DNA of 64,000 nt from assembly GCA_024640305.1 (NCBI GenBank), contig JAHEFG010000044.1, forward strand, positions 62,001 to 126,000, written 5' to 3'. The translations under genes and the position numbers were made by a program. Position 1 is the first letter of the stretch, and the number at the start of each line of letters is the position of its first letter. Below are positions 1-64,000 of this stretch, piece after piece. Under the pieces are notes generated by a model. The model saw nothing but the letters and a program-made list of their open reading frames with translations, did not search any database and was not told the origin of the DNA. Origin of the DNA: Gammaproteobacteria bacterium. GTDB lineage: Bacteria > Pseudomonadota > Gammaproteobacteria > Steroidobacterales > Woeseiaceae.

Positions 1-1059
1 GCAATCATCGGTCAGGCCTTCCCGTATACGCCGATCGCCAATCCTTCGCGGTTCATACCTGATTGGACATTTGGCATTCGTGCCGACGAACTGCAGGCGC
101 TGATCGACAGTATTCTCAGTCGGGACAAGCCCGACGCGGTTGTCTTGCTGTCACACAACGGCATGGATGTCGATCTCAAGCTTGCCCGCGTGGTGACGGG
201 CCTGGACGCGATCCTGGGCGGGCATACACATGACGGTGTGTCTTCCCCAATCGTAGTAGAGAACTCATCGGGCAAGACGATCGTCACGAACGCTGGTTCC
301 AATGGCAAGTTTCTGGGCGTTCTGGATTTTGATTTTGGCGCAAGCGGCGTGCGGGATTTTCGCTATCGATTGTTACCGGTGTTTGCCAATCTGCTGCCGG
401 CCGATCCTGAAATGAGCGCCTACATTGACGGTGTGCGAAAGCCATGGTTGGACGCACTCGAAGAGCCGCTCGCGATTGCGGATCAGTTATTGTATCGGCG
501 AGGTAACTTCAACGGTACGTTCGACCAGATCATTTGTGATGCGCAAAGGGCAGTAGGCGATAGCCAGATCGCTTTTTCGCCGGGATTCAGATGGGGGACG
601 AGCGTTCTGCCCGGCGATACCGTGACCATGGAGCGGGTGCTCGACCAGACCTGTATAACCTATCCCGGAACCTACGTTCAGGACATGAGTGGCGAGCAGA
701 TCAAACTGATCCTGGAAGACGTCTGCGACAATCTGTTTAACCCAGATCCTTTCTACCAGCAGGGCGGAGACATGGTTCGTGTTGGCGGGATGAATTATGT
801 CTGTGAACCCAGGGCTGCCTCGGGGAGTCGCATTTCCAACATGACGCTGGAGGACGGGACTCTCGTTGATGCGAGCAAACGTTACCGGGTTGCCGGATGG
901 GCAACGGTTGGTAGCGAGGCGCCGGGCCCGCCGATATGGGCGGTTGTGGCGACTTATTTGAAGGATCAGAAGGTCGCGCGCATCGATAAGCTGGATACGC
1001 CAGTGCTGAAGGGCGTCGGTGCGAACCCGGGTCTGACAGAGTATCCCGGACAATACTGA
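1..1059 (+). CDS. soxB: SoxB thiosulfohydrolase, C-terminal part (5' truncated by window edge)
   Basis: Reading frame 1 is open from the first base to the TGA at 1057-1059, giving about 352 residues; the N-terminus and signal sequence lie outside the window. SoxB is the periplasmic di-manganese hydrolase that releases sulfate from the SoxY-bound thiosulfonate in the Sox thiosulfate-oxidation pathway. Visible metallophosphatase motifs include LLSHNG and GGHTHDG. SoxB-typical stretches are GQAFPYTPIANP, LYRRGNFNGT and GGDMVRVGGMNY, which separate it from ordinary 5'-nucleotidases. Other sox genes would be expected upstream, off the window. A secreted DsrE-like gene follows 12 bases later, probably in the same operon. 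Confidence 0.93.
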   Translation, partial: AIIGQAFPYTPIANPSRFIPDWTFGIRADELQALIDSILSRDKPDAVVLLSHNGMDVDLKLARVVTGLDAILGGHTHDGVSSPIVVENSSGKTIVTNAGSNGKFLGVLDFDFGASGVRDFRYRLLPVFANLLPADPEMSAYIDGVRKPWLDALEEPLAIADQLLYRRGNFNGTFDQIICDAQRAVGDSQIAFSPGFRWGTSVLPGDTVTMERVLDQTCITYPGTYVQDMSGEQIKLILEDVCDNLFNPDPFYQQGGDMVRVGGMNYVCEPRAASGSRISNMTLEDGTLVDASKRYRVAGWATVGSEAPGPPIWAVVATYLKDQKVARIDKLDTPVLKGVGANPGLTEYPGQY

Positions 1060-1071
1060 GGAGATGCTCGA

Positions 1072-1518
1072 ATGAGATGCAAATTACTAGTCGCACTGCC
1101 CCTGATTATTTGTGGTTTTCTGAGCGCTAATGTATTCGCGGAGGAGAGCGACAAACCGTTTGCCGAGGCACATATCGTATTGCAGCTTGCTGATGAGGAT
1201 GCCAGGTCACAATCGCGAGTGCTCAGCGTAGCCAATAACCTGATCAAACATTATGGCGGCCCCGATTTTGTCGATATAGAAATTGTCGCCTATGGCCCCG
1301 GGATAGCGCTGCTATATCCGGGCAATCCGAACCAGGAGCGCATTGCCAGCCTGCAGGTCAATGGAGTTCGTTTCGTAGGCTGTTTAAATACGATCGAGAC
1401 CATTGAACGAGAAACCGGTAAGAGGCCGCAACTGATTGCGACCGCCACTACGGTACAAACCGGAGTAGCCCGGCTGGTCGAGCGGGCGCAACAAGGGTTT
1501 GTGGTAATTAGACCCTGA
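1072..1518 (+). CDS. Secreted DsrE-fold protein (first paralogue)
   Basis: 148 residues with a signal peptide (about 1-23, ending NVFA) and a mature domain resembling the small secreted DsrE/DsrF-like proteins (COG1416 type). Its features are VLQLADED, IVAYGPGIALL, GVRFVGCLNTI with Cys104, and a C-terminal GFVVIRP. Cytoplasmic DsrE proteins carry or transfer persulfide sulfur on a cysteine; the function of secreted versions is not established. An AGGAG ribosome site lies just before the ATG. It follows soxB by 12 bases, which suggests a role with the periplasmic Sox system. It is a clear paralogue of 4592-5044 and of the C-terminal domain encoded at 3107-3820. Confidence 0.82.
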   Translation: MRCKLLVALPLIICGFLSANVFAEESDKPFAEAHIVLQLADEDARSQSRVLSVANNLIKHYGGPDFVDIEIVAYGPGIALLYPGNPNQERIASLQVNGVRFVGCLNTIETIERETGKRPQLIATATTVQTGVARLVERAQQGFVVIRP

Positions 1519-1543
1519 AATTGCCTTCAGGACCCGGCGCCGG

Positions 1544-2059
1544 CTAACCAGCGAGCTCCAGTTTAGCTGCGACCGCGTCAATGCCCGCCTGGGCACAAGC
1601 GTGGTCAGCCTCCCCGCTGGGTGCGCCTGAGATGCCTATTCCGGCAACGATTGAACCCGACGCGAGTACCGGGATTCCACCCCCTATCATGAGTACATTC
1701 TCGATAAACCGGGCGCCCGATTGTGGCGACTCCGGTCCGGTTCGCTCGGCCAGCAGGAGGGTGTCAGCGCGAAAGCTGACAGCCGTCCAGGCTTTGCGCA
1801 CAGAGGTGTCCGGTGTATGCGGCCCGGCAAATCGGTCGCGCAGTACAACCTGCGCAACGCCCATGCGATCCACTACGGCGACGGCAACCTGAAAGCCCTC
1901 TGCCCGGCAACTTTTCAAAGCAGCTTGTGCCATTTCGAGGGCAACATCAGGGCTAAGCGACTGAAACTTGACCAGCTCGTCCTGCGCCAAAACAGGAGGC
2001 GCTAACTGACTGCCCAGAAGCGCCGCGAGAATCATCATCTTGTACCGATTCATCGTCAT
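1544..2059 (-). CDS. Secreted HbpS/GlcG-family (DUF336) protein
   Basis: 171 residues: signal peptide about 1-25 (ends PPVLA), then a GlcG/HbpS-like domain with the family's ALEMAQAAL, VAVVDRMG, RKAWTAVSF and IGGGIPV segments. Some family members (Streptomyces HbpS) bind haem and act as accessory sensors; others have no known role. A GGAG sits 8 bases before the ATG. It is the last gene of a leftward run (sigma factor, anti-sigma, binding protein, this gene) and converges on the soxB-dsrE pair. Ligand binding cannot be judged from sequence. The periplasmic location matches the rest of the operon. Confidence 0.85.
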   Translation of the reverse strand: MTMNRYKMMILAALLGSQLAPPVLAQDELVKFQSLSPDVALEMAQAALKSCRAEGFQVAVAVVDRMGVAQVVLRDRFAGPHTPDTSVRKAWTAVSFRADTLLLAERTGPESPQSGARFIENVLMIGGGIPVLASGSIVAGIGISGAPSGEADHACAQAGIDAVAAKLELAG

Positions 2060-2082
2060 TTGTTCGCTCCAGCAATACCCGC

Positions 2083-3039
2083 TTACAACGGTTTGAGGCT
2101 GAGTTCCTCGCTTGTTGCGCGGATGAAACCATAACTTTCGTAGATGGCCTGGGCCTCATCACTGGCAAGGTAGGACAGGTAACGGGCCGCATTTTCAGCA
2201 TTGCGACCGTTCTTCATGTTGCCAATCGCATAATTGACCTTGTCGATCTTGTTCAGCGGTGCAGGGATAGCCACTCCATCGATGGGTCGTCCCTCCGCTT
2301 TGGCGTGCACGACTTCGGTTGTCCAGACGATGCCGACATCTGCCTCGCCCTTCTCGATGCGGTCAGGTGTTTCACGATGGTGGCGTGACGTGAACCAGGT
2401 CTTGCCTTCCACCGCCCAGCAGCTCTTGCATTCGGCACCGCCGGTGATTTTTTCATGCAACCCCAGGTCCTTGAGCATCTCGCTGCCATAGAATTTAAAT
2501 ATGCCTTCTGTCAGAGGATTGGGGTGCGACTGGACGAGGTCGTCACGGCCGAGATCCTCAGGACCCTTGATCCCTTTTGGGTTGCCTGCGGCGATCATCA
2601 GTTCGAGCTTGTTGTGAATATAAATCGCATATTCATCCATCAGACTCATACTATTGAGTTTCTTCAGATGGCCAATATTGACGCTTGCAAAAATGTCCGG
2701 ATTCATTGCGGTTTGCTGTCCATCGATCTCGCCCTGTTTCAGCAGTTGTCCTTTCAGGATCTGTCCGGGCGGAATCGTCTCAACGTAAACGGATTCGATA
2801 TCCGGATTTTTCTTTTGAAAATCTGTAATTAATTCCTGCATGACCATGAATTGATTGCCGGCGAGGTACATGACCAGGTCCGCAGTATAAGAATCTTCCA
2901 CCGAGCCGTACTCGACTTCTCCATTGGTGTGAAATGTTCGGTAGTCTTTGCCGTGACCGGCATCTTTGGCTTCTGCTATGGCCTGGCCAGCGAGCCCCAT
3001 GGTCAATGCAACAAACAACAGCTTCAACGAAGTCTTCAT
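2083..3039 (-). CDS. Periplasmic solute-binding protein (ModA-like type 2 PBP), ligand unknown
   Basis: About 318 residues from the ATG at 3039; a GGGAGGA lies 9 bases upstream. In-frame ATGs at 3048 and 3075 are possible but badly placed for that site. A signal peptide (MKTSLKLL...QAIA) precedes a binding-protein fold resembling ModA and related oxyanion-binding proteins, with segments such as KKNPDIESVYVET, GEADVGIVWTTE and ARYLSYLASDEAQ. An unusual CKSC pair (residues 204-207) and a nearby HH pair are not typical of the family and could bind metal or sulfur. No ABC permease or ATPase is adjacent, so it may act as a sensor or donor rather than a transporter subunit. Confidence 0.8.
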   Translation of the reverse strand: MKTSLKLLFVALTMGLAGQAIAEAKDAGHGKDYRTFHTNGEVEYGSVEDSYTADLVMYLAGNQFMVMQELITDFQKKNPDIESVYVETIPPGQILKGQLLKQGEIDGQQTAMNPDIFASVNIGHLKKLNSMSLMDEYAIYIHNKLELMIAAGNPKGIKGPEDLGRDDLVQSHPNPLTEGIFKFYGSEMLKDLGLHEKITGGAECKSCWAVEGKTWFTSRHHRETPDRIEKGEADVGIVWTTEVVHAKAEGRPIDGVAIPAPLNKIDKVNYAIGNMKNGRNAENAARYLSYLASDEAQAIYESYGFIRATSEELSLKPL

Positions 3040-3106
3040 TTCGGACATTCCTCCCAAGGAGCGCGGTAATCGCACTCTATTTTGATTATTCAGGTTTTTC
3101 GATTAT

Positions 3107-3820
3107 TTAGATTTTTTCGTATTTCCAACCGGCCTGCATGCGTGTGACAACGCGGTCAAGCGCCGTATAGTCTGGATTCGTATAAGGAACAAGCTCTACC
3201 TTCACGCCTTTCTCTTCGAGCCGTTGGATTGTTTTGGAACAGGCATAAAAGACGACATTGCTTCTCTGTAAAGCGGTGATTTCCGCAGCAAACGGAGTGA
3301 CATCACTGCGCAAAAGGTCCAGCCCCTGTTCATTGGCAATAATTTCTACCTGACGAAAGTCATCTTCGTCGGCCGATTCGAGCAAAAACCTCGCGTGCTC
3401 CAATGCCGCGAGCATTTGTTCGGGTTCGCCACTGACGACGTGTAACAGGTAGTTGTCGATTTCTACTGCTGGATCGGCGGCCACGCCGGCTGTTACAACC
3501 TCGTTTCTCTGGCCTGGGCCGAAGTAGTTTTGAGCAACGATACCTGCAGATAGTCCGATTGCGAGCAAAAAACCGGCGGCTATTACTTTGCCAAACAGGC
3601 TTGCGCGTGCAAGCGGCGCCCCAGCCAAACGCCTTGCTGGTGGGACGTCATCGTAAGCATATTTTATGAGTTCCTTGAGCTTGCGTTGCTGACACAAACG
3701 ATGATCCAGATCAGCCGATCGTTCAGTTTCATTGAACAGGCGGCTTTTCTCTTCGGGATCCAGTTCGCCGTCTACAAAAGCATTCAATTGCTCTTCGGAA
3801 AAATGTTCGTCCCTTTTCAT
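3107..3820 (-). CDS. Membrane anti-sigma factor fused to a periplasmic DsrE-like domain
   Basis: 237 residues. The N-terminus (about 5-60, FSEEQLNAFVDGELDPEEK) looks like the sigma-binding part of ECF anti-sigma factors. It keeps H40 and C43, but the full H-x3-C-x2-C zinc motif is missing. One membrane segment (about 77-96) follows. The C-terminal part (about 118-237) resembles the two secreted DsrE-like proteins nearby: a central VEIIANEQGLDLL, then VVFYACSKTI with Cys194, then VKVELVP. The gene overlaps the sigma factor stop by 4 bases (ATGA), so the two are translationally coupled. By topology the DsrE domain is periplasmic. That it senses sulfur is inference. Confidence 0.82.
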   Translation of the reverse strand: MKRDEHFSEEQLNAFVDGELDPEEKSRLFNETERSADLDHRLCQQRKLKELIKYAYDDVPPARRLAGAPLARASLFGKVIAAGFLLAIGLSAGIVAQNYFGPGQRNEVVTAGVAADPAVEIDNYLLHVVSGEPEQMLAALEHARFLLESADEDDFRQVEIIANEQGLDLLRSDVTPFAAEITALQRSNVVFYACSKTIQRLEEKGVKVELVPYTNPDYTALDRVVTRMQAGWKYEKI

Positions 3821-4377
3821 TTTACTCTCTTCAGGTTTGTTGCTTTGTTCAGTTGTTGCTGTGGCCTGACATCAACCAGGAGTTCCCGCAGTGCACGTCG
3901 TCCGCGGCATAGGCGGCTCATGACTGTTCCCACAGGAACCTCCAGAGTTTCAGCGACCGTCGCGTACGTAAATCCTTCAAGATCGACCAGGGTTATCACC
4001 TGGCACTGCGGCAAAGGCAGCTGGCTCACGGCGCGGCGTACTTTGTCCACTAGCTGTTGCTCCTCGCTTTCATGTTCCGGAGTTCTATTGTTAACGATGA
4101 CGAGTTCTTCGGCCGACAAGACTTCGCGCTTGGCTCGGTAGTAATCCTTCAGGCAATTAGACAGGATCCTGAATAACCAGGCCTCGGCTGCTCCGACATC
4201 TTTGAGCTGTTTCTGGTTGTTCAGCGCCTTGTAAAGCGTTTGTTGCACCAGGTCATCTGCCAGGTGCGGGTTGTGCGTCCATGCGTACGCCATTCGATAC
4301 AGGCGATCCCTGCTATTGCCAACCAGCTTCTTTAAAGCGCGGCGTTGGCTTATTCCGGTGAAAGGGTTACCAGCCAT
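3817..4377 (-). CDS. ECF-type RNA polymerase sigma factor
   Basis: 186 residues with the two-domain layout of extracytoplasmic-function sigma factors. Region 2 covers about 20-82 (RLYRMAYAWTHN, ADDLVQQTLYKAL, AWLFRILSNCLKDYYR). Region 4 covers about 112-168 (LPLPQCQVITLVDLEGF, VPVGTVMSRLCRGRRAL). There is no extra C-terminal domain. It heads the leftward operon with its anti-sigma factor and is divergent from the dsrE-porin-thioredoxin-yeeE operon. The usual inference is that it activates its own promoter and the flanking genes. Promoter boxes could not be assigned with confidence in the 214-base divergent gap. Confidence 0.93.
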   Translation of the reverse strand: MAGNPFTGISQRRALKKLVGNSRDRLYRMAYAWTHNPHLADDLVQQTLYKALNNQKQLKDVGAAEAWLFRILSNCLKDYYRAKREVLSAEELVIVNNRTPEHESEEQQLVDKVRRAVSQLPLPQCQVITLVDLEGFTYATVAETLEVPVGTVMSRLCRGRRALRELLVDVRPQQQLNKATNLKRVK

Positions 4378-4591
4378 ACAAACAGAGCCCCTAATGCAAT
4401 GACGAGACTATCCAGTGGACATAAAGACGTTACACCAACGGCTTTTATTCCGCGTTTTCGTCCGAACTTGAAGATTAAGGGATTATTTCGGGTCGTTCCA
4501 TCGTCAGTACCTCTCGTAGCCGTAGATCAAGTGTTCGTAGCGGCTTGCGGGTCATGCCGTCATGGCACTGTGATTAGTCAGGAGGTCGATC
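4378..4591. promoter_or_regulatory. Divergent regulatory region between ECF sigma operon and dsrE-porin operon
   Basis: This 214-base gap separates two operons that start away from each other, so it should hold at least two promoters. On the minus strand a GTAACG (around 4429-4434) with a CTCGTC some 20 bases downstream is loosely ECF-like. No matching pair is evident on the plus strand. A strong AGGAGG lies before the ATG at 4592. Boxes remain unassigned. Confidence 0.45.
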
Positions 4592-5044
4592 ATGAAATTT
4601 CGAAAAATATTGAAACTGGGTAGCTATTTGCTCGTGTTATGCGCATTCGCTGCACCCCAGACGCTATTGGCACAGGACGCGAAACCGTTCGCGGAGCACA
4701 AGTTCGTATTGCAGATCAGTGACATGGATCCGAGTAAGCAAACGCTTGTTCTGAATGTCGCGTCCAACATTCTGAAACATTACGGACAGGATCAGGCCGA
4801 AGTTGAGATTGTTGCGTTTGGCCCCGGGCTGCGGTTGCTCTTTGAAGACAATAGTAACAGCGGCCGTATCGACGGCCTGGTGGACAGCGGGGTACGGTTT
4901 TTCGCTTGCCAGAACACCATTAATAACATGTCAAAAATAATCGGGGAGCCGATCAAGGTGAACGCTCATGCCACGTCCGGCAAGGGTGGCATCGTGAGGA
5001 TCAAGGAACTGGTTGATCAGGGCTACATGCTGGCCAAGCCTTAA
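4592..5044 (+). CDS. Secreted DsrE-fold protein (second paralogue)
   Basis: 150 residues: signal peptide about 1-28 (ends TLLAQ), then a domain closely matching the product of 1072-1518, with KPFAEHKFVLQISD, NILKHYGQD, VEIVAFGPGL, GVRFFACQNTI (Cys106) and a C-terminal GYMLAKP. The conserved cysteine lies in the same context as Cys194 of the anti-sigma factor. AGGAGG is 6 bases before the start. It is the first gene of the rightward operon with the porin, thioredoxin-like and YeeE genes. A plausible role, unproven, is to bind or carry a periplasmic sulfur species or to act as the sensor domain's partner. Confidence 0.84.
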   Translation: MKFRKILKLGSYLLVLCAFAAPQTLLAQDAKPFAEHKFVLQISDMDPSKQTLVLNVASNILKHYGQDQAEVEIVAFGPGLRLLFEDNSNSGRIDGLVDSGVRFFACQNTINNMSKIIGEPIKVNAHATSGKGGIVRIKELVDQGYMLAKP

Positions 5045-5065
5045 GGTTGATTGACGATAAATTTC

Positions 5066-5082
5066 CTAACACGTCGTGTTAG
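5066..5082. promoter_or_regulatory. Perfect 17-base palindrome before the porin start
   Basis: CTAACACGTCGTGTTAG is a perfect inverted repeat of two 8-base arms around one central T. It lies 22 bases after the DsrE stop and directly before the GGGGAG ribosome site of the porin. It could be a protein operator, or in RNA a small 6-bp hairpin with a CGTCG loop affecting porin translation. No protein can be assigned. Confidence 0.55.
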
Positions 5083-5097
5083 ATGGGGAGAAATTAC

Positions 5098-6516
5098 GTG
5101 AAACATAAATACGATCGAAAACAGATCCTTTCAGGGTCGCTGTTTATGGGGTTGCTGGCACTATCCGCCAACGCTCTCGGAGCTAACTGGCTCACGCTAC
5201 AGGGCACGGAGCCTGAAGGCGCGGAGCAGCTTGGCAAAGTATGGGGATTCGTCCAGGTGCAGTACCAGGATGATTCAAGCGACCCGAATGGGGCCGGCGG
5301 ATATATTCCACCGAAATTGATCGGCCCGAACCTCGAAACTCAGTCGGCGTTTAACGTCAATCGTGCGCGCATTGGCGTTCGCGGCGTCGCGATGCCGATC
5401 GACCAGAAAATTAACTATTTTCTGCTGCTCGAAATGGGTAACAACGGTATTACGGCACCCGGCGACTCTTTTGCCAAGGCAACCGATGCAAGCGTTACGC
5501 TAAATCATCTGGACGGTGCGCGATTCAGACTGGGCCTGTTCAAGTTCCCGGGCTCTGAAGAAGGTTTGCAGGCGATCCACGTGTTCGACTACATTAACTT
5601 CACCTGGGTAACCAATCAGATGCTGCTCGAGCGTTTTCCAAACGCAAATTACACGCCAAACAACGCACCGCAGCCTTTGCCGCCTGGCTCACCATTGAAC
5701 GGGTTTGAAGAGAGCGTCGGCGCTTTCCGTGATGTCGGCGTACAGATGTTTGACTGGTTTAATGTTGGCAACGACTGGGAACTGTCTTACGCGATTATGG
5801 TAGGTAACGGCAACGGCCTTAATTTCGGTGACAACGACGACAATAAGGACACGTATCTTTATGCCTCAGCGGAGAAGGTCTTCGGCGGCAGTGGACCGCG
5901 CCGCCAGGGTCTTAAGTTCTTTGCGTGGTCGCAGAGCGGCAAGCGCACCGCAGATTTAAGTGCCGATACTTGTATCAATGGCAATGTCTTTCCCGCTTGT
6001 GGCGCAGGCGGGTCTGGCCGCATAAGTACTGTTTACGACCCCGTTGAGTATGATCGAGATCGTATGGGTTTTGGCGTCAAGTACCTGCGTAACGGTTGGC
6101 GCGCTACGGCGGAATATATGTCGGGCGAAGGTATGATCTTCCAGGCTCCGCATAACGCCAGTTTCGGCATCGGACCAGGGCAGGGAATCCCCGGCTCACC
6201 GGCCGGTAACGGTGCATTTGCAGAGGCCAACGGCTATTACATTGAAGGTGGTTATCGTATTCCGAAAACGAAGTGGGAGATTGATCTGCGCTACGATCAG
6301 TACAATCGCCTTGACGGCGACCAGTTCGAAATCGAGTTCAAGCGCACGACATTCGGCGTACAATATTTCTTCAATCCACGGGTTCGACTGGCAGTGAATT
6401 ACGAAGCCCGTTCAGGCAATGCGCCCAATTTCGGACCGGGAGCAGGGCCGAATGGGAACGTCGACGGAATCGATGATCGAATCGCAGTGCAACTCACAGC
6501 AATTTGGTCGCAATAG
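5098..6516 (+). CDS. Outer-membrane porin, OprO/OprP-like (phosphate-selective porin family)
   Basis: About 472 residues from the GTG at 5098, preferred over the ATG at 5083 because GGGGAG sits 7 bases upstream and the upstream ATG overlaps that site. A signal peptide ends near ALGA. The rest alternates amphipathic strands (VWGFVQVQYQDD, FNVNRARIGVRGVA, WEIDLRYDQYNRLDG, VRLAVNYEARSG) and ends in WSQ, close to an aromatic-ended beta-barrel signature. It resembles the OprO/OprP anion porins. Given its neighbours, passage of thiosulfate or another sulfur oxyanion is plausible but inferred. It is the second gene of the sulfur-related rightward operon. Confidence 0.82.
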   Translation: MKHKYDRKQILSGSLFMGLLALSANALGANWLTLQGTEPEGAEQLGKVWGFVQVQYQDDSSDPNGAGGYIPPKLIGPNLETQSAFNVNRARIGVRGVAMPIDQKINYFLLLEMGNNGITAPGDSFAKATDASVTLNHLDGARFRLGLFKFPGSEEGLQAIHVFDYINFTWVTNQMLLERFPNANYTPNNAPQPLPPGSPLNGFEESVGAFRDVGVQMFDWFNVGNDWELSYAIMVGNGNGLNFGDNDDNKDTYLYASAEKVFGGSGPRRQGLKFFAWSQSGKRTADLSADTCINGNVFPACGAGGSGRISTVYDPVEYDRDRMGFGVKYLRNGWRATAEYMSGEGMIFQAPHNASFGIGPGQGIPGSPAGNGAFAEANGYYIEGGYRIPKTKWEIDLRYDQYNRLDGDQFEIEFKRTTFGVQYFFNPRVRLAVNYEARSGNAPNFGPGAGPNGNVDGIDDRIAVQLTAIWSQ

Positions 6517-6528
6517 CCTGGAGCTAAC

Positions 6529-7125
6529 TTGACATCCAAGGTAGTAGCAAGGGCAGTGCCGGCAGTATTCCTGCTGGCACTGTCCGTTCTGGTGACGGGA
6601 GTTGTGGCCGCTGGCGAACCGGAAACGCGGGATCCGCGCGAGTTTTTTTTCGAGCAGACTTTTGGTGATTTGCCTGAAGAAATGCAGGCTGCCCGAGAAC
6701 AGGGAAAAATTGGAATGCTCTTGTTCTTCGAGGCGGAGTCATGCCCGTACTGCCAGTACATGCTCAGGAAGATATTCAATCAAAAGCATGTTCAGGACTG
6801 GTACCGCGAGCGTTTCGTCAATATCGCTGTGGATATTCACGGCGATGTCGAATTGAAGGACTTTGACGGCATTACACTGCCATCCAAAGTGTTTTCGGAC
6901 CATCGCAGGGTATTCCTGACACCCGTCGTGTCGTTTCTAAACCTTAACGGCGTCGAGATATATCGCCACCTTGGCATGACCAAGACGCCCGAGGACTTTC
7001 TTTTGCTGGGTGAGTACATCGAAGGCGAGCACTATTTTGACACCGAGTTTAAGGTTTTTGCGAAAGCCCGCGGCTTGAAGAATGAGGATGACATATTGAT
7101 CACACCAGCGGCAGAAACCGAATGA
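6529..7125 (+). CDS. Periplasmic thioredoxin-like protein (CPYC)
   Basis: 198 residues with a TTG start; CTGGAG lies about 6 bases upstream and no ATG fits. An N-terminal hydrophobic signal or anchor (about 8-28) is followed by a thioredoxin fold with the redox pair CPYC (Cys72, Cys75) in EAESCPYCQYM and a cis-proline-like TPVVSF segment. SoxW-type thioredoxins of sox clusters keep Sox proteins reduced, and this gene may play that part. An eight-T run near 6643-6650 encodes three Phe residues but the frame is intact. It overlaps the YeeE gene by 4 bases. Confidence 0.85.
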   Translation: MTSKVVARAVPAVFLLALSVLVTGVVAAGEPETRDPREFFFEQTFGDLPEEMQAAREQGKIGMLLFFEAESCPYCQYMLRKIFNQKHVQDWYRERFVNIAVDIHGDVELKDFDGITLPSKVFSDHRRVFLTPVVSFLNLNGVEIYRHLGMTKTPEDFLLLGEYIEGEHYFDTEFKVFAKARGLKNEDDILITPAAETE

Positions 7126-8264
7126 TGGAGTGGGAGCCTGTTTACCGAGTAGCCATGCTCGGCTTTCTGATTGGCATTCTATTTGGCGCGGTCTCAAACA
7201 AGACCAATTTCTGCACTATGGGTGCGGTCAGCGATTGGGTGAACATTGGTAGTAAGGATCGGCTTAGAGCCTGGTTCATGGCTATTGGCGTCGCAATTCT
7301 CGCAACGCAGATTATGCAGGCACGGGGTCTGATCGATCTGGGCGAGGTTATGTACCTGACGCCGAATTTTGGCTGGCTGGGGCACGTGCTCGGTGGCCTG
7401 GTGTTCGGTATCGGCATGACCCTGGCGTCGGGTTGCGGGCAACGGACATTGGTTCGCGTTGGTGGCGGAAACCTCAAATCGCTGATAGTCATGATACTGC
7501 TGGGACTAACAGCCTACATGACGATGCGCGGCTTGCTGGCGCTGGTCAGGGTGAATGCAATTGAGGTGACGAATATTAATTTGTCCGGATCTGGTATTCC
7601 GGATCAAGGCATAGGCACGCTTATCGCGGCCGCTACAGGAACAGAGAATACGGCGCTTGTAAATTGGATCGTCACCGCAATTTTGGGCGGTGGCCTGATT
7701 GCGTATGCGGTTGCTGCGAAGTCTTTCTGGAGGAGTTTCGACAACGTATTGGCCGGTATTGCCATTGGTTTGATTATTCCTGCCGGCTGGTATGTGACGG
7801 GCGTAATCGGTTTCGACGACTTTGATCCCGTGCGCCTCGGGTCGTATACGTTTGTTGCTCCGACGGGCGAGAGTCTCATGTACTTGTTGACGTTTACCGG
7901 TTCGACAATCAGTTTCGGGGTTGCCGCGGTATTTGGCGTAATCCTGGGATCGTTTCTCTACGTCATATTGACCGGCAAGTTTCGCCTGGAGACCTTCACT
8001 GACCGGGGCGATATGGTCCGACATATCTTCGGCGGAGTCGCCATGGGGTTTGGTGGCGTACTGGCTCTGGGTTGCACAATCGGGCAAGGTGTTACCGGAA
8101 TGTCGACGCTTGCACTGGGGTCTTTCTTGACCTTGCTGAGCATAATTTTTGGAAGTGCGCTGACCATGAAGATCCAATACCACAGGCTAGACGACATGTC
8201 GTTCTTTGGTGCCTTGAGGCAGTCGCTGGCAGACATGAAACTTTTCCCGCCGTCGCGTCATTAA
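7122..8264 (+). CDS. YeeE/YedE-family (TsuA-like) sulfur transporter
   Basis: 380 residues, mostly hydrophobic helices. The three cysteines expected of YeeE/TsuA thiosulfate carriers are visible in conserved contexts: C31 in KTNFCTMGA, C105 in LASGCGQRTL and C318 in LALGCTIGQG. In the characterised family member these relay thiosulfate across the inner membrane. The ATG overlaps the preceding stop (ATGA), so it is co-translated with the thioredoxin-like gene. It closes the rightward operon. The cargo here is presumably thiosulfate or another sulfur species. Confidence 0.9.
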   Translation: MMEWEPVYRVAMLGFLIGILFGAVSNKTNFCTMGAVSDWVNIGSKDRLRAWFMAIGVAILATQIMQARGLIDLGEVMYLTPNFGWLGHVLGGLVFGIGMTLASGCGQRTLVRVGGGNLKSLIVMILLGLTAYMTMRGLLALVRVNAIEVTNINLSGSGIPDQGIGTLIAAATGTENTALVNWIVTAILGGGLIAYAVAAKSFWRSFDNVLAGIAIGLIIPAGWYVTGVIGFDDFDPVRLGSYTFVAPTGESLMYLLTFTGSTISFGVAAVFGVILGSFLYVILTGKFRLETFTDRGDMVRHIFGGVAMGFGGVLALGCTIGQGVTGMSTLALGSFLTLLSIIFGSALTMKIQYHRLDDMSFFGALRQSLADMKLFPPSRH

Positions 8265-8285
8265 GGCTGAGTTGCTCCAGTCTTA

Positions 8286-9515
8286 TCAAATCTCTTCGCA
8301 ATCGGGCTGAGCCTGGGTCAAGGCCGGTGCGACCATTTTGTCACGGCCGTACTTGAGAAATATGGCAGCACGAGCTGCCGGGTCGATGTTGACCTTGTCG
8401 AGATCCCCCTGAATATGCGGCAAAGCGAGTAAACGCCTGTCCATGACGCGAAACCAGAGCGCTGGTACGTAGGCGAGCAGGTACATCCCAAAGTAACCAT
8501 TCGGCAATCGAGGAAGATCGTCGAAATGTCGTAGCGACTGGTAGCGACGCAATGGATGCGTGTGATGATCTGCGTGTCGTTCGAGATGAAACAGAACAAG
8601 GTTGCTGAATATGTGGTTGCTGTTCCAGGAGTGATGTTTCTGGCAGCGCTCGTACTTGCCGTTTTCATCGCGTTCTCTGAGCAACCCGTAGTGTTCGATG
8701 TAATTCGCGCTGGTTAGTTGCCAGTAGGCGAAAACGTGATGAACCAACAAAAACGGCAGCATCAACCAACCAAATGCAACAACCAGGCCGATCGTAATTG
8801 CGGTCGATAGTGCATACGACTGCAGGACCAGGTTCGCAGGGTGCCAAACGCCCTTGTTGCGACTCGCCAGCCGGTCTCTTTCTATCGCCCAGGCTTCCCG
8901 GAATGCTCCCGGAATTTCACGTATCGCGAAGCGGTAAATACTTTCGCCCATGCGCGAGCTCGCCGGATCCGCAGGTGTCGAGACATCTCGATGGTGGCCG
9001 AGATTATGGCCGATCGTAAAATGGCCGTAAGCTGGCAGAGCCAGGACGACTTTAGCCAACAACTTTTCGACCCTGGAGTTTTTGTGCCCGAGTTCGTGGC
9101 CGGTGTTGATGGCGAAACCGCCTGCCAGACCCGCAACTACGGCAATCGACAGTACACCCCAGATACTGAGCGTCTGAGTAGCCGCGTACCAGGCGCAGCC
9201 AATCAATATGATGTAGTGCACTGGCACGACCGCATACGTAAGCCAGCGGTAGTAGCGATCCTGATCCAGTTGCATGATGACTTCTTCTGGTGGATTGTTT
9301 CTATCCTCACCAAGGAGCGCATCTATTATCGGCCCGAAGCCGTAGCTCAAAAGTAATGGGAAGAGCAGCCATGATTCGTTACCAGTGAAACTATGCAGTG
9401 CAATGCCGACAAGGGGCTGTAGCGGATACAACAGGGACAAGCTCCAGAGCCATCGCTTGCGATCGATATAGAGGACTGCTTCGCCGTTTGCCAGTGTAGC
9501 GGTATAGCCTTTCAT
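8286..9515 (-). CDS. alkB: AlkB-type alkane 1-monooxygenase
   Basis: 409 residues, the usual length for AlkB. This integral-membrane di-iron enzyme hydroxylates the terminal carbon of medium-chain alkanes using electrons from rubredoxin. Histidine boxes are clear: HELGH (140-144), HNLGHH (170-175), NYIEHYG near 273, and HADHHTHPLRRY near 313. Several membrane helices fill the N-terminal half. No rubredoxin or rubredoxin reductase gene is adjacent, so electron donors must be encoded elsewhere. It stands alone, convergent with yeeE. Confidence 0.95.
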   Translation of the reverse strand: MKGYTATLANGEAVLYIDRKRWLWSLSLLYPLQPLVGIALHSFTGNESWLLFPLLLSYGFGPIIDALLGEDRNNPPEEVIMQLDQDRYYRWLTYAVVPVHYIILIGCAWYAATQTLSIWGVLSIAVVAGLAGGFAINTGHELGHKNSRVEKLLAKVVLALPAYGHFTIGHNLGHHRDVSTPADPASSRMGESIYRFAIREIPGAFREAWAIERDRLASRNKGVWHPANLVLQSYALSTAITIGLVVAFGWLMLPFLLVHHVFAYWQLTSANYIEHYGLLRERDENGKYERCQKHHSWNSNHIFSNLVLFHLERHADHHTHPLRRYQSLRHFDDLPRLPNGYFGMYLLAYVPALWFRVMDRRLLALPHIQGDLDKVNIDPAARAAIFLKYGRDKMVAPALTQAQPDCEEI

Positions 9516-9734
9516 ACCTGCGCCTCTCGCAGCTGAAATATGATTTCAAAACCGGAATTTCTGCAGATACTAGCAGGCTTCAATATCACGGTCAGATGTC
9601 GGGATCTTATACAGTCTGCCCGGTCGGCGATCGTGCAGAGCTGCGAAACTCCCGTTAAATCAGAATGATGGGAATCTGGTACGTTTATTGCTCTCTAAAA
9701 GGTAACAGTCGAATGAATTCGGGGTAGGGCACGA

Positions 9735-10193
9735 ATGGAGTTGAGCAGAGCGATGGGCGAAAAAAGAGCGATTGACCGCCGCAGCTTCAGCTGGAGAACG
9801 GTTTTTTTCGGTTTTGCACGTTCGCGGCGGCTGAATTTACGTCGCATGGACGACTCCGAGGTGCTATTTCTGGACTGGCACCACCCGTGGCTGTTTTTCC
9901 TCGCGGTTGGCACGATGATCATGAGTTGTGTCGATGCATTTATGACACTGCAGCTGCTGCAGCACGGCATGATTGAGGCAAATCCGGTAATGGCGGCGAT
10001 CCTCGACCAAGGTACGACGGCATTTGCAGTCAGCAAAATCACGATGACCGCGATCAGCATTCTGATCCTTGTGTTCCTCGCCAAAACTCGCTTCCTGAAT
10101 CGAGTGCGTGCCGGTTTGTTCCTGACGGTCATTTTCAGTTGCTATGCTTGCTTGATGTGCTACCAGTTCGTCTCACTGCTAAATGTCTTGTAG
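9735..10193 (+). CDS. Small DUF5658-like membrane protein
   Basis: 152 residues: a basic N-terminal tail followed by three predicted membrane segments (about 52-75, 93-115 and 124-149). The segment VDAFMTLQLLQHGMIEANPVM resembles DUF5658 proteins, whose function is unknown. ATGs at 9735 and 9753 are both possible starts. It is isolated between alkB and sucA. The 219 bases upstream contain no clear promoter or RNA. Confidence 0.7.
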   Translation: MELSRAMGEKRAIDRRSFSWRTVFFGFARSRRLNLRRMDDSEVLFLDWHHPWLFFLAVGTMIMSCVDAFMTLQLLQHGMIEANPVMAAILDQGTTAFAVSKITMTAISILILVFLAKTRFLNRVRAGLFLTVIFSCYACLMCYQFVSLLNVL

Positions 10194-10289
10194 GCGCAAT
10201 TTCGTTCCCTATGGCAGTAGCTTAGGCTAAACTAGCGACCCTTTTCGTTAGCCGAACTCTCAATTAGCCGGCGCAGGGCCTGCGGGCTC

Positions 10290-13190
10290 ATGCCATATCA
10301 TGTTCTCATGAGTAATTCCCTTAAGGATCAGTACGCTACAACACCATTGTTCGGCGCTAATGCCAGTGCAATAGAGGCGCTCTATGAACAGTACTTACGG
10401 GACGCAGGTACCGTACCGGCCGCCTGGCGAGACTATTTCGAGACGCTTGGAGATAGCGAGACGGAGATCGCTCATTCCTCGATCCGCAAAGAATTGCTCG
10501 AGTCCGCCCGCGATGGGACGCGCCGTAAGACGCGGATTGCAGCATCCACTTCGAAATCGGCGGTTGCGTCGGGCGAAAAACAGGCGGCTGTATCACGCCT
10601 GATCCAGGTTTACAGCCTGCGTGGCCATCAGATAGCCGATATCGATCCGCTGGGACTCATGGAAAGGCGCGTGCCCGGCGTTCTCAAGCTCGACTACCTG
10701 GGCTTGACCGAAGCTGATATGGATTCAGAGTTTCATACCGGTGGTCTTGCGGGAATGGGCGACGACCGCATGAAATTGCGCGAAATCGTCGCACTGCTCC
10801 GAAAAATATATTGCGGCAAAGTTGGTGCTGAATTCGCACACGTTTCGCGTGCGAGAGAGCGGCTTTGGATACGCAAGCGCTTCGAGAAAGGGTCATCGGT
10901 CGATACTCTTACCAGCCAGGAACGACTGTGGATTCTCGAGCAACTGACATCTGCCGAGGGAATCGAACGTTACTTGCACACTCGCTACGTCGGGCAGAAG
11001 CGGTTCTCACTCGAAGGCGGCGACAGCCTGATTCCGATGCTTGATGACCTGATCCAGCAGGGCGGTGCCTCCGGGGTTCGCGAAATCGTCATTGGGATGG
11101 CACACCGCGGCCGAATCAATGTGCTCGTCAATATTCTGGGCAAGGCGCCCGAAGAACTGTTCGAGGAATTTGAGGGCAACTACGACATCGATGAGCTCAA
11201 GGGCTCAGGCGATGTGAAATATCACAAGGGATTTTCGGCTGACATGGCGACGCCGGGAGGCAATGTCCATATTGCATTAGCGTTTAATCCGTCGCATCTG
11301 GAGATCGTCAATCCGGTGGTTGAGGGCTCAGTTCGGGCTCGTCAACAGCGTCGCGGGGACGGGGAACGGCAAGAGGTTCTTCCCGTACTCGTGCATGGTG
11401 ATGCTGCATTTGCTGGCCAGGGCGTCGTAACAGAAACTTTCCAGATGTCGCAGACAAATGGTTTTCGTACCGGCGGCACCGTGCACATCGTGATCAACAA
11501 CCAAATCGGGTTTACGACCAGCCGGCCCTCTGACGCTCGGTCAACGGACTATTGCAGCGACGTTGCGAAGATGATCGAAGCTCCAATTTTTCATGTCAAT
11601 GGTGATGATCCTGAGGCGGCATTGTTCGTGACGCGCCTCGCGTTGCAGTATCGTCAGAAGTTCAGGAAAGACGTAGTGATCGACCTCGTCTGTTATCGGC
11701 GCCACGGCCACAACGAGGCCGATGAACCGTCGGCAACACAGCCGGTAATGTATGGACAGATACGTAGCCAGGAAACGACTCGGCAGTTGTATGCCAACAA
11801 GCTGGTTGACCTGCAACTTATCGGTCGTTCCGATGCAGCAAGAATGCAGGACGCCTATCGCGACAGGCTGGATCGCGGTGAGCCGGTGCCGAAGGCCGCA
11901 CTCGGCATGATAGGCAATGAGTTTACGGTCGACTGGAGTCCGTTCCTGAATGCAAATTGGGATGAAGTTGTCGACACGACCGTTAGTCCAGCGTCGGTTG
12001 CTGAGCTTGGCAAAGCGTTAACGACTGTGCCACCCGACATGAAGCTTCATGGCCGTGTGCAGCGCATCGTCGATGAGCGCGTGCGCATGGCGACAGGCAA
12101 AATCGATATGGATTGGGGGTTTGCCGAGACGATGGCCTACGCCTCACTCCTCAAGAACGGTATTGACTGCCGACTGGTGGGCCAGGACAGCGGACGCGGT
12201 ACCTTCTTTCATCGCCATGCCGTTTTGCACAACCAGGTAAACAATCGCGAGTACACCCCATTACAACATCTGGTAGACCGACCTGATGCATTTCGGGTTA
12301 TTGATTCGTTGCTCTCGGAAGAGGCTGTGCTCGGTTTCGAGTACGGCTATGCGACAACCGAACCAAATACGCTGGTCATCTGGGAAGCTCAGTTCGGCGA
12401 TTTCGTAAATGGCGCACAGGTTGTAATCGATCAGTTCATCAGTTCGGGTGAGTCCAAATGGGGTCGTATGTGCGCCCTGACCCTGTTGCTGCCGCACGGC
12501 TACGAAGGGCAAGGTCCTGAGCATTCGTCGGCTCGTTTGGAACGATTCCTGCAACTGTGCGCTGAGCACAATTTGCAGGTGTGCGTGCCGTCTACACCGT
12601 CTCAGATGTTCCACATGCTCAGGCGGCAAATGCTGCGATCGTATCGAAAACCGCTGATCGTGATGACGCCAAAAAGCCTGTTGCGCCACAAAGGTGCGGT
12701 TTCGTCGCTGACGGATTTATCCGCTGGCGAATTCCAGATGATCATCCCTGAAGCAGAAAACCTCGCCGTGAAAAAGACACGACGAGTTGTTTTTTGCAGC
12801 GGCAAGGTTTACTACGACTTGTTGGAAGCTCGTCAGATCCATGGCATTACGGACGTCGCATTGATACGAATCGAGCAGCTGTATCCATTCCCGATCCCTG
12901 AATATGCAGAAATTTTGCGGCAGTACAAACATGTCTCCGACATCGTCTGGTGTCAGGAGGAGCCACAAAACCAGGGTGCGTGGTATCAGATCAGACACCG
13001 CCTCCAGGAGTCTCTGCTAGACAACCAGCAGCTGTATTATGCTGGTAGAGAAGGCGCCGCGGCGCCCGCGTCCGGCATCTTCAAGGTACATTTGCAACAA
13101 CAACAGGCATTGGTTGAGGCTGCGCTCAATATCGAAAAGAAGGCGAGCAAGTCGACCAGGCCCGGAACGACTAAACGGAAATCTAAATGA
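10290..13190 (+). CDS. sucA: 2-oxoglutarate dehydrogenase E1 component
   Basis: 966 residues. This is the thiamine-diphosphate decarboxylase of the 2-oxoglutarate dehydrogenase complex of the TCA cycle. The N-terminal QLYEQYL-like region (here [11 protein letters not shown]), the [22 protein letters not shown] and NNQIGFTTS motifs, and the C-terminal [12 protein letters not shown] are all family hallmarks. Start choice is uncertain: the ATG at 10308 (MSNSLKDQ) aligns better with other SucA proteins than the one at 10290, and neither has a strong ribosome site. It overlaps sucB by 4 bases. No sdh genes are upstream. Confidence 0.97.
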
Positions 13191-14407
13191 GTATTGAGAT
13201 AAAGGTACCGCCGCTGCCGGAGTCTGTCAGTGATGCAACACTTGTCGCGTGGCACAAGAACGTTGGCGATTCGATAACACGCGATGAGAATCTCGTGGAT
13301 CTGGAAACGGATAAAGTCGTTCTTGAAGTCCCGGCCCCGGCGTCAGGTGTAATTCGGGAAATCAAAGTTGCTGACGGCACAACGGTATTGGCCGGAGACG
13401 TGCTCGCGGTTTTTGAGCCGGTAGAGGGCGCGGCGACGAGCGAAGAACCATCGGCTGCCGAAGCGCAGAGTGCAGCAACGGTTTCAACCGAGCAGGAGTC
13501 TGACAAGCCTGCCAAAACCAGCCCCGCGGTTCGGCGTCTTCTCGATGAACACGACCTCGATGAGACGATGATTATTGGCAGTGGCAAGGATGGCCGAATA
13601 ACCAAGGCCGATGTCCTTAATTTCCTCAAGTCGGACGACAGCAGTAATGTGACACCCGGAGATCCGGCACCTGCGTTTGTTGATTCAGGCCAGGTCATCG
13701 CGTTGGAGCGAAGCGAACAACGTGTCCCGATGACTCGTTTGCGTGCGCGTATCGCGGAGCGCCTGGTAGAGGCACAGCATACCGCTGCAATGCTGACGAC
13801 ATTTAACGAAGTGGACTTGACCGAAGTGATGGCGTTGCGCAAGCGCTATCGAGATTCATTCGAAGAGAAGCATGGTGTTCGCCTTGGTTTTATGTCTTTT
13901 TTTGCAAAGGCTTCGGTTGAAGCATTGAAACTTTACCCGGTCTTGAATGCGTCGGTTGAAGGGACTGATATTGTTTATCATAACTACTACGATATTGGTG
14001 TTGCGGTATCGACGGACCGCGGTTTGATGGTTCCTGTACTGCGGGATGTGGACCAAATGAGTTTCGCTCAGTTCGAAAGCGAACTTGGCGCCATTGCTAA
14101 AAAGGCACAAGACGGCGCCATAGGAATGGAAGACCTTACCGGTGGCACGTTTACAATTACTAACGGCGGCATATTTGGTTCTATGTTGTCGACGCCGATT
14201 TTGAACCAGCCGCAGAGCGCTATTCTCGGCATGCACTCCATTCAGCAAAGACCGATGGTGGTTGATGGAGAAATCGTCGCGCGACCGATGATGTACCTAG
14301 CGATGACGTATGACCACCGCATCATCGATGGTAAGGAGGCCGTCCAGTTTCTCGTGACGGTCAAAGAGCAGCTCGAAGATCCGAGCCGTTTGATGTTACA
14401 AGTTTAG
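13187..14407 (+). CDS. sucB: Dihydrolipoyllysine succinyltransferase (2-oxoglutarate dehydrogenase E2)
   Basis: 406 residues with the three E2 parts. The lipoyl domain (1-80) carries the lipoylated lysine K43 in ETDKVVLE. The peripheral subunit-binding domain (about 107-145) includes [13 protein letters not shown] and GRITKADVL. The catalytic acyltransferase domain ends with the active-site [12 protein letters not shown]. One lipoyl domain is normal for SucB. Translation is coupled to sucA through ATGA, and lpd follows 12 bases later, so the whole complex comes from one transcript. Confidence 0.97.
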
Positions 14408-14419
14408 GGCGCCTGAAGA

Positions 14420-15847
14420 ATGAGCAAGAAATACGATGTTGTTGTTATTGGGGCTGGCCCTGCCGGCTACATTGCAGCCATACGAGCAGCGCAGAATGGT
14501 TTATCTGTCGCCTGTATTGACGAGTGGCGCAACAAAGATGGTAAGAACGCGTTTGGCGGTACCTGTCTGAACGCGGGCTGTATCCCGTCGAAGGCGCTAC
14601 TCGAGTCGTCAGAACTTTTCCATCGGGCGCAACATGAATTCAAGAAACACGGCATCACAACCGGTGATGTCGCAATTGATGTTGCCGGAATGCAGAAGCG
14701 TCGGGCCAGCATCGTTCGCCAGTTGACCGGCGGCGTCGCCGGCCTGCTCAAAGCAAACAAGGTGGATGGTCTGGTCGGGCACGGCAAGTTGCTCGCTGGC
14801 AAGAAAGTCGAATTCACACCAGTGGATGGCGAGCCGGAAATTATCGATGCTGAGCACGTGATTATCGCTTCCGGGTCTACACCAATTGAACTCGGTGTCG
14901 CACCATTCGACAGCGAATTCATCCTGGATTCCTGGGATGCGCTCGAGCTTGACGCGGTACCGGACCGCCTGGGCGTTATTGGTGCCGGTGTTATAGGTCT
15001 GGAGCTGGGCAGTGTGTGGGCGCGTCTTGGCGCGAATGTGACGATTATTGAAGCGATGGACAACCTGCTGTTCATGGCTGATCGCGACATCGCCAAAGTC
15101 GCGGCAAAGGACTTCAAGCAGCAAGGGCTGGATATCAAACTCGGTGCAAGATTGACCGGCGCAAAAGTCAATAAGGATTTTGTCACGGTTGCGTATGAAG
15201 ACAAGGGTGGTGAGCACACATTCGACGTCGACAAGCTTGTCATCGCCGTGGGCCGCAAGCCCGTAACAGACAATCTGCTCGCAGATGATTCCGGTATTCA
15301 GCTGGACGATCGTGGCTTCATTGTTGTCGACGACGAGTGCAGGACTCGCGTTAAGGGCGTTTACGCGATTGGGGATTGTGTCCGTGGTCCGATGCTCGCG
15401 CACAAAGGCTCGGAAGAGGGCGTCATGGTAGCGGACCTGATCGTTGGCGAAATTGCTGAGGTCAATTATGACGTGATTCCGTCGGTCATCTACACCGCAC
15501 CGGAAATCGCGTGGGTTGGACTTACCGAGGAGCAGGTCAATGCGAGTGGCCGGCCTTACAAGACTGGCTCGTTTCCGTTTGCTGCAAGCGGTCGTGCGAA
15601 AGCGATGGAGCAGACCAGCGGTATGGTCAAAATTATCTCGGCTTCTGACGATGATGAGATTCTCGGTGTACACATCATTGGCCCGATGGCCGGCGAGCTT
15701 ATTTCAGAGGCCGTACTGGCACTGGAGTTCTCGGCCAGCACCGAAGATCTGCAGCGCACGATCCATGCACACCCGAGTTTGGCCGAAGCAATACACGAAG
15801 CGGCATTAGCCGTCGACAATCGCGCGCTCAATTTCCCAAACCGGTAG
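14420..15847 (+). CDS. lpd: Dihydrolipoyl dehydrogenase (E3)
   Basis: 475 residues; the flavoprotein that reoxidises lipoamide for the 2-oxoglutarate dehydrogenase complex and possibly for pyruvate dehydrogenase or glycine cleavage. FAD-binding GAGPAGYIAA at the N-terminus, redox disulfide C49/C54 in GGTCLNAGCIPS, a second nucleotide site GAGVIGLELGSVW, and the C-terminal catalytic HAHPSLAEAIHEA are all present. It is the last gene of sucAB-lpd. The inverted-repeat element at 15863 begins 16 bases after its stop. Confidence 0.97.
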   Translation: MSKKYDVVVIGAGPAGYIAAIRAAQNGLSVACIDEWRNKDGKNAFGGTCLNAGCIPSKALLESSELFHRAQHEFKKHGITTGDVAIDVAGMQKRRASIVRQLTGGVAGLLKANKVDGLVGHGKLLAGKKVEFTPVDGEPEIIDAEHVIIASGSTPIELGVAPFDSEFILDSWDALELDAVPDRLGVIGAGVIGLELGSVWARLGANVTIIEAMDNLLFMADRDIAKVAAKDFKQQGLDIKLGARLTGAKVNKDFVTVAYEDKGGEHTFDVDKLVIAVGRKPVTDNLLADDSGIQLDDRGFIVVDDECRTRVKGVYAIGDCVRGPMLAHKGSEEGVMVADLIVGEIAEVNYDVIPSVIYTAPEIAWVGLTEEQVNASGRPYKTGSFPFAASGRAKAMEQTSGMVKIISASDDDEILGVHIIGPMAGELISEAVLALEFSASTEDLQRTIHAHPSLAEAIHEAALAVDNRALNFPNR

Positions 15848-15862
15848 TTAGTCGTACCGTTC

Positions 15863-16096
15863 GGCGCACGGCCGTCTAGCCGGCACCATTGCCTCTTCAC
15901 GGTCTGCTCCCGCGATGCTCGTCCCACTCATGGCTCCCTGCGGTCCGCTTTACTTCGCTCGACGAGACATCCCGGTCGCAGGCCCAACGATGATGGTCGT
16001 AGGGCCGGGAGCGCGGGATCTTTTTTTCCCGAAATAAAGCGCAGCGAAGCGAGCCAATCCGGAAAAAAATGATGCCAGGCTAGACGGCCGTGTGCC
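15863..16096. repeat. Non-coding element with ~28-bp terminal inverted repeats (MITE- or terminator-like)
   Basis: The left end (15863-15890) and right end (16068-16096) are near-perfect inverted repeats sharing the core CACGGCCGTCTAGCC, with GGC outside and CATT inside. The roughly 234-base interior has no convincing gene. It has a CGCGGGATCTTTTTTT stretch (ending near 16027) that could pair with TCCCGCG near 15907-15913, giving a terminator for lpd, and an A7 run near 16063 giving a T7 run for the opposite strand. A single end sequence recurs at 53765. Both places are junctions between convergent genes. No clear target duplication was seen. Confidence 0.6.
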
Positions 16097-16116
16097 TTGC
16101 CTCGGGGCGGGCTGTT

Positions 16117-17586
16117 TTATTTCTTCCAGAAGTCGGCGTTCTTGATGCCGAGCGCGTCGGGGTCGAATGTATATTTTTCGACGCCGGCATTTCGCTGTGC
16201 TTCGTAGTCTTTAAGCGCTTTGATCGCGGGCTTGCCCATGAAAAAGAGAATCAGGATGCCGATGATGTTCAACCATGCCATCAGGCCGACGCCAATGTCG
16301 CCGAGACCCCACGCAAGGTCGGCATTGCGAATCGTGCCGTAGAATACGGAGCCAAGCAGGAGGATTTTGAGGACTGTGAGTTCTCCTGGGAAGCGGAACG
16401 TACGCCTTATGTAAGCGACGTTTGTTTCAGCAATGTAGTAGTACGCGAGCAATGTTGTGAACGCGAAAAAGAACAGCGCGATAGCAACGAATACTTTGCC
16501 AAATCCGCCAAGAACGGTTTCGAGGGCATATTGAGTAAAGGCCGGGCTGTTTGCCAGGATGTCTGTCGTGAGCGTGCCACCGCTCACAGGTGAAGCGAGA
16601 TCGGTCACGTAATACTGCTTGGTGATCAGGATCATGAAAGCTGTTGCTGAACAGACGAACAAGGTATCGATGTACACCGAAAATGCCTGTACAAGGCCTT
16701 GCTGTGCAGGGTGTGCAACCTCGGATGCGGCCGCCGCATGCGGGCCTGTTCCCTGGCCGGCTTCGTTGGAGTAAACACCGCGTTTCACACCCCAGCCAAT
16801 AGCAGCACCTACACCTGCCATCGGAGTGAAGGCGTCACTGACGATCAGTGTGATTATTCCGGGCAGTTGATCGATGTGCAGCACAATAATACCCAGTGCC
16901 ATTACCATGTAGCCCAGTGCCATGAATGGCACAACGACCTGCGTAACATGCGCAATGCGTTTGACGCCGCCAAAGATAATCACTCCGAGAACTGCGACAA
17001 CGAATACAGCAGTAAACAGCTTTGTGTGACTGACAACGCCAAGCGAGGTCTCGAGCACGTTCTGCCCGCCAAACGCGAGCTCGGCCGCGTTGCCGATGCT
17101 ATTTGACTGGACAGTCGGGAGTAGCAGGCCAACAGCAAGTATCGTGGATATTGCAAAAATCCATGCGTACCATTTTTGGCCCATGGCCTTTTCGATATAG
17201 TAAGCCGGCCCACCGCGGAACTGGCCTTCGTCCTCTTCTTTGTAAATCTGGCCAAGCGCGGACTCGATATAAGCAGTCGCCGCGCCGAGAAACGCAACGA
17301 TCCACATCCAGAAAATTGCGCCAGGACCCCCAAAGCCGATAGCAGCCGCGACACCGGCGATATTACCTGTGCCGACGCGACCGGACAGCGACACGGACAA
17401 AGCCTGGAAAGATGAGATGCCGCGATCAGATTCCTTGCTCGAGAACAGCAGGCTTATCATCTCGCGGAACAAACGGACCTGCACGAAGCGAGTTAATACT
17501 GAAAAGAACAGCCCGGTGCCGAGAGCCAGGTAAATAAGCGCCGGACTCCAGACATAGGAGTTAATCTGATTAACGATTTCCTGCAT
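16117..17586 (-). CDS. Alanine/glycine:sodium symporter (AGCS family)
   Basis: 489 residues from the ATG at 17586, with GGAG 7 bases upstream; a longer in-frame start at 17625 has no such site. Around ten hydrophobic helices carry AGCS signatures, including SGRVGTGNIAGVAAAIG near the N-terminus and NEAGQGTGPHAAAASE in the middle. Family members import alanine or glycine with Na+. The end sequence (ALKDYEAQR) is a hydrophilic tail. The gene is monocistronic, convergent with lpd across the inverted-repeat element and divergent from the NfeD gene. Confidence 0.92.
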   Translation of the reverse strand: MQEIVNQINSYVWSPALIYLALGTGLFFSVLTRFVQVRLFREMISLLFSSKESDRGISSFQALSVSLSGRVGTGNIAGVAAAIGFGGPGAIFWMWIVAFLGAATAYIESALGQIYKEEDEGQFRGGPAYYIEKAMGQKWYAWIFAISTILAVGLLLPTVQSNSIGNAAELAFGGQNVLETSLGVVSHTKLFTAVFVVAVLGVIIFGGVKRIAHVTQVVVPFMALGYMVMALGIIVLHIDQLPGIITLIVSDAFTPMAGVGAAIGWGVKRGVYSNEAGQGTGPHAAAASEVAHPAQQGLVQAFSVYIDTLFVCSATAFMILITKQYYVTDLASPVSGGTLTTDILANSPAFTQYALETVLGGFGKVFVAIALFFFAFTTLLAYYYIAETNVAYIRRTFRFPGELTVLKILLLGSVFYGTIRNADLAWGLGDIGVGLMAWLNIIGILILFFMGKPAIKALKDYEAQRNAGVEKYTFDPDALGIKNADFWKK

Positions 17587-17740
17587 GCCAGCTCCTTCAT
17601 TCTTGTTATTCAATTCTCGCGGCAACCGTGATAGTAACCGAAAATCGATTCGGGAGCCTTTGCGGCAAGGAAAATCGCTGACTTCCCCGCATACGCCGTC
17701 ACGCGCTATAGTGGCGGAATCCCTGAACAGGAGTCAGACA

Positions 17741-18172
17741 ATGACGTGGTGGGCATGGTTAGTCCTGGGTGCCGTCCTTCTCGGCGCAGAGTTATTTGCT
17801 GTCGATGCACAGTTTTATCTCGTATTTCTCGGCGTATCAGCAGCCATCGTCGGCCTGGCGGCGCTGTTCGGAGTTGTGTTGCCCGAATGGGGCCAGTGGC
17901 TGGCCTTTGCGGTCATCGCGCTTTTCTTTTTCCTGACTTTTCGCCGTACGCTGTACACTAAAATTCGTGGTGGCGGAGAGGAGTATCGTGATTCGCTTGC
18001 CGGCGAGTTGCTGCCGGTTGCTGAAGACCTCGCTGTCGGCAAAGAAGCGCGCGCAGAATATCGCGGTACCAAATGGACTATTCGCAATGTCGGTGAAACC
18101 CCCATTACCGCTGGCAGCCGGGCCAAAGTTGTGGAAGTGAATGGGTTAACTCTTAACGTTGAAGCTGAGTAG
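17741..18172 (+). CDS. Short NfeD-family membrane protein (YbbJ-like)
   Basis: 143 residues from the ATG at 17741, which has AGGAG about 8 bases upstream; the frame remains open upstream to 17585 but without initiation signals. Two or three membrane segments (about 3-65) precede a soluble OB-fold-like NfeD domain with AEYRGTKWTIRN and GSRAKVVEVNGLTL. Short NfeD proteins partner SPFH proteins in membrane microdomains, as in E. coli ybbJ-qmcA. The SPFH gene follows after 20 bases. Confidence 0.88.
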   Translation: MTWWAWLVLGAVLLGAELFAVDAQFYLVFLGVSAAIVGLAALFGVVLPEWGQWLAFAVIALFFFLTFRRTLYTKIRGGGEEYRDSLAGELLPVAEDLAVGKEARAEYRGTKWTIRNVGETPITAGSRAKVVEVNGLTLNVEAE

Positions 18173-18192
18173 TCGGCTAAAAGGGATTCCTG

Positions 18193-19125
18193 ATGGATAT
18201 GTCATTAATTGTCGCACTGGTAATTACATTAGTAGTCGTCATAGTTTTGTTCAAGACGGCTGTAGTGGTGCCGCAGCAGAATGCTTTTGTTGTCGAACGA
18301 CTCGGCAAGTTCAATCGCAAGCTTGATGCCGGATTCCATATTTTGTTTCCGTTTTTGGACAGGGTTGCATACAGGCACACACTAAAAGAGCAGGCTGTCG
18401 ACATCGCCGAGCAAATTTGTATCACGAACGACAATGTCCAGGTTGGTGTGGATGGCGTGCTGTACATGCAGGTTCTCGATCCGGCACGAGCTTCTTACGG
18501 TATTGGTGACTACATGTTTGCGATATCGCAGCTCGCCCAGACGACGCTTCGTTCGGAAATCGGCAAAATCGATCTCGATAGAACCTTTGAGGAGCGTGGC
18601 ACGATTAACGCTAACGTGGTTGCGGAACTCGACAAGGCGTCAGATCCGTGGGGCGTGAAAGTGTTGCGCTACGAAATCAAGAACATCAATCCGCCGCATG
18701 ACGTCCTGAGTGCGATGGAAAAGCAAATGCGCGCGGAACGAGAGAAACGCGCTGTGGTTTTGACATCCGAAGGTGTCCGCGACGCAAAAATCAACGAGGC
18801 TGAGGGCGAGAAGCAACGCGTAATCAAAGAGTCGGAAGCGGCGAAGATGCAGCAGATCAACGAAGCACAAGGTGAGGCAGAGGCCATTCTTGCCGTCGCA
18901 TCTGCAACCGCCGAAGGTCTGATAAAGGTTGCTAACGCAGTGACGGGTCAGGGTGGCGCGGAAGCAATGCAGCTACGCATTGCAGAGCAGTACATTGGCG
19001 AATTCGGCAATCTCGCCAAGACTGGCAATACTTTTGTAGTACCGGCAAATCTTGCGGATCTGACGTCGATGATGGCTCTGGCCACTGATATTGCCAAGCG
19101 CAAGAGCGGTGCCGACGCCGCGTAG
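18193..19125 (+). CDS. SPFH/band-7 membrane protein, QmcA-like
   Basis: 310 residues: an N-terminal membrane helix (about 3-22), the SPFH domain (VVPQQNAFVVERLGKF, DGVLYMQVLDP, LRSEIGKIDLDRTF) and a long Ala/Glu-rich coiled-coil tail (REKRAVVLTSEGVRD, EAEGEKQRVIKESEAAK). QmcA-type proteins organise inner-membrane domains and form large oligomers with NfeD partners. Length and gene order with nfeD match E. coli qmcA. A second NfeD-SPFH pair lies at 51062-53236. Confidence 0.92.
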   Translation: MDMSLIVALVITLVVVIVLFKTAVVVPQQNAFVVERLGKFNRKLDAGFHILFPFLDRVAYRHTLKEQAVDIAEQICITNDNVQVGVDGVLYMQVLDPARASYGIGDYMFAISQLAQTTLRSEIGKIDLDRTFEERGTINANVVAELDKASDPWGVKVLRYEIKNINPPHDVLSAMEKQMRAEREKRAVVLTSEGVRDAKINEAEGEKQRVIKESEAAKMQQINEAQGEAEAILAVASATAEGLIKVANAVTGQGGAEAMQLRIAEQYIGEFGNLAKTGNTFVVPANLADLTSMMALATDIAKRKSGADAA

Positions 19126-19131
19126 TACCGC

Positions 19132-21312
19132 TCAGGCCTTGCGTCTGACCGAAATAACGTTTGCCAACTGCTCGAGGCGCGTTATGGCGGTACTGAGCGT
19201 TGGCAAGTCACTGATCTCCACACTGATGTCCATTACCGTTTCCATGGTCTTCTTATCAGTGTGGCTGGCCAGGTCCATAACGCTCGCGTGTTCGTCAGCA
19301 AGCACTGTACTGATATCGCGCAACAAGCCGTTACGATCGAATGCCCGCAATCGGAGATCGACAGGGTAGGTCGCCGCATCCGACTTGCCCCAGTCAACCT
19401 CGATAATGCGCTCCGGGCTGCGTTGTTTAAGGCCAAGGAAATTACCGCAATCCTCCCGATGAATGGTGACGCCCCGTCCTTGTGTGATGTAACCGCTGAT
19501 CATTTCCGGCGGCACAGGCCGGCAACAACGCGCAAAGTTACAGAGCAGGTCACCAACGCCGCTGACCGCAACAGACTCTGACTGTATGTCCTTTCGTCGC
19601 GTGGAGCGGCGCTGCCGGGACTTCTCCGGTAGTTCCACGCCGCGAAGGTTTTGCAGGGCGGTTGCGATGGCTGCGGACGTCAAATCACCGGCGCCAAGAG
19701 CTACACACAAAGATTCGGTGCTCTTGTGCTTGAGGTGATGTGCAATGTCATCTGTTGCGACGTCACGTACGTTAAGCCGCGACAATTCACGATCGAGGAT
19801 GTCCCGACCCTGCCGCTGATGCTGGTCGCGATCCTGCTGTCGAAACCAGTTGCGCACTTTTGAACGATTTCGCGGGCTGGCCAGGTAACCGAGTTTCGGG
19901 CTGAGCCAGTCCCGACTCGGCTGAGGCTGGCTGCCGGTAATGATTTCAATCTTGTTGCCGTTCTTCACCGTATACGTAAGCGGCACGATACGCCCGTTTA
20001 CTTTCGCACCTCGGCAACGATGACCAACCAGTGTGTGCACCTGGTAAGCGAAGTCGAGCGGTGTGGCGCCGGCCGGTAATTCCACGATGTCACCCTTGGG
20101 GCTGAGCGCATAGACGCGATCCTCAAAGACGTCGTCACGGATCTGAGCAAGCAGGTCCTCGCCATCTCCGTTGGGGTCGAGAAGTTGCCGCAAAAAACGA
20201 ATTTTCTGCTCGAATGCTGCCGGTGTTCGACCACCTTCCTTGTAGCGCCAATGTGCGGCAACCCCAAGCTCGGCCTGGCGGTGCATGTCGTGTGAGCGAA
20301 TCTGTACTTCAACGGTCTTGCCTTCGGGGCCTATCACCGCCGTGTGTAAAGACTGGTAATCATTGTCCTTGGGATTGGCTATGTAGTCGTCAAATTCGCC
20401 GGGCAGGTAGGGCCAAAGGTTATGGACGGTGCCAAGGGCCGCATAACAGTCTTTAACGTCGTTAACCAGAATACGTACGGCACGAATGTCATGCAGCGAA
20501 TCAAGGTCACGGTCTTTGCGCTGCATTTTGCGCCAGATACTGTATATGTGCTTGGGTCGGCCACTTATTTCCGCCTTGACGCCTTGTGCCTGAAGCTCAT
20601 CCTGCAGCTTTGTCTCCACTAATCGTATGAATCGCTCACGCTCATCACGTGTTTCATTGAGTGCCGTGGCTATCGAGTTATAGGTGTCGGGTTGCAGATA
20701 TCGAAATGCAAGGTCCTCAAGTTCCCACTTGAGTTGCCAGACACCGAGGCGGTTCGCGAGCGCTGCGTATATTTCGCGCGTCTCGATGGCAATTGCCTGC
20801 TGCTCCTCGGTGCTCTCTGTTTTTGCCTGCCGCATTCGGTAGAGCTGTTCGGCAATGCGTACCAGTACCAGGCGAACGTCGGAGACAACGGCCAGCAACA
20901 TCTTGCGCAGCGCTTCGGATTGTTTGCCGGCCAGCGCCTCACCTGGGCGCCAATCAGGGGGGAGCGAGAAATGGCCAAGCTGCTCGAGGTCTATAACAAT
21001 TCGAGAAATCGCGGAAAAGCCATTGTTATTCAGAGCTTTTTCATCAATAAAACTTTTGCGAACGAGCGGGTAGAGGTGTACTGCTGCAAGCAACTCATCC
21101 GACAATCCGAGTGACTCGACGATTGCTGCGATTTCCCGTCCTTCGGCAATCGCTGCGAAAAGCCCCTCGGTCTCCGGCAGGGCGTCGGCAAACTGACGCG
21201 CTGCTTCGACGATGTCGACCTGTTCGCTGTCGATCGGGGTATTTTCGTGATCGGAGGGGGACATTGGGAGCAGCTTCGAGTGGGTGCCTGTGTATGCAAT
21301 AACCGTTATCAT
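19132..21312 (-). CDS. relA: GTP pyrophosphokinase RelA, (p)ppGpp synthetase I
   Basis: 726 residues with the long RelA/SpoT layout: HD-like region (about 50-210), synthetase (about 245-360), TGS (about 395-460) and a C-terminal ACT domain. The catalytic HD pair of hydrolases is not visible (the region reads [16 protein letters not shown]). The synthetase has the EFDDY signature of RelA rather than the RFKDY of SpoT, so it is assigned as synthetase only. It makes the stringent-response alarmone when ribosomes stall on uncharged tRNA. The start is uncertain; ATG 21264 (MSPSDHEN) is an alternative. It is divergent from yebC. Confidence 0.93.
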
Positions 21313-21368
21313 ACGCGCAGATTTTGGCTCGGGTGCGACCGAGTCTTGCTTGGGCGAAGCAGGGGAAC

Positions 21369-22112
21369 ATGGCAGGACATAGTAAATGGGCGAATATCCA
21401 GCACCGTAAGGGGGCTCAGGATAAGAAGCGCGGTAAGCTTTTCACGAAGCTGATCCGCGAAATCACGGTTGCAGCGCGCATGGGCGGCAGCGATATTAAC
21501 TCGAACCCGAGGCTACGGCTGGCTGTCGACAAGGGCAAAGCGCAGAGCATGCCCAAAGACAATATCGAGCGAGCCATCAAACGCGGGGCGGGCGAACTCG
21601 ATGGTGCTGACTATGTGGAAATACGCTATGAGGGCTATGGGCCCGGTGGCGCTGCAGTAATGGTCGATTGCCTTACGGACAACCGTAATCGCACCGTCGC
21701 CGAGGTAAGACACGCATTTGCCAAGTTTGGCGGCAATCTTGGTGCTGATGGATCGGTGGGCTACCTGTTCAACAATGTCGGGCAATTGCTTTACCCGGCC
21801 GGTAGCGATGAGGATTCGATCATGGAGGCGGCTATCGATGCCGGGGCCGAAGATATCGTGGTTGACGATGACCATTCGATTGAGGTGCTGACAGAACCTG
21901 CGGACTTCGAGGAAGTGCGCGACAAGATGGTCGCAACCGGATTTAAACCGGAGGACGCCCAACTGACGATGCGTGCCTCAACGAGTGCCGAACTTGCTAT
22001 CAAGGAAGCAGGATCGATGGTAAAGCTCCTCGAAATGCTCGAGGATCTTGATGACGTGCAGGAAGTTTATAGCAACGCCGATATTTCAGACGACGTTCTA
22101 GCGCAGATCTGA
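21369..22112 (+). CDS. yebC: YebC/PmpR-family protein (TACO1-like)
   Basis: 247 residues from ATG 21369, where the canonical [14 protein letters not shown] begins; the open frame upstream is not part of the protein. The sequence is typical throughout ([42 protein letters not shown]). Family members are DNA-binding regulators or, by more recent work on the family, factors that relieve ribosome stalling at proline-rich stretches. It sits directly before ruvC, an order common in Gammaproteobacteria, where it can be co-transcribed with the Holliday junction genes. Confidence 0.95.
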
Positions 22113-22120
22113 GGCCGGTT

Positions 22121-22642
22121 TTGACTGACAAGAAACGCATTCTTGGAATCGACCCTGGTTCCCGGTTAACAGGATTTGGTGTACTCGATTTTGTGGGTGA
22201 CAGGGCGGCATACGTGGCGAGCGGCACGATCAAAAGCCCGCACGGCTCCTTTCCCGAGAGGCTGAAGAAGATCTTTGAATCGGTAAGTGATGTCGTGGTG
22301 CAGTATCAGCCGGACATTGTCGCGATCGAAAGTGTCTTCATGGCCAAGAATGCCGGTAGCGCCCTCAAGCTCGGACATGCGAGGTCGGCCGCAATTTGCG
22401 CTACGTTTGCATTTGATATCGAGGTTTTCGAGTACGCGCCTCGCGAAATTAAACAGGCGGTCGTTGGAACAGGGTCGGCCAGCAAGGACCAGGTGCAGCA
22501 CATGGTCGTGTCATTGCTGCAACTTGACGGAGTTCCGGCATCTGACGCGGCTGACGCACTTGCCGCCGCCATTTGCCACGGGCACCAACGGCGACTGCAG
22601 TCACGACTTGGCGCACAGCCGGTTACAGCGAGTTTGCCATGA
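22121..22642 (+). CDS. ruvC: Holliday junction endodeoxyribonuclease RuvC
   Basis: 173 residues. The TTG start at 22121 gives MTDKKRILGIDPGS, which aligns with other RuvC proteins. The acidic catalytic residues are recognisable: Asp in GIDPGSRLTG, Glu in VAIESVFMAKN, and the paired aspartates in SDAADALAAAICH. RuvC resolves four-way junctions moved by RuvAB. Its stop overlaps the ruvA start (ATGA). Confidence 0.97.
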   Translation: MTDKKRILGIDPGSRLTGFGVLDFVGDRAAYVASGTIKSPHGSFPERLKKIFESVSDVVVQYQPDIVAIESVFMAKNAGSALKLGHARSAAICATFAFDIEVFEYAPREIKQAVVGTGSASKDQVQHMVVSLLQLDGVPASDAADALAAAICHGHQRRLQSRLGAQPVTASLP

Positions 22643-23226
22643 TAGGCTCGCTACGCGGAAAACTGACAGCGAAGCATGCGCCGCAGATTATCGTGGAGTG
22701 TCAGGGTGTCGGCTACGAAGTAGAGACGCCCATGTCGACCTTTCTCGAATTGCCGAGTATCGGTAAGGACCTGTTTCTGCATACACATCTGCTGGTTCGA
22801 GAGGATGCTCAGATCCTGTATGGCTTCAGCTCAGAAGAAGAACGGTCGCTGTTTCGTACCGTATTGCGGATTTCAGGCGTAGGGGCAAAGATGGGTCTCG
22901 CCATCCTTTCAGCGATGAGCGTGAGCGATTTCAATCGTTGCGTACAGTACGAAGATGCGGCGATGCTGGTCAAAATTCCGGGTGTCGGGAAGAAGACGGC
23001 TGAGCGTCTGATCATCGAAATGCGCGACAAGATTGACAAGACGGATATCGGTCCCGGTGCAGCGAAAGTAGCGGTCGAAGCAAGCCCACGAAGTGAGGCA
23101 GTCGACGCGCTGGTCACACTGGGTTACAAGGCGAATGAGGTGAACAAGTTGATTGGTGCGATGGACGTCGAAGGCAAGTCTGCCGAAGACATTATTCGGC
23201 TGGCATTGCGCCAGGCGGCACAATAG
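22639..23226 (+). CDS. ruvA: Holliday junction branch migration protein RuvA
   Basis: 195 residues from ATG 22639, which overlaps the ruvC stop by 4 bases. Domain I starts MIGSLRGKLTAKH with GVGYEVETPMSTF. The helix-hairpin-helix regions include RISGVGAKMGLAIL and IPGVGKKTAERLIIEM. The C-terminal domain III (VDALVTLGYKANEV) contacts RuvB. RuvA tetramers hold the junction open for the RuvB motors. The ruvB start is only 4 bases further on. Confidence 0.97.
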   Translation: MIGSLRGKLTAKHAPQIIVECQGVGYEVETPMSTFLELPSIGKDLFLHTHLLVREDAQILYGFSSEEERSLFRTVLRISGVGAKMGLAILSAMSVSDFNRCVQYEDAAMLVKIPGVGKKTAERLIIEMRDKIDKTDIGPGAAKVAVEASPRSEAVDALVTLGYKANEVNKLIGAMDVEGKSAEDIIRLALRQAAQ

Positions 23227-23229
23227 ACC

Positions 23230-24279
23230 ATGACTGATATCGAACACGACCGCCTGACGAGTGCAGAGTCCGGCTCAGAGGATAAAGCATTTGACCGGGC
23301 TATTCGGCCGAAGACACTGGGCGAGTACGTTGGACAGCCAAGCGTCAAAAAACAGATGGCTATCTTTATTGAAGCTGCGCGACGCCGTAAAGAGGCGCTG
23401 GATCACGTATTGATCTTCGGGCCGCCCGGTCTGGGCAAAACCACGCTGGCTCATATCGTCGCCAATGAGATGGGCGTCAATCTTCGCCAGACATCAGGGC
23501 CGGTGCTTGAACGACCTGGCGACCTGGCTGCCATTTTGACGAACCTCGAGGCCAACGACGTATTGTTTGTCGATGAAATTCATCGTCTCAGCCCTGTGGT
23601 TGAAGAAATTTTGTATCCGGCGCTGGAAGATTTTCAACTCGATATCATGATAGGCGAGGGTCCTGCTGCTCGTTCGATCAAACTTGATCTGCCGCCATTT
23701 ACGTTGGTCGGTGCTACGACTCGCGCCGGTTTGCTCACGTCGCCGCTCAGAGACCGCTTTGGCATCGTGCAGCGACTCGAGTTCTACACGACGGCGGATT
23801 TGAACGCGATTGTCGAGCGATCTGCGGACATCCTAAACCTGCCTATCGAGAGTGAAGGTGCCAATGAAATTGCAAAACGCTCGCGCGGCACGCCGCGTAT
23901 CGCCAACCGACTGTTGCGTCGCGTGCGTGACTTTGCAGAAGTTGAGGCAAACGGTGTCGTGACCGGGGCAGTCGCAGTCAGCGCAATGGACATGTTACAG
24001 GTCGACCCAAATGGCTTCGATGCCATGGATCGGCGCCTGCTACGGACAATTATCAAGAAATTCGATGGTGGTCCGGTTGGAATCGAGAGCCTGGCAGCTG
24101 CGGTCGGTGAAGAACGCGGCACAATTGAGGACGTCCTGGAGCCATACCTGATCCAGCAGGGATTCATGATGCGCACTGCACGCGGGCGAGTGGCGACGAA
24201 GAATGCCTACCTGCACATGGGACTTGAGCCTCCGGCGAGTGGTCGGCCAGGGGAACTCCCGCTGTTCGACGAGGACTGA
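23230..24279 (+). CDS. ruvB: Holliday junction branch migration ATPase RuvB
   Basis: 349 residues; the AAA+ motor that drives branch migration. Walker A is [13 protein letters not shown], Walker [11 protein letters not shown], sensor 1 [11 protein letters not shown], and the arginine-finger region is [11 protein letters not shown]. The C-terminal winged helix includes [14 protein letters not shown] and [13 protein letters not shown]. Length and motif order are standard. It ends seven bases before ybgC, joining the ruv block to the tol-pal cluster. Confidence 0.98.
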
Positions 24280-24286
24280 TAACCGT

Positions 24287-24712
24287 ATGACTGTTGCAGA
24301 CGTCGCGAATCCCTTTGAATGGCCTATCCGCGTGTATTACGAAGACACTGATGCACAGGGTGTTGTGTTCTATGCAAACTATTTCCGTTTCATGGAGCGA
24401 GCGCGCACCGAGTGGCTGCGTGCACTGGGTGTGGATCAGGTCGCGATGATGGAGCGGGATCGCCGAATTTTCGTGGTTACGGAGACCAGCGCCGAATTTT
24501 TGGCATCGGCCCGGTTTAATGACCAGATTATTGTTACTGCGGGGCTCTCGGAACTAACGCGAGCAACTTTTAATATTGAGCAAAATATTTATCTCGATAA
24601 CCCGGAACGCAAATTGCTGTTGCGATCCCACGTGCGTGCGGCGCTACTTAATGCCGACACGATGCGCCCGGTGCGCGTGCCGGCGTCGATTTTTGAGGAA
24701 ACGAAACAATGA
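24287..24712 (+). CDS. ybgC: Tol-Pal associated acyl-CoA thioesterase YbgC
   Basis: 141 residues from ATG 24287; the open frame extends upstream inside ruvB but that part is not protein-like. Hot-dog fold thioesterase with the signature YYEDTDAQGVVFYANYFRFM, in which the Asp is catalytic, and TEWLRALG. YbgC hydrolyses acyl-CoA or acyl-ACP and is routinely the first gene of the tol-pal operon. Its stop overlaps tolQ by 4 bases. Confidence 0.95.
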   Translation: MTVADVANPFEWPIRVYYEDTDAQGVVFYANYFRFMERARTEWLRALGVDQVAMMERDRRIFVVTETSAEFLASARFNDQIIVTAGLSELTRATFNIEQNIYLDNPERKLLLRSHVRAALLNADTMRPVRVPASIFEETKQ

Positions 24713-25395
24713 CAGCTGATATGTCAGTGGTTGGCCTGTTACTGGAAGCCAGCATGCCGGTGCAGATCGTTATGTTGCTCCTGATAATTGCGTCGCTCAT
24801 GTCGTGGAGCATTATTTTTACCAAGCGGCGCCTGATCCGCCGCACGAAAGATGCGTCTGACGAATTCGAGGCAAATTTCTGGTCCGGTGGAGACCTCAAT
24901 ACGCTGTATCGCAGTGCAAGCCGTGAGAGCGGTGGCAGCTTGGGGATGGCGAGTATCTTCGAGTCCGGTTTCCGGGAGTTCAATCGCGTCATGCAACAGG
25001 GTGATGTCGTTGCAGACAAGGTCGTCGAAGAATGTCGAAGGGCGATGCGGGTTGCTCAAATGCGCGAAGTTGACCGGCTCGAACAAAACCTTGCCACGCT
25101 GGCAACTATCGGCTCGACCAGCCCATATGTAGGGTTGTTTGGCACGGTGTGGGGCATCATGAACGCATTCATGGGGCTGGCCAACGTACAGTCAGCGACG
25201 CTTGCTGTTGTTGCCCCGCCAATCGCAGAAGCCCTGATCGCGACAGCGATGGGCTTGTTCGCGGCGATCCCGGCAGTTATTGCCTACAATCGATATGCCG
25301 ATAAGGTCGTGCGACTCGAATATCGCTACGACGGCTTTACTGAAGAGTTCTCGAGCATCCTGCAACGCCACGCGGGCGCCAAGAAGGGAGCCTGA
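24709..25395 (+). CDS. tolQ: Tol-Pal system proton channel subunit TolQ
   Basis: 228 residues with three membrane helices (about 17-38, 137-160 and 170-195). TolQ and TolR form the proton-driven stator of the Tol machine, which tightens the outer membrane at constriction sites. The family pattern GLFGTVWGIMNAFMGL in helix 2 and APPIAEALIATAMGLFAAIPAVIAYN in part in helix 3 is clear. Coupled to ybgC by ATGA and followed one base later by tolR. Confidence 0.97.
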   Translation: MTADMSVVGLLLEASMPVQIVMLLLIIASLMSWSIIFTKRRLIRRTKDASDEFEANFWSGGDLNTLYRSASRESGGSLGMASIFESGFREFNRVMQQGDVVADKVVEECRRAMRVAQMREVDRLEQNLATLATIGSTSPYVGLFGTVWGIMNAFMGLANVQSATLAVVAPPIAEALIATAMGLFAAIPAVIAYNRYADKVVRLEYRYDGFTEEFSSILQRHAGAKKGA

Positions 25396-25396
25396 C

Positions 25397-25840
25397 ATGG
25401 CGACTCCGCTGCAGAAGCGCAAGCTCATGGGCGAAATCAACGTCGTACCTTACATTGATGTCATGCTTGTGCTGCTCGTAATCTTTATGGTTACGGCACC
25501 GCTATTGACACAAGGCGTCAAGGTCGAGTTACCCAAAGCAGGTGCAGAGCCTATCGCCGACGTTCCCGATCATCCGCCGCTGGTTCTTAGCGTTGACGCG
25601 GAAGGTAATCTGTATGTAAACGTGGGCGATGATGAAGAAGAGCCGGCCACGGCCAAGGAAGTGGTTGCCCGGGTCGGCGCAGTCATCCGCAATCGCCCGG
25701 ATACGCCGATACTGGTGAAAGCCGATCGGTCTGTGCCTTATGGCAATGTGGTCGGTGCGATGGTGCTGCTGCAGCAGGGTGGTGCGGAGTCGATTGGTTT
25801 CGTAACTGATCCTTTGGATTCCTACCCGGTACCTGAATAG
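25397..25840 (+). CDS. tolR: Tol-Pal system protein TolR
   Basis: 147 residues from ATG 25397; the frame is open upstream but overlaps tolQ. One N-terminal membrane helix carries the proton-accepting aspartate in VPYIDVMLVLLVIFMV, followed by a periplasmic domain (VKVELPKAG, ILVKADRSVPYGNVV). TolR is an ExbD-family subunit that couples proton flow through TolQ to TolA. Confidence 0.97.
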   Translation: MATPLQKRKLMGEINVVPYIDVMLVLLVIFMVTAPLLTQGVKVELPKAGAEPIADVPDHPPLVLSVDAEGNLYVNVGDDEEEPATAKEVVARVGAVIRNRPDTPILVKADRSVPYGNVVGAMVLLQQGGAESIGFVTDPLDSYPVPE

Positions 25841-25851
25841 GCCTGCGCCGC

Positions 25852-26673
25852 TTGGTTCGCGATTCTCACAACGTTATTCCTTTCACGCTGGCGCTGTTGC
25901 TGCATGTGCTGCTGTTCGGGTCTTTGATTTTCGCCCTCGATTTCAGGGATCGACCACGGGCAGCAATGCCGCTGGCGATTACGGCGACGCTGGTGAGCGA
26001 AGATGTGGTTGTCGAACAACCAAAAGTGGTGGAAGAATTACCGCCACCAAAGGTCGAGGAAAAATTACCACCACCGGAGCCAGACACCAGCGAGCAGGAT
26101 CGCCGCGAGGCCGAGGAGCGCAAACGGCGCGAGGACGCGCTCGTCGAAAAGGAGCGACTCAATCGTATAGCGAAAGAAGAAGCGGAGCGCAAACGCAAAG
26201 CGGAGGAAGAAGCTGAAGAGCGCCGCAAAGCTGATGAAGCTGAGAAAGAGCGCAAGCGTGTCGAGGTTGAGCGCGTGCGACAGGCGGAAATCGAGCGTCA
26301 GCGTCTGGAGAATGAACGTCTTCGTCAGGAAGCGGCTGCGGCAAGGCAAGCCGAGCTGGACGCGGAATCCAATCGACTGAAGGCGATGGCGGCGACCGCC
26401 GAGGCCGCTTATATCTTCGCAATTCAGCAGAAAATTGTGCGCAACTGGGTTCGGCCACCCACTGCGATTGCGGGCCTCGAATGTATCGTTAACGTGCGCC
26501 AACTGCCCGGCGGCGAGGTGGTTTCAGTGAATATTGGTGAGTGCAATGGCGATTCTACGGTCAGGCGATCCATTGAAGCGGCGGTGCACAAGGCCTCACC
26601 GCTGCCCGCACCGTCAGACCCAAGCGTATTCGATCGCAATTTGCGGTTAGAATTCAGACCTTCGGAACAATAA
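25852..26673 (+). CDS. tolA: Cell envelope integrity protein TolA
   Basis: 273 residues with a TTG start at 25852. It has an N-terminal membrane helix (about 9-27), then a Pro/Glu stretch (KVVEELPPPKVEEK), then a long charged helical domain rich in Glu, Lys and Arg (about 75-180). The C-terminal domain (about 185-273) has WVRPP and the single-domain III features. It is shorter than E. coli TolA, mainly in the helical middle. TolA spans the periplasm and links TolQR with Pal and TolB. Confidence 0.93.
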   Translation: MVRDSHNVIPFTLALLLHVLLFGSLIFALDFRDRPRAAMPLAITATLVSEDVVVEQPKVVEELPPPKVEEKLPPPEPDTSEQDRREAEERKRREDALVEKERLNRIAKEEAERKRKAEEEAEERRKADEAEKERKRVEVERVRQAEIERQRLENERLRQEAAAARQAELDAESNRLKAMAATAEAAYIFAIQQKIVRNWVRPPTAIAGLECIVNVRQLPGGEVVSVNIGECNGDSTVRRSIEAAVHKASPLPAPSDPSVFDRNLRLEFRPSEQ

Positions 26674-26699
26674 ATCGATCACTCGCAGATGAGGATACC

Positions 26700-27998
26700 G
26701 TGCGCAAACTCCTAGCAATCTTCTCGCTCGTTTCATTACTGTTGTCGGCCGCCGCTCAGGCCGAGCTCACCATTGAAATCACTGAGGGTATTAAACGCAG
26801 ACCTGTGGCCGTGGTGCCATTCGGTTGGCAGGGGAATTCGCCCGACATGCCGCTGGATATTGCCCAGGTCATAAGTTCCGACCTGGTTCGCAGCGGGCGG
26901 TTTTCGACGATTCCAGTAGGCGACATGCTGCAAAAGCCGATATCGGGTGTCGATATGGACTTCGACGACTGGTCGATACTCGGCGTAGAAGCGGTTGTGG
27001 TCGGCAAGGTGACGCAATCTGGTGAGAATGCATTTAACGTGCAATTCCAGCTATTTGACGTTTTTGGACGTAATCAACTGCTTGGTTATCGAATGCCAGC
27101 GAGCCGCGGCACGATGCGTCGCGTCGCGCACCGCGCAGCTGACATGATTTACGAAAAGCTCACTGGCATAAAAGGCGTATTCGACACAAAGGTCGCCTAC
27201 GTCACAGCTGAGCAGCGCGGCAATGGCCAGCTATATTCACTCATCGTGTCTGACCAGGATGGTGAGAACGAATACAAGATCATGGAAAGCGCGGATCCGA
27301 TTATGTCGCCGGCATGGTCACCTGACAGTCGTCGGTTGGCCTACGTATCCTTTGAGGGCAACAAGTCGTCAGTGTTCATCCAGACACTGCGAACCGGCAA
27401 CCGCATTCAGGTTTCCAGCAAGCCCGGTATCAATGGTGCTCCGGCATTTTCGCCGGACGGACGCAAGTTGGTGCTGACTCTCGGTGGCGTGGACGGCAAC
27501 CTCGATATTCATGTGCTGGACATTAATTCCAAGCAGACTACGCGCCTGACGACACACAGGGCGATCGATACGGAAGGCAGTTGGTCACCGGACGGGCGTT
27601 ATATTTATTTCACATCAGATCGCAGCGGTGGTCCCCAGGTTTACCGCGTGCCTGTAAATGGTGGGCAGGCAGAGCGCGTTACGTTCGATGGGAGTTATAA
27701 TGCGCGGCCAAGGTTGTCGCCCGATGGGTCCAAGCTGGCAATGGTGCATCTTGAAGATGGTAATTACCGAATCGCGGTCATGGACCTCGAGCGCAAGGAT
27801 CTGCTGATTCTGTCGGCGGGGCGCCAGGACGAGTCACCAAGTTTTGCACCGAACAGCGACACGCTGATCTATGCTACCCGTCAGGAGCGCAACGGCGTGC
27901 TGGAAAGTGTGACAGCAGATGGCCTGATCAGGCAACGGCTCACGTCAGGAGATGGCGATGTCCGTGAGCCGGTGTGGTCACCATTTCAGCGTTTCTAG
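26700..27998 (+). CDS. tolB: Tol-Pal system beta-propeller protein TolB
   Basis: 432 residues with a GTG start preceded by GAGGA. A signal peptide (about 1-20, ends AAQA) leads to the N-terminal alpha/beta domain and a six-bladed WD40-like propeller. Its repeated blades include SPAWSPDSRRLAYVS, APAFSPDGRKLVLTL, EGSWSPDGRYIYFTS and RPRLSPDGSKLAMVH. Soluble periplasmic TolB binds Pal and is displaced by TolA. The AT-rich 84 bases that follow may hold an extra promoter for pal. Confidence 0.97.
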   Translation: MRKLLAIFSLVSLLLSAAAQAELTIEITEGIKRRPVAVVPFGWQGNSPDMPLDIAQVISSDLVRSGRFSTIPVGDMLQKPISGVDMDFDDWSILGVEAVVVGKVTQSGENAFNVQFQLFDVFGRNQLLGYRMPASRGTMRRVAHRAADMIYEKLTGIKGVFDTKVAYVTAEQRGNGQLYSLIVSDQDGENEYKIMESADPIMSPAWSPDSRRLAYVSFEGNKSSVFIQTLRTGNRIQVSSKPGINGAPAFSPDGRKLVLTLGGVDGNLDIHVLDINSKQTTRLTTHRAIDTEGSWSPDGRYIYFTSDRSGGPQVYRVPVNGGQAERVTFDGSYNARPRLSPDGSKLAMVHLEDGNYRIAVMDLERKDLLILSAGRQDESPSFAPNSDTLIYATRQERNGVLESVTADGLIRQRLTSGDGDVREPVWSPFQRF

Positions 27999-28082
27999 AG
28001 TTGATGTATTTATTTAATAAAATTCATTAACTCATTGTTTTAAATAGTTTTACTTCAGGAAATTATTCTTAAGGATACTGAT

Positions 28083-28607
28083 ATGCCACAATTTAAACTG
28101 ATTCTTGCGAGCCTTCTCGTTGGGTTACTGGCTGGTTGCTCGTCGCCGACATTGCCAGATCCGGATCCATCGGAAACGGAGTACGGTGACAGCGGCGATG
28201 TCGCGGATACCGATAGCTATGAACGTGATGGCCTCGGTGAAGGTGAATTCGTTGACTACGACCCGTCAGGTGGCGAGCTTGCGAGTATCCTCTATTTTGA
28301 GTTCGACTCGTCGGAGTTGCGTGCAGAGGACACGGAAACGGTTACTCGCCACGCGCGGCAACTGGCGGAGAATGCGAATCTGAAGGTTCGACTTGAGGGT
28401 CACGCCGATGAACGCGGTTCACGAGAATACAACATCGGCCTGGGCGAGCGGCGTTCGCAAACGGTGCGGCGCATGCTCTTGATCCAGGGCGCTTCGGCGT
28501 CGCAGATTTCGACGGTAAGTTTTGGGGAAGAGAGGCCTGCCGAGTTTGGCAGCACTGAGGCCGCTTATTCACAGAATCGCCGCGTCGAAATCAACTACAC
28601 GAACTAG
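28083..28607 (+). CDS. pal: Peptidoglycan-associated lipoprotein Pal
   Basis: 174 residues. A lipoprotein signal with lipobox LLAGC gives acylation at about Cys20. An acidic linker (DPDPSETEYGDSGD) is followed by an OmpA-like peptidoglycan-binding domain with ILYFEFDSSELR, LEGHADERGSREYN and ERRSQTVRRML. Pal anchors the outer membrane to the cell wall and is recycled by the Tol machine. An AAGGA ribosome site precedes the ATG. It is separated from tolB by an AT-rich gap. Confidence 0.97.
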   Translation: MPQFKLILASLLVGLLAGCSSPTLPDPDPSETEYGDSGDVADTDSYERDGLGEGEFVDYDPSGGELASILYFEFDSSELRAEDTETVTRHARQLAENANLKVRLEGHADERGSREYNIGLGERRSQTVRRMLLIQGASASQISTVSFGEERPAEFGSTEAAYSQNRRVEINYTN

Positions 28608-28622
28608 TTGTCGAGTCGATAT

Positions 28623-29393
28623 ATGTCAGTCCGCAACTCGCTGTTGATTTTACCGCTGGTGATAGCACTGGGTGGCTGCACTATGATGCAGCCGTCTGAG
28701 GATCCGGTGCAGATCAAACTAACGGAGCTCGAACGCCGCCTCGCGACTATGGAGCGAATCGTCGATAACCAAAGCCTCGCGCAGATGACTCAGCAGTTGG
28801 ATGCACTCGAGCGTCGCGTCGATCAGATGCAAGGTGTCGCCGAGACTCTCGAATACGATGCGGCATCGACGGCGGACAGGCAGCGACAGCTGTACGCCGA
28901 TCTCGATTCCCGCATTCAGGATCTCGAGTCGAACCTGAGTGCTCGCGGCGCGGCAAGCGTTTTGGAGGGCGGCGCATTGTCGCCGGGACAATTGCCGGTT
29001 CCAGGTGGGTCGGACAGGGACAATTACCAGGTCGCTTTCGAGTTGCTTAAAGAAGAGCGCTATGAGATGGCGGCGACGGCGTTTCAGCAGTTTCTCGTCG
29101 CATTCCCTGACAGCGAGCTCGCTGATAATGCGCAGTACTGGCTGGCTGAGTCTTATTACGCGTCAGACAAATTCGAGCAAGCCCTGGCGGATTTCGAAGT
29201 TGTCGTCAAAAACTACCCGCGCTCTCGCAAGGTTCCGGATGCACTGCTGAAGACAGGTTATTGCAATTACAGTCTCAGGCGTTGGGACGCTGCACGTGAG
29301 ACGCTCTCGCGCGTGCAGGCGGATTATCCGGAAACGACCGCTGCGCGGTTGGCGGGGCAGTATCTGGCGCGTATGGCGTCTGAGGGCGTTTAG
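28623..29393 (+). CDS. cpoB: Cell division coordinator CpoB (YbgF), Tol-Pal system
   Basis: 256 residues from ATG 28623; a TTG at 28608 directly after the pal stop is an alternative. The signal region ends in IALGGC, close to a lipobox, whereas E. coli CpoB is a soluble periplasmic protein. A coiled-coil trimerisation segment (about 28-100, LERRLATMERIVDN) is followed by three TPR repeats (YQVAFELLKEERYEMA, NAQYWLAESYYASD, DALLKTGYCNYSL). CpoB links peptidoglycan synthesis to Tol-driven constriction. It closes the ybgC-tol-pal cluster. Confidence 0.93.
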   Translation: MSVRNSLLILPLVIALGGCTMMQPSEDPVQIKLTELERRLATMERIVDNQSLAQMTQQLDALERRVDQMQGVAETLEYDAASTADRQRQLYADLDSRIQDLESNLSARGAASVLEGGALSPGQLPVPGGSDRDNYQVAFELLKEERYEMAATAFQQFLVAFPDSELADNAQYWLAESYYASDKFEQALADFEVVVKNYPRSRKVPDALLKTGYCNYSLRRWDAARETLSRVQADYPETTAARLAGQYLARMASEGV

Positions 29394-29405
29394 CGCCCGT
29401 TCTGC

Positions 29406-29433
29406 TTGTCATTTGGCGGCGGTTCGGTATCAT
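29406..29433 (+). promoter_or_regulatory. Sigma70-type promoter of tRNA-Lys
   Basis: TTGTCA (29406-29411) and TATCAT (29428-29433) are separated by 16 bases, followed by a GC-rich discriminator (GCCGCCGG) typical of stringently controlled stable-RNA promoters. The tRNA begins 42 bases after the -10 box. Confidence 0.65.
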
Positions 29434-29475
29434 GCCGCCGGCAATCGCAGGGCAACCTGCTTTGATCCGGTTCCC

Positions 29476-29550
29476 GGGGCGTTAGCTCAGAGGTAGAGCA
29501 TTCGGCTTTTAACCGACTGGTCGTAGGTTCGATCCCTACACGCCCCACCA
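29476..29550 (+). tRNA. tRNA-Lys (anticodon TTT)
   Basis: A 75-base cloverleaf. The acceptor stem GGGGCGT pairs with ACGCCCC, followed by discriminator A and an encoded CCA. The anticodon loop CTTTTAA gives anticodon TTT, and the T-arm GTAGGTTCGATCCCTAC is canonical. The gene lies 70 bases upstream of thrA on the same strand. Confidence 0.97.
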
Positions 29551-29596
29551 CTTCAAACAAAACAGGCGACGGCGCGAAAATCTGCCGTTATTATTC

Positions 29597-29617
29597 ACCG
29601 TCTTCGCTTGGGACGGT
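29597..29617 (+). promoter_or_regulatory. Hairpin immediately before the thrA start
   Basis: ACCGTC (29597-29602) and GACGGT (29612-29617) form a 6-bp stem with a 9-base loop, ending 3 bases before the TTG start of thrA and followed by TTTCTT. It could be a weak tRNA terminator or could mask the thrA initiation region. No leader peptide rich in Thr or Ile codons is visible. Confidence 0.4.
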
Positions 29618-29620
29618 TTC

Positions 29621-32095
29621 TTGGATAGTCGTTGGAAAATTCATAAGTTCGGTGGCAGTAGCCTTGGCGACGCTGAGTGCTTTCGCCGCGTTGCAGGAAT
29701 ATTGCTGAAATGCCCTGATGCTCGTATGGGTGTTGTCGTATCGGCCATGGGCGGTATGACAGATGCGCTGCTTAATCTTGCGGTTCTGGCAGAACGCGCT
29801 GACGATGCCTGTAATACAGAGTTGCATGCTATCGGCGAGCGCTATGCAGCAACCGCGAAAGACCTGGTCAGCGGTGGCACGCTCGTTGAAGTGCTGGACG
29901 CCTGGAGCGCAGATGCGGACGATATTCGAGAGGCTCTTGGGACAATCGCGGAGCTAAGATCGGCGCCGCAACGAAGCCGCGACATCATTGCGGGCTATGG
30001 AGAAATCTGGTCAGCGCGGCTCCTGGCTGCGCACCTCGGACAGGAATCCGGCGAGCGTGGTGGTACCTGGATCGACGCACGAAAAATACTCACGGTTAGG
30101 CAGACCGAACTTGGCCCCACGGTGTTGTGGGACGTTTCCCGAGCGAAATTCGAAAAGGTGGTTGCTAAGGACTTCAATGGCATCGCTGTGATCACCGGTT
30201 TCATAGCTACCGATGAAGAGGGTTTGCAGACCACACTGGGGCGCAACGGAAGCGATTACTCAGCGGCGATTTTTGCGGCATTGAGTAATGCTACCGAGCT
30301 TACTATCTGGACAGACGTCGACGGTGTCATGAGCGCGGATCCGAATCGCGTACCTGAGGCGCGCATAATCGATCGGCTTACTTACAACGAGGCGATGGAG
30401 CTCGCGTATTTCGGCGCGAAAGTAATTCATCCGCAGACGTTGGGTCCGGTCATTGCGAAAGGTATCCCGATTATCATTCGTAATAGTTTTAACGCCGCCC
30501 ATGAGGGCAGCCGCATCGAGGCGCAGCCGGATGATGCCGACGGAATTAAGGGCATTACGTCGGTCGGCAATATGGCGCTGGTCAATCTTGAGGGTTCGGG
30601 GATGATCGGCGTTCCCGGTACTGCAGATCGTTTGTTCGCCGCACTCAAGGACGCCGACGTGTCGGTAACGCTAATTTCGCAAGCAAGTTCCGAGCACTCA
30701 ATATGTATTGCAGTGCCACAGGACCTTGCGGAGCGTGCGGAGCTTGTCATCAGCGCCGCATTTGCAGAAGAACTGGCCAGTGGCCAAATTCAGAGCGTCG
30801 ATGTTACCAACGGGCTGAGTATCATTGCTGTTGTAGGCGATGGCATGGCCGGTATGCCGGGCATCGCAGCGCGATTTTTCGGAACTTTGGGTCGCGTCGG
30901 CATCAATATTCGGGCTATCGCGCAGGGTTCTTCGGAAAGAAATATTTCGGCCGTCGTCAACGCGGATGAATCTGAGCGTGCGCTTCGCGCAGTGCACTCG
31001 GGCTTCTACCTGTCCTCGAAGACATTATCCATCGGTCTTATAGGACCCGGGACAGTCGGGCGCACGCTGCTGTCGCAAATCGAAAAGCGTCACGACCGAT
31101 TGGTTGATGAATTCAATCTGGATCTGCGAGTTCGTGCTATCGCGCGATCGAAATCGATGCTGTTGGGTGACAGGCGCATCGACCTTGCTAACTGGGTTGA
31201 AGATTATGAAGGTTCCGCTGTCGATTTGGATCTGGATGCATTCGAGCAACATATCAATCCCGACCATTTGCCACACGCCGTGATCATCGACTGCACCGCG
31301 GACGAGTCGGTGGCTTCCCGCTATGCCGGCTGGCTGGAGCGCGGCATTCATGTCATTACGCCGAACAAGCGCGCTTTCAGCGGGCCTGTTGCGTCGTATC
31401 ACAATTTGCAGAGGATGGCGTCTCACGGCAGCTCACACATTTTTTACGAAACAACCGTTGGCGCGGCATTACCAATCGTCAGTACGCTGCGAGACTTGAT
31501 TGATACCGGCGACGAGCTGAAGTCGATACAGGGCATCTTCTCGGGAACGCTGGCTTACCTGTTCAACGTTTACGATGGCAGCAAGCCGTTCTCTGAAATT
31601 GTCAGAATGGCTCGTGACAGCGGCTACACGGAACCCGATCCTCGTGACGACCTGTCGGGAATGGACGTAGCGAGAAAGCTGACAATCCTGGCTCGTGAGC
31701 TCGGTCAGAGCCTGGAAATCGGGGATTTTCCGGTGCAGAACCTGGTGCCCGAGGCATTGCGCGAGGGCAGCATTGATGATTTTCTCGATAAGTTGTCCGA
31801 TTACGATGACGATATTCAGGCGCAATACCAGGAAGCCAGGGCAGCCGGTAAGAAACTCCGCTATGTCGGTCGCCTTGATGCTGCCGGTAACGCAGCGGTT
31901 GGTCTCGAATCAGTCGAGGCGGCCCACGCTTTCAGTAACATCAACCTGACGGACAATATTGTGCAGTTTGAAACCAATCGCTACTCGTCGAATCCGCTGG
32001 TCGTACAAGGGCCGGGCGCCGGACCTGAAGTAACCGCCGGTGGCGTGTTCGGGGATTTGCTCAGACTCGCGAAATATCTCGATACGGATAGCTGA
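29621..32095 (+). CDS. thrA: Bifunctional aspartate kinase / homoserine dehydrogenase
   Basis: 824 residues with a TTG start (no in-frame ATG suits the N-terminus WKIHKFGGSSLGD). The aspartate kinase half (about 1-300) has KFGGSSLG and TTLGRNGSDYSAAI. Tandem ACT domains (about 310-455) include GMIGVPGTADRLFAAL and GMAGMPGIAARFF. The homoserine dehydrogenase half (about 460-824) has GLIGPGTVGRTLL, TPNKRAFSGP and IFSGTLAYLFN. It catalyses the first and third steps from aspartate to threonine and methionine, with feedback by threonine expected through the ACT pair. thrB follows after 3 bases. Confidence 0.97.
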   Translation: MDSRWKIHKFGGSSLGDAECFRRVAGILLKCPDARMGVVVSAMGGMTDALLNLAVLAERADDACNTELHAIGERYAATAKDLVSGGTLVEVLDAWSADADDIREALGTIAELRSAPQRSRDIIAGYGEIWSARLLAAHLGQESGERGGTWIDARKILTVRQTELGPTVLWDVSRAKFEKVVAKDFNGIAVITGFIATDEEGLQTTLGRNGSDYSAAIFAALSNATELTIWTDVDGVMSADPNRVPEARIIDRLTYNEAMELAYFGAKVIHPQTLGPVIAKGIPIIIRNSFNAAHEGSRIEAQPDDADGIKGITSVGNMALVNLEGSGMIGVPGTADRLFAALKDADVSVTLISQASSEHSICIAVPQDLAERAELVISAAFAEELASGQIQSVDVTNGLSIIAVVGDGMAGMPGIAARFFGTLGRVGINIRAIAQGSSERNISAVVNADESERALRAVHSGFYLSSKTLSIGLIGPGTVGRTLLSQIEKRHDRLVDEFNLDLRVRAIARSKSMLLGDRRIDLANWVEDYEGSAVDLDLDAFEQHINPDHLPHAVIIDCTADESVASRYAGWLERGIHVITPNKRAFSGPVASYHNLQRMASHGSSHIFYETTVGAALPIVSTLRDLIDTGDELKSIQGIFSGTLAYLFNVYDGSKPFSEIVRMARDSGYTEPDPRDDLSGMDVARKLTILARELGQSLEIGDFPVQNLVPEALREGSIDDFLDKLSDYDDDIQAQYQEARAAGKKLRYVGRLDAAGNAAVGLESVEAAHAFSNINLTDNIVQFETNRYSSNPLVVQGPGAGPEVTAGGVFGDLLRLAKYLDTDS

Positions 32096-32098
32096 GCA

Positions 32099-33040
32099 AT
32101 GAGTGATTCCGTAACCGCATTTGCACCGGCATCTATTGGCAACGTCGCAGTTGGCTTCGACATGCTTGGGCTGGCTATGGCCAATGTTGGTGACCGGGTT
32201 TTCGCTCGAAGAACAGATACTCCAGGGGTGACACTGGCCGAGGTGCGAGGCATCGACGGTGAGTTGCATCCATACTTGTCAGCCAATGTAGAGGAAAACA
32301 CGGCGTCGATTGCAGCCCAGGCACTCTGGGAGGTTTATGGTACTGAAGGCGGTGTGGAGCTGAAGGTTTACAAGGGCGTCCCGTTGCAGTCAGGCATGGG
32401 CAGCTCCGCTGCATCAGCCGTTGCTGGTGTGGTCGCTGTCAACGCATTGCTGAAAAAGCCGCTAGCGACCGAACTGTTGCTACCGTACGCGCTCGAAGGT
32501 GAGAAATACGCAAGTGGCGGCGTACATGCTGACAACGTTGCGCCCAGCCTGCTTGGTGGCATGATTTTTTGCCCCCGGGTCCTGTTACCCGAAACCATAC
32601 GGCTGGCAGTGCCCGACGGAGTTAGCTCTGTGCTCGTGCATCCTGATCTGCAGATCAATACCGCGCATGCTCGAAAGAGTCTTGCCAGGGGTGTCGCCAT
32701 GCAGCAGTGGCTGAGCCAGCAGGGCTACATGGGTGCATTTATTACGGCGTGTGCGGCAAGTGATCTATCGATGATTTCCAAATCATTGAAAGATGTCGTT
32801 ATTGAGCCGCAGCGAAAGGCAGCAGTGTCGTGTTTTGATGCCGTTAAAGAAGCCGCTGAGAAATCGGGTGCACTTGGATTTAGCTTGTCTGGTAGCGGAC
32901 CCAGTCTGTTTGCGCTTTGTGAAACCAGCAAAGCAGGCAACCTCGCGACAGCGATGGAGCAGGCGTGCCGTGGACAGGGTATCCAGTGTGAGTCATGGGT
33001 AAGCCCGATGGATGCGCCCGGCGCACACCTGGTGGACTGA
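32099..33040 (+). CDS. thrB: Homoserine kinase (GHMP family)
   Basis: 313 residues; phosphorylates L-homoserine for threonine synthase. The GHMP ATP-binding loop GVPLQSGMGSSAASA lies near residue 92, with the N-terminal APASIGNVAVGFD and C-terminal SLSGSGPSLFAL motifs also present. Length is typical. It sits between thrA and thrC with gaps of 3 and 2 bases, consistent with translational coupling. Confidence 0.97.
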   Translation: MSDSVTAFAPASIGNVAVGFDMLGLAMANVGDRVFARRTDTPGVTLAEVRGIDGELHPYLSANVEENTASIAAQALWEVYGTEGGVELKVYKGVPLQSGMGSSAASAVAGVVAVNALLKKPLATELLLPYALEGEKYASGGVHADNVAPSLLGGMIFCPRVLLPETIRLAVPDGVSSVLVHPDLQINTAHARKSLARGVAMQQWLSQQGYMGAFITACAASDLSMISKSLKDVVIEPQRKAAVSCFDAVKEAAEKSGALGFSLSGSGPSLFALCETSKAGNLATAMEQACRGQGIQCESWVSPMDAPGAHLVD

Positions 33041-33042
33041 TC

Positions 33043-34350
33043 ATGCGGTTTGCAAGCACTCGCAGCCACGCAAGCGCAGGTCTCGACGAGGCCCTTGTCA
33101 AAGGCATCGCAGATGACGGCGGGCTTTTCGTTCCTGTCGAGCTGCCAACGTTCTCTGTCACCGAGTTTGATGATGCACACACGATCCCCGAGATAGCCGC
33201 AATATTGTTGCGGCCGTTCTTCTCTGACTCTTCGCTCATTGATGACCTCGAGGCGATTCTCGCGGAGACATTCAGTTTTCCGATACCGTTAACGGCATTG
33301 CCCGTCGCAAACGGCAAAGCGTCGCTGCTGGAGCTCTATCACGGCCCTACAGCCGCGTTTAAAGATATTGGGGCAGGTTTTCTCGCAGCTTGTCTGACGC
33401 GACTCGAAGGCGACCCAGCGGCGCCATTAACGATTCTGGTTGCTACATCCGGCGACACAGGCGGTGCAGTGGCCGCCGCTTTTAACGAGCGTCCCGGAAT
33501 GCGCGTTGTTGTTTTATTCCCGGATGGCCGGGTCTCGGCAAGGCAGGAGCATCAGCTAACGTGCTGGAGTGACAATGTTTTGTCGTTGTCAGTTGCCGGT
33601 GCTTTCGATGATTGCCAGGCACTCGTCAAAGCCGCGCTGGCCGACTCTGAGTTGTGCGAGCGTTATCGGTTTAGCTCGGCCAATAGCATCAACATCGGTC
33701 GATTGTTGCCACAAAGCACATATTATGCGGATGCAAGCCTGCGCCACTTCCGGGAGACGGGAAACAAGCCCGGCTTCGTAATACCGACCGGCAACCTCGG
33801 TAATGCCCTGGCTTGCATTATGGCCCGTGAAATGGGGCTGCCTATTGGCCCCATCGTGCTGGCAACAAATGCCAACAAGACGATACCCGAGTATTTCGAC
33901 ACACTTCAGTGGCTACCGCGTGCGAGTGTGCGGACCCTCGCTTCAGCTATGGATGTCGGTGACCCGAGCAACATGGAACGCCTGCGCAGCATGGTTGGGG
34001 AAGCAGACGTTTTGCGCGATCGTCTGGGAGTTTTTTCCGTAGAGGATGAGCAGATCGAGGCAGGTATTCGCAGGGACTTTGCTGAGTTTGGCTTTGCGAC
34101 GTGTCCGCATACAGCAATCGCGACGCAGACATGGCGCCAACTCGGTGAGGAGGCGCAGCGGAATACCGATTGGATCCTGGTGGCGACAGCTCACCCCGCA
34201 AAATTCGAAACAATTGTCGAGCCGCTGATAGGGACAACCGTGCCGCTGCCCGATGATCTCTCTGCTATTCTGTCACGACCAAGTCGGTCGATTCCGATCG
34301 ATCCGCAACTCGAGAATCTGGCCGCCGCTCTGGAGCGATACTTTGGCTGA
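33043..34350 (+). CDS. thrC: Threonine synthase
   Basis: 435 residues from ATG 33043, two bases after the thrB stop; an upstream in-frame ATG lies inside thrB. PLP enzyme that converts O-phosphohomoserine to threonine. The PLP lysine is in GPTAAFKDIGAG, followed by the phosphate-binding region ATSGDTGGAVAAA. FVIPTGNLGNALACIMA is also typical. It completes thrABC, and its stop overlaps the TTG start of the next gene. Confidence 0.97.
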   Translation: MRFASTRSHASAGLDEALVKGIADDGGLFVPVELPTFSVTEFDDAHTIPEIAAILLRPFFSDSSLIDDLEAILAETFSFPIPLTALPVANGKASLLELYHGPTAAFKDIGAGFLAACLTRLEGDPAAPLTILVATSGDTGGAVAAAFNERPGMRVVVLFPDGRVSARQEHQLTCWSDNVLSLSVAGAFDDCQALVKAALADSELCERYRFSSANSINIGRLLPQSTYYADASLRHFRETGNKPGFVIPTGNLGNALACIMAREMGLPIGPIVLATNANKTIPEYFDTLQWLPRASVRTLASAMDVGDPSNMERLRSMVGEADVLRDRLGVFSVEDEQIEAGIRRDFAEFGFATCPHTAIATQTWRQLGEEAQRNTDWILVATAHPAKFETIVEPLIGTTVPLPDDLSAILSRPSRSIPIDPQLENLAAALERYFG

Positions 34351-34930
34351 TCAACCGCAATGGCTTTTTCCGCTCGCAGGTGTGATGCTGATTTTGCTCG
34401 TCTGGCTTATCTATCGCAGCCGGAAACGTGGCGATCGCATGCGGCAAGTCCTCGACGAAATTAGCTACGACCGTATCCACGGCCTGCTGATCCCGAATGG
34501 CGATGAGGGAGAAATTCAGATCGATCATCTTCTGCTCACATCACAAGGCTTGCTGATCCTCGATATCAAGGATGCGTCGGGCGCTGTTTTCGGTAGCGAT
34601 AAGATGCAGGACTGGACGGTAATCGGCGAAGAACGGCGTTATACATTCCCGAACCCGCAGGCGGCGCTTTACGACCGAATCGCGGCAGTGCGGCATATCG
34701 TCCGCCAGGTGCCCGTTGCCGGTCGCATTCTGTTTCCCGATACTGCGAGCTTCACAAAGGGCGTACCAGACTTCGTGGCAGACCTGGATGCGCTGCTGGG
34801 CGAGTTCGGGGAAAGCGACAAGGCTGCCGCAAAGGTGAAGATCGAAGCCTTCAAGCCCCACTGGGACCTGATTCGAAAAGCGGCCCTGAGTACAGAAGTC
34901 GACGAAATCAGAAGCCGCAAAGCTCGCTAA
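34343..34930 (+). CDS. NERD-domain membrane-anchored protein
   Basis: 195 residues from a TTG at 34343, which overlaps the end of thrC and has GGAG about 8 bases upstream. The open frame upstream inside thrC is not protein-like. One membrane helix (about 9-26) precedes a nuclease-related (NERD) domain with GEIQIDHLLLTSQGLLILDIK and a QNPQAALYDRIAAV-like segment (here NPQAALYDRIAAVRHIV). NERD domains are related to restriction-type nucleases; cellular roles are mostly unknown. Linkage to thrC looks like operon hitch-hiking. Confidence 0.78.
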   Translation: MADQPQWLFPLAGVMLILLVWLIYRSRKRGDRMRQVLDEISYDRIHGLLIPNGDEGEIQIDHLLLTSQGLLILDIKDASGAVFGSDKMQDWTVIGEERRYTFPNPQAALYDRIAAVRHIVRQVPVAGRILFPDTASFTKGVPDFVADLDALLGEFGESDKAAAKVKIEAFKPHWDLIRKAALSTEVDEIRSRKAR

Positions 34931-34932
34931 CG

Positions 34933-35727
34933 TTAAGTCAGACCGAAAAACTGAATCGCGTTTTCTGTGGTAACCCTTGCGACATGCTCTTCGCTTTGTC
35001 CACGTGCTGCAGCGACTACTCGCAGAACTTCGGTCAGGTACGATGGCTCATTGCGCCTTGATTTCGGCTTCGGGCGGATTGTCCGAGGCATGAGGTAGGG
35101 AGCATCTGTCTCGATAAGAAGCTTGTCGTCCGGAATTATCGAAACGATGTCATGCAGATGTGCGCCGCGGCGCTCGTCACAAATCCAGCCCGTGATTCCG
35201 ATCCACAGGCCCATCGAGAGATACTCTCGCAGTGATTCGTGCTCACCAGTGAAGCAATGTGCCACCGCGCGGGAAATCTTCGGCAGCACAGGTTCCAGTA
35301 ATTCCACGAAATCATCGTGAGCGTCGCGTTGGTGCAGGAAGACAGGGAGACCTGTATCGACTGCAATGTCCAGCTGCGACTGAAATGCCTTTAGCTGCGC
35401 GTCTCGCGGGGAGAAGTTACGAAAATAGTCGAGGCCACACTCGCCAACCGCAACAATCGCGCCCTTCGCAGCGAGTGAGCGAATAATTGCCTCACTCGAG
35501 GCATCGTAATCGGATGCGTGATGAGGGTGCACACCCGCGGTGGCATAAAGGTGTCCCGGGTTGGCTTCAGCAAGCGCCGCGGCCGCAACATTGCCCTCGT
35601 CACTGGCGCCGGTGACGATTATCCGCGTGACCCCGGCCTCCGTTGCGCGCTGCATCATTTCGTCCCGATCCTCGTCGAAACTGTCATGCGTCAGGTTGGC
35701 GCCGATATCAATCAAGGTGTAGGGCAT
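34933..35727 (-). CDS. TatD-family metal-dependent deoxyribonuclease
   Basis: 264 residues from ATG 35727 (MPYTLIDIGANLTH); the frame continues to an ATG at 35781 but without a ribosome site. Metal-binding residues of TatD enzymes are visible in DIGANLTHDSF, GVHPHHA, GECGLDYFRNF, VFLHQRDAH, VAHCFTG and IETDAPYLMPR. TatD proteins are 3'-5' exonucleases implicated in DNA repair and apoptosis-like DNA breakdown. It converges with the NERD gene, with 2 bases between the stops. Confidence 0.94.
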   Translation of the reverse strand: MPYTLIDIGANLTHDSFDEDRDEMMQRATEAGVTRIIVTGASDEGNVAAAALAEANPGHLYATAGVHPHHASDYDASSEAIIRSLAAKGAIVAVGECGLDYFRNFSPRDAQLKAFQSQLDIAVDTGLPVFLHQRDAHDDFVELLEPVLPKISRAVAHCFTGEHESLREYLSMGLWIGITGWICDERRGAHLHDIVSIIPDDKLLIETDAPYLMPRTIRPKPKSRRNEPSYLTEVLRVVAAARGQSEEHVARVTTENAIQFFGLT

Positions 35728-35801
35728 TTTTTTAAACTCATTTGCAACCGTTTCCGGTCGGGCGGTATCTAAAGAGTACACAAATTCCTGGGGAAGCGAA
35801 T

Positions 35802-36527
35802 ATGAGCAAAGTATTGGTTAAGAGCATAATCACTATTACCTTTCTGGTAATGCTTATGGCCGTTCCTGTTTACGGCGCGAGTGTGAATAAGAGCGTTAAG
35901 GTTGCCGCTGGTGCCGAATCGAGTGGCGAGTCCTCCGTGAACGGCAGTATTTCAGTAGGTGAAGGTGCGGTCGTGACCGGCTCACTGGAAACGGTAAATG
36001 GTGCGATTCGCGTGGATGACAACGCGCAGATCGAAGCGGCGGAAACGGTCAATGGCAGTCTGACAATCGGTTCAGGCGTAAAATCGCGCAGTTTGTCAAC
36101 CGTGAACGGAGCGGTCAGGATTGGCGAGAATACGACGGTTGACGGCGTGGTTGAAACGGTTAACGGGCGCATTTCGCTGGAGTCAGGCAGCTCTGTTTCC
36201 GGCAATGTCGAGAACGTTAATGGTGACTTTGCCTTTGCGGGCAGCGAAATTGCTGGCGATTTGACCACGGTCAACGGCGATATCGAACTCAGCGATGCAG
36301 CGGTCATAAAAGGCGACATTAAGGTCAAAAAACCAGGTGGCTGGAGCTTTAATAAAAGCAAATCCCGGGAACCCGAGATCGTAATCGGGCCAGGTTCAAA
36401 GGTTGCCGGAGTTATTCGTCTGGAGCGCAAAGTGAAGCTGTTTATTAGCGAATCGGCCGAAGTGGGCGGCGTGGAAGGTGAAATGACCATGGATGATGCC
36501 GTTCGCTTCAGCGGCAAACGTCCGTAG
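35802..36527 (+). CDS. Secreted protein with seven TVNG repeats (bactofilin-like beta-helix)
   Basis: 241 residues from ATG 35802, with GGGGAAG upstream. A signal peptide (about 1-27, ends VYGA) is followed by seven repeats of about 18-19 residues, each with a VNG core (SVNGSI, TVNGAI, TVNGSL, TVNGAV, TVNGRI, NVNGDF, TVNGDI). The pattern predicts a right-handed parallel beta-helix like polymer-forming bactofilins, but here in the periplasm or on the surface. A basic linker (KKPGGWSFNKSKSR) leads to a C-terminal strand region. Function is unknown. It is 10 bases upstream of a metallopeptidase gene. Confidence 0.72.
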   Translation: MSKVLVKSIITITFLVMLMAVPVYGASVNKSVKVAAGAESSGESSVNGSISVGEGAVVTGSLETVNGAIRVDDNAQIEAAETVNGSLTIGSGVKSRSLSTVNGAVRIGENTTVDGVVETVNGRISLESGSSVSGNVENVNGDFAFAGSEIAGDLTTVNGDIELSDAAVIKGDIKVKKPGGWSFNKSKSREPEIVIGPGSKVAGVIRLERKVKLFISESAEVGGVEGEMTMDDAVRFSGKRP

Positions 36528-36537
36528 AATAGGCGCC

Positions 36538-37293
36538 GTGCAGAGCGCGGCGAAACAACTAGGCTTATTTTCAGATTCCGAGGAACCCGGTGAGGCACCG
36601 CGGCTCGCTGTGCGTGAGAGCGCCCGTGCGAAGCGTCTGTCAATCAAGGTGTTCCCACGCGGGCGGGTTGAAGTCGTGGTACCCAGGCGAACCCGCCCGG
36701 AAGTGGTGCAGGCATTTATCAGCGAACATCGCGACTGGATCCACAAGTCACGTGAGGCTTTTGCGAAACTGCACCCGCCGGAACCGTTTGTTCTCCCGCA
36801 TTTTATCGACCTGAAAGCCATCGACCAGAAATATCGGATTCGCTACGAGCGTCAACCCGGCAAGAAAAGCATTCGTTTTCGGTGCCATAATAACGTCGTG
36901 GTCCTGAGCGGTCGAACGGGCGACGATAAGCTATGTGTCGATGCACTCAAGCGCTGGCTGGCATCAACAGCCAAATCTGAAATCGGCCCGCGCCTGAAAA
37001 CACTCTCTGTCAAAACCGAAAGCCCGTACAAAAAAATGCACGTGCGCGGCCAGCGAACATGCTGGGGTAGCCATTCATCACGTGGCACGATCAGTATCAA
37101 CTACTGCCTGCTGTTTCTTGAGCCGGAGCTTCTGCGCTACCTGATGATTCACGAGCTGTGCCACGCGCAGCATATGAACCACTCGCGGCGATTTTGGCAA
37201 CGCGTGGGGCGATTCGAACCAGACTATAAACGTCTCGATAAGGCGCTGAGCGACTCCTGGCGACAAATTCCGTCCTGGCTCGGAATTTACTAG
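36538..37293 (+). CDS. YgjP-type (DUF45) zinc metallopeptidase
   Basis: 251 residues from GTG 36538, ten bases after the repeat-protein stop. The family's zinc site is clear: HELCH followed by the third ligand region HMNHSRRFWQ. WGSHSSRGTISINYCL lies just before it and is characteristic of YgjP/DUF45 proteins. These are predicted soluble metallopeptidases related to the SprT/WLM group and are often found beside restriction genes. Here the neighbour is a secreted repeat protein, so the pairing may be chance. Confidence 0.87.
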   Translation: MQSAAKQLGLFSDSEEPGEAPRLAVRESARAKRLSIKVFPRGRVEVVVPRRTRPEVVQAFISEHRDWIHKSREAFAKLHPPEPFVLPHFIDLKAIDQKYRIRYERQPGKKSIRFRCHNNVVVLSGRTGDDKLCVDALKRWLASTAKSEIGPRLKTLSVKTESPYKKMHVRGQRTCWGSHSSRGTISINYCLLFLEPELLRYLMIHELCHAQHMNHSRRFWQRVGRFEPDYKRLDKALSDSWRQIPSWLGIY

Positions 37294-37308
37294 TACGAAC
37301 CTGCGCTG

Positions 37309-38310
37309 CTAGCCCTGATCGAGGAGTTCGCGGAGGTTTATCACGCCGGCATTGGCGCGCGCCAGGTAATTAGCCATGACGAGCGAATGATTGGCAAAAA
37401 ATCCGTAACCGCTGCCATTTAGGATTACCGGCGAGCGCATCGGCTTAAGGCTTGCTTCCAGTTCGCGAATGATCTGTCGGACACTGGCAGCGGCATTCTT
37501 GTCGGCCAGTACGCTATCGAAATCCAGTTCAACTGCGCGGAAGAAGTGCAGCAGAGCCCAGGCAGTGCCTCGCGCTTCGAAAAAGATATCGTCGACTTCA
37601 AACCAGGACGTTCTTACGTCGATCTTGTCAGGCTGCGCGGCGGCGGCTTGTGCTGACGCGTCGCCTGCCAAACCCTCATTTATACGTGTCGTCGCTACGC
37701 TGTCACCGAGGCGGCGAGTGATGCTGCCCAACCGCTTCTCGACTTGTGAGAGCCACTCGCGAAGGTTATCTGTACGAGCAAAGAATTGGGCTTCAGGTTG
37801 TTCTATACCTATGAGTCGGTCACGGTATTTTTCCATCGCCTTTATCGCACGCCGGTACTCGGACTCGGTACGCGGCAACATCCACGAGTCGTTATCGAAG
37901 AAAAACAGGGGTTCCGCGATCGAGACATCCGGGTCTTCTTTGGATTGCGACTGGGTGCGGCTGTAATCGTTGCGAATTACGCGCGCCAGGTCGCGAACCT
38001 GCTGCAACACGCCAAATTCCCAATTGGGTATGTTGTCCAGGAATACGCTGGGCGGCATTTTGTCATTGCTCAGATAACCGCCTGGCTTCTCAAGCAATGT
38101 GTCGGCAACGCGAACGAGCGTGTCTGTTGTCGAATATCCGACGACAACGCGATCGCCTTCTACGGAACGATTCACCCAGAACACGTCCGGAGTTCGTGAC
38201 CAGTAAATGCCTATGATGCTGAACACCACTAACACGACGGCAAAAACCGCGAGCGTGACCTTCGTCCATCGTGACCTTGACAGAATCTTCGCAGCAGATT
38301 TTTCTTTCAC
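37309..38310 (-). CDS. DUF2333 family membrane protein
   Basis: 333 residues with one N-terminal membrane helix (about 17-37) and a large periplasmic part. Segments such as GGYLSNDKMPPSVFLDNIPNWEFG, quoted in part, and SYGFFANHSLVMANYLARA-like (here GYGFFANHSLVMANYL) match DUF2333 proteins, found in many Gammaproteobacteria and of unknown function. It converges with the metallopeptidase gene and stands alone. The 158 bases upstream (38311-38468) contain only a weak hairpin. Confidence 0.85.
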   Translation of the reverse strand: MKEKSAAKILSRSRWTKVTLAVFAVVLVVFSIIGIYWSRTPDVFWVNRSVEGDRVVVGYSTTDTLVRVADTLLEKPGGYLSNDKMPPSVFLDNIPNWEFGVLQQVRDLARVIRNDYSRTQSQSKEDPDVSIAEPLFFFDNDSWMLPRTESEYRRAIKAMEKYRDRLIGIEQPEAQFFARTDNLREWLSQVEKRLGSITRRLGDSVATTRINEGLAGDASAQAAAAQPDKIDVRTSWFEVDDIFFEARGTAWALLHFFRAVELDFDSVLADKNAAASVRQIIRELEASLKPMRSPVILNGSGYGFFANHSLVMANYLARANAGVINLRELLDQG

Positions 38311-38468
38311 GGCAATCTCTTGGTACTGGATACCTGTTTAGTCGTTCGCCAAGTCTATCAGTTTCGCAAACTTTGCACCCGGATCCGACGGCGCCGGATC
38401 GGGCGATATGGGTATCCACGCATCAAGCTGTTCATCGCAGCTTTTAGACAGGAATTCTCGTCAGATGA

Positions 38469-41132
38469 TTACGCAGCGAGCTGTCGAAGGACGTAGTGCA
38501 ATATTCCGCCATGCTCGTAGTATTCGCGTTCCTTCGGCGTATCAATGCGTACCTTCGCCCTGAAAGTGATTGCATCGCCGTCTGAAGGTGTCGCTGTTAC
38601 TGTAACCGTGTCGGCATTAGCGTCTGCCTGGCCGCTGATGTCGTAGGTTTCACTACCCGTCAGGCCGAGAGATTCTGCGTCCTCTCCTTCCATGAATTGC
38701 AGCGGCAGCACGCCCATGCCGATCAGGTTCGAGCGATGTATACGTTCGTAGCTCTTGGTTATGACAGCCTTGACGCCCAGCAAGAGGGTTCCCTTGGCAG
38801 CCCAGTCACGCGATGAGCCAGTGCCGTATTCGCTTCCAGCGATAACGACGAGCGGTGTACCTTCCTGCCGATACCGGAGCGAAGCGTCGAAAATCGACAT
38901 TTGCTCGCCGCTAGGTTGGTGCTTTGTCCAGCCACCTTCGGTACCAGGCGCCAGTTGATTGCGCAGCCGGATGTTGGCGAACGTGCCACGCATCATGACC
39001 TCGTGGTTGCCACGCCGCGAGCCGTAGGAGTTGAAGTCAGACGGCTTAACGCCTTGCTCCTCAAGGTATTTTGCAGCGGGGCTGTCGGCGGCAATGCCAC
39101 CTGCAGGTGAGATGTGATCAGTCGTCACTGAATCGCCAAGCAATGCAAGGGCGCGCGCTCCGCGAATCTCGCTGACCGGTAATGGATCTCTCGTCATACC
39201 TTCGAAGTAGGGCGGGTTCTTGACGTAAGTCGAGGTGCTGTCCCAGGTGTAAATTTCACCGCTTGGCGAGTCAATGCCTTTCCAGTTGGCGTCGCCTTCG
39301 AACACGCTGCCATAACTCGATGCAAACATGCTTGAATCGATGTTTTGCGCAACAGCGCTCTGAACTTCTGCCTGGGTGGGCCAGATATCTTTGAGGAATA
39401 CGGGGTTACCGTCCTTGTCGTCGCCGAGTGAGTCATTGAACAAATCAACGTCCATATTTCCGGCCAGGGCGTATGCAACTACCAATGGCGGAGACGCGAG
39501 GAAGTTCATCTGAACCAGGGCATGAATTCGCCCTTCGAAATTACGATTACCCGAGAGCACACTTGTGCCAACGATATCGGCACTTTGAACTGCCTCGGCA
39601 ATTTCGGGTTTCAACGGCCCGGAGTTACCGATACAAGTCGTGCAGCCATAGCCAACCGTGTAAAAACCGACTGCGTCGAGGTCGTCAAGCAGACCGGACT
39701 TTTCAAGGTAGTCGGTTACAACGCGTGACCCCGGTGCAAGGCTCGTCTTGACCCAGGGCTTCGCCTTCAGACCTTTTTCATTTGCCTTCTTGGCAACGAG
39801 CCCGGCCGCGAGCATGACAGCGGGGTTCGATGTATTGGTGCAACTCGTGATTGCGGCGATCAACACAGCGCCATCGCGAATTTCAGCGTCTTCGCCATCA
39901 ATGTTTGCTGTCGCGCTGCCACCGTCCTCGCGGTCGGCGATAGCTGCGTCGAGATGTTTGCCAAAAGTATCCGCAGCGGCACTTAAGGCTATGCGATCCT
40001 GCGGGCGTTTGGGTCCCGCAATACTTGGTTCAACGGTTGCCATGTCCAGTTGCAGTGTGTCGCTGTACAGCGGATCTGCCGCGCCCTCATGGCGCCACAA
40101 TCCCTGCTCTTTCGCATAGGCTTCTATCAACTCAATATGCGTCGCATCACGACCGGACAATTCGAGGTAGCGAATGGTTTCGCCGTCGATGGGGAAGATC
40201 GCACACGTCGAACCAAACTCGGGGGACATGTTTCCGAGCGTCGCGCGATCGGCAAGAGGCAAGTGCGCCAGTCCATCGCCGTAAAATTCGACAAACTTGC
40301 CGACGACACCCTTTTTGCGCAGCATTTCGGTCACTGTTAATACGAGGTCAGTAGCGGTCGTGCCTTCCTTGAGCGCCCCGCTTAACTTGAAACCAATAAC
40401 GTTCGGGATAAGCATGGTGATTGGCTGGCCCAGCATGGCCGCTTCGGCTTCGATGCCTCCGACACCCCAGCCGAGGACGCCAAGGCCGTTGATCATCGTA
40501 GTGTGAGAATCGGTGCCAACGACGGTGTCAGGGTAAGCGCTACGAACGCCGTTCTTTTCTGCATCGAAAACAACCCTGGAGAGATACTCGAGATTAACCT
40601 GGTGCACGATTCCGGTGTTGGGCGGTACCACGCGGAAATTCTCGAATGCTGACTGCCCCCAACGCAGGAATGAGTATCGTTCCTTATTGCGACTGAATTC
40701 GATTTTATTATTCAGGTCGAGTGCATTCGCGGCGCCGTAATTATCAACCTGCACCGAATGATCGATGACTAGTTCGGCAGGCGACAACGGATTGATCTTG
40801 TCCGCCGAGCCACCCAGTTTTACTACGGCATCACGCATTGCGGCCAGGTCAACCACGGCCGGTACACCGGTGAAATCCTGCAGGATGACCCGGCCGGGCG
40901 TGAAGGATATTTCCGTGCTGGGGGCGGCTTGCGGATCCCAGTTTGCCAGCGCGAGAATGTCTTCACGCGTTACATCGCTGCCATCTTCATGGCGCAACAG
41001 ATTTTCAAGAAGAATCTTCAGGGAATAGGGCAGGCGGTCAACATGGCCTTCCGAAACGGCGTCGAGGCGAAAAATTTCAAAGGTATCGCTACCAACTGCC
41101 AGCTCTGAGCGGGCGCCGAAACTGTCCTTCAT
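38469..41132 (-). CDS. acnA: Aconitate hydratase AcnA
   Basis: 887 residues from ATG 41132, with GGAG 8 bases upstream; the in-frame extension to 41378 is outside the protein. AcnA interconverts citrate and isocitrate in the TCA cycle. Iron-sulfur ligands lie in [15 protein letters not shown] and [13 protein letters not shown]. Substrate-binding [20 protein letters not shown], quoted in part, and [10 protein letters not shown] are also visible. Length matches the AcnA/IRP type rather than AcnB. A TATAAT box and a 5' hairpin lie upstream, giving it its own promoter after mnmA. Confidence 0.97.
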
Positions 41133-41164
41133 TATCTGTCTCCGGGGGTTAGCTGTATTCGCAT

Positions 41165-41196
41165 GTGGCCTGCAGGGCCACCGGGCGCGCATTATA
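41165..41196 (-). promoter_or_regulatory. Candidate acnA promoter (-10 TATAAT) and 5' hairpin
   Basis: On the minus strand a perfect TATAAT covers 41196-41191. No good -35 lies at the usual distance. About 10 bases downstream a GTGGCC/GGCCAC stem with a 5-base loop (41181-41165) would be at or near the start of the acnA transcript. Confidence 0.5.
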
Positions 41197-41220
41197 ACGA
41201 AAGTTGCGCTTCCGGGCCTA

Positions 41221-42357
41221 TCAAATCGCCGCTGATGCTTTGTCCTGGCGAGATGCCGCAACCCTGATAAGCTCATCGATGACCGCGCCACCAAGGCAGC
41301 GCTCGCCCTCGTAGAAAACAACGAACTGTCCGGGTGCAACGGCACGCTGCGGCTCATCGAATTCCACCTGGAGTGCACCCGCCTCGGCGGTGCGCACGTT
41401 ACAGGCCTGGTCGGACTGCCGATAACGAACCTTGCCCATGCAGCGGTATCCGTCGTCGAGGCTCGCAGGAGCCGCGTTGATCCAGCTGGGCTCGATGGCT
41501 AACAAGCCGTCACTCAGTAGCAATGTCGTGTCACCCTGGTCGACGATCAGGGCGTTATCCTGCGTATGTTTGTCGACGACGTACCAGGGCGCATCGCTCG
41601 CATCGTCACGGCCCCCAATACCCAGGCCTTGTCTCTGTCCGAGTGTGTAGTACATGAGCCCGTTGTGCCGGCCGATTTCACGTCCATCCGGTGTCCGGAT
41701 CGGACCAGGGTTTGCCGGCAGATACGTACTCAGAAACTCCTGAAAGGGCCTTTCCCCAATGAAGCAGATACCAGTACTGTCTTTCTTGTCATGGACGGCC
41801 AGGCCATGATCACGGGCAATCTGGCGCACCTCGTCCTTGACGAGCTCGCCGAGCGGAAACACTGTCTCAGCTAATGCTTCGGCACTCACAGCATGCAGGA
41901 AATAACTCTGATCTTTGTTTTTGTCCGAGGCTTTGAGTAACGCAGTCTCGCCGTTGATGATAGCTGTGCGGGCGTAATGTCCGGTTGCAAGTAATTCTCC
42001 GCCGAGTCGCTTTGCGTAATCGCGGAAGACACCGAATTTGATTTCCCGGTTGCACAGCACATCCGGGTTCGGCGTGCGTCCGGAGCGATACTCGCTCAGG
42101 AAGTATGCGAAGACCCTGTCACGATACTGTTTGGCAAAATTCACATGGTGTAGTGGGATGTCGAGTTGCTCGCAGGTATTGCGCGCGTCCTGCAGATCGG
42201 CGGCCGCGGTGCAATAGCCGTCGTCGTCTTCCCAGTTGGTCATGTGCAAAGCCTGCACGTCTGCGCCAGCCTCCTTAAGAAGGACGGCAGCTACTGCTGA
42301 GTCAACTCCACCGGAGAGGCCCAGAACGACTTTACGATTATTGATATCCCGCTCCAC
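41221..42357 (-). CDS. mnmA: tRNA-specific 2-thiouridylase MnmA
   Basis: 378 residues; transfers sulfur to U34 of tRNA-Lys, -Glu and -Gln. The PP-loop [12 protein letters not shown] lies at the N-terminus. The catalytic cysteines lie in [12 protein letters not shown] and [12 protein letters not shown]. The C-terminal barrel includes [13 protein letters not shown]. It follows the Nudix gene by 18 bases in the same direction, an arrangement also seen in E. coli (nudJ-mnmA). Confidence 0.97.
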
Positions 42358-42375
42358 ACCGGGATGTTAGCAAGC

Positions 42376-42867
42376 CTAAACGAGGTCTGCGTTGGCAAGC
42401 ACCGCATCCACGTTGTTCTGCAGCGGCAGCATTCCTGTCAGCAGGTTGTCGGCCTGACGCTTACCTGACTCGTAGTCGTGGATGCAACGCAAAACGACCG
42501 GCGTACGCAAGCTCTTGCGGCGCTGCTCAAGATCCGCGCGCGTAAGCCAACGACGCGCGATTATCGTATCGTCGAGTTCGCGGCCGCGGTCGCAGGCCAG
42601 AAATTCTGCGGCGTAGATGATGCGCAGGAATTGCTGCCGGGTTTGCGGGTGTATCCACAGGTACACGCCGATAAGTTCGCCACAGCTAATGTCGCAGCCA
42701 GTCTCTTCCAGAGCTTCTCGGACGACTGCTTCTTCAGGGGATTCGCCGGCCTCGATATGGCCACCTGGCTGATTCAGGACAACCTGACCCATCGCGTGTT
42801 CTTCGACAAGCAAGTACTGGCCATCGTTTTCGATGACAGCTGAAACTGTCAGATCCGTTGGGTACAT
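42376..42867 (-). CDS. nudJ: Nudix hydrolase, NudJ-like phosphatase
   Basis: 163 residues with a complete Nudix box, GGHIEAGESPEEAVVREALEETG in two parts: GGHIEAGES and REALEETG around residues 35-57. E. coli NudJ hydrolyses HMP-PP and nucleoside di- and triphosphates. The assignment to NudJ rests on similarity and on the position before mnmA. The start ATG lies 10 bases after the preceding gene's stop. Confidence 0.9.
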   Translation of the reverse strand: MYPTDLTVSAVIENDGQYLLVEEHAMGQVVLNQPGGHIEAGESPEEAVVREALEETGCDISCGELIGVYLWIHPQTRQQFLRIIYAAEFLACDRGRELDDTIIARRWLTRADLEQRRKSLRTPVVLRCIHDYESGKRQADNLLTGMLPLQNNVDAVLANADLV

Positions 42868-42877
42868 CGCGCTCTTG

Positions 42878-43375
42878 TTATATGCCTAGTTGGCGGAATT
42901 CCATTTCGACTTCACTGGCGAGCCAGATCTCATCAAACATCTTGCCGTAGAGATTTGCCACGGCAGGCTCGTAAGTGTCTGCAATGCCTTCCCAGCGGTT
43001 TGCCTGTAATCGGTAGACAAGCGCAGTTTGATCGACAATACAGAACGATTCGGCGTGCGTTCGCAGATCCTCGCGGACGTGCCGAAATTCGATGTAAGTA
43101 TTCAGGCGGCGGCCGAGGTGAACGAAGTTGTTGCCATTTTTAACCGCCCGGCTCGGGTCAGCAATTAGTACGCGAATACGAGCATAGGTCTTGGACAAAA
43201 CAAGTCGCTTGATGACCTCGAGAAAGTCGGGATCGTCGTAGATTCCTGGCTCGAGGTCATGCGTAAAGATGGAGACTTTGCGTTCGGCCTCGCGAGCAAC
43301 GTCAATAACGGCCTGACGCATTTCGTCCTTTGTCGAAATGACCCAGCGTTTGCCTTTTTCTGGTGCCTGTTCCAT
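42878..43375 (-). CDS. DUF7931-like protein (PLD-related fold)
   Basis: 165 residues, no signal peptide or membrane segment. The sequence (VSIFTHDLEPGIYDDPDF, ARIRVLIADPSRAV, HAESFCIVDQTALVYR, FDEIWLASEVE) resembles small gammaproteobacterial proteins with a phospholipase-D-like fold that lack the catalytic HKD motifs, grouped as DUF7931. Function is unknown. It heads the leftward run DUF7931-nudJ-mnmA. The 237 bases upstream, up to purB, hold no gene. Confidence 0.72.
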   Translation of the reverse strand: MEQAPEKGKRWVISTKDEMRQAVIDVAREAERKVSIFTHDLEPGIYDDPDFLEVIKRLVLSKTYARIRVLIADPSRAVKNGNNFVHLGRRLNTYIEFRHVREDLRTHAESFCIVDQTALVYRLQANRWEGIADTYEPAVANLYGKMFDEIWLASEVEMEFRQLGI

Positions 43376-43612
43376 AGAAGTTTCTTGTATTGTCCGGCCT
43401 GTGCGGATCGCTCGTCAGGATTGTCATCTTACCGGTCGGACAAGATTCAACTTGCCAACTGCGTCACGTTTTGGGATCAGGCTGCTGCGATGCGACTCAT
43501 TCGCATCCGTTGTGCGGCATGGTGTGCAGCGCATTGAGCAGACACACACACCGGGTTGAGCCGCTGCATATATGGTTCGTTTAGCGCAGTTATGCGACCT
43601 AACACGCGGTGA

Positions 43613-44983
43613 CTATTCGAGATCGTCTACCAGGCTGGCTGCCAGCCCAATATACGTTTCAGGGGTGAGCAGCAGAAGGCGTTGTTTCTCCTGGTCGGGA
43701 ATATCGAGCGTGCCTATAAATTCATGTAACAGATCCCTGGTGACCGCCTGACCGCGGGTGAGCGCTTTCAACTTCTCATACGGTTCCGGTATTCCGTAGC
43801 GGCGCATGACGGTTTGCACGGCCTCCGCAAGAACCTCCCAGGCATTGCCTACATCAGCCTGTATGATTTCCTTATCAACCTGCAACTTGCCAAGGCCTTT
43901 CAGCGTCGATTGCATGGCGATGACCAGATAGCCTATGGCGACGCCGAAATTGCGTTGTACTGTGGAATCCGTGAGATCCCGCTGCCAGCGAGAGATGGGC
44001 AGCTTCTCGGCAAAATGACTCAGCATGGCGTTTGCCATGCCGAGATTGCCTTCCGCGTTCTCGAAGTCGATAGGGTTCACCTTGTGCGGCATCGTCGAGG
44101 AACCGACTTCGTTCTTCGCGATATTCTGTTTGAAATATCCCAGCGACACATATCCCCATATGTCTCTGCACAAGTCGATAAGAATCGTGTTATAGCGAAT
44201 CAGCGCATGTGAGTACTCGGCCGTCCAGTCGTGCGGCTCGATCTGCGTTGTGTATGGATTGATATCCAGGTCGAGTGACGCGATGAATCGTTCGCTGATT
44301 GCTGGCCAATCTGCATCGGGGTAGGTCACAGCGTGGGCGTTAAAATTGCCGACCGCACCGTTGAATTTGCCGCGAATCTGCACCGCTCTGAATTGTGCCT
44401 GCGCTCGCTCGAGCCGTGCCACGACATTAGCGAGCTCCTTGCCAAGCGTTGTCGGGCTGGCCGTTTGGCCATGCGTGCGCGCCAGCATCGGCAGAGCGCT
44501 GTGTTCCCTGGCCATTTTTTTGAGTTTGCCCAGTAATTCCCGCATCCGTGGCACCACGACATCGCTACGCGCGACCCGCAGCATCAAAGCGTAGGAGAGG
44601 TTATTTATGTCCTCGGAGGTGCAACCAAAATGCAAAAAGTCCTTGAGAGCGGGTGTTTCGGGCCCATCTCCCAGTCGTTCACGAATGAAATACTCGACAG
44701 CTTTTACATCATGATTGGTCGTTGCCTCAATTTCCTTGACTCGCTCGGCGTCATCGAGCGAAAAATCGTCAACAATGTGGTTGAGGACGTCCTTCATCAC
44801 GGTGGACAGAGGCGCCAGTTCCGGTATCGAGGATTCGTCGGCAAGCCGTTGCAACCAGCGAACTTCGACGAGTACCCGATAGCGGATCAGGCCGTATTCA
44901 CTGAAGATATCGCGAAGGGGGTTGACCTTGTCGGCGTAACGACCGTCAGCGGGCGAGAGGGCTCTCAATGTTGAGACTTTCAT
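43613..44983 (-). CDS. purB: Adenylosuccinate lyase
   Basis: 456 residues from ATG 44983 (MKVSTLRALSPADGRY); the longer open frame to 45289 runs into fumC and is not used. PurB cleaves adenylosuccinate and SAICAR in purine synthesis. Superfamily motifs are visible: TSEDINNLSYALML, ARTHGQTASPTTLGKE and GSSTMPHKVNPIDFENAEG with the catalytic serine loop. It is divergent from fumC, itself a member of the same superfamily. Confidence 0.97.
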   Translation of the reverse strand: MKVSTLRALSPADGRYADKVNPLRDIFSEYGLIRYRVLVEVRWLQRLADESSIPELAPLSTVMKDVLNHIVDDFSLDDAERVKEIEATTNHDVKAVEYFIRERLGDGPETPALKDFLHFGCTSEDINNLSYALMLRVARSDVVVPRMRELLGKLKKMAREHSALPMLARTHGQTASPTTLGKELANVVARLERAQAQFRAVQIRGKFNGAVGNFNAHAVTYPDADWPAISERFIASLDLDINPYTTQIEPHDWTAEYSHALIRYNTILIDLCRDIWGYVSLGYFKQNIAKNEVGSSTMPHKVNPIDFENAEGNLGMANAMLSHFAEKLPISRWQRDLTDSTVQRNFGVAIGYLVIAMQSTLKGLGKLQVDKEIIQADVGNAWEVLAEAVQTVMRRYGIPEPYEKLKALTRGQAVTRDLLHEFIGTLDIPDQEKQRLLLLTPETYIGLAASLVDDLE

Positions 44984-45071
44984 GTCACAGAAACCAGTGT
45001 AGACTTGCGCGCGAAGCGCGAATGATACACGCGCGGGAGCATACAGCATATAGCATGGAGTGGAGCAGGCA

Positions 45072-46460
45072 ATGACTGACAAGGCATATCGCACCGAACA
45101 TGACAGCATGGGGGAACTAAAGGTCCCGAAGGACGCACTTTGGGGTGCCCAGACGCAAAGAGCTGTCGAGAATTTTCCGATCAGCGGGATACCAATGCCG
45201 CGCCAGTTTATCGCGGCCCTCGGCCTTGTTAAGTGGGCTGCTGCCGGTGCAAATGCCGAGCTTGGGCTGCTAAAAACCGATCTCGCCATCGCAATTCAGA
45301 ATGCGTCCCTGCAGGTTGTTGAGGGCCGCCATGACAAGCACTTTCCTATCGATGTTTTCCAGACCGGGTCGGGTACCAGCTCGAATATGAACGCCAACGA
45401 GGTGATTTCTCATCTCGCGACAGCAAGCATGGGCGCCAGCGTGCACCCGAATGATCATGTCAACATGAGTCAGAGCAGTAATGACGTAATTCCGACCTGC
45501 GTCCATGTCAGTGCGGCTCTCGCTATTCATGATCAATTGTTGCCGGCATTGCGACACCTGTCCGGCGTCCTCGAGAACAAAGCTGACGAGGTCCGTGATA
45601 TCGTAAAAACAGGGCGCACCCACCTGATGGATGCGATGCCCGTGACGTTGGGCCAGGAGCTTGATGGCTGGCGATCACAGATCAATCACGGCATTGAGAG
45701 GCTCAACGACACGATGAAGCGCCTGACTGCGCTTGCCCAGGGCGGAACCGCAGTCGGCACCGGCATCAATGCACACCCGAAATTTGGCGCAAAGGTCGCC
45801 GTCCTGCTTAGCGAGAAGACGGGCCTTGAGTTCACCTCTGCGGAGTCCAAGTTTGAGGCCCTTTCCAGCCAGGATGCCGCGGTAGAGGCGTCAGGGCAGC
45901 TGCGCGTGCTCGCCGTCAGCCTCACCAAGATTGCGAACGATCTGCGCTGGATGAACGCCGGACCACTTGCCGGAATCGGCGAGATCGCGCTGCCGGCACT
46001 GCAACCCGGATCGAGCATCATGCCGGGCAAGGTCAACCCGGTAATTCCGGAAGCGGTTGCCATGGTGTGCGCACAGGTCATCGGTAATGACACAACTGTC
46101 ACGATTGCCGGCCAATCAGGTAACTTTCAGCTCAACGTCATGTTGCCCGTCGCGGCACTCAACCTGCTGCAGAGCATCGAATTGCTAGCCAACGCCAGCA
46201 CTTGCCTGGCCGACAAGGCGATTGCGGGATTTACGGTGAATCTGGACAAGATTAACGATGGGCTGCACCGCAACCCGATTCTGGTGACGGCGCTCAATCT
46301 GGTTATTGGTTATGAACTAGGCGCTGCAATAGCGAAGAAGTCATACGCCGAGGGCCGACCAGTAAAAGACGTTGCCAAGGAAATGACTGACCTCACGGAA
46401 GCCGAGCTGGATCGGTTGCTGGATCCGGCGGCACTGACCGAGGGCGGTATCAAGAACTGA
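45072..46460 (+). CDS. fumC: Class II fumarate hydratase FumC
   Basis: 462 residues from ATG 45072, with GGAG about 6 bases upstream; an ATG at 45060 is the alternative. Oxygen-stable, iron-free fumarase of the TCA cycle. Motifs: TGSGTSSNMNANEVI, TGRTHLMDAMPVTLGQE and the catalytic GSSIMPGKVNPVIPEA. It complements acnA and sucAB-lpd nearby but is not in an operon with them. Confidence 0.97.
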   Translation: MTDKAYRTEHDSMGELKVPKDALWGAQTQRAVENFPISGIPMPRQFIAALGLVKWAAAGANAELGLLKTDLAIAIQNASLQVVEGRHDKHFPIDVFQTGSGTSSNMNANEVISHLATASMGASVHPNDHVNMSQSSNDVIPTCVHVSAALAIHDQLLPALRHLSGVLENKADEVRDIVKTGRTHLMDAMPVTLGQELDGWRSQINHGIERLNDTMKRLTALAQGGTAVGTGINAHPKFGAKVAVLLSEKTGLEFTSAESKFEALSSQDAAVEASGQLRVLAVSLTKIANDLRWMNAGPLAGIGEIALPALQPGSSIMPGKVNPVIPEAVAMVCAQVIGNDTTVTIAGQSGNFQLNVMLPVAALNLLQSIELLANASTCLADKAIAGFTVNLDKINDGLHRNPILVTALNLVIGYELGAAIAKKSYAEGRPVKDVAKEMTDLTEAELDRLLDPAALTEGGIKN

Positions 46461-46482
46461 GTCACCTGCTGACCTGACCGCA

Positions 46483-47124
46483 ATGTCCAGTCCTGACGAG
46501 ATTACGACGGCCCTGCTTCGGCAGTGTCTGCATGAGACCCAAATGCCGGCCGATCCGACAGACGTTGTCATGCCAATGGGCAGCGATGATTGGCCGGTCC
46601 GACTCAAGCAACAGCTAAGCGGTGTTTTGAAGCCTGCCGGAGTGCTGATACCCGTCATCGAGCGCGATACAGCTGAGCTGTCACTCTTGCTCACGCAGCG
46701 CTCAGCGGAGCTCAAACATCACGCAGGACAGGTGAGCTTCCCCGGCGGGGCCTGGGAGCCGCATGATACGGATATTGTCGCGACGGCACTGCGGGAAACC
46801 CGCGAGGAAGTCGGTATCACGCAGGATGACGTTACTGTCATAGGCTATTTGAGCCCGATGCCAACGATTACCGGGTATGCCGTGACACCCGTGGTCGGTG
46901 TGGTCTCAGGCGATACAGAGCTACGTCTTGATCATGCAGAGGTCGAATACTCGTTCGAGGTGCCTTTGCCGTTCCTGATGGATGCGGGCAACCAAAAAAT
47001 GGTCGAACGTGAGCTGGACGGCAGGATAGCGACCATGGCGGAGTACCATTACGACGGCCAGCGAATCTGGGGAGCGACGGCGTTCATCATTCGAGAGTTC
47101 ATAAAACTACTTAAAAAAGAATAA
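46483..47124 (+). CDS. Nudix CoA/isoprenoid pyrophosphatase (NudL/CoAse type)
   Basis: 213 residues. The CoA-type signature LKHHAGQVSFPGG precedes a Nudix box (RETREEVGI), as in YeaB/NudL enzymes that cleave CoA to 3',5'-ADP and phosphopantetheine. An N-terminal stretch of about 60 residues is poorly conserved. It is 22 bases after fumC and 3 bases before mazG, so both house-cleaning pyrophosphatases are probably co-expressed. Confidence 0.9.
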   Translation: MSSPDEITTALLRQCLHETQMPADPTDVVMPMGSDDWPVRLKQQLSGVLKPAGVLIPVIERDTAELSLLLTQRSAELKHHAGQVSFPGGAWEPHDTDIVATALRETREEVGITQDDVTVIGYLSPMPTITGYAVTPVVGVVSGDTELRLDHAEVEYSFEVPLPFLMDAGNQKMVERELDGRIATMAEYHYDGQRIWGATAFIIREFIKLLKKE

Positions 47125-47127
47125 TAT

Positions 47128-47907
47128 ATGGCAGAAATAAAGAAATTACTTGAAGTTATGGCGCAACTCCGCGATGGGCAAAACGGGTGCCCGTGGGATC
47201 AGCAGCAGACTTTTGCAACGATAGCCCCCTACACGATTGAAGAAGCGTATGAGGTCGCCGATGCGATCGCCCGAGCAGACTTTGAAGACCTGAAGGGCGA
47301 ACTCGGCGACTTGTTGTTTCAGGTTGTATTTCACTCGCAAATGGCCACGGAAGGTGACTATTTCGATTTTGGTGACGTCGTAGCTGGCATCACCGACAAG
47401 ATGATTCGTCGCCATCCACACGTATTTGGTACTGCTGAGCAACGCGCTGCCGGGCCGCAAGAGGGCAGTTGGGAGGCGATTAAGGCTCAGGAGCGCTCGG
47501 AACAGGCGGACGATAGCGCGCTGGCCGGGGTTGCTACAGCACTGCCGGCTCTGAAAAGGGCGCAGAAACTGGGCAAAAGAGCCAGCAGCGTTGATTTCGA
47601 CTGGCCGGATAGACAGGGTGTGCGCGCGAAAATAAGGGAAGAACTTGACGAACTCGAGCAGGCGGTCGGAACAAGAAATGAAAAGGATATCGAAGAGGAA
47701 TTCGGGGATCTGCTATTTGCCGTCGTTAACCTGGCGCGGCATCTGGATGTTGATCCGGAGCAGGCGCTAAGCGTTGCAAACCATAAGTTCGAGCGCCGCT
47801 TTAGAGACATGGAGCGGGAGCTTGTAGCCTCCGGAGAAGGGGTGAAGGGTCAATCGCTCGAATCACTGGACAAGGCGTGGCGCGCGGCCAAACATCGCGT
47901 CGGTTGA
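47128..47907 (+). CDS. mazG: Nucleoside triphosphate pyrophosphohydrolase MazG
   Basis: 259 residues with the tandem-domain layout of E. coli MazG, which hydrolyses all NTPs and lowers (p)ppGpp. The first domain has CPWDQQQTFATI, EEAYEVADAI and KGELGDLLFQVVFHSQ. The second repeats the helical EEFGDLLFAVVNLAR. It follows the Nudix CoA hydrolase gene after 3 bases. Given relA in the same window, a link to alarmone turnover is possible but not shown. Confidence 0.95.
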   Translation: MAEIKKLLEVMAQLRDGQNGCPWDQQQTFATIAPYTIEEAYEVADAIARADFEDLKGELGDLLFQVVFHSQMATEGDYFDFGDVVAGITDKMIRRHPHVFGTAEQRAAGPQEGSWEAIKAQERSEQADDSALAGVATALPALKRAQKLGKRASSVDFDWPDRQGVRAKIREELDELEQAVGTRNEKDIEEEFGDLLFAVVNLARHLDVDPEQALSVANHKFERRFRDMERELVASGEGVKGQSLESLDKAWRAAKHRVG

Positions 47908-47995
47908 CTCATTCAGGCGCTGTTCATTGCACCCCCTCTATTCTTGATCCCAGGCTGGCAAAAGGCCGGTCGAAGAACTGAAGAGGACGAGGACG

Positions 47996-48559
47996 ATGAA
48001 TACAAGATATGCGATAGCGGGATTGGTGGCAGCTGCTGCGCTGCTGGGCGTTTCTGGTGGCGCCTATGCGAATGGACACGGACAGCATTCCGGGGCGATA
48101 TACGACTACGCCAAAGTTCTCAGTTCACAACCGGTCGTTCACTACGTGACCGTCAGGCGACCGGTCCAGGAGTGCTGGCAGGATACTGAATATTACACCG
48201 AGTACAGAAGGGCTCCCGGTGAGGGTGGCGCTACACTTTTCGGTGCCATCGTCGGTGGCGTCATTGGGCATCAGTTTGGTGGTGGAAGTGGCAAGCACGC
48301 TGCGACCGCGGCAGGAACGATCATAGGCGCTTCTATTGGTAACGGTGCGGCTCGTCGCAAGGCTGGCTCAAATCATGGCTATACGCAGGTATCTCGGCCG
48401 GTACGGCGTTGTGAGACGCGCTATCGCGACCATCGTGAAGAACGTATCGATGGCTACGATGTCATTTACCGCTATCGCGGGCAAAATTATTCGACGCGCA
48501 TGCCTTATGACCCGGGTCGGAAGATGAAGATCCGCGTTGATATTCGGCCTGCCAGGTAG
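47996..48559 (+). CDS. Secreted glycine-zipper (2TM) protein
   Basis: 187 residues: signal peptide about 1-25 (ends AYA), a Tyr/Val-rich segment with one cysteine (VQECWQDTEYYT), a glycine-zipper of two short hydrophobic hairpins (GATLFGAIVGGVIG, AGTIIGASIGNG), and a C-terminal basic domain (RRCETRYRDHREERI, YRGQNYSTRMPYDPG). Such proteins are usually outer-membrane or periplasmic and often respond to envelope stress. It precedes a PepSY-like gene and a two-component pair on the same strand. Confidence 0.82.
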   Translation: MNTRYAIAGLVAAAALLGVSGGAYANGHGQHSGAIYDYAKVLSSQPVVHYVTVRRPVQECWQDTEYYTEYRRAPGEGGATLFGAIVGGVIGHQFGGGSGKHAATAAGTIIGASIGNGAARRKAGSNHGYTQVSRPVRRCETRYRDHREERIDGYDVIYRYRGQNYSTRMPYDPGRKMKIRVDIRPAR

Positions 48560-48649
48560 GGTTTCTGAACGAAGTTAGCTGTGATCTCGTTCGTTGCAAT
48601 CACCTCGATGACGTACGACACTTGTTTAAACTTCCGAGAGTTGGTTGCA

Positions 48650-48994
48650 ATGATCGAATATAGGAAATTACACGTGCGAATACTGCCAATACTGTTGTTA
48701 AGTTGCTCGCTGGCGTCGATGCCGGCGGCGAGCCGAGCCAGTGAGTTAGAGCAGTCTATGTACGGGTCGGGTGCGAAGTTGGACAGCTACGCCGACACAG
48801 GGCTGCAAGTTGCGCAAAATGGTGGTGGCAAGAGCTTGTCCGAAGCGGTCGAGCAGGTTCGCAGACAGACCAACGGTCGCATCCTTAGCGCGGAAACGAA
48901 GGTTAAGGGAAACCGTGAAGTTCACCACATCAAGGTTTTAACCAAAGACGGCAAGGTAAAGACGGTGAAAGTGCAAGGCCATAAACGTGGTTAA
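48650..48994 (+). CDS. Small secreted PepSY-like protein
   Basis: 114 residues from ATG 48650; the frame is open upstream to 48581 but the signal peptide (MIEYRKLHVRILPILLL...) begins here. The mature part ends in a PepSY-like unit: SLSEAVEQVRRQTNGRILSAE, quoted in part, with HHIKVLTKDGKVKTVKV. Small PepSY proteins are often encoded just before PhoPQ-type two-component systems and may modulate the sensor. The response regulator starts 15 bases downstream. Confidence 0.75.
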   Translation: MIEYRKLHVRILPILLLSCSLASMPAASRASELEQSMYGSGAKLDSYADTGLQVAQNGGGKSLSEAVEQVRRQTNGRILSAETKVKGNREVHHIKVLTKDGKVKTVKVQGHKRG

Positions 48995-49009
48995 GCAGAG
49001 GAAGCAGCC

Positions 49010-49696
49010 ATGCGATTGCTCGTAATCGAAGACGATGCGACGCTTCGCGAGTCACTCGTAGAGAGGCTTGCCGGAGCCGGGTTCGCTGTCGAACAGGCAG
49101 CAGATGGCAAGGAGGGCCTGTACTTCGCGCTTGAATACCCGATCGATCTTGCGATAGTGGATCTCGGCCTGCCGGGAATGTCGGGACTCGACATCATTCG
49201 CGAGGCTCGCCAGAAGGGTAAGGATTTCCCGATTCTTATACTGACGGCTCGTGATCGTTGGGAAGATAAGGTCGACGGTCTCGATGCCGGCGCAGACGAC
49301 TACGTGGTCAAACCGTTCCAGCCGGAGGAGGTCATTGCGCGGGTTAATGCGCTGTTGCGTCGCAGCGGTGGCTGGTCATCGTCGGTGATGACTGCCGGTC
49401 CGGTTACGCTCGACATGTCTCGCCAGGATCTATCGGTAAATGATGCGTCAATCGAGCTGACGAGCTTCGAGTACAAAATCATCGAATACCTGATGATCCG
49501 AGCGGGGCAAGTCATATCGAAAACGGAGCTCACCGAGCGACTTTACGACCAGGATTTTGAGCGCGACAGCAATGTTATAGAAGTCTTCATTGGGCGCTTG
49601 CGCAAAAAGATGGACCCTGAAAATACGATCAACCCAATCGAAACATTGCGCGGGCGTGGTTATCGCTTTGCGTTGGATCGTGGTCAGGACGACTAG
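49010..49696 (+). CDS. OmpR/PhoP-family response regulator
   Basis: 228 residues. The receiver domain (1-118) has acidic DD near residue 9, phospho-acceptor Asp in AIVDLGLPGM (about 51) and the conserved Lys in VVKPFQPEE. A winged-helix DNA-binding domain (about 130-226) follows, ending GRGYRFAL. It is closest in pattern to PhoP/QseB regulators. Paired with the sensor kinase 8 bases downstream and preceded by the PepSY-like gene. Confidence 0.95.
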   Translation: MRLLVIEDDATLRESLVERLAGAGFAVEQAADGKEGLYFALEYPIDLAIVDLGLPGMSGLDIIREARQKGKDFPILILTARDRWEDKVDGLDAGADDYVVKPFQPEEVIARVNALLRRSGGWSSSVMTAGPVTLDMSRQDLSVNDASIELTSFEYKIIEYLMIRAGQVISKTELTERLYDQDFERDSNVIEVFIGRLRKKMDPENTINPIETLRGRGYRFALDRGQDD

Positions 49697-49704
49697 AAAA
49701 CTTT

Positions 49705-51072
49705 ATGTCCTCCCTTAATGCACGGCTTCTGATTTCAGTCAGCGTGCTGCTGCTGTTCTTTTTTGGCGTTACGATCTTCGTGCTTGATACCGCTTTTCGC
49801 AGCGCTGGAGAGCAATCCCGCGAAGATGTGCTGGATGGCCACCTTATGGCATTGCTTGCGGCCGCTGAACCGACCGACAACGGCGACTTATCGATGCCGG
49901 CCGACCTGCACGATCCCCGCCTGAGCAGCATTGGCTCAGGTTTATATGCCGAAATCCGAAGCAGTGACGGAAATGTTCAGTGGCGTTCAAAATCTGGGCT
50001 TGGTCACGAATTACCTTTTGGAGAGATATCCCAAGACGGCTCACGCCTGTTTCAAAAAAATTCGCTGAGTGACGGAACACCGCTACTAACCCTGAGCCTT
50101 TCGGTGCAATGGGAGTTTCCGGATGAGGAGCTAAAACCTTTCATATTCCGTGTTGCCGAAAGCCTCGATTCGTTCAACGCACAGGTTGCGAGGTTCCGGC
50201 AGCAGTTGTTCGGCTGGTTTGCTGCGGTCGCGCTCGTAATGCTGTTGGCAATTTCCACGTTATTGCGACGCATGCTGCGCCCCCTGAGACAAATTGAGAC
50301 AGAGATAGCGGCGATAGAAGAGGGCAGACGTCAAACCCTTTCTGGCCAGTACCCTACCGAGTTGCGCGGTGTCGCTCGCAATATGAATCTGCTAATTGAC
50401 TCGGAGCGTGCGCGTTCCGATCGCTACAAGGCGACGCTCGACAACCTTGCACATAGCCTCAAAACGCCACTCGCCGCTATGCGTGCGTTGCTAAATCAGG
50501 GGTTGCCAGAGAAATTTTCTGGCCGCTTTGATGAACAGATCGAACGCATGGATGAAATCGTTCGCTATCAACTTCGCAAGCCGGCAACGCTGGCGACAGA
50601 CAATCTTGTCCTGACGCAGGTATCAGTAGCGAAAGAGGTGGACAGGCTGGTCGACGGCATGCGCAAGGTCTACCACGACAAAGACCCCGACATTGAAGCC
50701 GCAATTGAGGACGGAGTGCAGTTTCGAGGTGACAAAGGTGATTTCCTGGAGCTCGCCGGGAACCTGTTAGACAACGCCTGCAAGTGGTGCGACTCGAGGG
50801 TGCGGATCGAGGTACGCTATAAACAGAGCGAGAGCGGCGTAAAAAGTGGCCTCGTCCTGTCAGTTGCCGATGATGGTCCGGGGATTCCGGCCGATGCGGC
50901 GGAGGCACTTCTGCAGCGGGGAACCAGGCTGGATGAATCGACGCCAGGACACGGTATTGGTCTCGCAATAGTCAAGGATATTGCCCACTCGTATGGTGGG
51001 CAGCTATCCATTCAAAGCTCTGAGCTCGGCGGCGCCGAAATCACAGTTACAATCGCCCCGGCTATGACTTAG
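49705..51072 (+). CDS. Sensor histidine kinase (PhoQ-like)
   Basis: 455 residues: N-terminal helix (about 7-28), a periplasmic sensor region of about 130 residues, a second helix (about 170-190), HAMP linker, dimerisation domain with phospho-acceptor His in [12 protein letters not shown], and an ATPase domain with N-box [19 protein letters not shown] and [12 protein letters not shown]. PhoQ-type sensors respond to divalent cations or antimicrobial peptides; the signal here is unknown. The 3' end overlaps the convergent slipin gene by 11 bases. Confidence 0.93.
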
Positions 51073-51823
51073 ACGCGTTCGCCATCTTCAGTATTGGCCC
51101 GACGAGTTCGAGGGGCAGTGGAAATACAATGGTGTTCGTCCTCTCGTTCGCAATTTCCTTCAGGGTCTGCAGGTAACGAAGCTGCAATGCCTGTTCTTCG
51201 CTGGCCAGCATCTTGGCGGCGTCGGCGAGCATTTGGGCCGCCTGTTTTTCAGCCTCGGCGTTGATGACCTTGGCGCGCCTTGCGCGTTCTGCTTCAGCCT
51301 GTTGGGCAATTGCGCGAATCATGCTTTCATCGAGATCGACGTGCTTAATTTCGACGTTTGCAACCTTGATGCCCCAGTTGTCAGTCCGCTTGTCGAGCAG
51401 GTTCTGGATATCTTCGTTGAGCTTGTCGCGTTCGGCGAGCATGTCATCGAGTTCGTGCTGGCCAAGCACAGAGCGCAATGTCGTTTGTGACAATTGGCTG
51501 GTCGCTTCAAAAACATTTGCAACTCGAATGACGGCTTTTTCCGGATCTACTATGCGGAAGTAAATAACAGCATTTACTTTTACCGAGACGTTGTCACGTG
51601 ATATGACGTCCTGTGTCGGCACGTCCAGAACGATGACCCGCAAGTCGACCTTTGTCATCTTTTGGATGCCGGGAATCAGGATAATCAACCCGGGGCCTTT
51701 GACCTTTTGAAACCGACCGAGGAAAAAAATAACTCCGCGTTCGTATTCCTTGAGGATCTTGACGGTGTTGTAAAGAATGACTATCAGTAAGGCGGCAATT
51801 ATTCCAGCGTATGGGATGATCAT
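51062..51823 (-). CDS. Slipin-type SPFH/stomatin protein
   Basis: 253 residues: one N-terminal membrane hairpin (about 4-22) followed by a stomatin-like SPFH domain ([54 protein letters not shown]) and a short coiled coil with [16 protein letters not shown]. Slipins partner the long NfeD proteases, and the cognate gene lies 27 bases upstream on the same strand. In archaeal relatives the NfeD protease cleaves the stomatin partner. Confidence 0.94.
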
Positions 51824-51850
51824 GGCGTTACCTCTCAGATAAATGCCAGG

Positions 51851-53236
51851 CTATGTTTGATTCGTCGTGTCGCCGGTCTCAGTTTCCGACGCAGGTTCGA
51901 TTTCAAGGGTCAGGCCATCCATTGAGAGGACGATGACGTCTTGATCTTTTTCAACTGCTACGTTGCTGTGTGCAGCCCAGGATTCCCCTTCGAGCCAGAC
52001 CTTGCCTTCACCATAAAATGCATGCATCGCCTTGCCTATGCCGCCTACGATCGAGTCGCTACCTGATACTGCGCCGCGACGCCGCAGCCGCAGGATGAAA
52101 CTGACAAGCCAGACGATGAACACTGCTGCGAGTACGGCGAGCCCGATGACGAAGGTCAGCGAAATACCAAAGCCTGGAATTCCGCTATCGAACATCATGA
52201 TGGCACCGAATACGAATGCCGCGATGCCACCAACGCCAAGCGCACCGAAACTCGGGGCGAACGCCTCCGCCGTCATCAACGCCAGCCCCACGATAATGAG
52301 TGCCAGTCCGGCATAGTTAACCGGCAACACCTGTAAAGCGTAGGCGGCCAGCAAGAGGCAAATGACGCCTACAACCCCGGGAACGATCGCGCCGGGATTC
52401 CAGCCTTCGTACATGAGTCCATACAGCCCGATAAGGCCGAGCAACAGTACGATCTCCGGGTTGGCGATTGCTGATAATATTTTGATCCGCCAATTCGGTT
52501 CATAGACGTCGACGACGACCTCGCTGGTGTCAAGCACCACCGTTTCCGAGTCTATTTTGACCGCGTAACCGTTGATCTGCTTAAGCAGATCGGTGCGGTT
52601 CTCGGCGACAAACTCAATAACGTTCTGTTCCAGGGCGTCCGTTGCGGTCAAGGTTGCCGCATTGACAACGGCATCTTCTGCCCAATCTGCATTGCGCCCG
52701 TAGCGGTCTGCGAGGCCACGAATATAGGCGATTGCATCATTAAGAACCTTGCGCTCCATCGCCGTACCAGGTTGCGTTTCGTCAGCCGGCTCTTCGTTTG
52801 CGTCTGGCGTATCGTCGTCGCCGTCATCAGGTCCATTGGGCGTCGCATCATCGCCGGTCAGGGAAACCGGGGTAGCAGCGCCGAGGTGAGTGGTTGGCGT
52901 CATAGCAGCGATGTGACTTGCGAGCAGGATGTAGGTGCCGGCACTATCTGCACGGGCGCCGGCGGGCGTGACGTACGCGGCTACAGGAACGCCTGACCCC
53001 AGAATTTTCTGGACGATGTCGCGCATCGGCTCCATGAGACCGCCGGGCGTGTCCATGTTGATAATAACGAGCTCGGCACCGGTTTCTTCGGCATGCTCGA
53101 TACCACTGATGATGTAGTCGGCTGTGGCCACGCCGATGCCACCCTTGAGTTCGAGTTCAACGACAGTGCCTTCCGCATGAGCGGCATGCGAAAGCAAAGC
53201 AATCAAAAAGCCTGCGACAATGGCACAATATCTCAT
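51851..53236 (-). CDS. Long NfeD protein with ClpP-like serine protease domain
   Basis: 461 residues from ATG 53236 (MRYCAIVAGFL); the frame runs on to 53305 without a better start. The signal peptide ends AHA. The ClpP-class domain has NMDTPGGLMEPM and the catalytic serine in GARADSAGTYILLASH. A very acidic insert (GDDATPNGPDDGDDD) precedes ERKVLNDAIAYIRG, which should carry the general-base lysine. Four or five membrane helices (about 235-375) and a C-terminal OB-fold NfeD domain follow. It forms an operon with slipin. Confidence 0.93.
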   Translation of the reverse strand: MRYCAIVAGFLIALLSHAAHAEGTVVELELKGGIGVATADYIISGIEHAEETGAELVIINMDTPGGLMEPMRDIVQKILGSGVPVAAYVTPAGARADSAGTYILLASHIAAMTPTTHLGAATPVSLTGDDATPNGPDDGDDDTPDANEEPADETQPGTAMERKVLNDAIAYIRGLADRYGRNADWAEDAVVNAATLTATDALEQNVIEFVAENRTDLLKQINGYAVKIDSETVVLDTSEVVVDVYEPNWRIKILSAIANPEIVLLLGLIGLYGLMYEGWNPGAIVPGVVGVICLLLAAYALQVLPVNYAGLALIIVGLALMTAEAFAPSFGALGVGGIAAFVFGAIMMFDSGIPGFGISLTFVIGLAVLAAVFIVWLVSFILRLRRRGAVSGSDSIVGGIGKAMHAFYGEGKVWLEGESWAAHSNVAVEKDQDVIVLSMDGLTLEIEPASETETGDTTNQT

Positions 53237-53264
53237 TGCACGATAATAGCAGGGCGCGCAAGGC

Positions 53265-53765
53265 ATGTTTATACGGTTTATTACTACTGGTGGCACCATC
53301 GACAAGGTCTATTTCGACGCCTTGAGCCAATTCGAGATCGGTGACTCAACGATCAAGCACATCCTTGACGAAGGACTTGCTGATTTTGGCTACGAAATCG
53401 TGCCGCTGTTGCAAAAAGACAGCCTCGACATAACCGATGAAGATCGGACTTTGCTGCATGATTTTATTGCCAATGACGACGCGGAGCTCTACGTCATCAC
53501 GCACGGTACCGACACGATGCCGGCAACTGCAGAGGCGCTTGAAGACCTGCAAGGCAAGACCATCGTGCTAACCGGCGCGCTTACCCCGGCTCGATTCAAG
53601 ACAAGCGATGCGACGTTCAATGTCGGCATGGCGGTGGCAACGGCGCAGGTGGCGTCACCGGGGGTTTACATTGCGATGAGCGGGCAGGTGTTCAGCGCAG
53701 GAACCGTCCGCAAGAATCGAGCTGAGAACAAGTTTGAAACTGTCTGCTCCCGTGATCCGGACTAG
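53265..53765 (+). CDS. Stand-alone asparaginase N-terminal-domain protein
   Basis: 166 residues, about half the length of a type I or II L-asparaginase. The two catalytic threonine motifs are present: TTGGTIDKV near residue 8 and HGTDTM near residue 82. The C-terminal domain is absent. Reading through the stop shows no remnant; the next bases are the repeat at 53765. Short forms like this are known as intact families in Proteobacteria, so it is called a gene and not a pseudogene. Substrate is uncertain. Confidence 0.82.
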   Translation: MFIRFITTGGTIDKVYFDALSQFEIGDSTIKHILDEGLADFGYEIVPLLQKDSLDITDEDRTLLHDFIANDDAELYVITHGTDTMPATAEALEDLQGKTIVLTGALTPARFKTSDATFNVGMAVATAQVASPGVYIAMSGQVFSAGTVRKNRAENKFETVCSRDPD

Positions 53766-53786
53766 CACACGGCCGTCTAGCCCGGC
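53765..53786. repeat. Single copy of the 15863/16096 repeat end
   Basis: These 22 bases match the reverse complement of the right end of the 15863-16096 element (16074-16095) with one mismatch, around the core CACACGGCCGTCTAGCC. No second arm is seen within the 57-base gap. It begins at the last base of the asparaginase-domain gene and lies between two convergent genes. Confidence 0.6.
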
Positions 53787-53821
53787 CTTACTGACACGGT
53801 CGCACGCAATATATGCCGAGG

Positions 53822-55342
53822 CTACAAATCGAAATTAATGCCCTGAGCCAACGGCAGATCGGAGCCCCAGTTAATCGTATTCGTTTGCCTGCGCATGTAC
53901 GTCTTCCAGGAGTCGGATCCTGCCTCACGGCCACCACCGGTTTCCTTTTCGCCGCCAAATGCGCCACCAATCTCGGCGCCCGACGTGCCGATATTGACGT
54001 TGGCGATACCGCAGTCTGAACCTGCGTTCGACAGGAAATACTCGGCATTTTGCAGATTATCGGTGAAGATCGACGACGATAGCCCCTGCACGACACCATT
54101 CTGCATTGCTATTGCCTCATCCAGCGTATCGTATTGAATCAAGTACAAAATTGGGCCAAAAGTCTCTTCCTGCACGATATCCCAGTCGTTCTGGGCTACG
54201 GCGATAGCAGGTGAAATGAAGTGCCCGGGACCATCAATGCGTTCTCCACCACAGAGGATTTCGCCGCCTGAGTTACGCACGGCCTCGCAGGCCGCCTCGA
54301 CCTGCTTGACGGCAGACTCGTTGATCAGCGGACCCATTAGCGTGTTTTCGTCAAGAGGATCCCCGATGCGCACTTGTCCATATGCCTTGAGCAGGGCGCT
54401 CTTTAATTCTTCGTAGCGCGACTTGTGAACGATGACACGACGTGTCGACGTGCAGCGCTGACCAGCAGTGCCGACCGCACCAAAAACAATTGAGGGCACC
54501 GCGATATCGAGATTCGCGTGCTCGTCCACAATGATTGCGTTGTTACCCCCGAGTTCAAGCAACAATTTCCCCATGCGTGCGGTGACCTGTCCGCCGATTT
54601 TCTTGCCGACGCCGCAGGATCCCGTGAACGAAATGAGATTAACGCGCTTATCTTCGACGAATTTTTTCGACAGCTTGTGACTGGTGTCGTCGTTAAACAG
54701 GAAGAACAGCGGTGGCAAGTCCAGGTCGGCCAGCGCTTCATTGACAATTTTCTGTACCGCGACGCCACACAACGCAACATTCGATGACGGCTTCCAGATA
54801 TTCACGTTGCCACATATAGCCGCAATGCAAGAATTCCATGCCCAGACAGCGACCGGAAAATTGAACGCGGTGATCGTGCCGATGATTCCCAGCGGGTGCC
54901 ATTGCTCGTACATGCGATGCTGTGGTCGCTCAGAATGCATCGTATTGCCGTACAGCATGCGCGACTGGCCTACCGCGAAGTCGGCAATGTCGATCATCTC
55001 CTGCACCTCGCCATCGCCTTCGGCTTTGATCTTGCCGTTTTCGAGTGCGACGAGGCTGCCGAGGGCATCCTTGTTGTCTCGCAGGGCGTTACCGATCAGG
55101 CGTACGGCGTTGCCACGAACGGGTGCCGGTATCGCACGCCAAATCAGAAATGACTCCTCCGCCTTGCGCATCATGGTTTCGTATTCGGTAGCGACGGAAG
55201 AGCGGACGCTGGCGATGAGTTCGCCGGTTGCCGGGTTTATTGACTCAATCAGCTCAGCGGAAGTGTCTTCGCTGCTTTCACTGCCGTACCAGGTACCTGG
55301 GTTGACGGCCTCAAGGCCCAAACTGTCCAGTATCTTATTCAT
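53822..55342 (-). CDS. Aldehyde dehydrogenase of the ALDH7 type (aminoadipate semialdehyde dehydrogenase)
   Basis: 506 residues. The active-site cysteine is in [13 protein letters not shown] and the catalytic glutamate in [12 protein letters not shown], the arrangement of ALDH7/AmaB/Pcd enzymes that oxidise alpha-aminoadipate semialdehyde (or piperideine-6-carboxylate). NAD-binding [13 protein letters not shown] also fits. It follows a saccharopine dehydrogenase-like gene by 4 bases, which supports lysine degradation. It converges with the asparaginase-domain gene. Confidence 0.9.
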
Positions 55343-55346
55343 CGTT

Positions 55347-56510
55347 TCACTCTCCTGTTACGCGCTGATGACCTGTTTCGCCGCGAGCAATCAGCTCCGC
55401 CGATTCGATGTTGGTTCCGCCGTGGGCATAGGCCCGTCCAAAGCGATTCTCGAGAATATCTGCAAGCCGGAATTGCTCCTGGGCGACGAATCCTTCGTAG
55501 TCGCCCGCATTCGACAAGACGAGGTCCAGAACGCTGCATATTCCCGCAGCGGTTGTGACTTGTATAGCCGACCATAGACGACCCGCGACAACCTGCGGAT
55601 ACACTTTGTTAACGTAGTTTTCTTCACGGAATTCACCGTCCTGTTCACCGGTGACCGCTACGTAGATAACGACGACGTCCTGTAAGGTCTGCGGAACCGC
55701 GTTCTCGAGAATGCGTTTCAAGGTCCCACGATCGTGATTCAATTTCAGTCCATCCATTAACAGCCGCATCTGCTCGCAATGGCCTGGATAACGGATTGTC
55801 TTGTAGTTCATTGTATTGACACGGTCACCGTAGGTTTCACCAAGTGAACCCAGGCCGCCGGAGGTGTTGAACGCTTCGTATCGCGTACCATCAATTTCGA
55901 TTTTCTCGAGGCCCTCCAGAGGAAGAACTTCAACTTCCTTGCCATCGACGATGCTATGGCACATGTTGCCATACTCATTGATGACACCATCGGTAGACCA
56001 TGTCAGGGAGTACTTGAGCACGTTGTTCGGGTGCTGGGGCAGAGCTCCAACTCGTAACTTGACCGAAGCCAGTGTATCGAAATGCTGGATCAACTCGTTT
56101 GCGGCGATACTGATAAAGCCCGGCGCGAGACCGCATTGCGGTGCGAATACTTTTTTGGATCCTTCAGCCAGCTTTCGCACGGCCTCTGTTACTGCAACAT
56201 CTTCAGTCAGGTCGAAGTAGTGAAGGTCTTCTTCTCGTGCAACTTCCGCCACGGTGACATTGCAGTAATACGGCAAACTGGAGACTACGGCGAGAGGCCG
56301 ATGTTCGCGAACATGCTTGCTCACGGCGGCTTTGTCGGTGGCATCGATATCGAAAGCACTGATGTTCTTGTTGCCGTGAGCCTTCGCCACCTTAGCTGCA
56401 GCGCCCGGTTGAGAGTCACCAAGTTGGACATGATAGTCACCAGATTCTGCGAGTAACCCAGAAATGAGTGCGCCGATCTTGCCAGCGCCGAGTACGAGAA
56501 TGTCCTTCAT
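55347..56510 (-). CDS. Saccharopine dehydrogenase family protein
   Basis: 387 residues from ATG 56510, with GGAGGGG just upstream; the open frame to 56705 covers the leader and is not protein. N-terminal Rossmann site [16 protein letters not shown], then [16 protein letters not shown] and [14 protein letters not shown], as in saccharopine reductase/dehydrogenase (Lys9-like) enzymes. With the downstream ALDH7 gene it would give lysine to aminoadipate. No separate lysine-ketoglutarate reductase gene is adjacent, so the exact reaction is not certain. A terminator-like hairpin lies in its leader. Confidence 0.87.
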
Positions 56511-56524
56511 GAGACCCCTCCAGC

Positions 56525-56552
56525 AAAAGAAAAACCGCCAGCTAAATGGCGG
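56525..56552 (-). terminator. Intrinsic terminator in the leader of the lysine catabolic operon
   Basis: On the minus strand CCGCCA (56552-56547) and TGGCGG (56540-56535) form a 6-bp GC-rich stem with loop TTTAGC, followed at once by TTTTTCTTTT. It points leftward and ends about 14 bases before the start codon at 56510, so transcription from upstream could end before the operon. It may be an attenuator, or the end of a small RNA transcribed from about 56690. Confidence 0.68.
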
Positions 56553-56692
56553 ATATGTGGCGCGCATTGTGCCTCTCTCCAGCGCCGCTTTCCACACCGC
56601 GTTAAGCCACTGATTACATGAGAAACTTTTGCAGTAGTGTGAGCCCCCGTGGCATAGTTCGCCACCCAAATCGGCCCTGAGCGGACTACAAC
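56553..56692 (-). promoter_or_regulatory. Leader and divergent promoter region, lysine operon / aroG
   Basis: About 140 bases that could be transcribed leftward into the terminator at 56552. It can form a GTGGC/GCCAC stem (56649-56665) and a GGCGC/GCGCC stem near 56557-56585. No lysine-riboswitch signature was recognised. The rightward DAHP synthase gene starts at 56693, so its promoter must also lie here. Confidence 0.35.
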
Positions 56693-58069
56693 GTGAGCAG
56701 ATCAACTGCCAAAGCAGAATGGCATCCCGAGAGCTGGCAGAAAATGCCGGCTGCCCAGCAGGCTACTTACCCGAATCAGGATGAACTGGATAGTGTGGTT
56801 TCGGACCTGGGTCGCCTACCACCGCTTGTCACTTCATGGGAGGTCGATTCTCTCAAGGAGCATATTGCCAGGGCGCAGCGAGGCGAGGCCTTCGTTTTGC
56901 AGGGCGGCGATTGTGCCGAGACGTTTGACGAGTGCACGTCCGAAAATATTGTGGCGAAACTCAAGATACTGCTGCAGATGAGCCTGGTCATGCTCTATGG
57001 GCTGAAGAAACCGGTTGTGCGGGTGGGGCGGATGGCCGGGCAGTATGCGAAGCCCCGTTCCGCCGATATCGAGACTCGTGACGGCACATCCTTGCCAAGT
57101 TTTCGGGGCGACCTGATTAACCGTAATCCGTTTACGCCGGACGATCGAATTCCGGATCCGCAAATGATATTGCGCGGTTATGAACGTGCTGCACTGACTT
57201 TGAATTTTGTTCGTTCCCTTATCGATGGCGGTTTCGCAGACCTCCACCATCCGGAATACTGGGACCTGGACTGGGTAGGGCACTCGACGATGGCCGATGA
57301 ATATCATGGCATCGTCAGGTCGATCTCAAATTCGTTGGATTTCCTGGAAACAGTTTCCGGACAACAATTGCACAAGACGCAACGTGCCGATATTTTTGCT
57401 GCGCACGAGGGGCTGCATTTGCTATACGAGCAGTCGCAAACGCGCTATCTCGATCGACGTGGGCTTTGGTATAACCTCACGACGCACTTTCCGTGGATAG
57501 GCATGCGTACTGCCGCAATGGACGGCGCGCATATCGAGTATTTCCGCGGCATCGCCAATCCAATGGGCGTCAAGATCGGGCCGGGAATGACACGTCAATG
57601 GGTGCAGGACCTCGTTGGAGTGCTTAACCCTGAAAATGAGCCGGGTCGCTTGACGCTGATTCACCGCTTCGGTGCAAACAGTATCGAAGAGAACCTGCCC
57701 GACCTTATAAAGGCAGTTAACGACACCGGTTCACCGGTTCTATGGGTATGTGACCCCATGCACGGCAACACAGAGAGTACGGCAGACGGAACCAAAACGC
57801 GCCGTTTCGACAATATCGTTTCCGAGTTGGAGTCAGCCTTTCGGGTGCACGAAGAGATGGGCAGTCACCTTGGCGGAGTTCATCTTGAACTCACCGGCGA
57901 GAACGTCACTGAGTGCACGGGCGGTGCGCGGGGATTAACCGATGGCGATCTCGCGCGCGAGTACAAATCGACAGTCGACCCGAGACTCAATTATGAGCAG
58001 GCCATGGAAGTGGCAATGCGTATTGCCGGACTGCACCAGGGCAATGGGAAAGAGCGTAGAGGCGGTTAG
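56693..58069 (+). CDS. Class II 3-deoxy-7-phosphoheptulonate (DAHP) synthase
   Basis: 458 residues with a GTG start. Catalyses the first step of the shikimate pathway. The plant/mycobacterial (class II) type is clear from QGGDCAETFDECTSENI, VRVGRMAGQYAKPRS, AHEGLHLLYEQ, GVKIGPGM, CDPMHGNTE and HLELTGENVTECTGG. It starts close to the core enzyme and lacks the long N-terminal allosteric extension of the mycobacterial form. It is divergent from the lysine catabolic operon and its last 4 bases overlap rluE tail to tail. Confidence 0.96.
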   Translation: MSRSTAKAEWHPESWQKMPAAQQATYPNQDELDSVVSDLGRLPPLVTSWEVDSLKEHIARAQRGEAFVLQGGDCAETFDECTSENIVAKLKILLQMSLVMLYGLKKPVVRVGRMAGQYAKPRSADIETRDGTSLPSFRGDLINRNPFTPDDRIPDPQMILRGYERAALTLNFVRSLIDGGFADLHHPEYWDLDWVGHSTMADEYHGIVRSISNSLDFLETVSGQQLHKTQRADIFAAHEGLHLLYEQSQTRYLDRRGLWYNLTTHFPWIGMRTAAMDGAHIEYFRGIANPMGVKIGPGMTRQWVQDLVGVLNPENEPGRLTLIHRFGANSIEENLPDLIKAVNDTGSPVLWVCDPMHGNTESTADGTKTRRFDNIVSELESAFRVHEEMGSHLGGVHLELTGENVTECTGGARGLTDGDLAREYKSTVDPRLNYEQAMEVAMRIAGLHQGNGKERRGG

Positions 58070-58656
58070 TTATCTTTTTGTGTTAACTGCAGCCAGGCTT
58101 CGCGCGTCGCAATGCAGCGAGCCTCCCCGGGCTGCAGGCCATCTAGTGACCATGGCCCGATCGATGCCCTGATAAGGCGCAGGGTCGGCAATCCCACGGC
58201 CGCCGTCATTCTGCGCACCTGCCGATTGCGTCCTGTCGAGATGCTGAGTTCAATCCAGCTATCCGGAATGCTTTTTCGGAAGCGTATCGGGGGTATGCGA
58301 GCCCAAAGCCCGGGCGGTTCTGCGATGGCGCGTGCGGTGTGAGCTATGGCATTCCCATCAGGCAGGTCAATTCCGCCTCGTAGTGCGGCAAGCTGACTTG
58401 CGGACGCCTCACCTTCGACCTGGGCCCAGTATGTTTTGCAGATTTTTGAGTCAGGCTGACTGATGCGTGCCTGCAATTTTCCATCATCTGTCAGCAACAA
58501 GAGACCCTCGCTGTCGTAGTCCAGTCGACCCGCGGGGTAAACGTCTTTTTGCTGCACAAATTCGGCCAGGGTCCGTCGACCATCGGCATCGCGAAACTGG
58601 CTGAGGACCTGGTAGGGCTTGTTGAGCAGGATCAGGGGCATATCGGTACAATGCAC
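58066..58656 (-). CDS. rluE: 23S rRNA pseudouridine synthase RluE-like
   Basis: 196 residues; ATG 58641 (MPLILLNKPYQVL) is an alternative start. RsuA/RluB/E/F family without an S4 domain, as in RluE. The catalytic aspartate is in AGRLDYDSEGLLLLTDDG, and TGRNRQVRRMTAAVGLPTLRL, quoted in part, is the conserved C-terminal motif. It modifies 23S rRNA near the peptidyl transferase centre in E. coli. Convergent with the DAHP synthase gene and divergent from the uracil-DNA glycosylase gene. Confidence 0.92.
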   Translation of the reverse strand: MHCTDMPLILLNKPYQVLSQFRDADGRRTLAEFVQQKDVYPAGRLDYDSEGLLLLTDDGKLQARISQPDSKICKTYWAQVEGEASASQLAALRGGIDLPDGNAIAHTARAIAEPPGLWARIPPIRFRKSIPDSWIELSISTGRNRQVRRMTAAVGLPTLRLIRASIGPWSLDGLQPGEARCIATREAWLQLTQKDN

Positions 58657-58691
58657 GCCTTTTTAGGATAAGTGCAGCCGCATATTAGACG

Positions 58692-59330
58692 ATGTCGCCA
58701 ACTATTTATGACAAAAATTGCCGCTCCTGCCCGCGATTGGCGGTGTTTCTGGATGACGTTAATGAACGCTATCCGGACTATTTCTGTAAGCCGGTGCCGC
58801 CTTTTGGTGACAAGGAATCAGACTTCCTGATTGTTGGGCTCGCACCAGGTATGCATGGTGCAAATCGAACAGGGCGACCGTTCACCGGTGACCACGCGGG
58901 TATCCTGCTGTACCAGATGCTGCACAAGTACGGGTTTACGTCTGCACCTGAGTCTTTGGCTGCAGATGATGGCCTCGTGATGACCGGGTGTCGTATAACC
59001 AATGCGGTCAAGTGCCTGCCGCCGGATAACAAACCGGTTGGTGCCGAAATCAATACCTGCAATTCATTCCTCGAAAATGAACTGCGCTCGATGCCAGCGG
59101 AATCGCTCGTGCTGGCGCTTGGCGGCATCGCACATCGAGCCGTGGTAAAAGCGTTCGGAGGCAGGCAGGCGGACTTCAAGTTTGCCCATGCAGCGGTGCA
59201 CGACCTCGGCGAATTACGCATGGTCGATTCCTACCACTGCAGTCGCTACAACACGAATACGCGACGCCTCACAACCGAAATGTTTGATGCAGTATTTGCA
59301 CAAGCGCGGGAGTTATTGGATAAACAATAG
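58692..59330 (+). CDS. Type 5 uracil-DNA glycosylase (UDGb-like, FeS)
   Basis: 212 residues. Family 4/5 motif A is LAPGMHGANRTGRPFTGD (about residues 52-69). In this motif the usual catalytic acidic residue is absent, as in UDGb. Cysteines at KNCRSCP and later TGCRITNAVKC fit the four-cysteine iron-sulfur site, and the second motif is HCSRYNTNT. It removes uracil and other deaminated bases. The uvrC GTG lies one base after its stop, so two repair genes are coupled. Confidence 0.88.
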   Translation: MSPTIYDKNCRSCPRLAVFLDDVNERYPDYFCKPVPPFGDKESDFLIVGLAPGMHGANRTGRPFTGDHAGILLYQMLHKYGFTSAPESLAADDGLVMTGCRITNAVKCLPPDNKPVGAEINTCNSFLENELRSMPAESLVLALGGIAHRAVVKAFGGRQADFKFAHAAVHDLGELRMVDSYHCSRYNTNTRRLTTEMFDAVFAQARELLDKQ

Positions 59331-59331
59331 G

Positions 59332-61161
59332 GTGAGCGACGAACGTAAATTCGACGAAGAGTCCTTTCTTCGTAGTCTGACGCACCGACCGGGTGTGTAT
59401 CGCATGCTAAATGCGAAGCACAAAGTGCTATACGTTGGCAAAGCACGCGACCTCAGGAAACGTGTGTCGAGTTATTTCCACCGTACGCATGATTCGGTGA
59501 AGACAACTGCCCTCATGAAGTTGGTGGCAAATGTCGAAGTGACCGTTACGAATACCGAAGCGGAAGCTCTGATTCTCGAATACAACCTGATCAAGCAACA
59601 CAAGCCGCGTTTCAATGTCACGCTCCGTGACGACAAGAGTTATCCGTACATCTATGTATCGACGCAGCATCGCTTTCCGCGCCTCCAGTTTCATCGGGGC
59701 CCGCGCAAAGGGAAGGGTCGGTATTTTGGACCATACCCCAGTACCAGTGCGGTTCGGCAGACGCTCAATGAATTGCAGAAACTGTTTCTGGTTCGGCAGT
59801 GCAAGGACAGCTATTTCGCAAATCGATCGCGCCCATGCCTGCAATACCAGATCAAGCGTTGTACCGCTCCCTGCGTGGATCTGATTTCGAAGGATCAGTA
59901 TGCGAAGGACGTTGACGCCGCCATTGATTTTCTCGACGGCAAGAATCAAAGCGTCATTGATACCTTTGTGGCGCGTATGGATGAAGCATCCAATGCAAGG
60001 GAGTATGAGCAAGCGGCACGGTACCGAGATCAGATATCTCGCCTGAAAGAGGTTGAGGCGCGACAACTTATATCGAGATCCGCCAGTAAGGACCTGGATA
60101 TTCTTGGCTTTGCATCGAACGGTGCCATACATTGCGTGACGGTGTTATTCATTCGCAATGGCTCGATTATTGGAAGTCGGGATCATTTCCCACGCCTTGC
60201 CGGCGAGACTGGCCCACAGAAAATCCTGAATGGATTCGTTTCACAGTATTACCTCGGCCGTGACGCTCCTGCCGAAATTATTCTCGACAGGGAAATTGAC
60301 GATGCACTGTTGCTGCAGGACGAGTTAAGCAACCGCATGGCGCGCAAGGTGCGAATCAGGCACAAGGTACGTGGAGATCGTCTGCGTTGGTCACAGATGG
60401 CTCAGACAAATGCCGAGCAAGGGCTGAATCTGCAGGTTGCAAGCAACGCGACGATTCGTCGTCAATTTCAGGCCCTGGCAGAAACGCTTGGCCTCGATGA
60501 GGTACCAGAGCGCCTTGAGTGCTTCGACGTCAGTCACACGTCGGGAGAGGCAACAGTGGCGTCATGTGTCGTATTCAACGCGGCAGGAGCACTGAAAAGC
60601 GATTACCGGCGGTTTAACCTGAGTCCGGGGTCTGCAGGGGACGATTACGCGGCAATGGCAGAGGCGCTCAGACGCCGATACACGCGGGTCAAGAAAGGCG
60701 AGGTACCAATGCCCGATGTTTTATTTGTCGATGGCGGCAAAGGGCAGTTATCAGAGGCTGTGCGCGTACTCCAGGATTTGGAACTGGACTGGCTGCATGT
60801 CGTCGGGGTGGCGAAAGGCCGGTCGCGCAGGCCAGGGGCGGAACGACTGTTCCTGGCAGGTGAAAAAAGGGCTCTGCAATTTCCGCCGGACTCGCCGGCA
60901 TTGTTACTGATACAGCAAATCCGTGACGAGGCGCACCGTTTCGCAATAACGGGGCATCGTCAACGGCGCGCAAAAACACGTAATACTTCAAGATTGGAAG
61001 AAATTCCGGGGCTTGGGCCCAAAAAACGCCGGGAACTCCTGCGGCAGTTTGGAGGGCTGCAGGGCGTGATCGGGGCTGGCGTCGATGATTTGATTAAAGT
61101 ACGAGGGATCAGTCGATCGCTGGCAGAATCGATATACAATGACCTGCACCTGGACGGATAG
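59332..61161 (+). CDS. uvrC: Excinuclease ABC subunit C
   Basis: 609 residues from GTG 59332; the open frame upstream overlaps the glycosylase gene. The N-terminal GIY-YIG nuclease (RPGVYRMLNAKHKVLYVGKARDLRKR in part) makes the 3' incision. A cysteine cluster (VRQCKDSYFANRSRPCLQY in part) and a UVR helix-turn for UvrB (EYEQAARYRDQISRLKEV) follow. Next are the RNase-H-like 5' nuclease (ECFDVSHTSGEA, DVLFVDGGKGQL) and the C-terminal HhH (EIPGLGPKKRRELL). The uvrC-pgsA-tRNA-Gly order matches E. coli. Confidence 0.97.
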   Translation: MSDERKFDEESFLRSLTHRPGVYRMLNAKHKVLYVGKARDLRKRVSSYFHRTHDSVKTTALMKLVANVEVTVTNTEAEALILEYNLIKQHKPRFNVTLRDDKSYPYIYVSTQHRFPRLQFHRGPRKGKGRYFGPYPSTSAVRQTLNELQKLFLVRQCKDSYFANRSRPCLQYQIKRCTAPCVDLISKDQYAKDVDAAIDFLDGKNQSVIDTFVARMDEASNAREYEQAARYRDQISRLKEVEARQLISRSASKDLDILGFASNGAIHCVTVLFIRNGSIIGSRDHFPRLAGETGPQKILNGFVSQYYLGRDAPAEIILDREIDDALLLQDELSNRMARKVRIRHKVRGDRLRWSQMAQTNAEQGLNLQVASNATIRRQFQALAETLGLDEVPERLECFDVSHTSGEATVASCVVFNAAGALKSDYRRFNLSPGSAGDDYAAMAEALRRRYTRVKKGEVPMPDVLFVDGGKGQLSEAVRVLQDLELDWLHVVGVAKGRSRRPGAERLFLAGEKRALQFPPDSPALLLIQQIRDEAHRFAITGHRQRRAKTRNTSRLEEIPGLGPKKRRELLRQFGGLQGVIGAGVDDLIKVRGISRSLAESIYNDLHLDG

Positions 61162-61182
61162 AAGACAAAGAGCAAACCAGTC

Positions 61183-61752
61183 TTGAAACTTAACCTGGCC
61201 ATAATCCTGACGCTGTTTCGAATCGCCGCAATTCCGATTGTAGTGATTTGCTTCTACAGCCAGATTCCCAATGCGCGGCCAATCGCGGCGCTGCTATTTG
61301 GGGTCGCGGCGATCACTGACCTGCTCGATGGATGGGTAGCACGCCGCTTTGCGCAGATGTCCAAGTTCGGCGAGTTCCTTGACCCGGTGGCAGATAAGTT
61401 GATGGTGGCGATCGTCCTGGTCATGCTTGTGCAGGATAATCCGCACTGGTACGTCGATATTATTGCCATGATCATCATCGGCCGGGAGATCACGATTTCT
61501 GCCCTGCGAGAGTGGATGGCGACGATTGGCGAGCGCGCTAATGTCCAGGTATCGATGTCTGGCAAGATCAAGACGACTCTGCAGATGTTTGGAATCGGCT
61601 TCATGGTTTATCAGAACGACTTGCTTGGCTTTCCTATCTACGCGATCGGTTTTTGGCTGCTCGTCGCGGCTGCGTGCATGACAATCTGGTCGATGATCGT
61701 GTATTTGCGCGCCGCCTGGCCGTTCATCGTTGCCGATAATGGCGGTACTTGA
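61183..61752 (+). CDS. pgsA: CDP-diacylglycerol-glycerol-3-phosphate 3-phosphatidyltransferase
   Basis: 189 residues with a TTG start (KLNLAIILTLFRI aligns with the E. coli N-terminus). The CDP-alcohol phosphotransferase motif is DLLDGWVARRFAQMSKFGEF followed by LDPVADK, with all four aspartates present (about residues 46-72). It makes phosphatidylglycerophosphate for phosphatidylglycerol and cardiolipin. Several membrane helices are visible. It lies 21 bases after uvrC. Confidence 0.96.
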   Translation: MKLNLAIILTLFRIAAIPIVVICFYSQIPNARPIAALLFGVAAITDLLDGWVARRFAQMSKFGEFLDPVADKLMVAIVLVMLVQDNPHWYVDIIAMIIIGREITISALREWMATIGERANVQVSMSGKIKTTLQMFGIGFMVYQNDLLGFPIYAIGFWLLVAAACMTIWSMIVYLRAAWPFIVADNGGT

Positions 61753-61776
61753 CGTCGTACTATCGGTTGATATTGC

Positions 61777-61804
61777 TTGACAGGCTGCGCCTAGAGGCTA
61801 AAAT
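61777..61804 (+). promoter_or_regulatory. Sigma70-type promoter of tRNA-Gly
   Basis: A consensus TTGACA (61777-61782) and TAAAAT (61799-61804) are spaced by 16 bases, followed by a C-rich discriminator. The tRNA starts 12 bases after the -10 box, so the mature 5' end is very near the transcription start. Confidence 0.8.
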
Positions 61805-61816
61805 CTCGGCCCTCGT

Positions 61817-61892
61817 GCGGGAATAGCTCAGTTGGTAGAGCGCAACCTTGCCAAGGTTGAGGTCGCCAGTTCGAACCTGGTTTCCCGCTCCA
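61817..61892 (+). tRNA. tRNA-Gly (anticodon GCC)
   Basis: A 76-base cloverleaf. The acceptor stem GCGGGAA pairs with TTCCCGC, followed by discriminator T and an encoded CCA. The anticodon loop TTGCCAA gives GCC, and CCAGTTCGAACCTGG forms the T-arm. Its place after uvrC-pgsA matches E. coli glyW. Confidence 0.98.
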
Positions 61893-61900
61893 AACACTTG

Positions 61901-61928
61901 AAAGACCCCATTCATTGGGGTCTTTTTC
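61901..61928 (+). terminator. Intrinsic terminator after tRNA-Gly
   Basis: AAAGACCCCA (61901-61910) and TGGGGTCTTT (61916-61925) form a perfect 10-bp stem with a 5-base loop, followed by TTC. The run of T's in the descending arm and after gives a strong rightward terminator, 8 bases after the tRNA end. Confidence 0.92.
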
Positions 61929-61993
61929 GTTATCATGCGAACCTTTTAGTCTGTTGGCGCATCTAATCCTCAGATCCCAACCGTGGAACGTCT

Positions 61994-64000
61994 ATGAGCT
62001 GTTTGTCGTCGAAGTGGGTGCTTGTCGGCGCGATTGTGGTAGCTATGCCGTCATTGGCAACCAGTGAGGCGGCCAGTGTTTCCGCTTTGCCACATACCGA
62101 TGATGCGATAAGCATCGACGGAGTGATGGACGAGGCGGCATGGCAGGACGCGACTGCCATCGACATCGATATCGAGACACGACCCGGGGAAAATATACCG
62201 GCCCGCGTCAAAACAGTGGCCTACATCCTTGAGAACGGCCAAAAACTCTACATAGCATTTGACGCCAGAGATCCCGAGCCAAGTGAGATTCGGGCTTATT
62301 TACGGGACAGGGACTCTGCCTGGAACGACGATTTCGTAGGTATCGTGTTGGACACCTACAATGACGAACGTCGAGCATTCGAGTTCTTCGCAAATCCTCT
62401 GGGCGTGCAGATGGATCTGACGAACGATGACGTCAATAAACGTGAGGACGAGTCCTGGGATGCGATCTGGGACTCAGCTGGCCGTATTAACGAATCCGGC
62501 TATATCGTCGAGATGGAAATTCCGCTGAACCAGCTAAGATTTCCGAGCATCGAGGGCGAACAGATCTGGGGCATTGACCTGCTGCGATTCTACCCGCGTG
62601 ACCAACGCTATCGATTCTCTAATAACGAGACAGACAGATCCCTTAATTGCTACTTGTGTCAGTTCAACAAGATCCAGGGCCTGGCAAATGCAGAGCCGGA
62701 GCGAGATTTGGAGATCGTCCCAACGCTGACAGGGTCGCGGACGGATTCGACAGATGACCCGGGAGTTATTCCTCTCGAGGAAGGCGATGCTGACGCGGAA
62801 GTCGGTGTCAATATTCGCTGGGGTATTACGCCCGACCTGACGGCGAACCTGGCAATCAACCCTGATTTCTCGCAGGTCGAAGCAGATGTCGCGCAGCTTG
62901 ATGTTAACAACCAGTTCGCATTGTTTTACCCGGAAAAGCGTCCATTTTTCCTTGAGGGCGCTGACTACTTTCGTACTCCGCTGCGAGGAGTTTTCACACG
63001 CACCGTTGCGGATCCGTCGGCCGGTTTGAAATTGACAGGCAAACGGGACAAGAACACTTTTGGCGTATTCGCTGCGCAAGATGACGTAACCAACCTGATT
63101 TTTCCGGGCGCATTTGGCTCCGATAGCACGTCACTCGATCAGGGCAATACGGCATTCGTTGGCCGATATGGCCGGAGTTTTGGAGATGCGTCAAACGTCG
63201 GCGGATTGTTGACACTTCGTGACGGCGACAATTACCACAATTACATGGGAGGCGTGGATTCCCGCTGGAAGATCTCTGACCAACACAGCGCGTACTTTCA
63301 ATTCCTGCATTCGGAGACTGAGTATCCGAATGAAACCGCTATCGAATTTGAACAGCCTTTGGGCAGTTTCTCCGGAGACGCCTACGCAGCTGGCTATGAA
63401 TATAACTCGCGCGATTGGGTTGTCTGGGCCGAACACGAGCGCGTGGACGCCAATTTCAGAGCGGATTCAGGGTTTATTCCTCGAGTCGACCTGGTCTCCT
63501 ATCAACTCGGCGGTGGGCGAATCTGGCACGGCGGAGAAGATGACTGGTGGTCACGGCTCGAGTGGATATCTGAGTGGGACGATATTCATGACGAAAACGG
63601 TCAATTGCTGGAGCGCGAGGTTGAAACCTATTTGTTCGTGAACGGCCCGCTGCAATCACACCTTGAGGGTGGCGTAATTTTTCGCGATGTGCGATTCGAG
63701 GGCGTCACCTATGACGAAACAAAGATGGTTCTCTTTGGACGGTTTCAGCCGAAGGGAGGCCTGGTTCTGGGCATGTTTGCCGAGTATGGCGATCAGGTCG
63801 ATTTCGAGAATGGCCGGTTGGGTGAGGAGTTACGCTTGTCTCCGGATATCTCGTGGAACGTGAATCGAAATCTCCTTGTCCGACTGGACGCATCGTTCGT
63901 CACGCTGGATAGCCAGGACGGCGAAAACATCTTCGATGCCAAGGTTTATGATCTTCGGCTAACCTGGCAATTCAATTCGCGCAGCTTCCTGAGGTTTACC
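61994..64000 (+). CDS. DUF5916 outer-membrane protein (3' end outside window)
   Basis: The frame from ATG 61994 stays open to the window end (669 codons, no stop), so the C-terminus is missing. A signal peptide (about 1-28, MSCLSSKWVLVGAIV...) is followed by a CBM9-like carbohydrate-binding domain (ISIDGVMDEAAWQDA, AYIAFDARDPEP-like region). Next is the DUF5916 core with NPDFSQVEADVAQLDVN, FALFYPEKRPFFLEG and ADYF near residues 290-335. The rest looks like alternating barrel strands. Family members are outer-membrane proteins of unknown function, often near peptidases or TonB receptors. Confidence 0.88.
   Translation, partial: MSCLSSKWVLVGAIVVAMPSLATSEAASVSALPHTDDAISIDGVMDEAAWQDATAIDIDIETRPGENIPARVKTVAYILENGQKLYIAFDARDPEPSEIRAYLRDRDSAWNDDFVGIVLDTYNDERRAFEFFANPLGVQMDLTNDDVNKREDESWDAIWDSAGRINESGYIVEMEIPLNQLRFPSIEGEQIWGIDLLRFYPRDQRYRFSNNETDRSLNCYLCQFNKIQGLANAEPERDLEIVPTLTGSRTDSTDDPGVIPLEEGDADAEVGVNIRWGITPDLTANLAINPDFSQVEADVAQLDVNNQFALFYPEKRPFFLEGADYFRTPLRGVFTRTVADPSAGLKLTGKRDKNTFGVFAAQDDVTNLIFPGAFGSDSTSLDQGNTAFVGRYGRSFGDASNVGGLLTLRDGDNYHNYMGGVDSRWKISDQHSAYFQFLHSETEYPNETAIEFEQPLGSFSGDAYAAGYEYNSRDWVVWAEHERVDANFRADSGFIPRVDLVSYQLGGGRIWHGGEDDWWSRLEWISEWDDIHDENGQLLEREVETYLFVNGPLQSHLEGGVIFRDVRFEGVTYDETKMVLFGRFQPKGGLVLGMFAEYGDQVDFENGRLGEELRLSPDISWNVNRNLLVRLDASFVTLDSQDGENIFDAKVYDLRLTWQFNSRSFLRFT

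Follow-up and report, generated by a model that had tools for sequence, protein, structure and literature searches.

The closest described relatives of the system reported here are the ECF26 sigma factors. The sulfite-responsive members from Sinorhizobium and Starkeya recognise promoters with GGAAT at -35 and CGTC at -10 (PMC6527743), and promoters of ECF26-type systems have been tabulated (PMC6180224). Sulfite is the reported signal of the ECF26 RpoE4-type systems (PMC6527743), a response of ECF26 systems to sulfite-generating thiosulfate has been described (PMC3511301), and their anti-sigma factors carry an RsiW-like periplasmic domain (PMC6180224). In Hyphomicrobium, sox genes are under the control of SoxR and sHdrR, which are sulfane-sulfur-responsive repressors of the ArsR type (PMC10451225, PMC12423496). 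Sensing of extracytoplasmic sulfur by regulators has been described as poorly understood (PMC11582611).

A gene pair encoding an ECF sigma factor and a membrane-bound anti-sigma factor with a DsrE-fold domain was identified in the window, which is the whole stretch of 64,000 nucleotides that was analysed (Table 1). The pair resembles the ECF26 systems of Sinorhizobium meliloti (RpoE4/EcfR4) and Starkeya novella (SigE) in its sigma–anti-sigma operon and GGAAT...CGTC promoter (PMC6527743, PMC6180224), in the homologous N-terminal anti-sigma domain and helix, and in its predicted output, sulfur metabolism (PMC3511301). In contrast, the RsiW-like periplasmic domain of those systems has no match to the DsrE part found here, and their main target is sulfite oxidase (sorT/sorAB), whereas a sox-dsrE-porin gene set is the predicted target in this case. 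Among the ECF26 features tested, the promoter and the anti-sigma domain fit and the RsiW-like domain does not. At a Sinorhizobium locus comprising sigma, anti-sigma and sulfite oxidase genes (L239), the anti-sigma factor matched the family of the window protein over residues 3-90 only (E 1.5e-11), and a perfect GGAATA-N16-CGTC site was present upstream of the sigma gene. The sigma factors linked to DsrE clustered together (support 86/96) not far from the ECF26-type sigma factors in a tree that was only roughly resolved. From the promoter motif and the homology of the anti-sigma domain it is inferred that the output half is of the known ECF26-like kind and that the input domain and the regulon differ; ECF group profiles were not applied.

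Like SoxR and sHdrR, the system would place sulfur oxidation under the control of reduced sulfur through cysteines. Unlike these cytoplasmic DNA-binding repressors, which need sulfur import (SoxT, PMC11582611), it would consist of a transmembrane sensor and a sigma factor. No description of an anti-sigma–DsrE protein, an ECF–sox link, or a periplasmic DsrE-like protein connected to a sigma factor was found in the literature searched. The opinion of an initial sequence-only reading that no ECF system built this way had been described therefore holds within that literature, with the output half closely resembling known ECF26 systems. A text match to "dsre" in PMC3511301 was rejected, as there was no DsrE passage and the string was probably DsRed.

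Table 1. Features of the sigma/anti-sigma locus and its surroundings. Coordinates are window positions unless a locus is given.
Feature	Position	Strand	Basis
ECF sigma factor, 186 aa	3817..4377	-	Pfam and NCBIfam matches above cut-offs; sigma-upstream synteny
Single-pass anti-sigma factor with DsrE-fold C-terminal domain, 237 aa	3107..3820	-	Translation, model, 37- and 53-member alignments
Cytoplasmic anti-sigma domain, residues about 1-60 (helices 9-16, 22-34, 36-57)	3641..3820	-	Model; Sinorhizobium anti-sigma match
Transmembrane helix, residues 75-99	3524..3598	-	Model; positive-inside charge pattern
DsrE-fold periplasmic sensor domain (sensing role inferred), residues 121-237	3110..3460	-	Foldseek, VIA-align
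Codon of Cys194, sole cysteine after membrane helix	3239..3241	-	Invariant in relatives; aligned with secreted DsrE Cys
Promoter GGAATA-N16-CGTC of sigma operon, 48 bp before sigma start codon	4426..4451	-	Sole perfect match in window
Promoter variant GGATTA-N16-CGTC of dsrE-porin-trx-yeeE operon, 86 bp before dsrE start	4480..4505	+	Second-best window site, score 14.3
Promoter GGAATAATTCTGATGCGTAAATCGTC of sox operon, 49 bp before soxX	L022:8871-8896		About 3.1 kb upstream of window start
soxB, 3' part	1..1059	+	TIGR04486
Secreted DsrE-like P0004, final gene of sox operon	1072..1518	+	phmmer MTH1491 E 2e-8, Cys aligned
HbpS/GlcG-like secreted protein	1544..2059	-	HbpS-like E 2e-31
Periplasmic solute-binding protein (ModA/CysP-like)	2083..3075	-	SBP_bac_11 E 3e-34; genus synteny
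Secreted DsrE-like P0003, 150 aa, signal peptide, divergent from sigma gene	4592..5044	+	phmmer MTH1491 E 6.5e-9
Outer-membrane porin	5083..6516	+	Porin_O_P (Pfam)
Secreted thioredoxin-like protein	6529..7125	+	Thioredoxin_2 E 7e-14
YeeE/TsuA/SoxT-type thiosulfate or sulfur importer	7122..8264	+	TsuA models E 2.7e-31, below equivalog cut-off

The sigma and anti-sigma genes overlap by 4 bases and are both on the minus strand. The sigma protein scored above the curated cut-offs for Sigma70_r2 (47.3 bits, cut-off 24) and Sigma70_r4_2 (52.7 bits, cut-off 25.7) in Pfam and for TIGR02937 in NCBIfam (73.3 bits, cut-off 42.9), and thereby satisfied the ECF criterion of having regions sigma2 and sigma4 only. 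A sigma homologue was located directly upstream of the anti-sigma gene in 80/80 contig loci. The anti-sigma protein satisfied the class I criterion, with an N-terminal helical domain, an adjoining sigma gene and one membrane helix. Inhibition of the cognate sigma factor by this protein is inferred and is not supported by any experiment.

An AlphaFold model of the anti-sigma protein was built from an alignment of 53 sequences (mean pLDDT 85.6). It showed three cytoplasmic helices (residues 9-57) followed by a membrane helix (75-99), and then, after a linker of low confidence (102-117), an alpha/beta domain (121-237). The low pTM of 0.53 is expected because two domains are joined by a flexible linker. 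The charge around the helix (4.7 vs 2.2 Lys+Arg), with a positive-inside pattern in 47 of the 53 relatives, supports a topology with the N-terminus in the cytoplasm and the C-terminus in the periplasm. The match of the N-terminal domain to zf-HC2 of Pfam was weak, and the HxxxCxxC zinc motif was absent from all 53 aligned relatives.

Pfam and NCBIfam profiles alone gave no significant DsrE call for the C-terminal domain or for the secreted neighbours. The Pfam DsrE profile PF02635 reached 12.5 bits with the anti-sigma protein and 13.2 bits with P0003, both under the gathering score of 22.7, and did not match P0004; fold prediction was therefore needed. The C-terminal domain matched MTH1491 with a TM score of 0.90 and an rmsd of 1.8 in Foldseek and with a Z of 18.4 in VIA-align, and the next matches were ST0148, YchN, DsrEFH, TusBCD and other DsrE-type entries. 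The top ten solved structures were all of the DsrE/TusBCD/YchN type, followed by a drop to Z 7.1. MTH1491 had already been found with the anti-sigma protein by sequence (phmmer, E = 5e-4). In its likeness to MTH1491, ST0148 (COG1416-like), YchN, DsrEFH and TusBCD, the fold spans the full domain (Z 12-18), and the conserved cysteine is shared with MTH1491 by way of the secreted relatives. Unlike the DsrE/DsrF-like proteins, which are soluble, this domain is periplasmic, and a membrane helix joins it to an anti-sigma domain; sulfur transfer by it is inferred only. The architecture of a cytoplasmic anti-sigma domain, one helix and a periplasmic DsrE-fold domain is shown by computation, through the model, the fold search and the relatives.

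Cys194, located in the model at the end of a strand and before a helix, was invariant in 37/37 and 53/53 aligned proteins, and none of the 53 had another cysteine after the helix, although their identity to the window protein is only 29-41%. That a single invariant cysteine lies on the periplasmic side is thus a computed result; that it senses or carries sulfur is inferred and has not been shown. Residue-level equivalence with the catalytic or sulfur-accepting cysteine of DsrE/TusD was not obtained by profile alignment. The motif around Cys194 reads VFYAC-SKTI in the anti-sigma protein, FFAC-QNTI in P0003 and FVGC-LNTI in P0004, and profile–profile comparison placed cysteine on cysteine (E = 4e-21). 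On the cytoplasmic side, Cys43 (window 3692-3694) was also invariant in all 53 aligned relatives, though a few distant relatives lack it. Two sequence patterns served as seeds for the contig scan, which makes the conservation of L12-D17 and GW-Y in its matches partly circular; neither pattern included Cys194, Cys43 or His127.

What the sequence-only reading had observed about the proteins was confirmed. It had proposed an ECF sigma factor paired with a transmembrane anti-sigma factor, and both genes are present, with the sigma protein passing the Pfam and NCBIfam cut-offs. It had placed the helix at about residues 77-96 and a DsrE-like region at 118-237, close to the limits given by the model. 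The resemblance of the C-terminal domain to the flanking secreted proteins was confirmed, and the cysteine in the context F-x2-C-x2-T-I is common to all three proteins exactly as stated. Of the checks it had suggested, structural comparison of the C-terminal region with the DsrE fold was passed and was decisive, the profile search left Pfam DsrE below its cut-off with MTH1491 detected by phmmer, and the survey of similar anti-sigma genes and their neighbours yielded a family with conserved sigma and secreted-DsrE synteny.

Full-length fusions of the anti-sigma and DsrE parts were found by profile searches in 66/369 genomes drawn from the class, which is inferred from organism names to be the Gammaproteobacteria in the GTDB sense, including the former Betaproteobacteria. 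When named genome contigs were scanned, 223 relatives were confirmed, and the top 80 of these belonged mostly to sulfur oxidisers, including Thiobacillus, Sulfuricella, Sulfuriferula, Sulfuritalea, Sulfurimicrobium, Thiohalobacter, Thiogranum, Sulfurisoma and unnamed relatives. SoxB (E below 1e-100) was present in 65/66 genomes with the fusion and in 85/303 without it, so that an association with SoxB is shown for this class-wide draw, without correction for phylogeny. In a phylum-wide draw, full-length fusions occurred only in the same class, and more distant genomes matched the DsrE part or the anti-sigma part alone. Part of the association with SoxB is consequently explained by shared descent. 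In plasmid records, the anti-sigma protein had no relative.

Outside the class, matches to the DsrE part only, at about 100 bits, were seen in genomes such as G1029, G958 and G942, which indicates that domains closely related to the sensor also occur outside the complete anti-sigma fusion. Two pairs of sigma and DsrE-anti-sigma genes, in tandem or close by, were observed at loci L128, L151 and L117 and in genomes G620 and G504; these may be duplicated sensors with different inputs. A Thiobacillus-type locus (L148) was found in a record titled Rhizobium sp. MAG, which is likely mis-binned or mislabelled.

The sox operon next to the gene pair has the order soxX-soxY-soxZ-soxA-lipoprotein-soxB-dsrE(P0004), with SoxY, SoxZ and SoxA identified by Pfam. 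The conserved surroundings of the family are likewise shown by computation. A divergent secreted DsrE gene was present within 1.5 kb in 53/71 loci with enough sequence, and a divergent porin homologous to the window porin was present in 30/62 loci.

Hexamer–tetramer pairs were counted in the 250 bp upstream of 87 sigma genes. GGAATA-N16-CGTC preceded 77 of the 87, whereas in shuffled sequence the most frequent pair was counted only 3 times. One perfect site was observed in the window against 0.06 expected, and the variant GGATTA-N16-CGTC before dsrE was retained in 6/7 genus members. Among DsrE upstream regions, 38/47 contained the motif, compared with 0 in shuffled sequence. The motif matrix is circular for the sigma upstream regions and not for the dsrE or sox regions, and motif conservation across genomes was not corrected for relatedness. 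Five perfect sites were found in the genome to which the window belongs (2.8 Mb, 78% complete), one of them before soxX, and a perfect site preceded soxX in 6/6 genus members whose contig covers this gene.

In 40 more distant genomes with SoxB, strong sites before soxX or soxB were detected in 8/20 with the fusion vs 0/20 without it. The remaining 12 of these 20 distant fusion genomes had no strong site next to soxX or soxB, so control of sox is not universal or proceeds via other promoters. In eight mostly complete fusion genomes, an extended pattern (CGTCT) gave 24 sites, compared with 2 in reversed controls. Fifteen of the 24 were located before homologues of the module genes (four sigma, four soxB, two soxX/soxY, three YeeE, one porin and one thioredoxin), and one further site preceded tusA. 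No perfect extended site was found in G447, yet the fusion is present there. We were thus able to show a shared promoter motif by computation. The sequence-only reading had suggested that the sensor sets transcription of the soxB, porin, thioredoxin and YeeE genes; this is supported by the shared motif, and no transcriptional effect has been shown.

A perfect motif was also seen before soxX in G458 (L186, site 1867), although no clear DsrE-anti-sigma fusion was found there; its anti-sigma factor possibly carries another sensor domain. In unrelated genomes (L217, L232), perfect sites were followed by genes for signal-peptide proteins of ~160 aa, which had no Pfam match and were DsrE-like by eye only.

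On balance we favour, by a modest margin and on evidence that is entirely computational, a model in which an ECF26-like sigma/anti-sigma switch with a DsrE sensor turns on thiosulfate oxidation by the Sox system. At rest, the membrane anti-sigma factor would hold the sigma factor through its cytoplasmic helical domain. The predicted signal is thiosulfate, polysulfide, or sulfane sulfur delivered in the periplasm by SoxYZ or the secreted DsrE proteins, which may act as co-receptors or sulfur carriers. A reactive Cys194 would take up sulfur, the DsrE domain would change its shape or assembly, and the sigma factor would be released, the signal being passed through the helix or leading to proteolysis. 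The freed sigma factor is predicted to read GGAATA-N16-CGTC promoters and to turn on its own operon, in positive feedback, together with soxXYZA-lipoprotein-soxB-dsrE and dsrE-porin-trx-yeeE. The nature of the signal, the loading of Cys194 with sulfur and the way in which the sigma factor is released are all inferred. In a bolder reading, which is slightly less likely than not, the protein would be a periplasmic persulfide sensor whose Cys194 is loaded with sulfane sulfur directly or by secreted DsrE, and a large set of sulfur-oxidising Gammaproteobacteria, as GTDB defines the class, would rely on the pair as their main sox switch.

Three other explanations were considered. The DsrE domain of the same switch might be a docking site for the secreted DsrE proteins, acting as signal carriers or as feedback inhibitors via mixed assemblies, with no direct uptake of small sulfur species. 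In its favour, no other neighbour is as well conserved as the secreted DsrE gene, which carries the sigma motif (counts given above) and whose product is clearly homologous to the sensor domain, cysteine on cysteine. DsrEFH and TusBCD are multi-subunit assemblies, which also counts for docking. However, in 18/71 loci no divergent DsrE gene was recognised within 1.5 kb, and we regard this explanation as unlikely. It is equally improbable, in our estimate, that the switch responds not to sulfane sulfur but to sulfite or to a general oxidation of thiols, with an S-sulfonate or disulfide of Cys194 serving as a stress signal. The promoter consensus and anti-sigma domain are those of the ECF26 RpoE4-type systems, for which sulfite is the reported signal (PMC6527743), and since these relatives need no DsrE domain to detect sulfite or its products, the signal here may be sulfite. 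Against this, the sensor domains differ, as the limited match of the Sinorhizobium protein indicates, and the predicted regulon consists of genes for sulfur import and Sox oxidation, not for sulfite oxidase.

The least probable explanation, and a very unlikely one, is that the DsrE domain is a structural remnant without a sensing role, that the switch answers envelope stress or growth phase, and that its presence in sulfur oxidisers results from shared ancestry. The confinement of fusions to one class in the sample is consistent with this, and no biochemistry exists. However, Cys194 is invariant despite the low identity of the relatives to the window protein, and the motif marks sulfur genes specifically.

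Under the favoured model, the DsrE domain is a specific candidate for the sensor: it has a single cysteine that can be tested, the promoter is defined and a regulon is predicted. Several of the genera that have the system can be cultured (Thiobacillus, Sulfuricella, Sulfuriferula, Thiohalobacter, Sulfurisoma). The system would represent an exchange of sensors in evolution, in which the ECF26-type sigma factor, the anti-sigma domain and the promoter were kept and a sulfurtransferase-type fold became the input. If the model is correct, a sulfur-carrier fold has become a signalling domain, which would provide a ready-made biosensor for thiosulfate or sulfane sulfur and would explain how many sulfur-oxidising bacteria notice sulfur outside the cytoplasm.

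Downstream of the anti-sigma gene, the solute-binding gene (after a gap of 32 bp) and the HbpS-like gene are likely members of the sigma operon. The gaps between these genes are short, and no ABC transporter genes adjoin them. Homologues at the same position were found in genus members only, and it is possible that the two proteins are part of the sensing operon. Elsewhere in the same genome (L023:11462-12442, contig C41), a second, different ECF sigma gene was observed directly downstream of a canonical DsrE gene that scored above the Pfam cut-off.
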